Positions 1 through 64,000 of a stretch of 64,000 bases of DNA are shown piece by piece. Each line of letters opens with the position of its first letter. The stretch's first letter is position 1. A model generated the notes under the pieces. It saw nothing but the letters and a program-made list of their open reading frames with translations, ran no database searches and was not told the origin of the DNA. A program made the position numbers and the translations under genes. The stretch covers positions 19,951,073 to 20,015,072 of the forward strand of contig CM066912.1 in the NCBI GenBank assembly GCA_033964015.1, read 5' to 3'. Source of the DNA: Scolanthus callimorphus (lineage: Eukaryota; Cnidaria; Anthozoa; Actiniaria; Edwardsiidae).

Positions 1-623
1 TGGAACTCCGAAACAATACTACAGCAGAGTATTTAGACACGTCGTGACGCCAATGTCACGGCACACAGCAATCTTGGTGAAGCCAGTCTGAAAAACAAAA
101 TATGTAACTTAGTGACGTGTAGTCTAGGCGTTTTCCAAGCATTTCTATGAATAGCAGGAAAACGGATGTCAATTACCAAAGAAATGAAATCTTTTTTCCG
201 GGTTCATGAAGACAGGAAGTCCGTTGCGAATTCCGCTCTCGAGAGCTTCCGGTGCGCTGAGGGAGGGGATCTGGGGAAAACCTTTTACACAAAACATTAG
301 GCATAAATACTTAATTGCACTGTTCACCAACATGTTAACGTTGTCGGTTACAAATCATTTTTCCAGTATTCATGCAAATGTAATTGCCGTGACCATGAAA
401 GTATTTACATACGTAGTCTTTGAATAGATAAAACAACCGACCCCTCCCCTAAGCTTATCCCGCCTTTATATTTGACCTCACTTCCGGTGGCCCTTAGCTT
501 ATAGTAATTTTCCGGTATGCTTTGCACGAGGTTCTTATTTCGTTACTAGTGAATGATAAGGCAGCTTGAGTACCGAGGAGCTTTCGCTTGATTATTTTAC
601 TATTTGGTTAAAATTGCAAGGTG
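1..623. other. Upstream region of the borosin-like gene
   Basis: No coding feature is recognised here. An in-frame TAA at 609-611 lies just before the ATG at 624, so that ATG is the first possible start in its exon. The region therefore probably holds the 5' untranslated region and promoter, but I see no clear TATA box or other promoter element. Short open frames here lack any family resemblance. Confidence 0.4.
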
Positions 624-712
624 ATGGGTGCGGGCACGTCTACGTATAAATTCAAGCCGAGGCAACCACACCGGAGGAGCAAGAGGGATAAACTAGATGC
701 TGGTCCACGCAG
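624..712 (+). CDS. Borosin-like gene exon 1: basic N-terminal leader
   Basis: This exon encodes residues 1-29 plus two bases of codon 30. It starts MGAGTST and continues with many Lys, Arg and His residues. The donor is cacgcag|gtaggc. The two leftover bases (AG) plus the first base of the next exon give Arg30, so the phase agrees. Gly2 with a small residue at position 6 fits the N-myristoylation pattern, and the following polybasic stretch would suit membrane association. There is no homologous extension that I recall in fungal OphMA. Exon choice rests on phase, Kozak context and splice consensus, not on homology. Confidence 0.65.
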
Positions 713-3700
713 GTAGGCTGTGATAAAAGGGATGAGTGATGTTTATAATCAAGTAACGTGTATTGACGCACCAAATAAGATTTCATCTAGCCTGTTACTT
801 TCACAAGATCTTACATTTTTTCTATCAGATCTCGACCAACTCGAACTAAGTTGGCTTATGAAAATATATTATCGTATCGAATTCTCTGCGGGATCCACAA
901 GCCCTAGGGTATTGTTATTATAAACCTGTGTTTGTGCAGACGTGACACTTGTCTGATGTTCGTGGGTTTAGCGGTTCTAGCTAGTGGGAGCGGAGCGCGC
1001 CCTCAATAAATGGCGCTTATAGAACAATGTACCATAATCAGACCGACAGACATAAACGTGCTATGACTTTCAAATTCAGATATCCTATGTCTAGATATGT
1101 CAGGGAATGTTCTAGGGCTACATAACCCAATGGCCCCTCCCCCTCCGAGGCCCTTGAGTTATAAGGGGCTGTGTCACGGTTTATTTATTTGAATAAATCC
1201 GTAAATACAGCTCTAGCTAAATTTGTATAATCACAGGTACCCCAAGCTACATTGTTGTATTCTATATTGAAATATTTTGAATGAATAAATAAAGATTTGT
1301 CTTCAGATTTGTACCCTGGTTACCAGAGGCTGATCGAAGCTTCACTCGTTTACTGACACGCTAAGCCAAGACGCCGCGATATGAGTGAAGCTTGGAGACT
1401 CTGCTACCCAGGGTATCAGATTTGTGTCTCGTGTCTCAATTTAACAGTAAATATATGGGCTCGCATTACTGGTAGAATTTCGCGATGAAATAATTGTCAC
1501 AAATCCGGAAATAATATTCTTATCTCTTGTTCAGTTGTTTAGGCTGTTCTTCATAAATCATGTGAAGTTTTAGAGGCCATTTCATGCAGTTTTGGTGAAC
1601 TGGGTGCTATTTCTCACGCTGACTCTCATCAACTCTCGTCACCGTTTGATCGCTTCTCGTGAGAGTAGATGAGAGTTGATGATAGTTGGAACTCTCATTG
1701 GCTCTCATCAACTATCGCTTCTCGTGAGAGTAGATGAGAGTTGATGATAGTTGGAACTCTCATTGGCTCTCATCAACTCTCATCACCGTTTGGACCCTGC
1801 TTAAGACATGGGAGATATTTATACTGAGGTCACTATAATGCACCATATATGAAGGATTTATACCCAAAATCGCATGCTATGCTGAACTGATTAGGTAAAC
1901 AATATTATTTCCTTTCTCAGGTTAAACACCCAGGAGTCAGTGAAGCAAAGATGGCAGCAGATAGTGGATGACATAGCCACTAATGACCAGTCCTCGCTCT
2001 GTCAGTCAGGGTCGCTAGTAGTGGTGGGGTCTGGGATCCAGGCCGGGGGGCATTTCACAGTGGAGGCCATGAGTCACATCGAGGAAGCGGACCGAGTGTT
2101 CTACTTGGTAGCCGAGCCAGCCACTCAGGTACAGTCAGCTTAGGGACCGGTCATTATTTTAGGGACCGGTCATTATTTATCGCCTGTGTGCGTGGGAGGG
2201 GGGGGGGGGGGGGGGGGGGGGAAGTGTCAGAGGATTTTGGGTAATACAAGGTCAAAATGCAGTGATCCTCCCTCTATAAATACAGTGATTAACGTGATCC
2301 CCCCTCAGAGCAGTTAAACGTTTTCGTGATCCCCCCCCACCCCCTACTTCACCTAGTAGAAGACAATTTACAGACAGGGTGATCGCATTTTTCTTTCGTT
2401 GTGCGCGAATTTTGATAAACGCATTTCATCAAGCCTCAAAGTGTAGATGAACATTCCGTTTTTCATGTATAGTAAACAAAATCCTCTAGGTTTTATTACT
2501 CATGCGCGCAATTGCGCGCCGAAATGACGGAATTATTATTATTCATTTGTGTGAAGTGAGCCCAAATGACGAATTTCTATGCCTGTAATGTCGAACTCAC
2601 GCTTACTCTTCTTTCAAACATAGTGACTGCCCGTCAGGCCTATCACTGCAAGGCATTTTTGGTAGAGTTTGTTTTTTCCTCGCCAAGATACACTTGTTCT
2701 TGTGCCCGGTGCGAAGGTAGTGTCTTCGTTGCGCGAGTTGCAAGACTACATTAAATGAGCGCGCCGAATTTTTTATGTATTGAGTGAAGTGAAGTAGAAA
2801 AATGCAAGTGATAGAGAAGTTGCTGGAATAACTACTTAGAAAATTTATTGTGATCCCCCCTCTCAGGCCTTCAGGTTTTGGAGATCCCCCCTCCCGCTTT
2901 CCCCAAAATGAAGTGATCCCCCCCCAAAAAATCCTCTGCCCCCCCCCCCCCCCCCCGTCCCTTACTCGACCAACTTCCCTTTGAACACAATGTGACCACT
3001 TCCTCATATCTTAGCGAAAAAAAAAAACTGTTTTGACAAACAAACCTTTGCGCACCGCGTGAGATAAGCTGGTAACATTTCAAAAAGGGGGCGACCACCC
3101 TCTCCCCAAGTCCCTTCTACTAACCACTGCGCGCCACACCGGGCTACCTGTGGCAATCCATATGCGCCACAGGTAGATTGATCAGCTATAGGCCACTTTA
3201 TCTGCAGACCTTTATCAAGCGCCTCAAGCCGGACGCACTGGACCTGTTTGTGTTCTATGGTGAAGGGAAGAATAGACACGTGACCTATAAGCAGATTACA
3301 CAGGTTCTGCTGCTCTACGTCAGGAGAGGAGAGAAAGTGGTGGCGGTATTCTACGGTCACCCAGGTCAGCGGTTAGCATACACTAGTAGCATGCACGACA
3401 TTTGTGCGTAGCACGTGTCAATGTCGTCCCTAGAGCCTTCCGTCGCCTGTTCAGCATTCTCGAACCCAGAGCTCCCCGGCTCGTCGCCTCGCAGGGGAGG
3501 CTCTGGTGACATCCATTGGAGGACCTTCGCTGATTGGCTAAAATGGCGCGCACGCGTACATAAAAGTAGCTTAATCTCGCTTTATAAAAACGTATCTGTC
3601 AAAATAACACTGGCATTCGTTTCCTTGTCGTCTTTTCAACCTATGCCTTCGACTTGAACGCTATAAAAGTAATTGTGAGGCATAACTCCACCATTTTCTT

Positions 3701-6700
3701 TTACGCATGCGTCGGTGGATGTCACCAGAGCCTGCCCCGCGAGCCGGGGAGCTCGAATTCGAGCGAATGTTTGTTGAGAATTCGGATCTATCTTCAAATT
3801 TATTTTCATGCATCTAGCAACAAAAGTCCATTGAACTGAATCTACTGCGCATATCAATCAATCGTTCTCGGTTTTTGCTGAATTGATGCTCTTGCGAGGA
3901 ATAGGTCGAGTCGCGCGGGCTAGCTGTGGGCTATTTTAGCGTGGTTACCGAGCCAAAATCAATAGTTGGCAGATCGAGAACTCGATCGAGTTTATGTTGC
4001 TTCTGCGAGTTTTTCATTTAAAATTTCACCGTTTTCTTGACCCTTTAGTCAAAATTCTTATCAAAAGAGGATCTTCTGTCTCTTCCTAATAAGATAAATG
4101 TTTCCAAATAATGTTTTGTTTCCGTGAGGTGGTGAAAAACGACAGTTTTCGTCGGGCAATATTTGATTTTTAATTTGCATGCTCGTGCGCGCATGTCTTC
4201 TTTTCTATTTCAGGCTATTTGGTGTGCCCATCTCACGAAGCTGTGCGGATTGCACTCACGGAAGGCTTACAAGCAGTCCAGTTACCAGCCGTCTCATCGC
4301 TAGACTGTATGGTGTCAGAACTGGGATTCGAGCCAGGAATTCCTGGATTGCAAGTCTTTGAAGCAACGGACCTCCTTATGTACGGCCGTCCTCTGTTGAC
4401 AGACTGTCACGTGATCGTCAACCAGGCCGGATGTGTTGGTGACGTCACATTTCATCATCATGGCTTCCCCAATCCCCATCTAGCAGTTTTGGTGGAGTAT
4501 TTGCAGGTACAATTTCAATTAGATCTATCGAGCTCAGAGTCGATCTAAATGAGAATTATCCGTCGGCTGAGTGACGTGTCCAACCATCCCGATTTCATCA
4601 GGATCATCCCGATTTTGCCGTTGAAATTTCCGAATTCAAACGCAACCTGGATCAGGCTACGAAATTTCCGATTTTGGAGATTTTGATCACTTAACCGAAA
4701 AATCGGGATCATCCCGATTTTACCGTTGACATTCCCGAATTCAAACGTAACCTGGATCTTTTTCCACCGAAAAAGAAACCGCGCTTCCTGGCGATATGCC
4801 AAAATCCCGATTTCTCAAGTCTCTAGGTTGGACACTTACAACGACATACAGTCGCTGATGATTTTGTGTTGTGCTGCAGAAATTCTACGGTGAAGAATAT
4901 GAGGTATACAACTACATCGGATCGCAGTTTGTAGTATGTAGAAGTGTCATCAACAAGTACAAACTCTGTGATCTCCTGAAGCCAGAGAATGCTGCAAATA
5001 TCCAAGCGATGTCATCACTCTATATTCCACCTAAAGAAAAGGTAGGTGGGACTGACATATGATGGTGATATCTTCATTTATAGACGGCTAACTCTGACAA
5101 CTGACTAGCTGATTTCCACAGATGGCGTCCATACATGACTCATTCTCATCCCTAAAAGAGTCTCTTCGTCCCGCCTATCCCGCCGGCGGGAGGAATATCC
5201 CATTTTGGGGGTTAAGACACGGGTTTTTGGTTTCTTTTAGGGGTATAACCTTGATCTGCAATACAATTTAAGGTAGACTGCCATCTTTTGAGGGCACCAG
5301 CACAGCGGCAATCCTTCAAGAAATAGAGAGTACTTGTTGACAAAAGGATGAATTAGACAACATCAAATGCAGCATTTTAATCAAAGACGGAAATGTCTTG
5401 TCTGGTATCTATATTAGGGTAAAAAATTATTTGAGCCACGCCCTTTTGGGGATCTTTTAGGCTGGGGTGAAACTGAAAATTCCCCGCGATCATCCCCGAC
5501 AAAAAATATGGAAGTTGCCCATCCTCAGTGCAGCAGGTCTTCTTGGGCCTAGTTTATACGTCGCATTTAATTAGACGAATTTAATTGATCAATTAAATTC
5601 GTCTGTGCGACGTATAAAATGGAGGTTCGTTTTATACGACGAATAAAATAAAACGAAGACATACTTCAGACGTTGTATACGTCCAGGGTCGACGTATACA
5701 ACGTCTTGGACGAATTTAATTTTCGACCTTTTTAGGTTCGTTTTATACGTCGCATTTCAGACGAATTTAATGGCGATAATTAAATTCGTCTGAATTAAAT
5801 TCGTCCGAAATACGACGTATGAACTAGGCCTTAGTTACTAACTCACTTCACTGACTAAGGGAAACTCATAATTGTTACGTGAAAATTGTTTAAAAAAGAA
5901 AAAGATCAGATTGATTATGATGTTCGGATTGACCCCTTGATGGAAAAAAAAAACCTTCCATTCTTCTTTTACTCTAGGGGAAGCTTGATGTCGAGATGGT
6001 AAAAAGGATTGGCATGGAGAAGAAATCTCAAGATCAAATACAGACAGATATACAAGGAGCCAAGTCCGCACAGGAAGACCAACCTCAAGCTCAGGCACAA
6101 GAGAAATATCAAGAGGAAAATAGACAGCTCTTCGCTGATTGGCTTTTCCCTGATAACTACACACCCGTAGACCACTCACCACTTTCTGATTTCCTGGAAT
6201 ATGCCAGTTCTAACCCAGCTGTTGTGAAGAAATTCCAGGAAGAGGGAATTCCAGGAAATGTAAAGTTTCCTGAATACCAGGCCATAGCACTGAAGACTAA
6301 AGACTCAGGTTGGATACAGTACGCGCTCAAGTACGATAGCAAGAAAGTGATGGGGGAGATGAGGGAGAGAGGGCTTATAAAGGGCGATGATAGTAACAAA
6401 GGGAAAACAGAGGCAGATGCGATGGGACAAGAAGGCAAAACAGGTGTTAAGAAGGCCAAAAAGGGTTCCAAGAAATCACTTTCTTCCCGTGCTCCACGTG
6501 CAGAACCCTTGTTAGCTGGAGACCCCCAAGAATCAGTAGCTATGCAATCGTCCCCTAAGGGAACGGAAACCTTGGTAGCTGGAGCACAGCAGGAAGCCGT
6601 CAGCCTAGTAGTGGCCCCCAAAGAGACCGTCAGCCCAGAAGCGCCTCCCAAAGAGACATCCGGCCTAGTAGTGGCCCCACAGGAGACCACCGGCCTTGTA

Positions 6701-7216
6701 GTGGCCCCACAGGAGACCACCGGCCTTGTAGTGGCCCCACAGGAGTCCTCCTGCCTAGTAACGGCCCCCAAAGAGACCGTCAGCCTAGTAGTGGCCCCAC
6801 AGGAAACCTCAGGCCTACTAGTAACGGCCCCAAAAGAGACATCCGGCCTAGTAGTGGCCCCACAGGAGACCACCGGCCTTGTAGTGGCCCCACAGGAGCC
6901 CTCCTGCCTTGTAGTGGCCCCACAGGAGCCCTCCTGCCTAGTAACGGCCCCCAAAGAGACTTCCTGCCTCGTAGTGGCCCCACAGGAGACCTCAGGCCTA
7001 CTAATAACGGCCCCAAAAGAGACATCCGGCCTAGTAGTAGCCCCACAGGAGACCCCCTGCCTAGTGGCGGCCCCCAAACAGACCTCCGCCTCAGAAGACG
7101 TGGTAGACGCCCCTTACATGACCGCGCCACTTGTAGTCAGCAACGGACATCATGAAGCCGACTCAGTAGACGCCCCTCCCATGACAGCACCACTTGTAGT
7201 TAGTAAACAACCTTGA
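624..7216 (+). CDS. Borosin-type fused alpha-N-methyltransferase/precursor (six exons, 715 aa)
   Basis: Six exons (624-712, 1921-2128, 3208-3364, 4214-4506, 4880-5041, 5978-7216) join with matching phases (2,0,1,0,0) into 2148 nt, giving 715 residues plus stop. The start has a good Kozak context (G at -3 and +4). Residues 60-303 resemble the SAM-dependent tetrapyrrole-methylase fold of fungal borosin enzymes: VVVGSGI at 63-69, VFYLVAEP at 89-96, FYGHPG at 147-152, and YIPPK near 300. The Tyr116, Arg122, Tyr126 and Tyr148 spacing equals that of the catalytic residues I remember for OphMA (Tyr66, Arg72, Tyr76, Tyr98). Residues about 370-425 look like the helical clasp/binding segment. A Lys-rich linker (435-470) leads to 16 tandem ten-residue units (510-671) and two C-terminal repeats. 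Members of the family methylate backbone amides of their own C-terminal core. The methyltransferase assignment is strong. Use of the repeats as multiple cores is inference. Dense animal-type introns argue against contamination. Confidence 0.9.
1303..1424. mobile_element. Short foldback MITE in intron 1
   Basis: The termini TACCCTGG (1312) and CCAGGGTA (to 1415) are perfect inverted repeats. They are followed by imperfect inverted arms including GAAGCTTCACTC. A 9-bp direct repeat TCAGATTTG flanks both sides (1303-1311 and 1416-1424), consistent with a target-site duplication. The element is non-autonomous and has no coding capacity. Confidence 0.75.
1613..1794. repeat. Local direct and inverted repeats, unit about 65 bp, in intron 1
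   Basis: A segment containing CTTCTCGTGAGAGTAGATGA followed by TTGATGATAGTTGG and GGCTCTCATCAACT occurs twice, starting near 1651 and 1716. GAGAGTTGATGA and TCATCAACTCTC pair as inverted arms, so the block can fold back on itself. Confidence 0.7.
1921..2128 (+). CDS. Borosin-like gene exon 2: SAM-binding start of the methyltransferase
   Basis: This exon encodes residues 30-99. The acceptor is a pyrimidine-rich tttcctttctcag and the donor is actcag|gtacag, phase 0. The exon carries the first beta strand and glycine loop (LVVVGSGIQAGGHFT, residues 62-76) and the helix-strand segment SHIEEADRVFYLVAEPAT. Both are hallmark blocks of borosin methyltransferases and, more loosely, of cobalamin/tetrapyrrole methylases. 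Confidence 0.9.
2141..2963. mobile_element. Foldback element with poly-G/poly-C arms in intron 2
   Basis: The left side has AGGGACC, a run of about 30 G and then CAGAGGATTTTGGG. The right side shows the inverse (AATCCTCTG, a run of about 18 C, GTCCCTT). A 19-bp sequence starting TAGGGACCGG is duplicated at the left edge. Several GTGATCCCCCC blocks recur inside. It looks like a non-autonomous repeat. The homopolymer lengths may be inaccurate in assembly. Confidence 0.55.
3208..3364 (+). CDS. Borosin-like gene exon 3: catalytic Tyr/Arg/Tyr segment
   Basis: This exon encodes residues 100-151 plus one base. The acceptor is ccactttatctgcag and the donor is cacccag|gtcagc. It contains FYGEGKNRHVTY: Tyr116, Arg122 (+6) and Tyr126 (+10), followed by FYGHPG with Tyr148. 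I chose the acceptor at 3206-3207 because it is the one that continues the frame from exon 2 without a stop and lines up with family spacing (EPAT-x-x-FI). Confidence 0.88.
3455..3769. mobile_element. MITE family A copy (TIR with CCCAGAGCTCCCCGGCTCG), intron 3
   Basis: The left terminus reads TTCTCGAACCCAGAGCTCC and the right terminus is its inverse with small changes. Both arms continue through a GGCTCTGGTGACATCC block. Related copies or pieces occur near 27575-27757, 29490-29560, 29672-30060, 48830-49045 and 58245-58470, so this is an abundant foldback family in this genome. Confidence 0.8.
4214..4506 (+). CDS. Borosin-like gene exon 4: second half of the methyltransferase domain
   Basis: This exon encodes residues 152-249. 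The acceptor ttttctatttcag is strong and the donor is ttgcag|gtacaa. It carries LPAVSSLDCMVSELGFEP (175-192), the segment GLQVFEATDLL (196-206), and NQAGCVGD (221-228). All are positions where borosin methyltransferases show matching blocks: the active-site loop around 'P-x-V-S-x-x-D' and the 'Q-x-G-C-V-G' strand near the SAM pocket. Confidence 0.9.
4590..4800. repeat. Diverged direct repeat in intron 4
   Basis: A block of about 50 bp including ATCATCCCGATTTT, CCGAATTCAAACG and AACCTGGATC occurs at about 4611-4659 and again at about 4704-4758. No coding sense is seen. Confidence 0.6.
4880..5041 (+). CDS. Borosin-like gene exon 5: end of the methyltransferase fold
   Basis: This exon encodes residues 250-303. 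The acceptor tgtgttgtgctgcag and donor gaaaag|gtaggt are both consensus, phase 0 on each side. It ends with SSLYIPPKEK, matching the 'S-x-x-YIPPK' block that closes the methyltransferase domain in the family. Confidence 0.88.
5150..5520. mobile_element. Degenerate copy of MITE family B, intron 5
   Basis: Pieces such as TTTCTTTTAGGGGT, AAATTATTTGAGCCACGCCC and GGGGTGAAACTGAAAATTCC, ending in CGATCATCCCCGAC and AAAAAATATGG, match the better-preserved elements at 19378-19812 and 21450-21893. The terminal arms are eroded. Confidence 0.65.
5545..5832. mobile_element. Foldback element with GACGAATTTAATT palindromes, intron 5
   Basis: The ends GGGCCTAGTTTATACGTCGC and (inverse) TACGACGTATGAACTAGGCC pair. 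The interior is built of repeated inverted blocks (AATTAAATTCGTC / GACGAATTTAATT and GTTTTATACG). It is a hairpin-forming, non-coding MITE. Confidence 0.75.
5978..7216 (+). CDS. Borosin-like gene exon 6: clasp, linker and repeated core region
   Basis: This exon encodes residues 304-715 and the stop TGA at 7214-7216. The acceptor is ttcttcttttactctag. It opens with a charged, Gln-rich linker, then a helical block (SPLSDFLEYASSNPAVVKKF, residues 370-389, and a second helix to about 425). The block resembles the DP-x-x-L-x-x-F helices of the borosin clasp and binding domain. A Lys-rich linker follows, then the decapeptide array and two copies of a VDAP-x-MTAPLVVS motif that ends four residues before the C-terminus. 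Putting leader, enzyme and cores on one chain is the fused fungal-type layout. Confidence 0.9.
   Translation, partial: GKLDVEMVKRIGMEKKSQDQIQTDIQGAKSAQEDQPQAQAQEKYQEENRQLFADWLFPDNYTPVDHSPLSDFLEYASSNPAVVKKFQEEGIPGNVKFPEYQAIALKTKDSGWIQYALKYDSKKVMGEMRERGLIKGDDSNKGKTEADAMGQEGKTGVKKAKKGSKKSLSSRAPRAEPLLAGDPQESVAMQSSPKGTETLVAGAQQEAVSLVVAPKETVSPEAPPKETSGLVVAPQETTGLVVAPQETTGLVVAPQESSCLVTAPKETVSLVVAPQETSGLLVTAPKETSGLVVAPQETTGLVVAPQEPSCLVVAPQEPSCLVTAPKETSCLVVAPQETSGLLITAPKETSGLVVAPQETPCLVAAPKQTSASEDVVDAPYMTAPLVVSNGHHEADSVDAPPMTAPLVVSKQP
6596..7081 (+). repeat. 16-unit in-frame decapeptide repeat (candidate borosin cores)
   Basis: Sixteen units (fourteen of 10 and two of 11 residues, protein residues 510-671) follow the pattern [TPSA][TSV][GSC]LVVAP[QK]E. 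Five units have Cys and nine have Gly or Ser before the LVV; one unit (TVSPEAPPKE) is degenerate. At DNA level the 30-bp units are nearly identical, which points to recent tandem duplication or gene conversion. The hydrophobic LVVA/LVTA stretch resembles the Val/Ile/Gly-rich cores of known borosins. The invariant Pro in each unit could be a prolyl-peptidase cleavage point. Methylation itself cannot be seen from sequence. Confidence 0.9.
7103..7204 (+). repeat. Two-copy C-terminal motif VDAP-x-MTAPLVVS
   Basis: Residues 679-691 and 700-712 repeat the same 13-residue motif, spaced 21 residues apart and ending four residues before the stop. The position at the extreme C-terminus is where single-core fungal borosins carry their core, so these copies are alternative core candidates or a recognition follower for the decapeptide array. 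Confidence 0.75.
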
Positions 7217-7291
7217 CAGTGATTCGTTCGTGACTAAAATCTAAAACAATATTATTCAGCACATCGATGCACTGCCCAAACATGGTCATTT

Positions 7292-7416
7292 AAAGGTCCA
7301 TCACCAACCGAGAGCCTTTGTAGACTCTTAGCCAATAAGAGCACCCGAAAAACAATGGATCAATTTGAAAGCAAAAGAAAACAGGGCGCAAAGGCTCCCG
7401 GTTGGTGATGGGCCTT
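7292..7416. mobile_element. Foldback element just after the borosin-like stop codon
   Basis: AAGGTCCATCACCAACCGAG and the inverse, containing CTCCCGGTTGGTGATGGGCC, enclose about 70 bp. It starts 75 bp past the stop and so probably lies in the 3' untranslated region. A hairpin in the transcript is possible. Confidence 0.7.
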
Positions 7417-8172
7417 GACGCTCCTGTCTTCTGTACATGTCCTGTGATGCGCAAAAGCAAATCCTTCCTAGGATGTTTTAGGCTATCGATGTGTTGAATA
7501 ATCAAAGATCATAAAACCATTATCGTATGTTCGATTTCGCAGAATATCGGCCAATTTGGACAACTCGGCACCGCGAGTCAGTATGAACGATATTCTGTGC
7601 AGTCTAGCAGGAAAATGGTTTGAAGTATCGTGCAATTATTCAGACGGCCGCCATTTTATTAGCCTAGTCACACGTACCGAACAAGAGAAAGCATACATTT
7701 CCTGGTAAAGTGCGATACTTTCTATTGAATTAGAAAAATCAACTAGCGTCTTGTTTGTTTTTGTTTTAGACGGTTATATTACTAGGTTATTCTTTTTAGT
7801 TCTGGGGGTGGCTTACAAGGACAAAAGGCCTTGCATCAAAAAAGCTAAGCTTGTGCGAGGAGGTCATCTAGTATGAAATAATTAGTTAACAGACGACAGA
7901 AGTTACACAAAATGAGAAAAAAGGCAGTACGGACGGTTTATACTCATCTAGAATTAGGTTGAAACATTCTGATAGCTTTGACTTTGAAAGACTGTAAACT
8001 AGTTAGTGTAAGCAAACTCTCTCTTCACTGGAACTGATTTCATGAATAAATTACGTTATTGCTATACTGAATTTATAAACGGTTGCCGACTTGAATAACT
8101 CAGTGAGGCGAAAACAATATTCAGTGAATAACTCAGTGAGGCGAAAACAAATTCAAATTAAATCGGATTTCG
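7417..8172. other. Intergenic, no gene seen
   Basis: This convergent intergenic stretch lies between the borosin-like gene and the SLC46-like gene. An AATAAA lies at 8045-8050, and a duplicated block AATAACTCAGTGAGGCGAAA occurs at about 8093 and 8127. No convincing coding sequence was found. Confidence 0.4.
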
Positions 8173-8407
8173 AATTTCAGAATTTAGCCCACGACCAACT
8201 CCAAAGAACGTTGGATGCAAAAAAAATGAGGCCGCTCGTGACCACAAATTTTAACTGTAATACCCCAAGGAGACGACCATTTGACTTTTGGGGGAGGGGG
8301 GGGGCTTTTTTTAAAAATAATTTCCTGCACGGCCCGAAGGGCCCAAAAAATCCTGCATCCTTTGTTTCAAGGGAAAAAATAGACAAGTACAGCAAAAAAT
8401 ACTATTG
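8173..8407. repeat. Dispersed repeat C, copy 1
   Basis: About 235 bp are nearly identical to 11014-11249, starting with GAATTTCAGAATTTAGCCCA and containing a poly-G run and GCACGGCCCGAAGGGCCC. It has no coding capacity. Both copies are in the same orientation, and the second lies within an intron of the SLC46-like gene. Confidence 0.85.
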
Positions 8408-8576
8408 CAAGTCAAATGCTTCTGAAAAATATCCTGCTCGCCAAAAAAAGCTCACCCCACCCCTCAATAGTTAAATGGTCGGCCCCTAAGACCTTCTACC
8501 CTAGGAAACTTTGCGGTCTGGTTGGTCTGGTCACATTTGGCTTTCGACAACGATTCTTAAAAGAGAAAAATATCTA

Positions 8577-8727
8577 TTAGTTACAGCTGTTATAACTGCT
8601 ACTGTCCAGGGCATTTTTCAGTATTGGTGAGGAGGATGAGACGCTAGCAGAGTCACCATCACTGTGTGTCCCAACTGACTCCACAAATATAGAATAGGTG
8701 TACCTCTCATGGCAACACTCCACATAC
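8577..8727 (-). CDS. SLC46-like exon C (C-terminal tail)
   Basis: This exon encodes 49 residues and the stop TAA at 8577-8579. The acceptor ttctcatccccacag is clear and the phase completes the Trp codon of exon B. The tail is polar, with a Ser cluster (SASVSSSS). The carrier is thus complete at the 3' side. Confidence 0.85.
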
Positions 8728-11700
8728 CTGTGGGGATGAGAACAAGAATCATTATTATTATTCAGCCATGTCACTATCGCGATTCTGACTGGCTAAGAGT
8801 ATCCAGTGAAGTCTTGTTGGTTTGTGACGTCACTGTGCAGACAGGCTTGATGCACTGTAATGACGTCATAATGCAAGGCAATAGGTTTGGTCGCCATGTT
8901 GGTTTTATTTCATATTTTGCCAATATTCTCGTTAAATCTGTTATGATTTTTGCCGAGAGATCATTGCTCAGGATGCATAAACATCAACTAGACTATGAAG
9001 ATCCGTTATTGACAAACGGCTATTGACAAACGTAAACTAGTATTTTTACATCACCAAAATTGCGCTAAAATCGTGGCCCCGCTGGTTTAAAGGAGCGGAT
9101 TTACCCTGCATATAATGCAATGCTTTGCCTCCATTTTCGATACTAAAAAACTTAGTGCATTTTACGGTACGAACGCAAGAAAAAAATGGTGATAGCGGGG
9201 TAGTCAAATTACGTACATAATTGACGTTCTCAAAGTCTATAAAAATGTCTTCTAGTTGGTGGTTGGGTCATTTTCAAGACCTGCCATAGTAACAAACGAT
9301 CACAGTTATTTGTAATATCGGTCTGCCTTAAAAGACAATTAATTAAACTTGAACGACGCAGAGAAATTGAGCGGCTGCGCATTCTCCGTGAACGCGAAAA
9401 GCGCGAGCGTCTTGAGCGGGAAAGATGTGAACGTGAAAACGTCGAAAGCGAAAGAATGGAACGCGAACGTAACGAGCGCGACCGTTTGCAGCAGGTTGAT
9501 CATCGCTTCTCAATTACTTTGTGACTTATTTTTATGACTATGTAGCAGGTATTTCAATAAGTGTAACTATCAATGATATGTGATTCGAAACGGTATCCAT
9601 ACCCCTCCAATGAAGGAGGGGGGGGGGGGGGTGAGATATGACCCCACACCTTGGGAATTTTCAGTGACAAAGTGAGTGTGTGGAAAATAAAAATAAAAAC
9701 TGACCCTCCCTCACTCCCCTCTTAAATTAAAATTCCAGTCCCTTCCATGGGCAGGGTGTGGACGTTTTTTCTGGAATCACACAATGTCAATAACAAAGGA
9801 TCACTACTTACAGGGGCGTAGCCAGGAATTTTGGTTGGTGGGGGCTGGGGGGGGGGGGGGGCAGATAGTGAAAACATGGGACGAAAATTTTCAAATTTCC
9901 TCCAGCAAATACAGTAAATGTATGGGAAAATCCCATACATGGGGGGGGGGGCATGGCTACGCCCCTGTCTTACCATATTAGAAAGACTGGAAGTACTAGG
10001 ACTACAGCGCCAACCAAGAATGTTAATCCCGGTAATGACCCATACATGGTTGCAGAGTAGATATTATTGAATATGGCATATGCTAGAAAGAGGCTTATAC
10101 TCTCAATGCAACCAACTGCTGCAAACATTGAACCTGAAATACAGAAAAACCAGAATGAGCGCAACTAGCCAGTGGCATACACAGGAGTTTTAAAAGTTGC
10201 AGTCCCAGCCTTGTGCATACATAGGATTTTGCAAATTACAGGCCAAGCTCATAAATGCAGTACAGTACTTGTATCAAAGTCACCCCACAAATATGCAGCC
10301 TTGTGTCTGCAGGCCCATAAAGGCTGTGTATGCCACTGCCAGCAGGCATTTCATAGAAAGGAGGGACCCATTCTTGTACCCAAAGCTCCCCTGAGCTGGT
10401 CACATTGCACAGGGACAAATTAAACTTTCTGCACATTCAAAATCAGCCAATCAGGAGAGGCTCTGAAATTGCTGTCATCAGAGACACCCCTGTGAGGTGA
10501 TGAGCAAGGGGTCTGAGAATGGGAGGAACACAACTATTAATATGATTCTGGTGATCAATGACAGAAAGTGAATGTACATTTTTGACTAGTATAAAACATC
10601 AGCAAAACAACCATCTTTTTACAGCTAAAACCATTGCATCACGACCCACATTTTCAAAACATCAAATTATGTTGATCTTTTACTTTGCTGTTCTGCCAAA
10701 TGTCTCAGCCAATGAAACTCCTTGCCTGCTCCACCTAGTGCAGTCAATTGCTTTCCACTGAACTAAAACCAGACAATGTTGTGATGGAAAGACAGGCGAC
10801 TGCACTTAGGCAAAAAAGGGCAAGAATTGGCTCATAAATTTGACTGACGGAGCAAAGCCAAAAACATATCTCGATGTTTTGAAAACGTTGTTCTGCGATG
10901 CAATGATTTTAGCTATAACCACATTTGAAAAAAATTTCAACACAATTATGCCAATACCTTGCTGGTCTTGCAAAATCGGCAACCAATGAATTTAATTTAA
11001 TTAAAACATTTCGAATTTCAGAATTTAGCCCACGACCAACTCCAAAGAACGTTGGATGCAAAAAAATGAGGCCGCTCGTGACCACAAATTTTAACTGTAA
11101 TACCCCAAGGAGACGACCATTTGACTTTTGGGGGAGGGGGGGGGGGCTTTTTTGAAAAATAATTTCCTGCACGGCCCGAAGGGCCCAAAAAATCCTGCAT
11201 CCTTTGTTTCAAGGGAAAAATAGACAAGTACAGCAAAAAATACTATTGCTGTCATCAGAGACACCCCTGTGAGGTGATGAGCAAGGGGTTTGAGAATGGG
11301 AGGAACACAACTATTAATATGATTCTGGTGATCAATGACAGGAAGTGAATGTACATTTTTGACTAGTATAAAACATCAGCAAAACAACCATCTTTTTACA
11401 GCTAAAACCATTGCGTCACGACCCACATTTTCAAAACATCAAATTATGTTGATCTTTTACTTTGCTGTTCTGCCAAATGTCTCAGCCAATGAAACTCCTT
11501 GCCCTGCTCCACCTTGTGCAGTCAATTGGCTTTCCACTGAACTAAAACCAGACAATGTTGTGATGGAAAGACAGGCGACTGCACTTAGGCAAAAAAGGGC
11601 AAGAATTGGCACATAAATTTGACTGACGGAGCAAAGCCAAAAACATATCTCAATGTTTTGAAAACGTTGTTCTGCGATGCAATGATTTTAGCTATAACCA

Positions 11701-14411
11701 CATTTGAAAAAATTCAACACAATTATGCCAATACCTTGCTGGTCTTGCAAAACCACTCTTGACATACAAGCCCTTAACACTGATAATGGCATAATAGCCA
11801 GGGCTTCAAGTACAGGTACTGAAAAGAGAAAACATCAAAGTTATATTTGTCAAAGGCATTAGAATTTTGAACACATTGTTCAGGTGGTAACTCAAGCATC
11901 AACATTGCATTGTGTTCCACATGACCAATTGCCAAGCAAACTATATTGAATTACCCTCGCTGGTGAAAAGAGTATCTAGAAAGAGAAGATTGAAGACCGA
12001 AGACCCCCTGAAAAACGAAGACCAAAATGAAGACCCCCTCAAAATCAAATACCAAAAATGAAGACCCCCTAGAAAATGAAGACCCCTAGAATACAAAGAC
12101 TCAAAAACAAAGATCCTAGAAAACAAAGACAAAAATGAAGACCCCCTGGAAAACGAATACCAAAAACAAAGACCTCCTAGAAAATGAAGACCAAATACAA
12201 AGACCCCCTAGAAAATGAATACCAAAAACATAGACCCCCTAGAAAACGAAGACCAAAAACATAGACCCCCAAGAAAACGAAGGCCAAAAACAAAGACCCC
12301 CTAGAAAACGAAGACCAAAAATGAAGATCCCCTAGAAAACGAAGACCAAAAACATAGACCCCCAAGAAAACGAAGGCCAAAAATGAAGATCCCCTAGAAA
12401 ACGAATACCAAAAACATAGACCCCCTAGAAAACAAAGACCAAAAACAAAGACCCCCTAGAAAACGAAGACCAAAAATGAAGAGCCCCTAGAAAACGAAGA
12501 CCAAAAACATAGACCCCCAAGAAAACGAAGGCCAAAAACAAAGACCCCCTAGAAAACGAAGACCAAAAATGAAGACCCCCTAGAAAACGAAGACCAAAAA
12601 CATAGACCCCCAAGAAAACGAAGGCCAAAAACAAAGACCCCCTAGAAAACGAAGACCAAAAATGAAGACCCCCTAGAAAACGAGGACCAAAAACATAGAC
12701 CCCCAAGAAAACGAAGGCCAAAAACAAAGACCCCCTAGAAAACGAAGACCAAAAATGAAGACCCCCTAGAAAACAAAGACCAAAAATGAAGAACTCCTAG
12801 AAAACGAAGACCAAAAACATAGACCCCCAAGAAAACGAAGGCCAAAAACAAAGACCCCCTAGAAAACGAAGACCAAAAATGAAGATCCCCTAGAAAACGA
12901 AGACCAAAAATGAAGACCCCCTAGAAAACGAAGACCAAAAACATAGACCCCCAAGAAAACGAAGGCCAAAAACAAAGACCCCCTAGAAAACGAAGACCAA
13001 AAATGAAGATCCCCTAGAAAACGAAGACCAAAAACATAGACCCCCAAGAAAACGAAGGCCAAAAACAAAGACCCCCTAGAAAACGAAGACCAAAAATGAA
13101 GACCCCCTAGAAAACGAAGACCAAAAACAAAGATCCCCTAGAAAACGAAGACCAAAAATGAGGACCCCTAGAAAACGAAGACCAAAAACGAATGTGATGT
13201 TGTGTAAAAATTGTTTCCGCTGGTTTTGTCAATCTGGATGAATAGGACGAGTCTCTGTTTTTGGTTGTCCTTTTCAAGGGGGTCTTTGTTTTTGGCCAGG
13301 TCACCATTTTTCCCTATATATGGACATAAATAAGAAAGCTGAGTTAACACTTACCTAGAAACAGCATCACCACTGTGTTGGCAAAAGTTGCAAGAACCAA
13401 ACCAGCAATTGCAGAACAGAGTCCAATCTCTATCATCCAGTGATTAGAGAAATTAGGAATCAACTGTAGCAACTTGACAGAAAGAAGGCTTGTGATAAAA
13501 CCACAACTTATAGCTCCATTTAGGTAACCAGCCAAGATAGGGCCAAAGCAGAATGGCCATTTTAGAGAGTACAGCAGCATCAAGTCATCGGTCCCTGTCA
13601 GAGCCATTTCTATCATTCCAAAACAAGCGACATAGATGATCAACATCCATCTATGATTGGACGGACTGGAGAAGACTTTCCACATATCAACAAAATGCTG
13701 TAGGGTTAGCACTTTCACTCGTGTATCTTGGATTATGGTTTCCCGTACGAAAATAATTGTATAAACAATACTTGCAATATGACAAGCAAGGATTAACCAG
13801 AAAGGATTTTCGAAACCCTCGGCACGTATCCAGTAACCACTGATAAACCCTGCCAGCCCACTACCAACACCAATAAGGGTGTCAACGGTAACTATACGTA
13901 AAGTACGATGCCGTTTGCTTGTGATATCTGCAATGTATGCCATACATGCCGCAACTGTGGTGGTAGTATATCCTGATAGGCCACATATAATATTGCCAAT
14001 CAAAAGATATGGTATTGGCAAATTAAGATATACAACCAGAATATATACAATGCATTGTACTATTCTGCCAACTGACGGAATGATTAAAACCATTTTACGT
14101 CCAGCTCGGTCACTCCAAGCTCCTAACAGCAGTGATGTGAACATTGCGGGAATAATAGCAGCAATATTCAAGTAAAGCAACCACAAGGAAGCATCTTTCT
14201 GTGCAATATTTTCTCTTGCTTGTGCTGAGGTGGTGATGTTGATGCAGCTCTGGTTGCTATTTGTGATGATGGTGGCATTTGACAGGCGGTTGTCATCTTG
14301 TGAGAGTAATTTATGATAGATGTACTGTTGGCTGACAGGTGTCAACAAAGCTGCACCAAACAGGGACAGGAAGGCTATTGGTTCGACTGTCACAGGAAAA
14401 CAGCCTCTCAT
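8577..14411 (-). CDS. SLC46-family (PCFT-like) MFS transporter, three exons, 455 aa
   Basis: Minus-strand exons 14411-13355, 10133-9974 and 8727-8577 join with matching phases into 1368 nt, giving 455 residues plus stop, close to the usual 450-460 of SLC46 proteins. Twelve hydrophobic segments are expected. The N-terminus TVEPIAFL begins TM1. A loop with three N-glycosylation sequons (Asn45, 53, 58) follows, then the MFS signature LGAWSDRAGRK (96-106) between TM2 and TM3, and the family block GYWIRAEGFENPFW (191-204). The last exon is a Ser-rich cytosolic tail. SLC46 members are plasma or lysosomal membrane transporters for folates, haem or cyclic dinucleotides; the substrate here cannot be read from sequence. 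ATG 14411 lies 15 bases inside its exon, so 5' untranslated exons lie upstream. Whether an additional coding exon precedes is not excluded. Confidence 0.88.
8750..9010. repeat. Dispersed repeat D, copy 1
   Basis: The segment from TTATTATTCAGCCATG to ACATCAACTAGACTATG matches the reverse complement of about 60090-60360. Shared blocks include AATGACGTCATAA, GCAATAGGTTTGG, CGCCATGTTGG and AGATCATTGCTCAGGAT. The copy lies in the SLC46 intron next to exon C. Confidence 0.75.
9310..9524 (+). pseudogene. Arg/Glu-rich coding-like fragment, SAFB/SLTM-like
   Basis: An open plus-strand frame reads ERRREIERLRILREREKRER and continues RLERERCE.. to DRLQQ before running into a stop at about 9522. Such RE-rich coiled helices with this wording occur in SAFB/SLTM scaffold-attachment factors. 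CAGCAG|GTTGAT at the end could be a splice donor. No neighbouring exon of such a gene is visible, and the segment lies inside an intron of the opposite-strand transporter. It could be a retropseudogene piece or low-complexity coincidence. Confidence 0.35.
9811..9966. mobile_element. MITE with CAGGGGCGTAGCCAGG termini
   Basis: The left end CAGGGGCGTAGCCAGGAAT and the right end GGCTACGCCCCTG are inverted repeats, with G-runs inside each arm. Repeats with this terminal sequence are widespread in animal genomes as non-autonomous DNA elements. It abuts exon B of the transporter. Confidence 0.75.
9974..10133 (-). CDS. SLC46-like exon B (TM11-12)
   Basis: This exon encodes the segment SMFAAVGCIESISLFLAYAI and the last hydrophobic helix, ending VFLI plus two bases of a Trp codon. 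The acceptor is ctgtatttcag, the donor is atatg|gtaaga, and phases fit both neighbours. The family motif 'VGCIE' before TM11 supports SLC46 membership. Confidence 0.9.
10472..11755. repeat. Tandemly duplicated block of about 500 bp, flanking repeat C copy 2
   Basis: The sequence 10472-10975 (from GCTGTCATCAGAGACACC to TTGCTGGTCTTGCAAAA) is repeated almost exactly at 11248-11755. Repeat C copy 2 (11014-11249) lies between the copies. A related segment (TTTTCAAAAAC-GTCAAATTATG, then CTAGTGCAGTCAA) is found at 42002-42240. The whole lies within the SLC46-like intron. Confidence 0.85.
11970..13195. repeat. Minisatellite, GAAGACCCCCTAGAAAACG / AAAAA units, 1.2 kb
   Basis: About 1.2 kb of tandem units of 30 bp or so are built from GAAGACCAAAAATGAAGACC and CCCTAGAAAACGAAGACC, with a higher-order alternation of AAACATAGACCCCCAAG and AAACAAAGACCCCCTAG variants. 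The array is in the large intron of the SLC46-like gene. Minus-strand open frames through it (GVYVFGLRFLG) are periodicity artefacts. Confidence 0.95.
13355..14411 (-). CDS. SLC46-like exon A (first coding exon, most of the protein)
   Basis: This exon encodes residues 1-352 plus one base. The acceptor (minus strand) cttccaccag lies at 14426-14427, so the exon begins at 14425 and the start ATG is at 14411. The donor is tctag|gtaagt at 13355/13354. It contains TM1 to about TM10, the AWSDRAGRK loop and the GYWIRAEG motif. Confidence 0.88.
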
Positions 14412-15780
14412 CTTGTATGAATTATCTGGTGGAAGAAAAAATGTTAAGCCTTCCTGCATGTGCTTTTGGATTATTTGTATTTATTATTTGTGCTTAAAGC
14501 ATGACATAATCTTTTTTTCACTGTTGTTGGAGACGAGACAGAAAACTGAAAGCATTTCCAAAACTTCATAGCAGCATCTTGATTGCCCTATTAGAAACAT
14601 GGCATTTGTTAATTTGGAACACAACTTTATGTTGCCCAAAACTACACAAAATCGTTTGGTGCCCATGCTTAAATTATATGCAACTAACAGTTGATTGAAA
14701 AAGTACTGTGCGATTGTGTGGTTCCAGAAAATATCCATCCCCCCCCACACACACACACAAAAGGGAGTTGAAAAGTGACCACCAACCCACATCAAACCAT
14801 CCCTCTCGAATTTCCAAAGAAAAATGAAAAATACAGTATTTGTATGGAAAAAGTCAGGTAAATTCCACCTCCCCCCACCCTTTGGAATTTCCAATAAAAC
14901 TGAAAATTTGGAGATGAATTTCTCTTAAACTGATTCCTTGCTAGCAGAGGCCTCTTTTCTGCATTTCAGTGGCTAATAATAATCAATGTATGCTAATATG
15001 CGTGCGCATATAGTGGGCTTAAGAAATGGTTAGCAAACCATACAAGGTTGTGGACGGCAGCAAAACAAAGTGAGTTTCAACCCAGGGCAGAGGTCTCTTT
15101 TCCTAGCAACCCTTAGCCAAGAAAATGCAGAGAAAAGAGGGTAAACTAACAAGACAATTATTAATTTACACAAAGTTTATAATTTTTTTGACTAATTAAA
15201 TCTCAGAGGCTTGCTCCCTTATGTACTATATTCTATTTTGCCATTATAGCCTTGCAGTCTTGTCATCAAATATAGACATTTCTAATATTGATCGATTACA
15301 GTACATTGATTGTACTTTTGTATCCTAAGATTATCATCATTATTATTTAAGCTTAGATGTACTAAATTAGTCAATCTTACAAATCAAGATTAAGAATATC
15401 TGTTACTTACACTTACTCGATGAGAACAATGCACTCGTACTAGAACTTCTTCTAGTAGAAGAAGCAAGGTTTTTTACGTCTGATCAAAAGTTCCAAAGTG
15501 AAATCGAACGCTTAATCACGCGACCGGATATAGCCAAGGGGGATCTCGTCATGTTCTAAAGCGGAAAATTTCACACTGACGCATGGCCAGGCTGATTTCT
15601 GTGAACTCGAAGGAAAACAACAGGAAATGGAAATAATACTGCGCCATGCCCCGCCATTTTTGATTTTTAAGAGGAGAGGGCCTGGGTTCACTCCACAGGG
15701 ACCCCGATACTAACGAAGTCAAATGTGTCGCTTTTGTCAAAGCAAGATGAACAACGTTCTCTCCAAAATCTGCAAGTTTT
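14412..15780. other. Upstream region of the SLC46-like gene
   Basis: It is expected to hold the 5' untranslated exon(s) and promoter of the minus-strand transporter. A (CA)n run lies at about 14749-14760. An AATAAT-rich segment and no convincing coding exon were seen. Confidence 0.35.
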
Positions 15781-15785
15781 GACGA

Positions 15786-15873
15786 ACCTTTTGAAAATGT
15801 AGGGTAAGAAATAAGCTAGGAAAACTTCCTAGCTTTTGAAAATGTAGGGTAAGAAATAAGCTAGGAAAACTTC
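15786..15873. repeat. 44-bp direct duplication
   Basis: TTTTGAAAATGTAGGGTAAG followed by AAATAAGCTAGGAAAACTTC occurs twice back to back. Confidence 0.85.
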
Positions 15874-15925
15874 TGGAACTCCAAATGGTAAGTAGAAAGA
15901 GTCATTTTGCAAGTTCTTTTCTTAA

Positions 15926-16625
15926 GGTTACTGAGAACCTTCGCGGCACGTCCTCGGAAAGACAATCATCCTCGTCCTTAGTTTAACCAAAACATGTCAA
16001 CCTATATATTGTTGGAAAGCTTATAGAATGGACTAGCGGGCTATGGCAAAAAGAAATCTCTTTTTGATATCTGTAATTTTTTTTGAAGCATTGATTGAAT
16101 ATTTTGGTGTGCCATTTTCACGAGCTAACGCTGTCGAACTACTGGACCTTGACTCCCAAGTAACATATTATTTTAATCCTTAAAGGTGTTTCTCAAAAAC
16201 CGTGTCTGCGTTTTTTTAAATTTTGTCTAGTTCAAAAGTTATGAATTTTTAAAATTTTTAGAGCGTGAAAATTCAATAAAATTTGACCTTCAAAATTTAA
16301 AAGTTTGATAACTTTTGAACAAAGCAAAATTTTAAAAATCGCAGACACAGTTTTGGAGAAACAACTTTAAGGATTAAAACAATGTGTTACTTGAGAGTCA
16401 AGGTCGAGCTGTTCGACAGGGTTATCTCTTGAAAATGTCACAGACGATTTTTTTATAAAACCTTTAAAAAAATTATATTTACGAAAAAATTATTTCTTTT
16501 TGCAATAGCCCGCTAGTCCATTCCATAAGCTTTCCAACGATATATAGGTTGATATGTTTTCGTTAAACTAAGGACGTGCATGATTGTTTTTTCGAGCACG
16601 TGCGCGAAGGTTCTCAGTAAGCTTA
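15926..16625. mobile_element. Long foldback element, about 700 bp
   Basis: The left arm starts at TTAAGGTTACTGAGAACCTT and the right arm ends at AAGGTTCTCAGTAAGCTTAA. The arms pair over nearly their whole length, including the GGACTAGCGGGCTATGGCAA block and its inverse, and an inner pair around CCGTGTCTGCG. It is non-coding and behaves as one large imperfect palindrome. Confidence 0.85.
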
Positions 16626-18098
16626 ATTCGTAGCAATCCACGCCACCTCCAGAGGCGACATTTAGTTTTGCGCGCCCTCGATCCAACGTACCCGCGGCGT
16701 TGCCCAAAAGCATAGCAACGCTACATTAGCAACAAAGGACGGCTTTGTTTACTGGAAGACTGAGAGCGTCATAAAATTTTCGACCAATAAAAAGACAACT
16801 TCTAAAGAGGTTATAGAGGCGATTTTCGCACAGTGACAAGAGGCAAGATGGTGCTTCCGAACAGTAGCGATAGAACGGCGGAATTCCTTGGAGTATTCGC
16901 TCACCGCGCCGTGAAATTAAGGCCTACAAATTCTCACTGCTATCCAGATGTCTAGTTATGGCATTCATAAATTCAAAGGTGCAAAATCTTCTGAGTTTTC
17001 CTGTTATGAAGACTAATGGATCCGAAGAGATGGATGGCTATGCTAACTCCTGGCGTGGTAAGTTTTTCTTTAGTTTGCGTTTTACGACCTACAACTTGAT
17101 CCAAATATTCAACCGTTAAATCGCTAAATCTGCGCCATATTGAAAACAGTTCAAACACAAGAAGGAGCTCGGTGGGACTTCTCCTTTCCCTGTAGGGTCT
17201 CGTTTAAGTGTATTTTATAGATTTTGGATGTTCACTGATCGCTGAATTCAACTTGAACAAGTTTAAAGCTTATATTTAAGCTTATTTTACAAACGTCGAC
17301 TCTTCCAGCGAGTCTTCAGATTGATTCAGATTCAAGTCAGTTTAAAATTTTCCTTCGCTGTCAGCGCGGAACCGATCTTATAAGAGCTAATGGTGTAGTT
17401 TAGAGTTATAAAAGCTGATGTCCTGATCTGCCACTGAACTTTCTGCTTTCTTCTTTCTTGACTTTTGATGGTATTGTTGTTCTGTTTTCAGGACAGACCT
17501 AGGTAGTGTTCCTCAATAGTTTCTCAGGCGTCGTGATGCGGGATGATGGATGAATGGTCGTGAATTCTTGGCTAAGTTGTTCTAGCTCATGGTGAACGTT
17601 CGCCGAAGAAGCCGAGAGAAAACTTATTCTTTGATGAAGTCAATATCCTGAATTTCAAACTAATTATGAACTTTGGAGGGAAGGTTTCACTTGGAAAGCT
17701 AGCGCGGTAGAGGGCTGCAAATAATGCATTGTCAGAGTTGTATTTCTGTATTTCTTTAGTGATCAAGGTGAAAAATATTCTTAGCATAAAACTGGCTAAC
17801 GTGATGTGTAAATTTGTATATGTATATGGAAATAATTCGGTGAAATAAACCTTACTTAGGTTCTTAACATCCATTACTATAGTTGTATAAGAAATAGGAA
17901 GTGGGGTCAGCACTGAATTCCGTAATAACAGTAAGGGTACAAGTTAGGAAATCTGCTTGAATAGGGATGTGTCAAAGGCACAAGTGATATTGCAACCTTT
18001 ACCAGAATATATAATATATACTGGAACTGTAAACAATTTTTTGTTTTACCGAATTTTCGGCCACGTTTAATGCTGATGAAGAAGACAAAAAACGCTCA
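16626..18098. other. Gene-poor stretch, no supported gene
   Basis: A possible plus-strand splice donor (GGCGTG|GTAAGT) follows a short open frame beginning at the ATG near 17020, but no downstream exon is recognisable. The remainder is AT-rich and lacks family motifs or obvious repeats. Confidence 0.3.
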
Positions 18099-18770
18099 TC
18101 ACATATTTTTACAGTCCAGGCTTTCAGTCTCTGCCATGGTCGCCTGACAAACGGGACACGTGGGCTCTTTTTGGCTTTTAACAAAAATCTCTGCCCAACA
18201 TTCTGAACAGCAATAATGTTCACATTTTAAAGTCTGAATTATTTTAAAGCAAATTGGGCGGTTAAGTTCCGCTTAATATTTCAAACTTCTCGTCCAAGGA
18301 TTCATGCCTATAAGCAAATCCATCCATGAGGCATGGTGTGTAGACTATACGCGCACCGCGTCCGGTTCGACTGCAGCCCGTGTCGCATTTGGTATTCTTC
18401 CACCGACATGATATGAGGCCCTGAATCGCCCGAATCCTCGCGTTTTGCCTTTTTGGTCTTGCTTCTTTAACTGCATCTCCATAGCGCACGTTGGGTTGTT
18501 CTAAAACTTTGGGGTTTCCACGTTTTCACTCAAAAGCACTGATGGAAGAAGCGCGACGGGTCTGGTGTATACGGAGCAAGCTCATCTCCGGGACTGAACT
18601 TTCTCGATGTTTATGCCGAATTTTTGGACCAGCATAGTTTTGTGATCAACGCAACCATAGATAGACTCGTAGCGTTCTTTCAGCCTCTTTGGGCGCTTTC
18701 CATAACCACGGCAGAGGCCCTTGAGTATTTGAAAGTGTTCTGTCCCCGACGCGCTTGCCATAGAAATATC
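18099..18770 (-). pseudogene. Decayed RAG1-like N-terminal zinc/RING region (N-RAG-TP-like)
   Basis: Read on the minus strand across several frameshifts, the segment carries three blocks in the order of the RAG1 N-terminal region. The first is LCRGYGKRPKRLKERYES with a following FGINIEK (18755-18590), compared with CRLCG.. and an I-x-V-x-x-D-x-x-x-x-HP stretch; the second Cys is Tyr. A basic linker follows (18490-18262). Last is a RING-like motif (18262-18099), PICFKIIQTLKCEHYCCSEC then CPVC, in which the first zinc Cys is Arg. RAG1-N-terminus-like genes and relics are known in cnidarians and molluscs. Frameshifts, stops and lost zinc ligands show it is broken. Assignment to RAG1-like rather than another RING protein is by layout only. 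Confidence 0.45.
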
Positions 18771-19377
18771 ACGTTGACTGCGATATTAAGTCAAGCTATG
18801 ACTCGAACACAGCGCAAACTAAAGAAATTCGGACCATGAATTCGAAGAAACAAAGGCATATGGATTATGGAATCACTATTCACTAGAGCAGGAAAACTCA
18901 GAAAGGACTAAAATTTCAAGTTGAATTCTTTGTTTATTTCGACGAAGCTTCCGCCATTACACAACAGTTCCTTGCACTTGATGGTACAATATTCTTGTTC
19001 GATTGCGCGTCACTTCTACTTTGATGAGTGACCTCAGTGCTTTGAACCTCGAGGAATTCAAATATGTCAATCGATTTTAAATATCTTTCAACACTTCTTT
19101 GTGAGACGCGATTTTATTCCCTAGCCTTGCGAGTGCTTCGTGACCCGCCGGTAGGCTATTAGTCATTAACCGGGCTGTTTAATCAGTAACCGCGGTCATA
19201 TTACTAATCCAAGATGGCGGACTTAATGTCGCCTCAGGGGCAGATTGAACGTGGCGTGAATCGTGTATACATATATTTTCCGATTTCTCCTTGTCGTGGT
19301 GAGGATTTATCAATTTTAAAAAGTTTTGATGCCCAATTTCATTAAATAAAAAAAAAAGTTTTGTGGACGGCAGCTCG
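18771..19377. other. No supported feature
   Basis: Intergenic sequence with no recognisable gene or clear repeat structure. Confidence 0.3.
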
Positions 19378-19812
19378 CAGGGGGGGGGGGGGGGGGGGGG
19401 ACTCCCATATTTTTTGGTCGGGGATGATCGTCGGAAATTTTCCGTTTCACCCCTAAAAGATACCAAACATGGCGGGCCATAGTGTGGCTCTAAAAAAAAT
19501 ATTACCCTAAAAGATACCCTAAAGATGAGGTCTTATGTGGCAAGTAGGCGCGAAGGACACAGGTAACAGGGGAAAAATACCCATGAAGACATTTCCGTGT
19601 TTGTTTCTAATTCATCGTCTAATCTCTCTTTTTTACACGGTTTTTAGAAGCACCATCACGAGCAAAAGCAATTTGGACACAGTTTCGGCCCAAAGATACC
19701 AATCTGCCTAAAATTTATTGAAGATCAAGATCACCCCTAAAAGAGACCAAACCAACGTGATTTTAACCCCTAAAAGATACGACGATCATCCCCGGTTAAA
19801 AAATATATATGA
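19378..19812. mobile_element. MITE family B copy
   Basis: The left end is a G-run followed by ACTCCCATATTTTTTGGTCG and GGGATGATCGTCG. The right end is CGACGATCATCCCCGGTTAA and AAAATATA. Inner arms (CCTAAAAGATACC) also pair. It is the same family as 21450-21893 and 5150-5520. Confidence 0.85.
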
Positions 19813-19934
19813 AAAAATATATTATTTGATCGGGGTCCCATGGTACAAAACATGAAATTCCGGTTTTACTATGGATGGAATGGGGATATGAAATCCCAAG
19901 TGGAAACCATGGTAGGCTTTATAGCGTACAAAGT

Positions 19935-20295
19935 ATTAGGGAAGCGGTCAAAACAGTTGTACTCGACCGGGACCCGATTTAAGGGGGGTGGGGTGGTGGG
20001 TGGTGTATGCCCCAACCAACCTTCTTTTAGGGAAAAATGCCCGTTTTTAACTGCGAATATCTCGTAAAATAATAAATGAATACAAAAAAGATAGGCTCAG
20101 CACCAGCTTCTTTATAGCAAGAGCAACACATCCATGCAAAGTAACATCCAACAACCCTTACTTGAGCATGGACAAAATGGGCATTGAAAAACAGGTGGAG
20201 GGTGGGGTGGGGTGGGGTGGTACAACCCGGGACCTACCACCTCCCTTGATAAAATCGGGTCCCGGACGAGTACAAATGTTTTGACCACTTCCCTA
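19935..20295. mobile_element. Foldback element with GGGACCCGATTT arms
   Basis: TTAGGGAAGCGGTCAAAACA followed by GTACTCG and GGGACCCGATTT pairs with AAAATCGGGTCCCGG, GAGTAC and TGTTTTGACCACTTCCCTAA on the right. A GGGGT-rich tract (20195-20220) lies inside. Confidence 0.8.
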
Positions 20296-20327
20296 ATGAA
20301 GCCGGATTCGATCCAATATCAATCAGT

Positions 20328-20352
20328 GGATGTAATAAATAAATAAATAAAT
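20328..20352. repeat. (AATA)n microsatellite
   Basis: Short run of AATA/AAAT units. Confidence 0.85.
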
Positions 20353-21449
20353 ACACTGAATGGTTGATTAACATGAATTAATTTTCATTCTTTGTATGAC
20401 ATTTCGGTCAGCCCAGCCCAGTAGGTGGGGTGGCCCCGTATTTTCCGCACCACGTCAATGTCACGCAATGTTTTATTATCACGCGGCTATCGTATCCATG
20501 TAGTATGCGGTAGTTCAGTTCTCAAAGCATTTACATCACAAAACTGTGGGAGGATCTGACCAAGCGTTGCGAGCCTGTTGAGCTCCAGTCATTATCATTA
20601 GAAATATCGGCCTTTGTTGTGAAATGCAGCATGCAGCAGCACACTAAAATAGACAAATTATGTCATACAAATTCTTCCCGGGAAGCGGAAATTAAACAGC
20701 GTTCTCTGTTTCAACAATTGCCATTCTAGTGGTGCATAGCGCCCTTTTGTCTGTGAAACAATCGATCTCTGGTTGGCACTGATAAATAACAATGGATGGC
20801 GTCAGCGTGAACAGCGCTATAGAATTGTGTCTTCTGAGGACGAAAGCCGTCTTGTTGTAAAAAAGAACAGGACATGCCTTATTCCTTAATATCCCATATA
20901 TCTTTGCCCTAAGGGTTAATCTGTGTTTCGTCCCTTTCGTTTCTTTCAAAGCGCTCCCACCTTTGTATCGAAACAATCTTGATATAATATTAAGCCATAT
21001 GCATTGATACAAAGAAGTAGGGTGGGGTAATTACCTACCATGTCATGACCCTCCCGCCATACAAACCGGAAGTTACTGGAGTTGCACTATTTATAATATT
21101 CTTCCGCGAAATGACTTGCTAGAGCAAATCCGAGCTCATTCATTCGGCAGATAGGATTGATTTGAAGATACCAGACGCTTCCAACTGGAAAACGGATCTG
21201 AATAACAAAGCAACAGTAGTTTGCACTACAGTGCAACATCTTCGCTACCAAAGACAGACGGTAAATCTTAATTCTATATCTCTCGATTGGATTCTTGCAT
21301 TGTTTTGTATGAGATATATAATGAAAGCAAATGCTAAGTCCCGACTTTAATGTTGTCGATAACTTTTCTTATTTCACTCTCTCTGATTTGGGTCCATAGC
21401 ATCAAGTTTATATTCCCAGAATCTTCGGCAAGCAGTGATCGAATCCCGG

Positions 21450-21893
21450 GGGGGGGACTCCCATATTTTTTGACCGGGGATGATCGTCGTATCTTTTAGG
21501 GGTTAAAATCACGGGGCCTTGGTCTCTTTTAGGGGTGATCTTAATCCTCAATAAAATTAGGGAGATTGGTATCTTTTAGGGCCAAAATATGTGTCCAAAT
21601 TGTTTTCTCTCATGATGGTGCTTCTAAAAACCGTGTAAGAAAGAGAGATTACTCGATGAGAAGACGATAAATTAGAAACAAAAACGGAAATTTCTTGATT
21701 GGTATCTTTTACCTGTTACCTGTCTCCTTCGCACCTACTTTGCACATAAGGCCTCATCTTTTAGGGTATCTTTTAGGGTAAGAAATTATTTGAGCCACGC
21801 CATGGCCCGCCATGTTTGGTATCTTTTAGGGGTGAAACTGAAAATTTCCGACGATCATCCCCGGTCAAAAAATATGGGAGTCCCCCCCCCGGG
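21450..21893. mobile_element. MITE family B copy (best preserved)
   Basis: Terminal inverted repeats GGGGGGGACTCCCATATTTT / AAAATATGGGAGTCCCCCCC continue into GACCGGGGATGATCGTCG and its inverse. The interior is rich in TCTTTTAGGG repeats. There is no coding capacity. Confidence 0.9.
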
Positions 21894-21965
21894 GATCGAA
21901 TATCAAATTATAATTTAGAACTTGTATTTGCTCCTCTTTATGGCGTAAAAGCGTAGACAATTCAA

Positions 21966-21969
21966 TATG

Positions 21970-22010
<41 letters not shown>
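21966..22010. repeat. (TA)n microsatellite
   Basis: About 40 bp of alternating T and A. Confidence 0.95.
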
Positions 22011-22013
<3 letters not shown>

Positions 22014-22588
22014 GAGCTTCCATGAACTTCTATATTATATATACTATAATGTTAATTATTATAAATCAGGGTATCCTAAAATGACAAAATTCAGCGTGAC
22101 GTTCTTGATCCATTTGTTCTTATTTATATGCGGGTGTTCGTTGTTCTGGCTTAATTTCTTGTCTGTTATATTATATTTTTCTAAATTCAATTGGAGAATG
22201 TCCAGTGTAGACTTCCGTAATTTCTAACAAGAATCATCATTACTGTACTCTTCGGGAAATATAAACACCAAGGACATGATACTATTTCCGCTTTCAGTAC
22301 TATCTCTACGTATGGCATATTCAGATACAACCTCAGGTCATAGACGGGGGTTTGTTTATTGGGATTTCATGCGAAGTATAAGAAAATGAGAAAATTCCAA
22401 AGAAAGAATACTGGGATTAAATAGAGTAAATATATGGCCATTCAGAAAATTTTGAGCCGCTTTTTGTCACGCCAGTGTAGCTATGCAAAAGATACAGTCA
22501 TACCGGAAGCTGCAGCGCACTATGATGGTCACGTTCACAGTTTAGTGCATCGAAAGGGCGCAAATCAAAACAACCACACGAAATACAT

Positions 22589-23160
22589 TTAAACACGAGG
22601 TTCCGGTATAAAAGGGATAACTCCTCCCATCTCCGGGCTCGAGAACAATCAGTTATCAATCAGCTGTCAAAGAGTGAGCATCTCACGTCATCTCTCTGTA
22701 CCGCGAAATTCAAAATTTAGAATTCAAAACGCATGCCTAAGTACAAATAAATGATTTCCTAGTTCTTTAAACTTATATGCCTCTTCATTCATTGCAAGAT
22801 AATTTTATTCGAACCTATTTCGGACCGAATAAAAGCGATTTTTTATTCTCAGCAGAGAGCGAGACTAATTAGTATTCAAAAGAGCGAATAATATTGTGCT
22901 GCAAGCAAAAGCGTTTTTATCCGAACAAAATCAGGTTCGAATAAAATTCTTTTGCAAGAAATGAAAAGGAATACAAATTTAAAAAGGAAGGAAATCATTT
23001 GTTTGCGTTTTTGCTCGCATTTTGAATTCTAAATTTTGAATTTCGCGGTACAGAGAGACGAAGTGAGATGCTCACTCTTTGACAGCTGATTGATAACTGA
23101 TTGTTCTCGAGCCCGGGGGTGGGAGGAGTTATCCCTTTTATACCGGAACCTCGTGTTTAA
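22589..23160. mobile_element. Foldback element with about 150-bp inverted arms
   Basis: The left arm starts TAAACACGAGGTTCCGGTAT and runs through GGGCTCGAGAACAATCAG to AATTCAAAATTTAGAATTC. The right arm is its near-exact inverse, ending at 23160. A second inner inverted pair involves ATTCGAACCTATTTCGG. High arm identity suggests a fairly recent insertion. Confidence 0.9.
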
Positions 23161-24459
23161 GCTTTTGACACGAGAAAATAAAACTCATATCTTTAAGCCA
23201 CCGTGTAATTTTCTTTTTATTATATAGACAAACCAGAACAAAATATTCCAAATTGATTTCCAAGCACTTTTGTTTTGACCGATATACTCAGTAGTGTATA
23301 TGGAAAATTTGTCACTCAGGTCCCGGATGTAGCTTCGTATGAGATCTACGAGTGGCGTACTTCCCAGTAAAACACTTACGTCTATATAATAAAAGTTGTT
23401 ATCTTTGCCACAATCACCCCCATTTCTTTTATTGTTTTGTATCTTTTCTCTACTACCATAGTCTAGATACATATGCCTGACTGTGTGAATAAAACTTGGC
23501 ATCCCGTATTGTGAATAACACGAGATATGAAAAATGCGTTCGATCACGGAAAAAAAAAGTCTCAGCCAAGACGGCCAAGTGTCTGTGCTTTGTGGCTGTG
23601 CTTTGCGCCCAAAAAATAGAGGAGTCCCGCACCCGTGACACCAAAGACAGAAACATTTCTCAAAGTTCGTAAAATGAATGTCTCTGGGCCAAAATTGACT
23701 GATTGACATCCTGAAAAATGCATTTGTTCTGGAGAACTTGAAAGTTTCCCTCCATGTTGATTTTTAAAAAGTATCAACGTACATATATTATCTAATGCTC
23801 CATATTTCTCTGGCACCAGATTTGTTTCCCATTTTAGCCCATATTACTAGAATTTCTGGCAGATTCCGCAGAGTAAGACGGTAGTCGGGTACCTTAGCGG
23901 AATGATCGTGACACGGCGGACAAAAGTGCCAACATTTGTAGACGTGTTGGTTTGGGTTAGTTAATCAATCCTAGGATGGGTGACCCGCTGGCGCTTACCT
24001 CCCCCCCCCCCTAGTTCTCATTTTACTAGAGCTCACAAACAAATAAAGTTTTCCCTTTTGTCGCTGAATAAAGGGAACGGGAAATCCGTTTTCTTTGCCC
24101 TGCGTACTTGGCTAACTATGCTTTGCCTAGACTCGCCCACTACTAGTGCCTCATTACCACGAAATGGCTTCCGCAGTCTGTTTTTACGAAATAGCGCCAG
24201 AGGGAAGCCATTTCGTGTAACATTTTCATTACATAGTTTTCTTCATTTGAACTGTAAAGGCGAGCTCCCTGTGGATTCCGTTTGAAAACAGCATGCAGGG
24301 TGCCGATGGGCGTGTCGCTGTCACGGTTGATGGCTAAAAATAGCAGTCTGACAGATAACTTTTTGTTTTGAAAAGGGTTACGGAACCCTTCGGAGTTATC
24401 TCACACTTTATTACCTGTTTTAGAGGCGCCAGCCATTCAGAGGACGACAGGTGGCTACG

Positions 24460-24742
24460 AAAATAGTCCAGTTTTGAATTATCTAATCTACCGCTGAATA
24501 GGCATCAACGGCGCATAAATACAGTGGTAGCCTTGATTTATTAAACCCGAAAGTTGCGAATACCAACGAGTCCAAAAAGATTTGTCTATTGTCTCCATTC
24601 AAGCTTCATCAGTTTCTCGTTGGCATATTCACAACTTTTTCTACTTCAAACTCGGGCTCCCACCGATTTATGTGCCGTCGATGCCTATTCAGCGGCAGCC
24701 GAGTAGAGAATTCGATTATTTTCGTTTTTTTCCTGGACTGTT
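24460..24742. mobile_element. Foldback element (CCGCTGAATAGGCATC arms)
   Basis: CTACCGCTGAATAGGCATCA followed by ACGGCGCATAAAT pairs with ATTTATGTGCCGTCGATGCC and TATTCAGCGGCAG. Outer arms contain AGTCCAG / CTGGACT. It is non-coding. Confidence 0.8.
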
Positions 24743-24964
24743 GACGTTAAAGAAATAGGGCCTTAGGTGCCATTTAGTTATATATGTATTTTCTAGTGAA
24801 CAACCTGTAAATCGGCCGCGTTGGCTGCTAAAGGAGAAATTAAACACATTATTATCATTTCAGGCCATACTACATATGTTCCAGAATTAGAATAAATTTG
24901 CCAGGACAACAAAGTGAAATACAAATATCATTTCCCAAACAAATAGAGAATATAAAAAAATACG

Positions 24965-25085
24965 TGGGCGCGCGGAGATATGAATTTTATCTTCGAGTTT
25001 TCAAATTTGATATCTCACTCGTTCGCTGCGCTCACTCGTGGTTTATCAAAATTTGAACACGAGAAGATAAATTTCATATCTCCAA
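24965..25085. mobile_element. Short foldback MITE
   Basis: GAGATATGAATTTTATCTTC followed by CAAATTTTGA-like arms pairs with TTTGAACACGAGAAGATAAA and TTTCATATCTC around a short loop with GCTGCGCTCACTCG. A similar end sequence (CACGAGAAAATAAAACTCAT) is seen at 23167-23190. Confidence 0.75.
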
Positions 25086-26682
25086 GCGACCTTGTATTAT
25101 TCTGTTTATCATATAAACTTTTCTTGTGAAAATGTTCGATCGGATGAATTTCGCGACAGTGGGCTTTATCGTAATATATATAGTAAATATATTTACACCT
25201 TGCAGTCGTCCGACTGAATAACGTGCACACAACTATATAAACTATACTGTATATAACATACGAATTTGCCTATGATTTTTGATGTTCCCCAAACGCCACG
25301 CTTCTCGAAAAAAAAAAACGTGACACGATGGCAGAAATGTCGAAGCAAATGTTTTTTTTTTGTATTTCATATATTTAACTTACGCTGCGATAAAATGTCC
25401 TGATCGACAGAAATCGCAAACAGCTGTGAGATCTGATCTGGTCGTCCAAGTAACTGGGAACTACCTGAGATCTGACGAGGCATACGACCGAAATGTTTTA
25501 GTAAACTGTGAGAAAATAAGCTAATATGTAGCTTAAAAATAAGACTATCAAATCGAGTATGTCATATGAATCGGACCATATCATATTTTGTTCTACTCAC
25601 CTTTTTTTAATGGGATCTCGGTTGAGGAAAATGTCATATGTACCTGTTTGACAAACCTAAATTAATGTTGACTTTGTGCATGATAAAGTTTTTATAAAAA
25701 TAAGAAGAATTGCCCCGCAACCAAAATAACAAAAAAGTTTTTTCTATCAAAAATGAAAGCTAAAGAAATAAGTATTTGTAATTTGTAAGTTTATTTTGTA
25801 AGTTTCTGCTATTAAGTCTTTTTTCTTCAAGAAAGGTCTTATTATTTCTATAGTAGCAAACACTGGGCCACAATAAAATGGTGTCAATAGTAACGTCACA
25901 CCAAGCAAAAAATGTCCTAGATAGAGCGTGGGTAGATTTGCCCTGAAGGAAAACGAGTTCAAACAAGATTGGTTTGCAAATATATATTAATAGTTTTTTT
26001 CCGCTTTTTAGAAACCTACTTAAGTTGCTATCCCAAGGTTAAACAGTATAGCCACAAAGTGGAAAACATAAGGTTTGAAATGGCCCTTGAAACATCAACT
26101 TCTTTTTTTCGACAAACAGTCTTTTTAAAGGTATGTCAACATTGTATTGAAAAACAGCATAAAATTTGAACTTGCACTAGTCAATATCCACCCAGCTTTA
26201 TTCAAAAACTAAGAACTGCGTGTTCAAACTCTTTGGTGAACTTCCAGAGATAATAAAAAGTTAACAAATGGCGGAATTTTGAGAATAACTGAAGGCGCCG
26301 ATTACATCTAGCTCCGTTGTTTCGCAGTGCTGCGTATTCTGTTTTTATTTTCATCTAGTGCAGTCACCTGGCTTTCTGTCGCGACGAAAATTTGTTTCTT
26401 GTTGTCTTCCGCTAAAAATATGGGGGGCGATTTGATTGACAGGATCTTTCTATTTTTGTGTTTGCTGTAATCGGATCGGTATAGCAGTTATATAAATAGA
26501 AGAAATTGTATAGGACACACACTCTTTTACTGACGAAGTCTTCTGCCGTTCGAAAAGATTGTGCACTAAATGCCACGGGTGTCAAGTGGTAAGTTGGTTC
26601 TGCAAAACAGGAAACGGGATTTCCTGAGTCGAAAGAATAAGAAAAAATAAGAGGATTTTGGCCAAAGACCCACTTTTCAATT
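25086..26682. other. No supported gene
   Basis: AT-rich intergenic sequence. A piece near 26345-26395 (AGTGCAGTCACCTGGCTTTC) belongs to the repeat seen at 42140-42230. No coding features are convincing. Confidence 0.3.
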
Positions 26683-26689
26683 TTGCCTC

Positions 26690-26905
26690 GTGGAGCTTCT
26701 CGGTGTGGAGCTTCTCGGTTGAGCTTCTCGGTGTGGAGCTTCTCGGTGGAGCTTTCTCGGTGGAGCTTCTCGGTGTGGAGCTTCTCGGTGTGGAGCTTCT
26801 CGGTTGAGCTTCTCGGTGTGGAGCTTCTCGGTGGAGCTTCTCGGTTGGAGCTTCTCGGTGGAGCTTCTCGCCGGAGCTTCTCGGTGGAGCTTCTCGAAGC
26901 TCTAC
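26690..26905. repeat. GGAGCTTCTCGGTGT minisatellite
   Basis: About fifteen tandem units of 12-16 bp are variants of GGAGCTTCTCGGT(G/T). Both strands show long open frames through it only because of the periodicity. Confidence 0.95.
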
Positions 26906-27292
26906 TAGATATCGCAGAGGATTTCAGACTAGATTTGTTCCCATCAAAGTCTCTTGAAGTCATGTTTCTTGAAGTAATGTTTCATTCAGTCATGTTTCAC
27001 ATTTATTGATCCTTATATTGTATTCTCCACGAGGTAGCCATTGGATGCCTTTTAATTTTTCATTATTAGATAGACCGATCAATAACGTTGCTTGTCAAAC
27101 CACGTCTCATGAACGGCGTACCGATAATTCATGCCTAAATTCATGTTAAGCAGTAATGTCAAATTATTCCTGAGGTAGTAAACACAGATTCAGTTCAGAT
27201 TCAGATTTATTAGCACTTATTCAGTTTAGTATACATACAAGCTTTCGAGTTGGCCTCTACCACAGTATACCGGGATTTACATTTTTACTTGT

Positions 27293-27757
27293 ACCCAGAG
27301 CCCGTCATCTTTTGGCCAGGGGATAATCAATTTTTTTATGTCAAATTCTGGGCTTCCGGTTTGAAAAAATGTAGCTGAATTTTGCCATAAACCGCTGTAG
27401 ATCTTAGTTATTTGACTGTTTATTGGTGTTCGGGTTTTTTTCTTGCATTATGAAGTTTTGTGTGTTTTAAAGGCGAGTTCGTTATGCTCTTGATCTACCA
27501 CGCATGCTCACAAATTTGGATCCCCCCAGAGCTCTGAAATCTTGACACTGGACAAAAGATGACGGGCTCTAGGTACGAGATTGGGGAGGCTCTGGTGACA
27601 GCCACTGACGCATGCGCGAGATTTAATACAAAGCCGCTGAGACTTTGCAGCGCATGCTCCAACGCTCAAAATCAACCAATCAGCGACGGCCCTCAAATGG
27701 ATGTCCCCAGAGCCTCACCTGCGAGCAGACGAGCCGGGGAGCTCTGGGTACGAGAAT
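27293..27757. mobile_element. Two adjoining foldback elements, one of MITE family A
   Basis: 27293-27577 is bounded by GTACCCAGAGCCCGTCATCT and its inverse. It is followed directly by 27575-27757, bounded by GGCTCTGGTGACAGCCACTG and the inverse GTCCCCAGAGCC...CCGGGGAGCTCTGGGTACGA. Similar modules recur at 29672-30060 in the GPCR gene. Confidence 0.75.
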
Positions 27758-28089
27758 GCGCTGGATTTTAAATATCGTGTTTAGTGCGCATGCTATTTTA
27801 GTCCGACTTTCTTGATTTCTTATGTTTAACAAAAACAAAGAGAAGTTAAATAAACGATAACATGATTTTCAAAAGGTACCGACTTTACACTCAAGAGACA
27901 AATATCACCAAATGCTGAAGCAGACGGTAGATTATTAGATTTCTTGTTTTGCAGATCAACACTCTTGGTAATGTTTTCTTGCCAAAACTGTTTATCAATC
28001 AAAAAATATGTTGTTCTCTTCAAAGCTGATACAACTGCTTCAAGGTGAAGGTGCCAATTATAGTGCGAAACGCCCGACAGCAGAGAACC

Positions 28090-28445
28090 ATGAATAACAT
28101 TACCACGACTCCGAGTCTGATAAACACAACCACAGGAAACCCGAGCCTGCTTAATTTCACCACAGGGAGCCCATATCTGCGCAACGCCACCACAGAACCC
28201 CCGAGTCTTCTATGCGCTCGAAGTTCTATCGACAGGAACCCGTCCCGCGGATATTACTTTGCAGCTGCGCTTGTTGTAGGCTGTTTGATCATGTTCGAGA
28301 ACCTTCTAGTATTTGTGGCAGTGGCCAAGACAAAGAAGCTGCGGAAGACGGCATACCTCTACATGGCCTCGCTTGCAATGGCGGACTTCCTTGCGGGGCT
28401 GCAGATTGCAATTGCTTTCAGGAAACAGGAACACGCTGATACTGG
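28090..28445 (+). CDS. GPCR exon 1 (N-terminus, TM1-TM2)
   Basis: This exon encodes residues 1-118 plus two bases. The donor is ctgg|gtaagtga. It contains the glycosylated N-terminus and the first two helices with Asn 1.50 and Asp 2.50 equivalents. Confidence 0.88.
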
Positions 28446-31400
28446 GTAAGTGAGCTACGCCGTGGCGCCATTTGTCTGGATTTCCTCCAGATGGAAGCCA
28501 TTCAATTGCAAATCTTCAAGAGCGTGTTGATTCGACGGTTTTTTGACGCATACGCTGAAGAGCCCACTCCCGCGTTTATTATTTTTGTTCTCAGTCTGAT
28601 ATGGGACAGTATGTTTGTTTGTTTCTCCTGTAGAGTTGTCTCCTTTAAAAGAGTGCTAACAGAAGTACAAGGCGCGAACACTAATCTGTGTTGTAAAACA
28701 TCTTTAATTAAACAAAAAAACGTATGTTAGTATTGCAGTGTTAAATTCTTTGCCTGCAAAACACGTCCTTCATAATAAATAGGAGACTATACTACTATCG
28801 CGAGAACAACAACTCGCACGCCCTTGGAATTCTACAAATGTACTTTGGATCATCGCGATGTTACATACACTCTTTTTTTATAAGAACGTCTAAGAATCGA
28901 CTTCAGCCTGGGCAAAATCAGGTATTTTTTACAGTAAATGTATCAGAATGTTCTTAATATTTGGCCATATTTCAGCCTCGACGTTCTTTTAAAAAAGGTT
29001 CTTATAAAGAAAAAAGAGTGTATCTTGCCTGAAAACCTTTATTTCGTTGCATGTTTCCCAGCAAAGAGATGGAGCTCATCCAATCCCTGTTCCTGACCAG
29101 CATAGGCGTTTCCTGTTTGACTCTTCTCCTCCTGTCAATCAACCGGTATCACGTGATCGTCCATCCGTTTCACTACCGCGTCAATATGAACAACACAATT
29201 ACTGCAGTTGCCATAGCAGCCTCCTGGGTGTACGCAATTGTACTGAGTTTTGCGCCAATGATGGGGTGGGAAGACGCCACGGATTGTTCCCGAGTCTACC
29301 CTGGTCTGACGAGGAGTTTTGTGTTTTTCGCCAGTTTACACGTGCTTGTTGTGTTATTGGTCACCATTGTGTTGTATGTGCTTATTTTTATCAAGGTAAG
29401 TTGTTGTCTCTTTTTTGATTGTTTTTAATCTCAAGTCGTGAACTCTTTGTCATTCAAAACTCGTGGCATATCTTAACGTTTGAATTTTGACGGATGTCAC
29501 CAGAGCCTCCCTCGCGAGGTGACGAGCCGGGAAGCTCTGGGTTCGAGAATGAGCTACATTTGGCAAAGAAAGTGTAAAGAGTGCGCGCACTGCTTCCTAT
29601 GCTAGTTGTGGGTCATACCAAGTGCATTTCTAACTGAATGCGCGCGAAGGCTATAGCCGGAATGGTCCATCACATTCTCGTACCCAGAGCTCCCCGGCTC
29701 GGTATCTCGCAGGGGAGGCTCTGGTGACTTCCATTTGAGGCCCTTCGCTGTTCGGCTTAGTTTGAACGTTCGGGCATGCGCAGGAAGCTCTCTTAACGGC
29801 TCTCGATCTCGTACGCGGCTCTGGGGGGAATCGATTTCTTTCAAACCCAGATTCTTGGTTTCCGATTTGAAAAAGTTCGTTTTGTTTTCTGTATGATCTT
29901 GATCTCCCACGCATGCTCACAAATGGGATTACCCCAAAAGCCCCGAATCTTGCCGCGGGCCAAAAGATGACGGGCACTGGATACGAGATTGAACGGCTCT
30001 GTATAAAAGCTCGCGCATGCGCCTGTGGCTGTCACCGAGCCTCCGCTCTGGGTTCGTGAATGGACCCATCATAGTTTCATAATACTCTTATGCTTTTCTG
30101 ATTCCGTGTTCTTATAGGTCCGCCAGAGCTCCAAGCGATTCAAGAAACAAACCACAGCCGATCGTACTCACTGGAAAGTCGCTAAAACTTTGGCTATAGT
30201 CACGTTCGCGTTTGCCGCGTGTTACATCCCGCTGATGACTGTTGGTGTCCTTGACCTTGCGGGCGATGTTACGTACACCAAAATCGCGCCATTCTTCACA
30301 CTGCTGGCTGTCTTAAACAGTGGGCTCAATCCAGTGATCTACGCATTCCGGGATACTGATCTGAGGTAATTGCATTCTGTAAAAAAGTACATACCTTGTG
30401 TTCTAATCATAGAGCAGAGTGTCGAAAACTAACACGCAAGAGCAGAGTGTCGAAAACTAACACGCACAGTACATACACTTAGCCAGTCAGAAACGAAACC
30501 CATTCAACAACAAACCAATCAGGGGACGAAGTAAGTACATTCAGCCAATCAGAAACTAAACCCATTCAACAACAAACCAATCAGGGGGCGAAGTAAGTAC
30601 ACTCAGCTCATCAGAAACTAAACCCATTCAACAACAAACCAATCAGGGGGCGAAGTAAGTACATTCAGCCAATCAGAAACGAAACCCATTTAACAACAAA
30701 CCAATCAGGGAAGTGCGACTTACCCAAGACAATACGATCTCGGGTGTATTTGGTTTTACTTCACATTCTGATTGGCTGACTCGGCTGACAAACAAAGACT
30801 CAAGATCTCAACCAATAGGAACGCGTAGACAGTCATCTGAAGTCCGCTCCACTAAACTGGGCACAACCAGTTTCATTTTATTCAACATCATTCATCATTG
30901 CTTGGACGCGCATGTTGAACGGGGGTGCGAAACGAGTGCAACATCGTCCATCATTGCGCGTTCAAAAATGATAAATGGTGTAATAATACGGTGAGCTGGT
31001 TTGCCGCCAGCCTAAGGCTGCGTACACACTTGGTGCACGAGCACCAGTGCCCGAGTATTGTACTCGAGTATTGTACCCGAGTATTGTACCTGAGTATTGT
31101 ACCCGAATATTGTACTCGATTATTGTACCCGAGTATTGTACTCGAGTATTGTACCTCGAGTATTGTACTCGAGTATTATACCCGAGTATTGTATCCGAGT
31201 ATTGTACCGGAGTATTGTACTCGGGCACAAATGCTGTGCACGCAATTTTGCTTGGGCACTCGAAAAACTGGTGTGTTCACATTAGTACCCGTGCTCGGGC
31301 ACCGAGCCCGGGCAAACCCTAGAGCAGATTGCATATGACTGTGAAATGTGCCGTGAGAGGGCGCAGCACTGTCGCGGTCGCGGCACGGAACCTGGCCTGC

Positions 31401-32756
31401 TATAGATATACGGAATGAAATCGCGTAGTCGCGTCACGGTTACGGTCACGGTTACGATCACGATCACGATCACGATCACGATCACGATCACGGTCACGAT
31501 CACGATCACGATCACGGTCACGATCACGATCACGGTCACGGTCACGGTCACGGTCACGGTCACGGTCACGGTCACGGTCGCGATCACGATCACGGCGCGG
31601 CACAACTTTGTCGCGGCACTTGTCACAGTCATACGAAATCTACTCTATGCTACCATAACAAATACCTCTAGTGGAACTTAAAATTTTAAGTACCTTAGGG
31701 AAGCCCTAATAATTGGTTTTCATAAGCGACGGAAGGGGACACGTGCTTACGTTCGTGTGAAAATCAAAGAGACCGATATCTTATAACCTACGCCTTCTTG
31801 GTATGCACCTCGACCAGGAGCACATTTATTAGGAGCGTCCCGATCTAGGGGTAGGAAAGTGTAACAACGAATTGGAAAATGAAGCAAGGCTGAAGTTATT
31901 TTTAGAGCAATAGATTTGCCACTTGAATAAACTTCTCTGAGCAAAGCATACGCTACCAGCATTGAGCATTCCAATAGACCAAGCGAATGTGTGACGAAGC
32001 TTAGCGTGAAAATTTGAAACTAAAATTAACTTCATACAGCCTTCATGTTCCAATACGCTGTTTACACTGAATACTGTGAGAGATGGACGCTCATACGTAA
32101 TGGGCTTCTGCCACAACATCGTAATAAAAATTGGAAAGTAATTTGAAAAGTGAGATATTGAGAATCCTGATTGGTTTATCTGCTCCGTTTCCGTTTCACC
32201 ACAACGTAAGCGTTTGAAACGGAGGAGACGTAAGAAAAATGGATCCCACATCTACTCCTTCATGCTAGTGCGAGTAGTCTCGAGTAGTCTGTGCTACTGT
32301 TCCGTTCTTTGATTGTTACACGTAAGTGTCCCAGCGTCTTGGCGTCTGTGTCTCCGCGTACTTCAGTATTGAAAACCAATCTTTGTTATTTGGATTAGTA
32401 ACATGTGTAGTAAGCGTTAACATCACATTTGAACGTTACGCAGGCGAGAATTCAAAGCCATTCTGTGTCCATGCCTGTCGCGGAAGGACGTGCCCGGTAG
32501 TCAGGCCTCAAGGTCAAGGTCAGGGTCAAGCTCGAGTACATGCTTCACGGCGTGCTTGTCGTCACGTGACCAGGACATCACACCGTATGAACCAAAGAAG
32601 AAGAGTGGAGAGGAGAACCGGAAGCTCAGTGCAGATGATCAGAATGAAGGGCAACGAGTAGTAGAAAGTGATGAAGGCAGCGACAAGAAAAGTAGGCAGG
32701 AGAGTGACGCGAGCGCCAAAACCGAGCGAACAAGGGTGGGGTCAGACGAGAACTGA
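28090..32756 (+). CDS. Class A (rhodopsin-like) GPCR, four exons, 416 aa
   Basis: Exons 28090-28445, 29062-29395, 30118-30365 and 32444-32756 join in phase (2,0,2) to 1251 nt, giving 416 residues plus stop. The N-terminus carries four N-glycosylation sequons (NIT, NTT, NFT, NAT). TM1 has Asn71 in FENLLV, and TM2 has LAMAD with Asp99. The TM3 end reads NRY (146-148) instead of DRY. TM4 has a Trp, and the TM7 motif is NPVIY (301-305). The tail starts RREFKAILCPCL (helix 8 with likely palmitoyl cysteines) and is Ser- and acid-rich. The usual Cys at the top of TM3 is missing, as in the MECA group and lipid or adenosine-like receptors. It would be a plasma-membrane G-protein receptor. The ligand is unknown. 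An in-frame TGA upstream (about 28027) makes ATG 28090 the first Met. Confidence 0.87.
28866..29023. mobile_element. Foldback element in GPCR intron 1
   Basis: ACACTCTTTTTTTATAAGAA followed by CGTC pairs with GACG, TTCTTATAAAGAAAAAAGAG and TGT on the right. It has an inner copy of the inverted motif and no coding capacity. Confidence 0.75.
29062..29395 (+). CDS. GPCR exon 2 (TM3-TM5)
   Basis: This exon encodes residues 119-230. The acceptor is gcatgtttcccag and the donor is atcaag|gtaagt. It has NRYHVIVHPF at the TM3/loop boundary, ASWVYAIVLS in TM4, and an extracellular loop with GWEDATDC. Confidence 0.9.
29490..30060. mobile_element. MITE family A fragments in GPCR intron 2
   Basis: Pieces TGTCACCAGAGCCTCCCTCG and CGGGAAGCTCTGGGTTCGAG at 29492-29553, and CTCGTACCCAGAGCTCCCCG to CCAAAAGATGACGGGCACTG at 29675-29975, match the family at 3455 and 27293. 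Confidence 0.75.
30118..30365 (+). CDS. GPCR exon 3 (TM6-TM7)
   Basis: This exon encodes residues 231-312 plus two bases. The acceptor is cgtgttcttatag. It includes the basic third loop, TM6 (FAFAACYIPL) and TM7 with NPVIYAFRDTDL. Reading through would stop at TAA 30367-30369, but a donor CTGAG|GTAATT sits exactly there and a matching tail exon exists downstream. Confidence 0.87.
30420..30712. repeat. 62-bp tandem repeat, about four copies, GPCR intron 3
   Basis: Units contain AAACCCATTCAACAACAAAC, CAATCAGGG and GAAGTAAGTACA. A 27-bp doublet (GAGCAGAGTGTCGAAAACTA) precedes it. Similar sequence recurs at 59335-59745. Confidence 0.9.
31053..31230. repeat. 13-bp GAGTATTGTACYC tandem repeat, GPCR intron 3
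   Basis: About fourteen units of CGAGTATTGTACC/CTC. They are flanked by GCACCAGTGCCCGAG and CTCGGGCAC, which themselves pair, so the array can fold. Confidence 0.95.
31428..31602. repeat. (TCACGR)n hexanucleotide array, GPCR intron 3
   Basis: About thirty TCACGA/TCACGG units run in blocks (mostly TCACGA first, mostly TCACGG later). Open frames through it, such as (RD)n and (TV)n, are artefacts. Confidence 0.95.
32444..32756 (+). CDS. GPCR exon 4 (cytoplasmic tail)
   Basis: The acceptor is gaacgttacgcag at 32442-32443. One base completes Arg313. The frame then reads REFKAILCPCLSRKD, a textbook helix-8 continuation of FRDTDLR with a CPC palmitoylation-like site. It runs through a Ser-rich stretch and a charged KSGEENRKLSADDQ region to TGA at 32756. 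The exon was found by phase and context; transcript data would confirm it. Confidence 0.7.
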
Positions 32757-32769
32757 ACTACGGCGGGAT

Positions 32770-33125
32770 AACGACTGAGCTACGATGGAATGACGACTGA
32801 GACACGATAGGATGACGACTGAGCTACGATGGGATGACGACTGACACGATTGGATGAAAACTGACCTATGATGGAATGCGACTGACACACGATGATGATG
32901 ACTGACACACGATTGAATTACGACTGAGCTACGATGGAATGACGACTGACACATGATTGAATGACGACTGAGCTACGATGAAATGACGACTGTAACACGA
33001 CTGCCAGATGACGACTAAAATACGTCATGATCGGTATGATTCGGTATGATCGGGGGACGACTGAGCTACGATTGATGGGCGACGGAGCTACGACCAGAAC
33101 ACGACTGAGATACGAGTGACCTGCC
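32770..33125. repeat. GACGACTGAGCTACGATGGAAT tandem repeat
   Basis: Diverged tandem units of about 19-22 bp (ACTGA(G/C)(A/C)TACGAT-GGAATGACG) begin just after the GPCR stop codon. Confidence 0.9.
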
Positions 33126-33969
33126 ACGACGACGAGACAGCATATCAAAAAGTCCCGTTGACAAATGTCGTTTTTTTAAAAAATTCCTGAAATGGAATTT
33201 TCTACTTGCCACACTTGGTATTCCATTGCTTCTTAGCTGATATCCCGTGCACATAAATTGGCGAAAAAGTTTTCAAAACTTGCAGATTTTGGAGAGAAAC
33301 GTTGTTCGCGTAAGGCGCCATCTTTGTTTTGCCATTAACGAAAACGACACTTTTTTCTAGATATGCTACGACCCGATGTACAAAAAATGGCACGTGTATA
33401 CACCTATTTGCGAAAAAGTTGCACCGTAACAACTGTCTGTAGTAGCCCTCGATGCCTCATGGGAGCAAATAGTTATAGCAAAACAAAATCATGAACTGGT
33501 TTTTAGGATAAGTAGCCGTACTGAAGGCCAGTTTCAGACGTCGAACTTTTGCCGCGTCGAATCTAATTGCTAGATTCATTTGCAGCTTCTAGGAAACTTT
33601 GTCTAGTGCAAAAGGTAAATCTAGATGAGTCATAGCAGAAAAACAATGGATGTAAAGCTTGTTATTCGTGTTTATTCTTCCTGTTTTGGTGAAAAAGAGA
33701 AAACCAGTCGGCTAAATTGAATTTGACACGACAAAAGATGGACGTTTGAAACAGGCCTAAGTCACCCTGCTCATGCTAAACGATTCTACAATTATATATA
33801 TCGCTCGCAGAACATTTCATGAGAATTTCGTTCTTCTTAGTTTTTCCCGTGATGCACCGCGGGCTACAACAGTCTTATGACGTACCGAACCTTCCCTGAA
33901 CCTGCCCATAATGCATTGCTTTGTTTTTATTCACACGATTAATTACCACCAAAACTTAATGCAAAGGAA

Positions 33970-34350
33970 TGGGGAGTTTGCAGGTGTTGCGTGACATTTT
34001 GAATTTTGATCCTAGCAAAATAAAAACACCATATTTAAAAAGAGCTCACCGAAATGTGTGAAATCCTCAAATTTGAGGTGATTCCGTCAAATAACACAGA
34101 AGTTATGAGCGTCGGAAGTTGGTTGTTTTCCTATAGGTTTAATGTTGTGGTGGGCAACAGTTGCCCACCACAACATTAAACGTATAAAGAAACAGCCTAC
34201 TTCGGGCGCCAATAACTTTGCTAATATTTATCCAAATCATCTCTAATTTTCGGCTTTTTCTAATTTCGGCAAGCTCTTTTCAAATATGGTATTTTCATTT
34301 TGTTAGGATCAAGATTCAAAATGTCACGCAACACCTGCAAACTCCCCATT
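33970..34350. mobile_element. Foldback element with a 22-bp-arm central palindrome
   Basis: GGGGAGTTTGCAGGTGTTGC followed by GTGACATTTTGAA on the left pairs with TTCAAAATGTCACGCAACAC and CTGCAAACTCCCC on the right. The centre (34137-34181) is a perfect palindrome of 22-bp arms with a single-base loop. Confidence 0.9.
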
Positions 34351-34896
34351 CTACTATTACGAGTTTTCTTGCGCTTGTACAATGTTCTAACCTGAACACT
34401 TTTAAACGAGTCTCTGATATCGAATATCGCAATGCATTATGGTTTGGGTGAGACGGGCTGATTAACATTAACTTTGATGCAAAGTTTTTATAGCCGAATA
34501 TAATAAGTAAAACTCAACAATGCAAGATGTGGAATAGTTTAAAAATACCCTGTAAATATGTATATACAGTTCTCTGACACTGATTAGAATGCTGAAAATG
34601 TTTGGTAATCATTTTCATAAATGACAGCGAGATCAATACGTAGTGAGATCAGTGGAATTACAGCGAGAAAATAAAGACAATAAAGACATGATGAGTGTTT
34701 TACTGGGAAATATGACATTCTCATTTACGAAATTACACCGGGACCTGAGTGAACACCACTCTGAGGATTTCGGTAAAAAATAGAAGGGAGTACATGAATT
34801 TCCCTTATCACGTACATAGGAGGAAAACACGGGTACAACGGACCTTTTACTTAAACATATCATATGCAAGAAAATTTCGCCAAAATCTGTCGAATA

Positions 34897-35582
34897 CTCA
34901 GGCGGATTAAGGCTTGGCTAGACACCAATTTTGTCGATAAATTGATTTTTAAGACATTTCATCTTACAAACTGATGGCATATCAAATGTTTTGGTATGTA
35001 CTAATAGAAAATCTTGAACCCCAAAAAACTGAAACCTGTTCCGGTACGAAGAGTAGTCACGTGACAAGCTAGCACTGGAATTTGAGCCAAATTTTCAATT
35101 AAAAATGGGGAGTACAAGGAAAATATAGGATACCACAAATTACCATTCGTTTTGCTCCTTTCCTGGAGTACTTTAAGGAATAGTTTTTGAAGTTTGGAAA
35201 AACCTTTCAAAAAGTGAGATATCCTGCAAAACAGGTCACGTGACCTAATTTGCATATGAGATTTTCCTCAATATCTATTTTCCAATTAGCAATAGTCAAC
35301 TTGCAAAGTCTATTTGATATAGCTATTCTAACCCTCTAATAAATAATATGCATTTCACTTAGCTATGTTAATGCTAAGTACTCCCCATTTTCACAAATTC
35401 ATTTTAGCTGCCTTAAGGTCACGTGACCCTTGAAATGAAATTTTATCCCCATCAAAATGTCACGGGTCTTGATTTGTACCTCCCATAAACAGATGAACAT
35501 GATATGCCAAATAGCAAAAGCGTTATTGCAAAATATAATTTTATGCTATTTTATTCGAAAACCAAGCCTTAATTCACCTGAG
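34897..35582. mobile_element. DNA-element family E, copy 1 (about 685 bp)
   Basis: The ends CTCAGGCGGATTAAGGCTTG and CAAGCCTTAATTCACCTGAG are inverted repeats. The interior has no open frame. About 90% of it matches 51380-52066, including CACGTGACAAGCTAGCACTG and CACGTGACCTAATTTGCATA. Confidence 0.9.
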
Positions 35583-35648
35583 TAGGCCTAATGTTGTTCA
35601 GATCACGTGGTAATTTTCAGATCACGTGGTATTCCCATGAGTATTGGG

Positions 35649-37750
35649 CTGATTGCATTTTTAAACCGCACCTGGGGGAAAAACTGGACATTCCAGGGGA
35701 GGGGGTCCTTTATGAGGTTGGAAATTCCAGGTAGACGGGTATTTTTTAAGGGAGGTCCTCAACCCCCCCCCCCCCCCCCCCACGCTGGGGCCAACCACCC
35801 CCCAAAATGCGTCATTCAAACTTTGACTCAACAAGACTTTCCATCCTCTGAGGCTATTTTGACCAAATTTGGTAGATAGGATAACATTACGATGACAAAT
35901 ATTTTCCATTACTTTTGACGTAACTATGATGCTTTGTGACGTCACCAGAGATTGCGCAATCGTTTGATCATTTTTAAGAATTGGAATATGCACTATTTCT
36001 GTAATGGCGATGATACACCTTAGCAAGAGATGTTGAAAACCGAAAACCGTTTGTTGATAGCATAAAAAATAGCTGAGGTCTAGCATTTCAAAGAATGACC
36101 CCCTCCCCTCCCCTACCTTTTTTGTTACAGTAGCAAATGTATGGGAAACAAACTCACTGGTAATTTTTTTTTAGTTTTTAGTCAATTGAACCGATTTCTG
36201 TTGTTAAGTGTCAAGCAAAATGGTATCTAAAATCGTATGATTTTGAAATTTTGAATTGCGTCCTTAGAGCGAAGATATAAAGCATTGTTATATTGTGACG
36301 TCATAATCTATTACGTCATGAGTATACATCTTTTGGATTTTAAACACGGAAAATAAATGATCGAAAGTGGAAATGTGTGCAATTATTTTGTAGTCAACTA
36401 ATATAACCTATATACTAAGATATCTGTATGTGCAATGATGTTACCGTGCAGTAATTAATTATTTTGTAAACTTTTTCAACTGGTAAGGTAGATCCAACCT
36501 TATACAAATCCATATCAAGCTTTCGCTGCTCATTTCAACCGCTCGACCAGAATCCCGGGATCTAGGAACTATAGGATAACGTGACTTGTAGGTCAAGTGT
36601 GTGTTTATTAGTATCCCGCCGCAATAACTGCCGCAATTTTCCCTTTTTTGCCCTGAAAACTCAAAAGAACAGCTTTATTTCATCTTATGACGGTATGGTT
36701 TCCACATAAATTATATTACAACATCGAGAAACTGTGGTAAAAGGCAGAAATATGCAGTTAAAGAATTTGGAACTGTCAGGATGCCGTTACGATGTAGGCG
36801 GTTGTTTTATCTTTTACATCTCAAGGGGATATTATTTTCGTCTCCGATCCGAATTTCCATAGAAAGAAACCGGTTTGATACTTTTAGCGCTATTTTAACC
36901 TAGATTTGCCCTTTTAAGAAAACTTACTACGATTCACAATGTTTTTGGTGTGTTTTTGATGCAAAATATCACGGATAAAAGACGTTAGCCACTTGAGCTC
37001 GTTTAGGGATTTTGACCTAGAGGGTAGGCTAACAGCACGCGTATCTCCCAAATAAGGAAAGTAACTTCCTTATATGGGACACGGCCTTATGAGCAACATT
37101 TGTGGGGCAAAAGCTATATGTGAAAAAATCATAACTCAGCTAATATAAATCCTAAAAGCAAACGGTCTTCGACGTTTAGCTTTTCTTGTTGAAATCTATC
37201 ATTGCCGCTACAAAAAACAAGCAGATTCAACATTACGAAAAATGGTCCAATAAATACGTTAACGCCAGTGACAATCACCATGGTGACCACTCAATACATT
37301 CAAAATGTTTGTCTTCATAATGTCATCCAATATACGAAGTTTAGTAAAAACATATCAATAAAATTTCGCCAAAAGCTGTCGTTTTGCCGACGTTGCAAAA
37401 CTTCCTTATTAGGAAATCCCCCTTACCTTATTTGGAAGGTCTGTAAGTACTTTTCCTCATTTAGCGAAAAAAGCAGGAAAATTGACCAAAACTTGCAGAT
37501 ACTCGAGAAACATCCTTCTCTTGGTCGCCATTTTTTTTACCCCCCGCCTAGGGGCCTGAGTCGCGTTTTGAACACCACAGGCAACCCGCGCGGATTTGCC
37601 ATAAAAACGACAGGACTTTCTTGATATGTAGACACAAGGGGTAGAAAGTTATGGCGAGATTTGATTTTTGGTCACTTTTAATGACTCATTTAGGGGGGTG
37701 GTTGGCCCCAGCGTGCCCCCCCTCCGCGTGCGGTTTAAAAATGCAATCAG
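35649..37750. mobile_element. Composite foldback element of about 2.1 kb with CTGATTGCATTTTTAAACCGC ends
   Basis: CTGATTGCATTTTTAAACCG at the left edge and its inverse CGGTTTAAAAATGCAATCAG at the right edge bound the block. The next inner blocks (CACGCTGGGGCCAACCACCC and inverse) also pair. A run of about 20 C is present at 35762. The interior contains repeat F (37334-37624). No transposase is seen. Confidence 0.7.
37334..37624. repeat. Dispersed repeat F, copy 1
   Basis: The segment with TGTCGTTTTGCCGACGTTGC and AAAACTTCCTTATTAGGAAA matches 52100-52382 closely. Shorter pieces are at 37885-38010 and about 53775-53940. The sequence around 33230-33330 shares GAAAAAGTTTTCAAAACTTG-like blocks. 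Confidence 0.85.
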
Positions 37751-38399
37751 CCATTCTTTCTTTACGAACTGAAGGATATATGAATATGGAGGCAACCCCC
37801 CCCCCCCCCAAAAAAAAAAAAGATTATTCAAATGAATGCCAAGAGATCTGAAATGAGAACATTACGCCCAAGGTAAAGAGGTCTACTGCCGACGTTGTAA
37901 AACTTCCTTATTAGGAATTCCCCCTTACCTTATTTGGAAGGACTGTAAGTATTTTTTCTCATATATGTGGGATTCTAGCAGGAAAATCCACCAAAACTTG
38001 CAGGTTCGAGAAACACTTAATAGTCTTAAGTATTTTATTGAAAATAAGATATGGAGCCACGCTAAAGTTTATCCGTAGCGAAAACTAGAGAAGTTTTTTG
38101 TGAAACCATTGTTTTTCCATTGGCAGCCATCTTTGAATCCTTTGTTATTCATGAGCTTTGCGGCACGTGAAATCTTCCATCAGTTCTATCGTCGTGTTTA
38201 TAGAGTATAGCGCTTTACTGGAAGGAAATGTCATGCCACAATTTCAGAGAAAGCTTCTTTTTACATATTCGGCACACGAGATGCCAATTATCTCGATCTT
38301 TTCTAGAATTTGTTGGTCATTCTTGAAACTTTTCATCAAATCTCAGTCAGGATTTTGTTTTATAAAATAAATTGTACGAATTATAAACATTCCCAATAA

Positions 38400-40230
38400 A
38401 TAGTCTAGGAGCAGATCTTGAAAAGAGGCCTAGAAAGTGGTTTTCGTAGACAGGGTGTTACAAATGCGCCCATGGGACAACATTCCGATATCGGGCACTT
38501 TTGTTACAAGATGCTCACATGTCCTTTATAAAATTCTAATAATTTATAGCCTGTAAAATTAGAACTCTTACCAAGAAACGAATCAAACTCTGCATGTTGT
38601 AGAAATAAATGCGTTAAAAATGGTTAGATCGATATAAGCTTGTGCCGTAAATTCCATACGTACTGTAAAGATGAAGGTTTAACGGCGCGGCCATTTTGAA
38701 TCTTTTGTTATTCATGAGGTCCTTTGTTATTCATGAGTTTCTGATGACTGGATGGAAAGTCAAGAATGACATAGACTGTACAGCTCTCCCGGCCCGAATG
38801 TATATAGTTTTAATGGTCTGGGTATCTCTTTACTGACTTTGCTTTAATGAGGTAATTTCCGGCCAACTCGGGCACTAAATGCCTGGGTCAAAGGGACCAC
38901 GCCCTGTTTAGCATTAGATTCATTCTTAGTAAAGATACGACCAACTTATCCATCCAATTCCCTTACAATATTAAAGACCTCAACGTCCTTGATAATTTAA
39001 TAAGTTGCTGTTACCATAGAAACAAAAGCCCGACCTTTGACCTCTATTTCAAAAATTTTCGATTCAAAGCTTAACGAGGAGTGGAAAATGCAAACAAACC
39101 TGCAATTAAACTAAATGAAGTAATAGGCCATACCTTGAAGTTTATCAGTCCAACTAGATATCGTGCATAATGTTTTCATTAACGAAGTTATTAGCAGATA
39201 TCATATTTCAGAATGTCCAAAAATAGGTTTCCTGATTAAATGGACATCATATCTAGTTGGACCAGTGATACTTGTCCTAGCATTAATTACATAACATCTT
39301 AATATCCTTAAATTTTTTTGCCTTTCCTTTCCTCGCGAAGCAGTTTTTAAAATTTCCTTTCTTTGGAGTTCAAAGGTCACATTCCACGTTGCCATGGGGA
39401 TGTAAATAGGAATTTGTTTACTTCTTGTTGAACAACAATTCTAAATAAGAAATGAATGGTAAAGATTGAAAGTTCTCGATATAGACCACCCCCTAAGGTT
39501 TTTGAGCCGCCATTTTGAAAGCAACTGAGACCCAGGCATTAACATAGCTGAGAATGAAAATAAATCTATAATTTCTTTTTATATCAGCAGAGATCACAGA
39601 AAACACCACAGGTTCCCAAGCTCCGTGGGAGTTTAAAATAATAATTTAAATAAAGCTGAAGTGGTTTCAATACCGTAATGTTTGTTATTGACTTCACTTA
39701 CATGAACCTTTGCTTCGCTAGCGACTGTAATGAGTCATCAAATATCCCTTCTGTAAGATAAATAATAGAACAATAATAAACTTTCATTCAGTCATCCTGT
39801 ACTTTCGATAAATTTGAGTTTTGAGTCCGTTTTTAGCGATTTTTATTTCACCCCTCTCTCCTCTATATAATCTCTTTGATTGAACAAAATAATTCACTCA
39901 AAACTTCTCTAGCTTCGCGAATGGATTCTTGTGGCTCCATATCTACGAGGTAAGGGAATGTTCTTTTAATATGCAGAGGGGGGGGAGGGAGGGAAGATGT
40001 TTCACTCAAAACTGGATTCGTTAAAAATTGCGCGCGTAAAAAAATACCCCCCCCCCCCCCCACAAAAAAAAAAAAAACTCCACCCCAGAAAATTGTGTAA
40101 TGATATAGGGGGCAGTCACAGTTCCGCAGGTCGCAAAAAGACCCCTTATTATTTGGTGTAAGCTTTGAGTAGTTAAAAGTGTAGGAAACGTTGAAAGGAT
40201 AGAAATTCGTCATTTGTGCCGCGCTTCACA
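38400..40230. other. Gene-poor stretch with weak repeats
   Basis: A short inverted pair (GTCCAACTAGATATC at about 39147 and GATATCTAGTTGGAC-like near 39250) and a weaker outer pair containing ATGCCTGGGTC are visible. Homopolymer C/A runs occur at 40050-40078. No gene is supported. Confidence 0.35.
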
Positions 40231-40232
40231 TG

Positions 40233-40670
40233 TACAAACAGGGTCCTGAAGGGGGGTCCCAATCCCGTTTCCCGGCCGTTTTTTCCGCAAAATCCCGGTC
40301 CCAGTAGGTAAAATCCCGGTCCCGCTAGGACCAGGCGGTAACATTTTGAAAATGACGATGTTATCAGTTTGCCTCCAAGTTTTCAGCTGAAGTCCGCTGA
40401 ACAGCAAGAAATGGACATTGTTAGGACAGTAAGGAAGCTGTTAACAGTCTTAAAATGCGAAAAATGGTATACATTCACGACTTTTTCTTAGCATATACAG
40501 GATAAACAACTGATACAAGGACAAATTTGAAAAATCCCGTTCCCGTTGAAGCATCTTGATTCCCGTTCCCGGTTGACAAATCCCGTTCCCGGTAACCCAA
40601 ATACCGTTTTCCCGGCCTAAAATAAGGCGAATCCCGGCTCCCGTTTTACCCCTTCAGGACCCTGTACAAA
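40233..40670. mobile_element. DNA element with CAGGGTCCTGAAGGGG termini and TSD
   Basis: The termini CAGGGTCCTGAAGGGG (from 40239) and CCCCTTCAGGACCCTG (to 40664) are inverted repeats. The element is flanked by the direct repeat TACAAA (40233-40238 and 40665-40670). The interior is full of AATCCCGGTCCCG and CCCGTTCCCG motifs in both directions. It has no coding capacity. Confidence 0.9.
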
Positions 40671-41151
40671 CATTCGTCTGCCATTATAACAAAATGGCAT
40701 GTTCACCTATCTTTTCCTGAAGCTTGATGAAATGCCTTTTATCAAAATCAGGGCGCGCTTCGTGCGCAACCAAAGAGACATGCAATGTCCTTTCTGCTCT
40801 CTATTTGAACTGTATATTTAATTGAACATTCCCTAAAAATATTGAAAACCATCACGAGGCACAATGTTGGCCCCTTAAGCCAAAAATGCGCAATTAGTTT
40901 CTCGAAAATTTGCGCTAATCCGCCGGACTATGGCAATAAGGAACAGGTAACTGGTTACAAGGCCCAGGAAAGACCTGTAACTTTGCTCTACGTAATCAGA
41001 AATGACTAAATATTCTGTTACGTATTTATCGAGGGTGGCTCGGTTTGCGCCCTCGGAGAAAAACCCTTATCTCCAGTCTGCGAGCCGGCTCAACGCGGTT
41101 CGGCGTTTGCGGTGAATTTTGAAAACGCGGTGCTAAACGTCTCTATTTTTT

Positions 41152-41262
41152 TATCCTGAACCCGAAAAACCCAACACAGGTATCCTGATCCCCGAAAAAC
41201 CGACACAGGTATCCTGAACCCGCAAAACCCGACACTGGTATCCTGAACCCCGAAAAACAAAA
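41152..41262. repeat. TATCCTGAACCCCGAAAAAC tandem repeat
   Basis: About four units of roughly 29 bp (ATCCTGAACCCGAAAAACCC then GACACAGGT). Confidence 0.9.
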
Positions 41263-41410
41263 ATAATGATAAAAACCCCCTGGAGAGCCGGGTATCCTGA
41301 ACTCCCAAAATAACTAAATATCCATAAAACCCACTACCTTATCTCTGACTTCCTGCAATGATAGTTCCTTTGGTCGCTGTTGATAGGCTATTATATATTT
41401 TCCTGACCTT

Positions 41411-41700
41411 GTTATCGCTCATGCAGCTTTTATTATGGCATGAAAAAAATTGGAACAAAAATCAGTGCCAGTAACAATTTACAGGTTTCTCATGCAAACA
41501 GTACCTGCTTGAAAGAGAGTTCTGGGTACGTACGAAAGGGGTTGTTGGTAACTCTGATTACCTCTGGCATCGTATATCTTTCATGCAGCTTTTATTGTAG
41601 CATGCCATGGAAAACATTGGAACAAAAACGAGTGCCAATATCAATCTCCATGTTTCTCGTGCAAACAGAACCTGCTTGAAAGAAGAGTTAAGAGTGCGTC
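41411..41700. repeat. Diverged direct duplication of about 125 bp
   Basis: TCATGCAGCTTTTATT through TGCAAACAG(T/A)ACCTGCTTGA occurs at 41420-41520 and again at 41581-41690. Confidence 0.8.
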
Positions 41701-42001
41701 AGCGTTTTCGGTCGTCGATGTCATAAAAGGAGACCGGCGGTATCTACATAAACAACAACAGTAACAACTCAGAAGGCGAGTGTCTTTCAAGTTTTATCAG
41801 TTCGACCAACATTCCCCGAGTGTTTGAAGAAACCAGAGAGCACGCAGAAAGTATTTTTTATTGCTTTTCGAAAATAACATACACACGCGCGACAGCGTTG
41901 CGTGACAATCGTGTTTCTCAGGTCTCTTACAAACACGCTTTTTAACCAATCAGAATGCGCACATTCACAATACAACATAGGTGTTATTTTCTAATATGGT
42001 T

Positions 42002-42240
42002 CACAACTAAAACCGTTGCATCGCGATCCGACCCAAGTTTTCAAAAACGTCAAATTATGTTTTGATTTCTGACTTTGCTGTTCCGCAAATCTCGAGCCAA
42101 TCAAACGATCTGAGCCATTAAAAACTCTTGCTCTGCTTCGCCTAGTGCAGTCAACTGGCTTCCCTCTGAGCTAAAACCAGGCGCATTGTCGCGACGGAAA
42201 GCCAGGCGACTGCACTAGGCGAAACAGGGCAAGAATGGAG
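42002..42240. repeat. Third copy of the 10.6/11.4-kb repeat, with palindrome
   Basis: AAAACCGTTGCATCGCGATC and CAAATTATGTTTTGATTTCT match the repeat in the SLC46-like intron. The 3' part (CGCCTAGTGCAGTCAACTGG / CCAGGCGACTGCACTAGGCG) is an inverted repeat. Confidence 0.8.
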
Positions 42241-42999
42241 AGAGCAAGAATTCTGAAAGATAATTAATTAACAAATCTAGACGATAATTTTGCTTATTTG
42301 TTTGTGTGAATCTGCCAGTACTCACAGTCGTCACGCTACCCCTTAAATCTCATGAAACTTAACAAACATGCTGACAATGAAACGATAACGGCTGGCAAAC
42401 AAATCAAATTAACTAATTGATAATAGAGTGATCTAACATCGAGCTTCCCTTATATAAAAAATGCACGATTTGCTTTGTTTTTCATTAAGGGGGACTACTA
42501 TGCTGATCTTTGAGCTCAAATGTCCGCAAAAAAAGCCCGCAACCCACACTACAACAAAAACAGCTGCTACCTTGCATGTTCGCAGCCTCGTATAACGAGC
42601 GAGCTCTTGAATGTTTTGACTGCCCTTCTAACTCATAATGCCCAGAGCGATTTTCTTTATCTAATCATTTAGAAAACCGGTTCACTACCCCTGACCTGCT
42701 CCCGTCAAACTTCCCGCATTTTTTCTGCGCGCGCACCACAGGAAGCCCGCATCTAAAATATCTTGTTTGCTGCGCATTTGTTTTTTTGCCACTTAATTCG
42801 GGAGGGATTGAGCTAATCATCTGGTAAGTAGTGTACACATCTCGAACCCTCGCTTAAGTCTCACAAGATTAAACTTTACCCTGATATTCAAATGAGTGTC
42901 AGCAGGTCTCGGAAATGAAATAAAAAATATCATAGTCGTAATTGTACGCCTTCTACGAACATCATAGCCGAAAAGTGTCAAAATCTAGGCGTAAATAGG

Positions 43000-43165
43000 C
43001 ATCTCGCGAGATAACGTCATTTTCAAAATGGCGGCCTCCTGACAAAGGATTTCCCACCCTGTCAATCCCACAATGTATCATGCCTAGTGCATTGATTGCA
43101 TGAGAGGGGGTAACAATCGTTTCAAGAGGCCGCCATTTTTGAAAATGACATCGTCTTGCAGGAGG
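43000..43165. mobile_element. Foldback element with CATTTTCAAAATGGCGGCCTC arms
   Basis: GTCATTTTCAAAATGGCGGC followed by CTC pairs with GAGGCCGCCATTTTTGAAAA and TGAC. It is flanked by related outer sequence. Confidence 0.8.
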
Positions 43166-45240
43166 TCTATAAATCATTAGTCAAATAGCACTAGTGGGAT
43201 ATTGTCAATGCTGCGTTCTGATTTGTTGAGCTACTAGTAGGCTGTAAGTTATAGTCTACTTAAAAGCGAAAAGTGTTGGATTTGAAAGCCAGAAAATGGC
43301 AAATGACCAGAACAAAAACATTTTATTGGCAATACAAATTGACATACTAGTGTGATTTGACTAAAACAATTATTCCTCTCGCCCTCATAATAATTGTTAA
43401 TTAGGAGAGCACTACAAAAACTAAAAGGCAGACGCTAATTTACGCTTAATAGCTGGTTTCATATGTCGGGTCTAGGGAATGATCGGCGATGGCTAGTTTC
43501 CCGGTTCCAAACATATGTAACCACGGCTTAGCGGAAGTCTGGGATGCGATCGGGATACTAGAAACGGTTTTGTATTATCGCTGACGTCGTCGACAATTCC
43601 CGATGTGCGTTTTCAAAAGACTAGGATTGACGAGATGGTCTGGAAAACCACAGATCCTTGATCGTTCCCCACGCGGTTCCCGATACCCGTAAAAAGCGAA
43701 ATACGTTAGGCGTAAGAAAAAAATAATAATAATAAATTAAGTGTATCTAGTTCGCCCGTATCAGGCGCAATTTCGAGCTCTTGGTGTGGTTGTTACTGCT
43801 ATATACCGGCCTGGATTTTTTAATCTTTAAATGTAGCTAAACCTTTTCTTTACAAAGTGGCGGGTTCCTTTAGTGGCCAGAGTGATTCGGCAAAGGAGGA
43901 CAAGAAAGAACAATGGCGCTAGATATCCGTGAAAGTCTTCATAAACCATCTTATAAACTTTAACGTAATACCATTTAGCTCTTTCCTGCCAAACAGGCAA
44001 ACGCCGAAATCATTCAAGTGAATATTTAAGAAAATTCTGCACGCTGATTGGTCTATTTCATCCTATTTTCACGTATTTTGCTTCAGTCACAGCGGCCGGT
44101 GTTTTAAGTGGCTATACCATTAAAAGTGCCGGGAAAGTGGGCGAACATAGGGATTCGAGATATAGAAATTTGGAATGTAATGAAAGCGCATTTTCAGGTT
44201 GAAAATTCAGTTGGAATTCTTAAAAATCGCTTGAGTGACTATATATTAAAACCAAACCCGTGATTATCGACGAATAGCCACCTTAATGTGAGCTATTGCC
44301 GATATTCGCCAAGTCGCTGAAATAGGATATCATCTTCATTGCGGATGCAAACAACAACACAGAAGGAAACCGAACTCCTAAACCAAAATATTATTGATCA
44401 ATTCGATACTGCTAAAAGAAAAACGAGAAAATTAATCTTCGCTTTTCAATGAACCAACCGTATGTCGGTGATATTTTCTATATTCAAAAGGCGGTGTCTG
44501 GAAAAGGGATTTTGCACTTTTAGTGCCTCGTGTAAGAAAATATAACGAGAGTATAACTGTAGCGGTAGCATTTGTGACGTATCTATCGCTAATGTGAGTA
44601 CAAGTAGGCACCTCCTAAAAGTGGAGCTCAAATTGTAAAAAGAGTCGAAAGGGTATGGTAGCGGTTTTGCGAATTTCACTATATTAAAGGGTAGTGATTT
44701 TACGAAATTTCACTATATAAAAGAGTTGAACATCACTAGATTCTGTTTAAAAAAAAGTTTGCGTTGGCGTTTTGGAGCTTTTAATTTTAAAGCGTATATA
44801 ACACGTGCCTTTGCTAACGCAGAAGTCCCACATCATACCGGAGCTTTCACAAAGCGGGTGTCCTTTACCTAATTTTACTATATAAGGGAAAGGGTGGGGG
44901 TCTATCGTCTGGGCGGAGCATCCCCTACAAAATACAAGTTTTGAAGTACCGTTTCCCCCCGGGATTTAACAAGTTATCCGCTGGTTAATGTGATCGTGTA
45001 CCCGTATTTAACCAAAGCCCCTGTAGTGTGCGCAATCAGTGATACAATCCAATTGGCTCAAAAGAAAGGTAAACGGGAGGTCAACAACTACTGCGGGAGC
45101 GCTCGAGAAGCACAGGGCGCGCTTGCTTGGAAAAATATTTAAAATTTGAAATGGATCTTAGTGATTTGGGGAGAGCATTAAAAGCAATGGCTGCACTGTC
45201 CTGAAAGGTTTCTGACTCTAGTGGTGTGCGCAGGGTAACA
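43166..45240. other. No supported gene
   Basis: AT-rich intergenic sequence with an (AAT)n tract near 43721 and repeated TTTCACTATAT(A/T)AA blocks at about 44675-44720. No coding features were found. Confidence 0.3.
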
Positions 45241-45463
45241 GTTGAAGAAGATCTTAACACCCTAGAGTGGTTGAATATTTCAAGTTTGAGGTTATTAGGC
45301 CAGTGCGCATGGTAAAGGGCATTGTGGGCGACTTTAGCATGTTTAACTCACTACGCTGACTAATAGGCAGCCACCCTATCTTTGTTATGCTCTCCAAGTT
45401 GTTAACATAACGCCCGGTCACAAAACCTGCCGGAGAAAATTGAATCCGTTGCAGCCTTTTCAA
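45241..45463 (-). pseudogene. Non-LTR retrotransposon reverse-transcriptase C-terminal fragment
   Basis: The minus-strand reading KRLQRIQFSPAGFVTGRYV then KIGWLPISQRSELNMLK matches the thumb or post-RT region typical of CR1/L2-type LINE proteins. A one-base frame change follows, and the adjacent frame continues VAHNALYHAHWPNNLKLE. It is a short, frameshifted relic and not active. Confidence 0.7.
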
Positions 45464-45814
45464 AAGAGCATCATTGAGAGGGTAGAAGACAGTGACGTGT
45501 CTTCGGAGAGCCGTCTGGTTGTAGACAAGCCATTAGTCCTACGATCTAAGACATCCATAATATGGCCATTCTCTCAGATTTCAAAGGGCAAACGAAAGCA
45601 TAAGCCAATCAGAATCGGCCCCTGGTCATCTGCTCCCGTGGGGTCCAAAAAACTGTCAAACGCGGAGGAGGGCCTGGCAACGAGAATGATACAACCCAAA
45701 ACCGTGATCTCGCTTTCACGTGCAACATGCGAATTGTTAAAAGAATCGTTAAAAAGCTGACCGGCGCTTGGCAGGATTCTGGCACTTTCGGGAGTGTATA
45801 ACGACAGAATATTA

Positions 45815-46250
45815 CGGACTCCGTAAGTACGCCTTGGACGTGAGCTCCGCTGTATTAAACCTCTTCTTTACGCCTCAATGACGTATTTACCTTGCACTGC
45901 ACTGATTATTAATAATAATAATAATAACAGATTCGCACATTGGGCACATCCACGAGGTGGCTCTTCGTCGCGTGCGTCTGTGAAGTGTTTAGTTAGACCT
46001 GAAGACCTGTATCAGCATCCCAGGATTCTTTTACGTCCCCCTCGAATTGGATATGTGAGGGGAGGGAGACGGGACCTCTGTTTATTGTCTCATCCGAAAG
46101 ACTCTAGGGATATTCTGGACAATGTCGCACAGGGAAATGACTATAAAAGATGATGGGGCTCCGCAAGTGCGCCTCCGATGTGAGCTCCGCCGTAAACTTC
46201 TTTTTAGTGGTTCATGACGTATTTACTGTGCGCTTCCAGCTGTGAATTAT
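45815..46250. repeat. Flanking direct repeats around an insert with (AAT)n
   Basis: GGACTCCGTAAGTACGCC..TGAGCTCCGC at 45815-45900 is echoed by GGGCTCCGCAAGTGCGCC..TGAGCTCCGC at 46152-46240. Between them lie (AAT)n and a segment with GACGGGACCTCTGTTTATTG and CTCATCCGAAAGACTC, a motif I recall from repeats in several invertebrates. Confidence 0.6.
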
Positions 46251-48829
46251 CTATTAAAAGCAATTAGATTAGCGCGTGTGTGTACAGACATGCAAGACTG
46301 TATCATCCCGTCTGTCAAGCAAGTGACATCTCGGCATGATTGGCGTACATAAAACACACAAAACTGAGCTTCCTTCCTGACAGAACTGGCAGCGTCTCTC
46401 GAATACCTTCACAAAACAACTTGAAAAATCACACACGCTGATCAAGAGAGCTACAGTAGAAATGTAGAGGAAACTCACAAGCTCACAACGCTGCATATAG
46501 GTAGGTGATGCAACATATCATTTTCCGGTTTGATATTTAGCTAGGAAACGAGATATTCGTGGAACAACATTCATGTTCTTGGCCAGGAAATTATACAAAT
46601 TCGTTTACAAAAGCACATTCAGCCACTATTAGTGAGATGCAAAATAGAGAAAGGAGGAAAGAGGTCAGACGAAGTAGAAGTACGAGTTTATCACAATTGG
46701 AAATCAGCTAGAAGTGTAATTTCTGCGACAGTTAAGCATTTGAACTCTTACAAGAATAACTTCACATGGTGAAATGGAGAGTTCTAATCGAAAGACCACA
46801 GGGCAAAAGAAACATTATTTTTATTATTATTTCTACCAGCCAAAAGAACTATACGTGATACAATTGATACAATCCTGGGTTAAGCATTTCTACACGAAAT
46901 ATTAGTTCATGTGGTCTCTAATAACAAAAGGCTTTTCCAATATCTCCGACACCATGACTCCTCAAATCTTAAGAGTTGTAAAATACGATATAGCGGAGAA
47001 TCCCCGAAGAATGAACCATCGCTTTGCCGTATCGGTTTTCCTGCTTCTAGCGCAGCTAAAAGCAAATTATCAAAGCATTAAAACACCATAGAGAGAGACT
47101 TTCTTTCATGATTTTTCTGGTCAAATGTGCAACAATTTCATTGCCATAAATTTAAGCCAGCAGTAAGTTTCTACAAGGCAATCGTTTTTAACAGCCTTGT
47201 TTTTCAAGGATTTTAAGACTGCAAATAATCGTAAAGAATGCCTTTCTCATATTATGAACATCACTTGACTAAAACAGCAAGGCTGTCCAATTCCTTAACC
47301 GTACAAATATTTTAGTGTACGCATTCCAGGCATTTGGAATACAACAGGGCAAAAAGGTCAGGGCACGCCGCATATTTGTAGACTCCATTTTAGATAAATA
47401 CATACGCTTGCTCCTGGCTGAATGCTTTCACTTGCATATTTTTACATTATTATTTTGTTTGTTTGGCCTGCAAACACTATTCACATTATCCAAGTAAATA
47501 TGTACTCACAATTAATGAGGCGCCGTACAGAAATCAATTTCTCTTTACAAATATTGAACACTATTATAAAATTTTAAGCAGAATCTTGCTTTAGAAAACA
47601 CCCTCGAAAATATTATGAAATGTGAGCTTGTTTTTCACTATTATTTAATTTTTAGCCGGATTAAGAGTTAAATCCCTTATAGATTAGAACATCACACCTA
47701 GGAATCTACGAAGTTTCAGAGCTATATGCTTTTAATCAATCAAAAATTGACGTTTTTGCTCGGCAACGAAGTCGCAGTGGCAATAATATTTGAGAAATTC
47801 ATTTCTACCCATTCTTCGTTTAATTCTTTAATCACACGTTCGTTAGGGCTGATTACTCAGTCGATTAACATAGATTTGTTTCGAATTAACAGAAATAAAA
47901 TGACAGCAACTTTAATACCGCGGAACTCCCTATACTCCATTTTCTTCATCCACAGAAGCAAGCTGATCTGAGCTGCAAAATTTTGCAAAGGAGCTTTTTG
48001 TTTTGAGATGGAAAGCATTAAGTTCTTAGAGACACTTGACATTTCAGCACCTCTACTCATCAACATTTCGTAAGCCAAAAATGTCCTACGACATTTCAGT
48101 TCCCTTTTTCCCTTTTCGGCCTTGTGAAACATTTTTCCCAAGAATTTATCTCCCGCAACGGACTTTTGCCTTACTTATGAACAAATTTCAACTTTAATCT
48201 CAGACAATCCGGCTATACATTTACTTTTTCGTGTACTTGAAAACGATAATTTTTCACAAGTGGGTATACTCTCCCCTAAACACTAGCTCTCTTCCTCTCT
48301 CTCTCGTAAATGTATGTGTGAACATTGAAATATTTCGTATTTAGTTGCTATTTTCCGAGCCCGAGCTACACTTTTCAATACTACAAATAGAATTGCCACC
48401 AAGGATTAAAATTGAAAATTTTTCCAAATCGATAAGTTTGTCCTTTGAAATCAACGAATATATTTTTGGGCAACATTGTTTATCTGCAGCAAAAGACACC
48501 TTGAGAGCTTTTAATGGATAATTTTGTGCAGTAAGATCTTATGTTCAGATAGCACACCAAGCGGAAACTGCTTTAATAGATTAGAAATGTCCATGGAAGT
48601 GCCTCGTAAATGGTTTTCTAATTAGCGCAAAAATCTACAGAGATCTCGTTTTCCTATATGACACTCACAGAAGTATAATGACAAGCTGCCTGAAATTTAT
48701 AAAAATGCAAAGAAACCTCAGATGAGTGATGTTCGATACTACTTTTCAGTCAAATCGCTTGGAACTGAAGGCGACTTGAGTTAATATGGAGTGCACGTTT
48801 GGTCTGCGCATGACCGGAAATGATGTCTA
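46251..48829. other. Gene-poor stretch, nothing recognised
   Basis: A (CTCT)n tract lies near 48288. Open frames here are short and lack motifs or splice support. Confidence 0.3.
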
Positions 48830-49045
48830 TTTCTTGTACCCGGACCTCCCCGGCTCGTCACATCGCGAGGGAGGTTCTGGGGGCATTAATTTGAGGTCTT
48901 TCGCTGATTGGATGATTTTGAACGTTGGGGCAAGCGCAGAATGTACTTTATCTCAGCGGCTCTGTAACAAATCCCGCGCATGCGTCAGTGGCTGTCACCT
49001 CCCCACGAGGTGACCAGCCGAAGAGCTCTGGATACGAGAGCGACA
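48830..49045. mobile_element. MITE family A copy
   Basis: TTGTACCCGGACCTCCCCGG to CCAGCCGAAGAGCTCTGGAT retains both arms, including the GGAGGTTCTGGGGGCATT and CGCATGCGTCAGTGGCTGTC blocks of the family. Confidence 0.8.
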
Positions 49046-49274
49046 GTAGACATAACATCCGGTCATGCGCAGAAGCCGTGGTCTTCTCTTGACTGCAAAC
49101 CACGAGTCACGGAAATGAATGACTCGATGTATGCAAAGAAAAACCGGATTCTTCAGCCAAAAAGGATGACAAATGAAATGATACATTCGTCACTATAATG
49201 ACTGCACGTACTGATTTAAGGTTCCATAGCTACGAACATTTCTGCAGAAACCCATAGGAAAAGCTGAATTCCCT

Positions 49275-49672
49275 AGCCTGCGAAAGCCGACACCACTTAG
49301 CGCTCGCCGAAAGAAACCATGGGCTAGCCAGTATCAGCTCTTACTCCCGCAAGGAGGCGTCTGCGCGCCCAAGCCAAACATTCCATACCGATGAAGTATT
49401 TTGACCCAGATCTGGTCAGAATTATTACGTGGCCAATTCAACTTTGTTGCATCTTTTTCGTCTGATTTGAATTCCTTACTTTTTTATTTTCTATTTAAAA
49501 TACTTTGTGTGTTATAAAAATCAAATAGCATATAGTCAAATTGGCCACGTAATACATTTGACCAGATTTGGGTCAAAATACGTCATCAGTATGGAATGTT
49601 TGGCTTGAGCGCGCAGACGCCTCTCAGCGGGAGTCTCTTTCGGCGAGTGGTGTGGGCTTTCGAAGGCTATGA
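49275..49672. mobile_element. Foldback element of about 400 bp
   Basis: The left arm has CTAGCCTGCGAAAGCC, GCCAAACATTCCATACCGAT and ATTACGTGGCCAATT. The right arm is the inverse (AATTGGCCACGTAAT, ATCAGTATGGAATGTTTGGC, GGCTTTCGAAGGCTA). Arms are long and imperfect. There is no coding sequence. Confidence 0.88.
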
Positions 49673-51069
49673 ATCCCCATGACCCAAGAATAGGAAGTGT
49701 TCGGCTTTCGATCCAATGGATAAACACAAGGATGTCAAATACTCTCCATTCTTGTGTCACGTTAAGCTCTTCCCATGGTTTTCTGCAAAAAAATCCTTAT
49801 GAGGTCATTTTGACACTTATTAAAAGGTACACAAGTTGTCAGGAATTTGTGGGCTTGCGGCACATTTGGTAAGTTGGCCGCCATGTTGGAGTCCCTCCCA
49901 GGGAAACAGTCTAAAACTTGGCAGAGCTATTAATGGAAACTATGTTTGTTCGAAATGTGTGATCGCCATTGGGGATTAAGACAGATACATATACCTTTCA
50001 TGCGTAATATATCCAGGGCGACCGTGATTCTTAAGTTTGATACTTAGATCTTGAACTTGTATTCGTATCCAGTTCCCGGCAAATGATGCGTGTAAAATAC
50101 AAAATATGAACTTATTCGAGAAACTTGCTTTTTCACTACTGAGAATAAAACTTTCACGGGTTCATTCTTGTATTGAAACCGAAAGTTTCGGCTAAAAAAA
50201 TCGTCTTCGTATATTTTGAAGCGCCTTTTTTTTACCTTCACTCGACGTGAAATCAAACCGCAAAAATTAATCCGTGGCAATGTAATAAAACAAGGAACTA
50301 GTTTACCCGGAGCGTGAAAATTGGCCAGGGATGCGACGTTTGCGCAGACTCACAAGCCTGCCCTGTTGCCTGCGCCTGCATTCATTTGTCAGCGTCGAGT
50401 CGACAAATTTGCCACCTGCTGCCTTTGCCCATATCTTCAAATAAATGAAAAAAAAAAGAGATAGATAGATAGTTTTATTATTCCCTTGCAGCCAAAAGGC
50501 TAAATCGCGGATACATTTTACAATTTTACAATGGATAAAGATTCAATCCAGTGCAATACTATGTGCAAAACAAAATATATTTGATCACTCTGTCGGCGAA
50601 ATAGAGCACTCGTTATGTCGGGAAAAACACGAGAACATTGTAATTTTTGTATGCTTAGGGTGTCTCTAATAACACCACAAGTGGCCTTTTTCGCCGATAA
50701 CGTCATAGAAAGTTGTGCTCTTATGTTTTAATGATATAGCGGGGGAAACCATTACTTGAACAATGAAATAGAGCATAGATTTGGACCAATCAGAGCGCGC
50801 ATATCGCAGTTGTATTATAAACAGAAAACATACAAAGGGAATGTGTATAACACCGATAAAATCATCTACATTAAGTCGATCATTGAATTTTTGAGACGTG
50901 CCAAGTTTGGAGGAGAGAAGACGCCCTGGCGTTCCTGTATTCAGTGACAAATTGAACCACGCACGTCTTCTGTAAGAGATATGGCGACATATGGGCTGAC
51001 ACATGGGTGGGGCACCTCGAGGGTGTCTCACGCGTGATTTTGTCACCCATGTCACTATATCAAGATATT

Positions 51070-51165
51070 ATTACAATTTTCATAATTCTGCGAACTCTAC
51101 GGCAACTAACAAACCGCGGTTTGGCTTCCGTCAATCAAACGAGTGAACAGCTCTGGATGATTTTA
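51070..51165. repeat. Half copy of the 63.65-kb foldback element
   Basis: TTTTCATAATTCTGCGAACT and TTGGCTTCCGTCAATCAAAC match the arm of the element at 63650-63957. Confidence 0.75.
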
Positions 51166-51379
51166 CGCAGGCTTTAAGAGTTTTTTTTAATATACAAGAA
51201 CTAGCAGACTTTTTTTTTTAATTTTCTGCCAAACCTAGCAAACGAAACTTATCCACGCGCCTGTTTTGAAAGGTTCGATGGGATTTCGTGGGAGTGGGAG
51301 TTCGAAAAATTGTGAAAATCGCAGTAATACAAATGGCAGTTTTTGTCGCTAATATCCAATACTTTTCGATAGAATCCCA

Positions 51380-52066
51380 CTCAGGCAGATTAAGGCTTGG
51401 CTAGACTCCAATTTGCTCAATAAATTGATTTTTAAGACATTTCATCTTACAGACTGACAGAATATCAAATGTTTTGGTATGTATTAATAGAAAACCTTGA
51501 ACCCAAAAAAATTGATACCTGTTCCGGTACGAAGAGTAGTCACGTGACAAGCTAGCACTGGAATTTGAGCCAAATTTTCCAATTAAAAATGGGGAGTACA
51601 AGGAAAATATAGGATACTACAAATTACCATTCATTTTGCTCCTTTCCCAGAGTACTTTAAGGAATAGTTTTTGAAGTTTGGAAAAAACCTTTCAGAACGT
51701 GAGATATCCTGCAAAACAGGTCACGTGACCTAATTTGCATATGAGATTTTCCTAAATATCTCCTTCCCAAGTAGCGGTAGTCAACCTGCAAAGTCTATTT
51801 CATATAGCTACCCTAACCCTCTCATAAATAATATATATTTCACTTAGCAATTTTAATGCTAAGTACTCCCCATTTTCGAAAATTCATTTTAGCTGCCTTA
51901 AGGTCACGTGACCCTTGAAATGAAATTTTATCCCCATCAAAATGTCACGGGTCTTAATATGTACCTCCCATAAACAGATGAACATGATATGTCAAATAGC
52001 AAAAGTGTTATTGCAAAATATAATTTTATGCTATTTTATTCGAAAGCCAAGCCTTAATTCACCTGA
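51380..52066. mobile_element. DNA-element family E, copy 2
   Basis: It has the same ends and interior as 34897-35582 with scattered substitutions, and is immediately followed (52100-52382) by a copy of repeat F. Confidence 0.9.
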
Positions 52067-52099
52067 GCACCTGGTGGAAACTTGAAAGTTAAAAAAATC

Positions 52100-52382
52100 G
52101 GCATATCAAGAAAATTTCACCAAAAGCTGTCGTTTTGCCGACGTTGCAAAACTTCCTTATTAGGAAATCCCCCTTACCTTATTTGGAAGGTCTGTAAGTA
52201 CTTTTCCTCGTATCTCAGTGAAAAAAGCAGTAAAATTCGCCAAAACTTGCAGATAATCGAGAAACATCGTTTTCTTGTCCGCCATTTTGTTTTTACCCCC
52301 CGCCGAGGGGCCTGAGACACGTTTGAACACCACAGGCAACCCGCGCGGATTGGCCATAAAAACGACAGCACTTTCTTGATAT
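52100..52382. repeat. Dispersed repeat F, copy 2
   Basis: It matches 37334-37624, including CCCCTTACCTTATTTGGAAG and the ACCACAGGCAACCCGCGCGG block. Confidence 0.88.
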
Positions 52383-53339
52383 GGGAAAGACAAATGAGAA
52401 CCCCCTAAAATACGGCTCATTTTGGTTATTGCAGGTGTTTCTCTTTTGTAAATTCTCTGTTTATTTTTGCCATGAGGCTCCTTAAGTGATATTTTCCCAG
52501 CATAACCTCAGCTCTTATTTTTTCCAGCCAGCAAGGGAGTAGATAATGTTCTATTGCCAGCCAGCAGAAAAAAATCATATGATAAAATTCGAAAAATACG
52601 TTTTGTATAACGATCAACGTTTTCTAAGCAAAGCGGGAGTCGCCTACCAAAGTCTCGTCAAACTGATCAAAATGTACTTCAGATCCACTCGGTTGCGCCT
52701 CATCATGAGTCCGCATCAGTTTGACCACTTTATTACGTCATTCCGAGGTAATAAGAGGACATACTACTGGAAATAAGACATTTGTTAACTATAAAACAAA
52801 AGGTGGAAATATGTTGTGTTGCTTGCTCGACTCCTTCAAGAGTTTCTGAGCGGAAACACGAGAATTCCCAAAAGGTAAGTAATGTCAAACTTTTTCCAGC
52901 AATACAAGTAGGCAAGTGGGAAAAAGGTGTATGTATTGTTTGTACTATTTATTTCATAACTAGTTAGCGATTGTTAGTTTTAGGTCTGCTTCACTCTGTA
53001 TTGTCCAGAAAAGACATTCTCATTCAACTGATCCGAGGCCTTTCAGGGTAGACAAAAAACCCAAACGACTGGTCTAGTGAGATCTAATTTGAAAGACTTG
53101 ACGCCATTTGAAGACTTGACGCCATTTCGAACTCCAATCAATTAAGATTGCGACGGAGTTAAACTTGACGAGACTTTGATGTGCATGCGACTTGGAACAA
53201 CTGGCGCTGCACACTAATAGAACTCACGATAGCCATCATGTAGACCTTTAAGAAGGAAAAAATCAGAATCTCGCTGACAGGATCCCTCTACCTTATCCGG
53301 AACTGGCTGGACATAGTAACGCAATTATGCCGTGGCGGC

Positions 53340-53757
53340 AAAAGACGTTATTTGGGGTAAAACCAGCACAAAAACTCTTTTTCTGTGATTGGAGCAAAAA
53401 TTTGGAATAGCATATCTCAAAGCTTGCCAAAGCCTCTTTTCAAAAAAGAACTTCAAAGAATGCTGTTTAGTATCCTGGAAGAACAGGATAGTTATGCTGA
53501 TATTTCTCTATTAATTAATGAAATGAATATATCAAATAATTTATGTTATTTTGTATTTCTCAAACTTAGAACTATTTACATCCTTCTCTTTTTCGCTTGG
53601 TATTAACGTTTTTTTCCCCACGTTTTGATCCTTCGTTTTTCTCTGCTTCTTTGTCCTCTCACCGCCTGTCTCCACTAGCTATGCCTATTTGCAGGCGGTG
53701 TGACATCTTTGTAGTATTTAAGAAAAGATATAATAAAGTTGAAGTTGAAGACAAATT
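53340..53757 (+). pseudogene. LINE (CR1/L2-like) 3' end
   Basis: The frame FSVIGAKIWNSISQSLPK followed by PLFKKELQRMLFSILEEQD is the characteristic C-terminal tail of L2/CR1-type polymerase proteins. After the stop the 3' end closes with AATAAAGTTGAAGTTGAAG, a short repeat tail typical of such elements. It is 5'-truncated, as usual for LINE insertions. Confidence 0.75.
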
Positions 53758-54769
53758 TTGTCACAAACTGTCCGACATTGCAGTGCACGTCCTTATTAGG
53801 AAATCCCCTTTTACCTTATTTGGGACCCTTATATGTTAGCGAAAAAGACAGGAAATTCACTTATGGATGTTTGAGAAACAGTCATTCTCTTGGTGCCCAT
53901 TTTGCTTTTTCTCGGAATATTTTTATTATTCCTTGAGATGTTAAAAAAAACACAGCACTTTACTGATGATATAATTTGGCGGGAAAATCGTACAAGTTCA
54001 GTTTAACCAAGGTGCCCCATTATTTGCACCGGTTTTTTCTATATTTGTGTTCTTGAAATGTTTCTAATTCTAATGCTTTAGGCTGCATTTTTGAATAACT
54101 ACAGCTGATTGCATCACTAAACCTCCTTTCTTGTCATGTTAAAGATATAACCTGTCAGAAACGTACGTACGAGAAACTAAATCCTTTACATCACTTTTCT
54201 TAGCAACCTTCTGCCAAAAGAAAGTTCTCAGTTTTGCGAAACAACCACCATTAACATTTTCAAACGCGCTTAAATATTTGCTAAGAACATTGCTGACAGC
54301 AAAACTGGACGAGCTGTCTTACGTATAAAATTATATCTCAAATTACCTGAAAGTAAGCCACTTTTTTCGTAATTTCGCCCCTGGCAAAAAATTTACAATT
54401 TAATTGTGTTACTATTTTAGGAAAAGTTGACATGAATTGAGCGGAAAACTATGATTAGCGATTCCTTTAATTTTCTAAAAAGCCATTATATTTCGTTTCT
54501 AAAGTCACCCATGTTGTGGCTGCACAAAACAAATGGCTGCGTAGTTTTTAGGTTACGCTATAGAATCCGTTCAATCAATTCATTTTGTAGCTTGGCAAAT
54601 GCATAAGAAGCATTGTGGGCTGAGTTTTCGTTAATTCATACTAATTCTATGGCTTGCGTCGATGGGACAAAATCCTATATTAAGTTTAGGGATTTCAGGT
54701 GAGTCTTCTTTGTGTGTTTGTATGACATTTTGAACCTCAGTTGTTTTCTGTTTTTAGTTTTTCATCACC

Positions 54770-55640
54770 TCAAACGAAACGAAGATTTACAAAGGACAAA
54801 ACAAAAAACCTAGAAACCAAAAAACTACTAACGAAGCAACTTTTATACAAATGACAAAAAACACGAGAAACTAAAACGGCTCTAAAAGAAGCAGAATATA
54901 ACAGGCAGATTTTAAAGATCAGACGCTTAGAATAAGAAAAAAAAGAAAAGAAAAATATATGTCAAAGGAAACGAAGGTTTACGAAGCACAGAACAAAATA
55001 GAAACAGAAAGGCTACCTACTAATAAGAACTGTATACAATGAGACCAGAAAACACAGGACACTAAAACGGTTCTAAACGAAGCAAAAAATAACAGGTAGA
55101 ATTCAAAAAGACGCTTAGAATGAGAAACATAGAAAATAAAAACATATACCAAACGAAACGAAGTTTACAAAGGACAGAACAAAGTAGAAACAAAAAGGCT
55201 ACCAAACGAATGTTAAACGTTATACAAAGAGACCCCAAAAACACGAGACACTAAAATGGTTCTAAACGAAGCAAAATAAAACAGGCAGATATTAAAGAAG
55301 AGACTCTTAGAATGAGAAAAGAGAAAATAAAAACATATACCAAACGAAACGAAGGATTACAAAGGACATAACAAAGTAGAAACAAAAAGGCTACCAACGA
55401 ATAAACGTTATACAAAGAGACCCAAAAACACGAACAACTAAAATGGTTCTAAACGAAGCAAAATATAACAGGCAGACTTTACAGAAGAGACCTTTAGAAT
55501 GAGAAACAAAAATAATGAAAAAAAAATCATATATCAAATGAAACGTACCTCAGAACAAAGTAGAAACTAGAAAAATACCATTGAAAACGTTATACAAAGG
55601 GACCAAAAACACGAGAGAAACTCAAAAAGGTAATAAACGA
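54770..55640. repeat. Satellite-like tandem array, about 188-bp period, 4-5 copies
   Basis: The phrase CTAAAA(C/T)GG(T/C)TCTAAA recurs at 54871, 55062, 55251 and 55438. Each copy continues with ACAGGCAGA, CTTAGAATGAGAAA and AAACGAAACGAAG. The purine-rich strand is the plus strand. Copies differ by small indels. Confidence 0.9.
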
Positions 55641-56079
55641 AGCAGTATTTTTTAGGCAAAAGAGAAGCATAACATGAGCACAAAAGAGTACAGAATCATA
55701 ATCAAAGGACTCTACGAGCGAACTCATTCATATAGTACTTTAATTAATCAGCATGTCAGTTTTCGTTTTGCCGAATCAGTTGTCGAAACAGTCAAACGTA
55801 CAAAGTGCTCAAATGAAGAAGACAAAACAGTAAAAATTGATCGCCTTTCTCTGCGGTTTTGTTTTCTTTTATTCTAGTTTTTTAATTTGCAGTGACGATG
55901 CCTTCGGGCAATGTAAAACCAACCATTGCGGAACATTTAAACGTTTGTGAAAACAATATAACTCATTAGCTCGAACAAGAAAATCAATTTAGGGCATAAC
56001 AGTTGTTAAGTTCGAGTTCCGATAAGCTTGCATACAGTGAGACTTAGGCCCAGCACAATCGTCGAAGGTGAGTCGAATT

Positions 56080-56255
56080 TCTTTCCTTTTTCAAAGGATG
56101 CAGCTTCATTAGACTTTATGATAAAAAAACATTCACTATTGTTTTGGATTGGAACGCTACGGCGCGACTCTGACACGACGTCTGCCTTAGGCGTTCCATT
56201 GCAAAGTTTTCTATTATAAAGTCTAATGAAGCGGCATCCTTTGAAGGAAAGGTTC
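56080..56255. mobile_element. Foldback element
   Basis: AAAGGATGCAGCTTCATTAG followed by ACTTTATGATAA pairs with TTATTATAAAGTCTAATGAA and GCGGCATCCTTT. Confidence 0.8.
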
Positions 56256-58244
56256 GTCAGAAGAAGAGCGACTGAAGTTCGACGTTTGCCCGTAGGCCTT
56301 AGTGCCAGCCGAGTGGTCCGCGTCGTCCTGGTAACCCGATAGTGACCCGGGTACGAGTTCCTGCTCTGGCTCCTCGGACATTCTCTGTACATGACCGACT
56401 TCGTTTGCCCCCGGCCTGTTCGGATTCTTAAAATTATGCATTATATGTGTGCATGATACTCAAGGAAACGAGCTGTAATAGCTGTATATCAGCGGTTACA
56501 ACGAGTTAACTGCACAAAGTAGATTTTAGGTGAAAATAAGGACTCGCTTAGATGATGCGATATAGGGGGATTGCGTGTTTACAGTTTGGGCTCATTTGCA
56601 TAAGCAGGGTCTAGATTCAGAATGTTTGAAGGAGCTCGAAAATAATCAGCACTGAATATGAATAGCGGACAGCAAATAAAACATACTCTGAAAATTTGAA
56701 GGTTTAACATTCAGTTGTAAGGACGTAGTTAAATGTTCATTTTGGTGCAAATATGTAGGCTAATGAGCCATTTGCCACACAGCAATCCACTCATTTTTAA
56801 AAACCTGCGTAGAGCCTCCAAAACGAACGTAAACGTCAATACGTTCTTAGGAATAGTAATCATTTCATCTCGCGAACATCTTTATTACATTTTTCAAGAG
56901 CAAAGTGTCATTTTCAATAGCCTTGAATTTCTTGGGTGGCAAGAAGCTCATTACCCCTCATGTTTTCTGTAAATTGAACTTATCGCCATGCGCTCATAGT
57001 TTGAATGACGAACGTAAAACTTTCTAATTATGCTTCATTCACCAGGCGCTATTGAAATTCAGAACAATTATTTTTGTAGCTCCGTTATGCTTGCTGATTT
57101 TCACGGATGCTTCAAATATGTAACCACTGACGTCACAATAAATCCGCCTATAGTTCAGCTTAAACCTGAGGTGAAATCACCACGGAAATTTCACCGTGTA
57201 AACGGGCCATAACATACTACTGAAGGCGCCATTATAGCGCGCACGCTGGTGAAAGACTTTGTCTACCCTTCTTGGCATGGCATAAAGATAATTTAAGTCA
57301 AATCCTGCCCTAAACGAGATCTGTTATCAATGCTGCTTCCTAGAGAGTTACCAGAGACTGTAAGTTATATTAAAAAATTCATGAATAATTAATAAGAACA
57401 ACACAATAGAAACACAATAAGATTCACGGGACCGTAACGTGTTGTAATTCTGATACAACCACTAATGGTTGTAACTAATTTGCATAGCAACTTTTATGAA
57501 ACATATCTTGAAGTTTCTCTGCAAAATTCACAAGATTTTAAAAACAGCGGACACTAGAAGCGATGTTTTAAGTAGTTTACAACATTCGCATCCGTGTTGT
57601 ATCAGATCTACATCACTCGCGCTGCGCGCTCGTGTTGTAAATCTGATACAACCACTAGTGGTATATAAGGGGACATAGCACACTCGTTTTAAAACAACTT
57701 TCACGACTCTTTCATGGTTCACACATAAAGAAAGTAAGTCTTGAAATTCCATGACTTTTAAAATTATTTTCCATGATCAAAAAAAAAGCAGATTAACTGG
57801 AAGTAGAATTTATTACAGAAAAACTGCAAAAATGATGTGACGAGAGTTGAATCAACAGAACATACTGAACATATCTAGACATTTGAAATTTAATTAAGTC
57901 AAGAATCTGATCATCCTAAGAGTCAATGTTAAATTCAAGGACTTTTCAATGACTTTTCAAGGCCTTGAATGGCTTTTTCAGAATTCCAGGAATTTCCAGG
58001 ACCGTGTAAACCCTGTCTTAGCTATCATGCCGAATCCGCCCTTCAAACCAGCAGCCAATTTTCTTCCCTGACGAAGCTGATATGATTATCTCGGATATAA
58101 CCACCGCAGAAGCTCCAGGGATCCAAATGAATCGCTTCTCACTTCATTAGGACTGTTTAAACGTCGATCTTTTTCGTTCCAACTCTAATAGCCTTTATTT
58201 TAGAAATTATGCGTAGGCATCCAAAACAATAGTCGAGGCAGTAC
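56256..58244. other. No supported gene
   Basis: Intergenic. A repeated block TCTGATACAACCACTA(A/G)TGGT occurs at 57449 and 57643, with an inverted piece TGTTGTATCAGATCTACA at about 57595. Confidence 0.35.
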
Positions 58245-58470
58245 CATTCTCGAACCCAGAGCTCTCCGGCTCGTCTGCTCGCAGGGGAGGCTCTGGGGAC
58301 ATCCATTTGAGGGCCTTCGCTGATTGGCTGATTATAAACGTTGGGGCATGCGCAGAAAGGTGTTTCTCTCAGCGGCTCTGTATCAAATCTCGCGCATGCG
58401 TCAATGACTGTCACCAGAGCCTCCCCTGCGGGCAGACGAGCAGGGGAGCTCTGGGTTCGAGAATGAGGCA
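58245..58470. mobile_element. MITE family A copy
   Basis: The ends ATTCTCGAACCCAGAGCTCT and AGCTCTGGGTTCGAGAATGA are perfectly inverted. Inner blocks match 3455-3769 and 27575-27757. It is one of the best-preserved copies. Confidence 0.9.
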
Positions 58471-58949
58471 GTACAACTACCGGAGGGCCACGCTCGGTAA
58501 ACGACATGGCAAGTTTTTTGTGTTTTCCTGAAATTATAGCACTCTGCGGCCCAAAACATCGAGAAAACTAAAGCAAGTCAGAGGAAATAATAACATTACT
58601 AAGGGTGGATATTATTTTTGTTTTTATAAGAAACTGTAGTAGCCAAACGGCCTGCACCGATAGAGTATCGAACTCTGTGCGCAGCGCAGCCATGTTGTCG
58701 AACATCCTCGAGCTTATATTGTTTTTTCTTCACTTGCAGAGCGCCAATGCCTATTGTATATCATGCGCGGGCATTTTTGTAAAGAGGGCTATTGTTAGAA
58801 ACTTTAGGTGCACTTTTTAACTCATTGTCAAATGCAACATGACATCTTATAAAGCTGTAAAAGTAAACTTCAGAAGCTGAAAATATTTGTTGTCAATTTC
58901 AGCTCATTGCCCGCTAAATAGTCTTTGGTGTCTTGACACACCAAGAGTC

Positions 58950-59135
58950 CCGTATTTAATTCGTTTGTTGGCTCGTTCTATTGTTCCTTTGTGTAGCTAT
59001 TGTTATCGGTACTGGTCCCCTATTCAATTCTTTTGTTGGCTCGTTCTATTGTTCCTTTGTGTAGCTATTGTTATCGGTACTGGTCCCCTATTCAATTCTT
59101 TTGTTGGCTCGTTCTATTGTTCCTTTGTGTAGCTT
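58950..59135. repeat. Tandem repeat of about 68 bp, 2.7 copies
   Basis: TTTGTTGGCTCGTTCTATTG followed by TTCCTTTGTGTAGCTATTG and TTATCGGTACTGGTCCCC repeats head to tail. Confidence 0.92.
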
Positions 59136-59334
59136 TCGACTTGCCCTCAGTGAGGACTTGCCCTCAGTGTTTTGTTAGAACAAATTTGTTGGTGTTATTA
59201 CTATGGTTTCTTTCCACAAGATATTTTAAACAGTCAAACAATAGTCATAATGTAATGCAAATGGACTGCTAGTGGATTCCCTCTTATTAAACCCTTTATA
59301 GTGGATTTAATTTCAGACGAGTGTCGAAAACAAG

Positions 59335-59745
59335 ACGTAAAGTTAAAACACTTAGCCAATCACCAACGAAACCCAATCCACCACAAACCAACCAGGAGAC
59401 AAGCAAGTACGACTCGCGTTTACTCGTGACTGAAGAAAAAATAGTCACCATGTTATTGTATATTGTGTTCCTTCGCATTCTGATTGGCCGACAAGACAAA
59501 TACATCAGTCATCAACCAATAGGAACACGTAGAAGACATCGGATTTACACTTAGCCAATCACAAACGAAACCCATTCAACAAGACAATCAGGAGACAATG
59601 TAAGTACGACTTGCGTGTGGTCGTGACTGCGAAAACAAGACTCACGGTGTATATTGTGTTTCTCGCATTCTGATTGGCTGACAAGACAAAGACATCAGAC
59701 CTCAACCAATAGAAACACGTAGAAAACGTTCGATTTACTTACGAC
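59335..59745. repeat. Repeat related to the GPCR intron 3 62-bp units
   Basis: Two diverged copies of a block of about 190 bp contain CTTAGCCAATCACCAACGAA or ACAAACGAAACCC, GGAGACAA, TTCTGATTGGC and CAACCAATAG. Confidence 0.75.
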
Positions 59746-59849
59746 GTTAGTCATATGAAATCCGCCCTAACACTGGAATTTAGGTTATCTTCCTAAAAGT
59801 CCTTACATACATACATTTAACACTTATTGGATGAGGTTGAGCATGATAG

Positions 59850-60360
59850 TGAGATTTGGCAACGCCGAGGTTTGTGTTATCTGCCGAAGCGAAGCTAAGG
59901 CGGATAACACTAACTCGAGGCGTTGACAAATCTCACTATCATGCGAAAACCGAATTCAATAATTGTTTTATTATTCAGCAACCAAGAATTCTTACCTAGC
60001 TAAACGAAGTCAGCGATGAGGCCGTGCACGGCGACACGCTTTTTCAACTTCATCTTACGTCCATTGGTATTTTCCTTTTGTATTCAATTCAAATAGCCAT
60101 AGTTGATGTTTAGATATCCTGAGCAATGATCTCTTGGCAAAAATCATAACAGATTCAACGAGAATATTCGCAAAACCGACTTTCAATTCGGAAATGAAAA
60201 CCAAGATGGCGGCCAAACCTATTGGCTTGCGTTATGACGTCATTAGAGTGCATCAATCCTAATGTCTGTAGTATGACGTCAGGCACTGCGCGCCAACAAG
60301 GTTTCGCTGCGTGCTCTTAGCCAATCAGAACCGAGATAGTGGCATGGCTGAATAATAAAT
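59850..60360. mobile_element. Short hairpin plus dispersed repeat D, copy 2
   Basis: 59855-59950 is an inverted repeat (GCATGATAGTGAGATTTG / CAAATCTCACTATCATGC) with GTTATCTGCC / GGCGGATAAC inside. 60090-60360 is the reverse complement of the repeat at 8750-9010. Confidence 0.8.
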
Positions 60361-60379
60361 TACTTTATTTTTTTTTACA

Positions 60380-60760
60380 CTTAGCCATAACAATGATTTT
60401 TTTTGGCAAAAAAACAACTGATTTACTATATCCAAATATCATATGTAATGAAATATGCGGTAAAAAAGTAAGGTCATTAGCATGTGACCAGGAAAGGCAA
60501 TGGCGCACATGGCGTTTAAAATTATTTATAGGCTCAGCCATTTTTGTGTCAAAAGGGAGACTGTTCCAAAGCACTGCACCGTTATATGTAAACCTTCTTT
60601 TAAGAAAGTGTTAGCTGACTCGATATTACGGAAGTTGTACGGCAGATTTTGATCCTTAATTTTTGTAAAGCTAATGTTCTCAAGTTTGGCGCCGAGTGCT
60701 CATTTAAGATTTTATAAATCAAGACACTTAACGACGAGGTAGCATCTAAGAACGAGGTAG
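60380..60760 (-). pseudogene. LINE reverse-transcriptase C-terminal relic
   Basis: Minus-strand frames read LIYKILNEHSAPNLENISF, then QNLPYNFRNIES, then after a frame change VLWNSLPFDTKMAEPINNFK. That is the 'WNSLP...F' tail of LINE polymerases. Frameshifts and loss of the rest show decay. GGTAGCATCTAA units (60737-60800) precede it. Confidence 0.65.
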
Positions 60761-61589
60761 CATCTAAGACAAGGTAGCATCTAAGGCGAAGTAGCATCTA
60801 AGAACTGGCTTTTCTAAATATAAATAACTCATTATTTTAGTGACAGTGTTTCCTTGATAACTATGGAATATCAATTCAGGGATTTTTAATCGAAGCACAA
60901 CATAAAATGCATAAAATTCAAAGGAAGCCGCATTTTTTTTCTATTGTTACACTGCCGTGAGAAACTAATAATTAGCATTACAAGAAGATGTTGCTTTCCC
61001 AATAAATCTATTGATGATCATGATAAATTTGATGAACAAAAACGATAAAATCCGTGTAACTGATTATGTTGCATTTAGAGATGATTTGTGCCAATGCTAC
61101 TCTTGGGTGTTAAAGGACTTTTATCAAAATGTTTTTTGTGCTCATTTTGGTGACAAGCTCAAACCAAAATCGGATTATTTTTCTGAAATAAATTTTTACG
61201 CTGATTATATATATGGCAGAAACTAAATTTTCTGCCTTAAAAATCCATTAAGCGGCACACAAAAGGAATATCCCCAGGACCAGGAATGTGTTATCTTAAT
61301 TCAGCTTATCTTAAGACGATTTTGTATTCACAAGCAATTACTCTAAGCCAGTATATCAAATGGTAGAGAGAAAAACAGGAGATTGCTTTTGTCAGATACC
61401 ACCGGCGGGCGCACACCGACATCCGGGTCATTTGAACGTAATCCATCAGCGTTATTCCTCAAAAAGTATTCAACGGTCTTCGTCAGACTAAACAAGAATC
61501 ATTCTTTGGACCAAAGTCTCTTCATTAAGACAGCATACAGGGAGGTCGGGTTACTTGGCGCGGAGAGCTAATTTTAGCATAACATTCAG

Positions 61590-61990
61590 GTAATAAATTC
61601 ATTGTTCTCGAAAACAGGAATCTTACTTTACACATTATGGTTTTGAAAGTTCGAGAAAAGAAAAGTGAAATCGACTATTCAAGTAATCAATGTCTTTTCG
61701 AGTTCTCGTAAACAGGAATCTCTTTTTACACATTCAAAGCTAGACCCAATGATATACCTTGGATGTTATTTGCTTTCCTATGCTTTGAACGTTCGAGAGA
61801 ACAACTTACACGGAGATCGAGCATTGAGGTAAATGTCCTTTCGGGTTCTCTTAAACAGGAATCTATTTTAACACGTTCAAAGCAAGACCTTAAGATATAT
61901 GCTTTAAATGCGAAGTGCTTTCCTATGCTTTTGAAAGTTCGAGAGAAGGACCGACTCGTGGTTTGCAGAGTTTCAAGATCTTCGTAGAGG
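61590..61990. repeat. Diverged tandem repeat of about 120-130 bp
   Basis: The block GTTCTC(G/T)(T/A)AAACAGGAATCT followed by ACA(C/T)(A/G)TTCAAAGC(T/A)AGACC recurs about three times, with CTTTGAACGTTCGAGAGA-like neighbours. Confidence 0.75.
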
Positions 61991-62641
61991 ATCTCTGCTG
62001 CACTTGTCATTCACTATGTGAGGGAGTCTCGGTTAAAACTTCAGAAAAAACCGCAGTCAGCGTAAAAGTGAGCAGGTACTTAGTGAGCATTGTAAAACAG
62101 AAAGCTTGCTATCAAAAAGTACTAAATATGCATTAACACTTTATTAGGCAAAATTCCAAACGAAAGGTTTTTTTGCGGGAGTGTATACTAGGCATTAGGT
62201 TTATATTAGGCACACTCACACACGAGGTCCTGACCATATGCTTGCTTTGGCTTTCTCATGGTTTGATTGATTTCATGCAGAAACTATAAGTGAGCTATAT
62301 GTTTCTGTTTCATGCGATAGGGAGCGCATTTCAGGACTGTGAAATCAATCGCAAAGTGAAACCAATCGCAAAGTGATTGCACCGGCGATGATAACCAATG
62401 ACGACAGTCGTACGGAACCACCCTAAACTGCCATGACTAGAACGTGTAACCAGAGGTATGATTACACTCGACGCCTCAACCATATGCTTGCTGGGACTTC
62501 CTCAATGGTTTGAGTGATTTCAGGCCATAAGGGAGGAGATTTCATGACTGTAGTGAAACCATTTGCAAAGATTGTAACCAAATGCCTAGCAAGTGTAATC
62601 AAAGGTACGCTTACACTCGACCATATGCTTGATTGGACTTC

Positions 62642-62855
62642 CTCATTAGCTGTATTCACACTAGACGACGGAAAACTCGTCATGACGGGTTTTTCGTCTG
62701 ACGAGTTTTCCGTCTGATATGAATTCAGACGATTTCCCGTCAAAAATCCGTCTCGCCACGGTTTCACACTAAGATTTCCCGTCAAAAATCCGTCTCGTCC
62801 CGGTTTCACACTAAGACGAGTTTTCCGTCTCTACTGTGAATACGGCTAATGAGTT
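62642..62855. mobile_element. MITE with TTAGCTGTATTCACACTAGACG arms
   Basis: CATTAGCTGTATTCACACTA and ACGACGGAAAACTCGTC pair with GACGAGTTTTCCGTCTC and TACTGTGAATACGGCTAATG. A 47-bp piece with ATTTCCCGTCAAAAATCCGT is duplicated inside. Confidence 0.88.
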
Positions 62856-62939
62856 GAGTGGTTTCATGCCATAGGGAAGAGATTTCATGACTGTAGTGAA
62901 ATCATTTGCAAAGGTATTACCAAAGTTATTACCAAATGA

Positions 62940-63360
62940 CAAACTGCCCTGCCTGGAAAGCGTAATGAAAGGTACGCTTAACACTCGAAGTTTTGACCAT
63001 ACGCTTGCTTTGGTTTGATCATAATCCATTGATGTTATGCCATAAACTGCCCTGCCTGGAAAGCGTAATGAAAGGTACGCTTACACTCGAAGTTTTGACC
63101 ATACGCTTGCTTTGGTTTGATCATAATCCATTGATGTTATGCCATAAACTGCCCTGCCTGGAAAGCGTAATGAAAGGTACGCTTACACTCGAAGTTTTGA
63201 TCATACGCTTGCTTTGGTTTGATCATAATCCATTGATGCTATGTCATAAACTGCCCTGCCTGGAAAGCGTAATGAAAGGTACGCTTACACTCGAAGTTTT
63301 GACCATACGCTTGCTTTGGTTTGATCATAATCCATTGATGTTATGTCATAAATTGCCCTG
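62940..63360. repeat. 102-bp tandem repeat, four copies
   Basis: CTGCCCTGCCTGGAAAGCGT starts each unit at 62944, 63047, 63149 and 63251. Because 102 is divisible by three, a repetitive open frame runs through it, but there is no other sign of coding. An older degenerate copy of the unit lies at 62470-62640. Confidence 0.95.
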
Positions 63361-63649
63361 ACTAGAAAATGAAATCGAAATGTTTATGGATACAGCGAAA
63401 GAACCCCTATGTCAGCACGAAAATGTAACGGTTGTAGTGATTAGCAAGAACGTGGGGTGATTCAGTAGAAAAAAAAAAGAAAGAAGCAATGCACTTACAA
63501 AGTGCATCACTGAGGTGAACGACGAGAAAAGAAGCTGGTCAACACGTACAAACGGCAAAAGAAATGCATTCAAAGAGCACCACCAGTGACTCACTCATAG
63601 TATCTCTGAAGGAATAGCACTCGCGTGGACTATGATTCTTTTCGTTCGT

Positions 63650-63957
63650 TTACTGCGGTTTTCATAATTCTGCGAACTCTCGCTAACGATTTCCAACCGT
63701 CAAACCGTCTTCTGGCTTCCGTCAATCAAACTCCCGAGGCTTCTCGTCGTTACTCTTTGTGCTTTTTGATTGGCCAGGACGTAACCGTTGCTGACGCGAC
63801 CAGGAAGCCATTTAAGCACTGCTTAGGCGCTGGCCAATTAGAAAGCACAAAGTGTAGCGACGAAAAGACTCGGGAGTTTGATTGACGGAAGCCAGAAGGC
63901 GGTTTTACGGTTGGAAATCAATAGCGAGAGTTCGCAGAATTATGAAAACCGCAGTAA
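63650..63957. mobile_element. Foldback element, arms ACTGCGGTTTTCATAATTCTG
   Basis: ACTGCGGTTTTCATAATTCT followed by GCGAACTCTCGCTA pairs with the inverse ending AATTATGAAAACCGCAGTAA. Further inner arms (GGCTTCCGTCAATCAAACTC) match. A half copy lies at 51070. Confidence 0.9.
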
Positions 63958-64000
63958 AATTCAATAAAAAGTTGCCGGTACCGGTGTTGCTCTGAGTTAG

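Follow-up and report, generated by a model that had tools for sequence, protein, structure and literature searches.

A candidate borosin-type precursor with a fifteen-unit tail on its own chain in the genome of a likely hexacoral cnidarian

When marine invertebrates contain backbone N-methylated peptides, these are usually attributed to microbes or to non-ribosomal synthesis. The locus described here raises the question of whether an animal could make such peptides from a gene of its own, through a borosin-type precursor that carries a methyltransferase and its putative substrate on one chain. The window, by which we mean the whole 64,000-nucleotide stretch analysed, comes from contig C2 (bases 19,951,073-20,015,072) of an assembly with 302 contigs and 597 Mb.

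Gene structure, chromosomal setting and second copy

The initial annotation had proposed that six exons join without a frame break into 715 residues. Our translation bears this out: the forward-strand product has no internal stop and all exon borders are canonical GT...AG. The gene and its flanks are laid out as follows:

624..712, + strand: exon 1; start codon at 624, residues 1-29 and part of 30; basic N-terminal extension
1921..2128, + strand: exon 2; GSGI (nucleotide-binding loop) and FYLVAEP, both methyltransferase blocks
3208..3364, + strand: exon 3; active-site segment (F113 at the OphMA Y63 position) and FYGHPG
4214..4506, + strand: exon 4; second half of the methyltransferase, including QAGCVGD
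4880..5041, + strand: exon 5; end of the methyltransferase domain, including YIPPK
5978..7216, + strand: exon 6, whole
5978..6379, + strand: exon 6, clasp / borosin-binding-type helical domain (residues 304-437; profile-profile match, helices in the Actinia model)
6380..6595, + strand: exon 6, Lys-rich linker (residues 438-509; counterpart in the Actinia homologue predicted disordered)
6596..7081, + strand: exon 6, tandem array of putative core peptides (residues 510-671)
7100..7204, + strand: exon 6, two VDAPxMTAPLVVS copies at the C-terminus (within residues 678-712)
713-1920, 2129-3207, 3365-4213, 4507-4879 and 5042-5977, + strand: five introns (inside the span 713..5977)
13347-14480, - strand: flanking MFS-type transporter ORF
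28030-28446 and 29033-29425, + strand: flanking rhodopsin-type GPCR exons

The protein thus runs from a basic extension (residues 1-54) through the methyltransferase (about 55-303), clasp (304-437) and linker (438-509) to the array (510-671), and every block named at the outset (GSGI, FYLVAEP, the Tyr-Arg-Tyr segment, FYGHPG, QAGCVGD and YIPPK) is present in the translation. Its N-terminus, MGAGTS, presumably fits a myristoylation motif. No signal peptide was seen by eye at the N-terminus of the 715-residue protein, which is consistent with a cytosolic reaction.

The gene had also been claimed as a resident animal gene on the strength of its introns, shared intronic repeats and flanking genes. 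The introns, the chromosomal position, the second copy described below and the flanks, where we identified both the transporter and the GPCR exons, uphold this claim, and contamination was rejected on these grounds. The repeat argument stands for introns 3 and 5, whose repeats are common to other parts of the window, and is weak for intron 2. Downstream of the gene, a direct repeat of about 250 bases (8156-8408 and 10999-11249) is 97% identical between its copies. Elsewhere in the assembly, three full COX1 copies spaced at 16,446 bases sit close to the end of contig C1 (G000:C1:44059067-44108563; L016-L021), either because the mitochondrial genome was assembled in tandem or through an insertion into the nuclear genome. 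In one such 16,446-base unit, ARAGORN run with the bacterial code detected just two tRNA genes, one for Met and one whose TCA anticodon would decode Trp under the mitochondrial code. Such a two-tRNA mitochondrial set is typical of hexacorals, and the host is accordingly likely to be a coral or an anemone-like cnidarian.

Searched exon by exon, the genome gave 13 matches; six fall in the window and the other seven in a single copy on contig C201 (125 kb; L015, G000:C201:1-10000). This copy is colinear with the window gene through exons and introns, with 98.5% identity over a 2.6-kb block and 94.8% over the longest block, of 3.7 kb, which holds the repeats; it is probably the other haplotype. 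Parts of introns 1, 2 and 5 are missing from it, its array has lost one 30-base unit and gained one elsewhere, and unit order differs. Single-base indels break its frame in exons 2, 4 and 6. Of the single-base gaps between the copies, 4 of 13 are exonic, which is about the exons' share of the stretch and therefore fits assembly error as well as decay. When every base is assessed singly in the window's reading frame, residues 1-437 differ by three amino-acid-changing and five silent substitutions, and the tail by nine and four, respectively, in an alignment that the repeats make uncertain. Small as these counts are, they suggest that the enzyme half is constrained and the tail less so, as would be expected for an enzyme and its product. 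Two intronic stretches of the window that are mostly missing from the C201 copy (2461-2954 and 5542-5829) are perhaps recent mobile-element insertions; the former, in intron 2, sits between long G and C runs.

The methyltransferase domain and clasp

Assignment to the borosin family, as first proposed, is supported by homology. Residues 1-437 matched 25 distinct PDB sequences at E<=0.001, labelled as OphMA variants, dbOphMA, MroMA and SonM-type chains. OphMA 4-389 aligned to window residues 55-435 at E 4e-67, and the match therefore includes the clasp. PF00590 (TP_methylase, a superfamily-level model) was the sole Pfam family above cut-off, at 4.8e-14; a sub-threshold mucin-like match fell in the repeats. 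Together with the match to an Actinia tenebrosa protein (E 2.7e-139), the OphMA and PF00590 values rule out chance resemblance. NCBIfam siroheme-type models scored far below cut-off (32.5 of 525, 22.6 of 400 and 13.6 of 185 bits); on these scores and the fold of the Actinia homologue we rejected a generic tetrapyrrole methylase of the siroheme or uroporphyrinogen type. The domain is borosin-type, distinct from other tetrapyrrole methylases. At the domain level, one PF00590 match was reported genome-wide (first 40 positions), at G000:C3:11508368-11508481 (L001), perhaps a diphthine synthase.

We compared active-site residues in an alignment of the window protein with OphMA and 20 other proteins. 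OphMA Y66, R72, Y76 and Y98 are kept as window residues 116, 122, 126 and 148 in exon 3, H100 is kept, and Q172 and C175 correspond to residues 222 and 225 in exon 4. The exception is OphMA Y63, which is F113 in the window protein and F also in Actinia and in Mya arenaria copy b. Two of the six fungal proteins compared also lack this tyrosine (A and S in its place), so it does not strictly define borosins. In the available portion of PMC6108569, OphMA purified with changes at R72, Y76 and Y98 carried no methylation that could be detected, and Y63F, Y66F and Q172A only reduced it. For SonM-Y58F, the counterpart of Y63F, the accessible text of PMC8429565 gives a 15-fold lower kcat with activity not abolished. 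By analogy, the window enzyme may be slower or differently tuned rather than dead.

A clasp-like helix and a hydrophobic repeat tail had been proposed to share the methyltransferase's chain, and the translation and profile-profile comparison agree with this. A clasp profile of eight rows, including two unlabelled proteins, matched the fungal profile at 98% (E 1.2e-14), and a cnidarian-only profile of two sequences at just 66% (E 5.5e-5). Helices are confidently predicted in the clasp region of the Actinia homologue, modelled as a monomer. In a single-sequence PDB search, the clasp alone matched no borosin even at E up to 10.

The repeat tail and its relatives

The tail, which is rich in Ala, Val and Leu, begins its array about 70 residues beyond the clasp. 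We counted 15 units of 10-11 residues (ten in 13 of the 15, eleven in the other two) and one degenerate unit, with the consensus TSGLVVAPQE. Every one of the 15 has an Ala-Pro step, and three have a second Pro. Constraint on the units at the protein level is weak: pN/pS is 0.56 over 13 units, and differences number 216, 52 and 191 at codon positions 1, 2 and 3, the first positions varying like the third.

Three protein searches, from which the best 120 of 348, all 86 and the best 120 of 367 matches were listed, supplied relatives; organisms are given by source label. Among the matches listed, the closest is Actinia tenebrosa LOC116289411 (P0001), with 54% identity over 90% of residues 1-437. 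This protein has the domains, the repetitive tail and the Y63-to-F change of the window protein; its tail repeat differs in sequence, has a longer period and carries Arg-Lys pairs. Animal relatives among those listed span three phyla by label: the cnidarian, a sponge (Oscarella lobularis, 279 residues, methyltransferase only) and bivalves (two proteins of Mya arenaria, and Pecten maximus, Argopecten irradians and Ylistrum balloti). The other organism-named matches listed belong to bacteria, one archaeon and fungi. By eye, P0003, P0004, P0121, P0208 and P0209 each carry two borosin-like methyltransferase domains in tandem, and PF00990 (GGDEF; several named diguanylate cyclase) sits beside the borosin-like domain in 37 of 37 proteins of the set P0162-P0198; a GGDEF borosin is mentioned in the legend of Figure 1 of PMC11395268, as far as that text was available.

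Tails differ strongly among the window protein, Actinia, scallops and Mya. When the window tail was compared with that of Actinia, 155 of 500 shuffles scored as high, so relatedness is not demonstrable; against the metagenome protein P0002, 25 of 500 reached the real score. Homology of the whole tail to these relatives is thus unsupported. For the last 44 residues, a segment picked by eye, one of 500 shuffles reached the Actinia score and seven the P0002 score. The Actinia and P0002 tails do have a repeat in common (score 144; best of 500 shuffles 52). No Val-Val core was seen by eye in the scallop tails; scallop proteins P0202, P0203 and P0204 have in common a tail motif around KSYIPxHIxPxFVFND, which may reflect another core or a loss of function. 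Mya arenaria copy a (396 residues) ends in a short Val/Ile-rich tail that resembles fungal precursors. Both Mya proteins (P0122 and P0199) lie on a 63,369,314-base contig, and it is one of these that has the short OphMA-like tail.

For a tree of 56 methyltransferase rows we used the window protein and 55 sequences hand-picked from 306 proteins, excluding P0002. The window protein joined Actinia at 100/100 and did not group with the fungal rows. All eight animal rows lay apart from fungi in one weakly supported part (90/54), whose branch also holds P0200, P0201, Enhygromyxa, Serratia, Sphingomonas and one metagenome row. Grouping the animals with fungi fitted significantly worse (AU p 0.0012), and a common origin with the fungal proteins was rejected. 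A single clade of the eight animal rows was borderline rejected (AU p 0.048); adding the unlabelled P0200 and P0201, a set chosen after seeing the tree, was not rejected (p 0.43).

The initial annotation held a metazoan member to be undescribed. The anthozoan Paramuricea clavata is an octocoral, and the mitochondrial tRNA set makes the window species hexacoral-like. Xu et al. 2024 already named a Paramuricea clavata borosin in cluster 5 of a similarity network, and 'undescribed' is therefore too strong; that protein is fused, like the window's, and its core, locus and activity are not given in the accessible text (PMC11395268). In the literature searched, which held few subscription papers and no preprints, we found no animal multi-core borosin or chromosomal context for one, no bivalve or sponge member, and no activity.

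Proposed activity, alternatives and meaning

Our preferred reading, which we consider probable, is that this is the gene for a fused borosin-type precursor in a likely hexacoral cnidarian, and that the methyltransferase-plus-clasp half would N-methylate the fifteen-unit tail of its own chain. The fused architecture first proposed, with enzyme, clasp and repeat tail on one chain, is what we found. It recalls the fused fungal borosins of the omphalotin family, OphMA and dbOphMA ('type I' borosins), which likewise join a methyltransferase, a clasp and a C-terminal substrate region. The window gene differs from them in its 15 tandem units where theirs have one core, in the F for Y63, and in its place on an animal chromosome. 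By analogy with OphMA, an interlocked dimer would carry out SAM-dependent methylation of backbone amides in the repeat units, likely on the partner's chain, with the LVVAP cores as putative substrate modified at Leu, Val and Ala amides. About 70 residues separate the clasp from the first Val-rich units, a distance that would require the chain to fold back. A precedent for a multi-modified tail is KchMA, a fused type III borosin that methylates its own long putative core, places up to 11 modifications there and favours Ala, Val and Leu; it is bacterial, and the accessible text mentions no short regular tandem array like that of the window tail (PMC11395268). Release could fall to a proline-specific peptidase cutting after Pro, a natural guess given the part that prolyl oligopeptidases play in processing omphalotin and other precursor peptides (PMC12235650, in the part available). 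Cleavage at the Ala-Pro step of each of the 15 units would yield peptides of about ten residues, perhaps serving in defence or signalling. Omphalotin-type clusters encode a prolyl oligopeptidase for cyclisation close to the precursor gene; we saw no peptidase among the 10 ORFs scanned of the window's 51 of 100 residues or more.

Several results count against this reading: the F at Y63, a change that lowers activity in OphMA and SonM (PMC6108569 and PMC8429565, as far as available); a clasp that matches no PDB borosin as a single sequence and reaches just 66% with the cnidarian-only profile; an array distant from the clasp in a tail not demonstrably related to that of Actinia; weak constraint on the units; scallop tails without the Val-Val core; and the frame-breaking indels on C201. 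Some of these fit an active backbone N-methyltransferase that works on another protein or peptide, its repeat tail being a disordered spacer or binding region. Split bacterial borosins such as SonM/SonA, unlike the window chain, do act on a separate precursor (PMC11285071, available text), the tails diverge strongly among relatives, and unit order varies between the two copies in an array set well behind the clasp. We nevertheless find this explanation rather unlikely, because enzyme, clasp and hydrophobic repeats lie on one chain, as in fused borosins, and because KchMA, in the same partly available source (PMC11395268), methylates its own tail at residues abundant in the window's.

The chemistry may instead have been lost or changed with Y63, leaving a non-catalytic protein or a small-molecule methylase of the tetrapyrrole methylase superfamily. 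TP_methylase as sole Pfam family and the F found in window, Actinia and Mya copy b are in line with this improbable reading. That the gene is a recently inactivated relic, open in just one copy, is suggested by the frame shifts in exons 2, 4 and 6 of the C201 copy, but the window copy keeps an unbroken frame and every splice site, only three of the eight substitutions in residues 1-437 change an amino acid, and the distribution of gaps fits assembly error as well; we hold this very improbable. Bacterial, fungal or symbiont contamination would agree with most organism-named matches listed being bacterial or fungal. Five GT-AG introns, a position 20 Mb into the contig, the neighbouring MFS and GPCR genes, repeats that recur elsewhere in the window, a second copy colinear across exons and introns alike, and a closest listed relative labelled Actinia tenebrosa make it negligible.

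If the fused, self-methylating reading holds, the gene would provide a directly testable animal source of ribosomal N-methylated peptides and new peptide scaffolds, from an enzyme whose substrate would be a repeated array instead of one core. For a first expression trial, the short-tailed Mya arenaria protein would be simpler than the window gene. The patchy occurrence across three phyla raises the question of gene transfer as against deep inheritance followed by loss, from one origin or several. An intact fused borosin gene in a cnidarian genome means that animals, besides fungi and bacteria, may make N-methylated peptides. We see an even chance that sponges, cnidarians and bivalves hold an animal ribosomal route to them, through a family separate from the fungal one, in which this cnidarian would have expanded one core to an array of fifteen, a single self-methylating protein thereby giving many copies of an N-methylated, perhaps cyclic, peptide of about ten residues.
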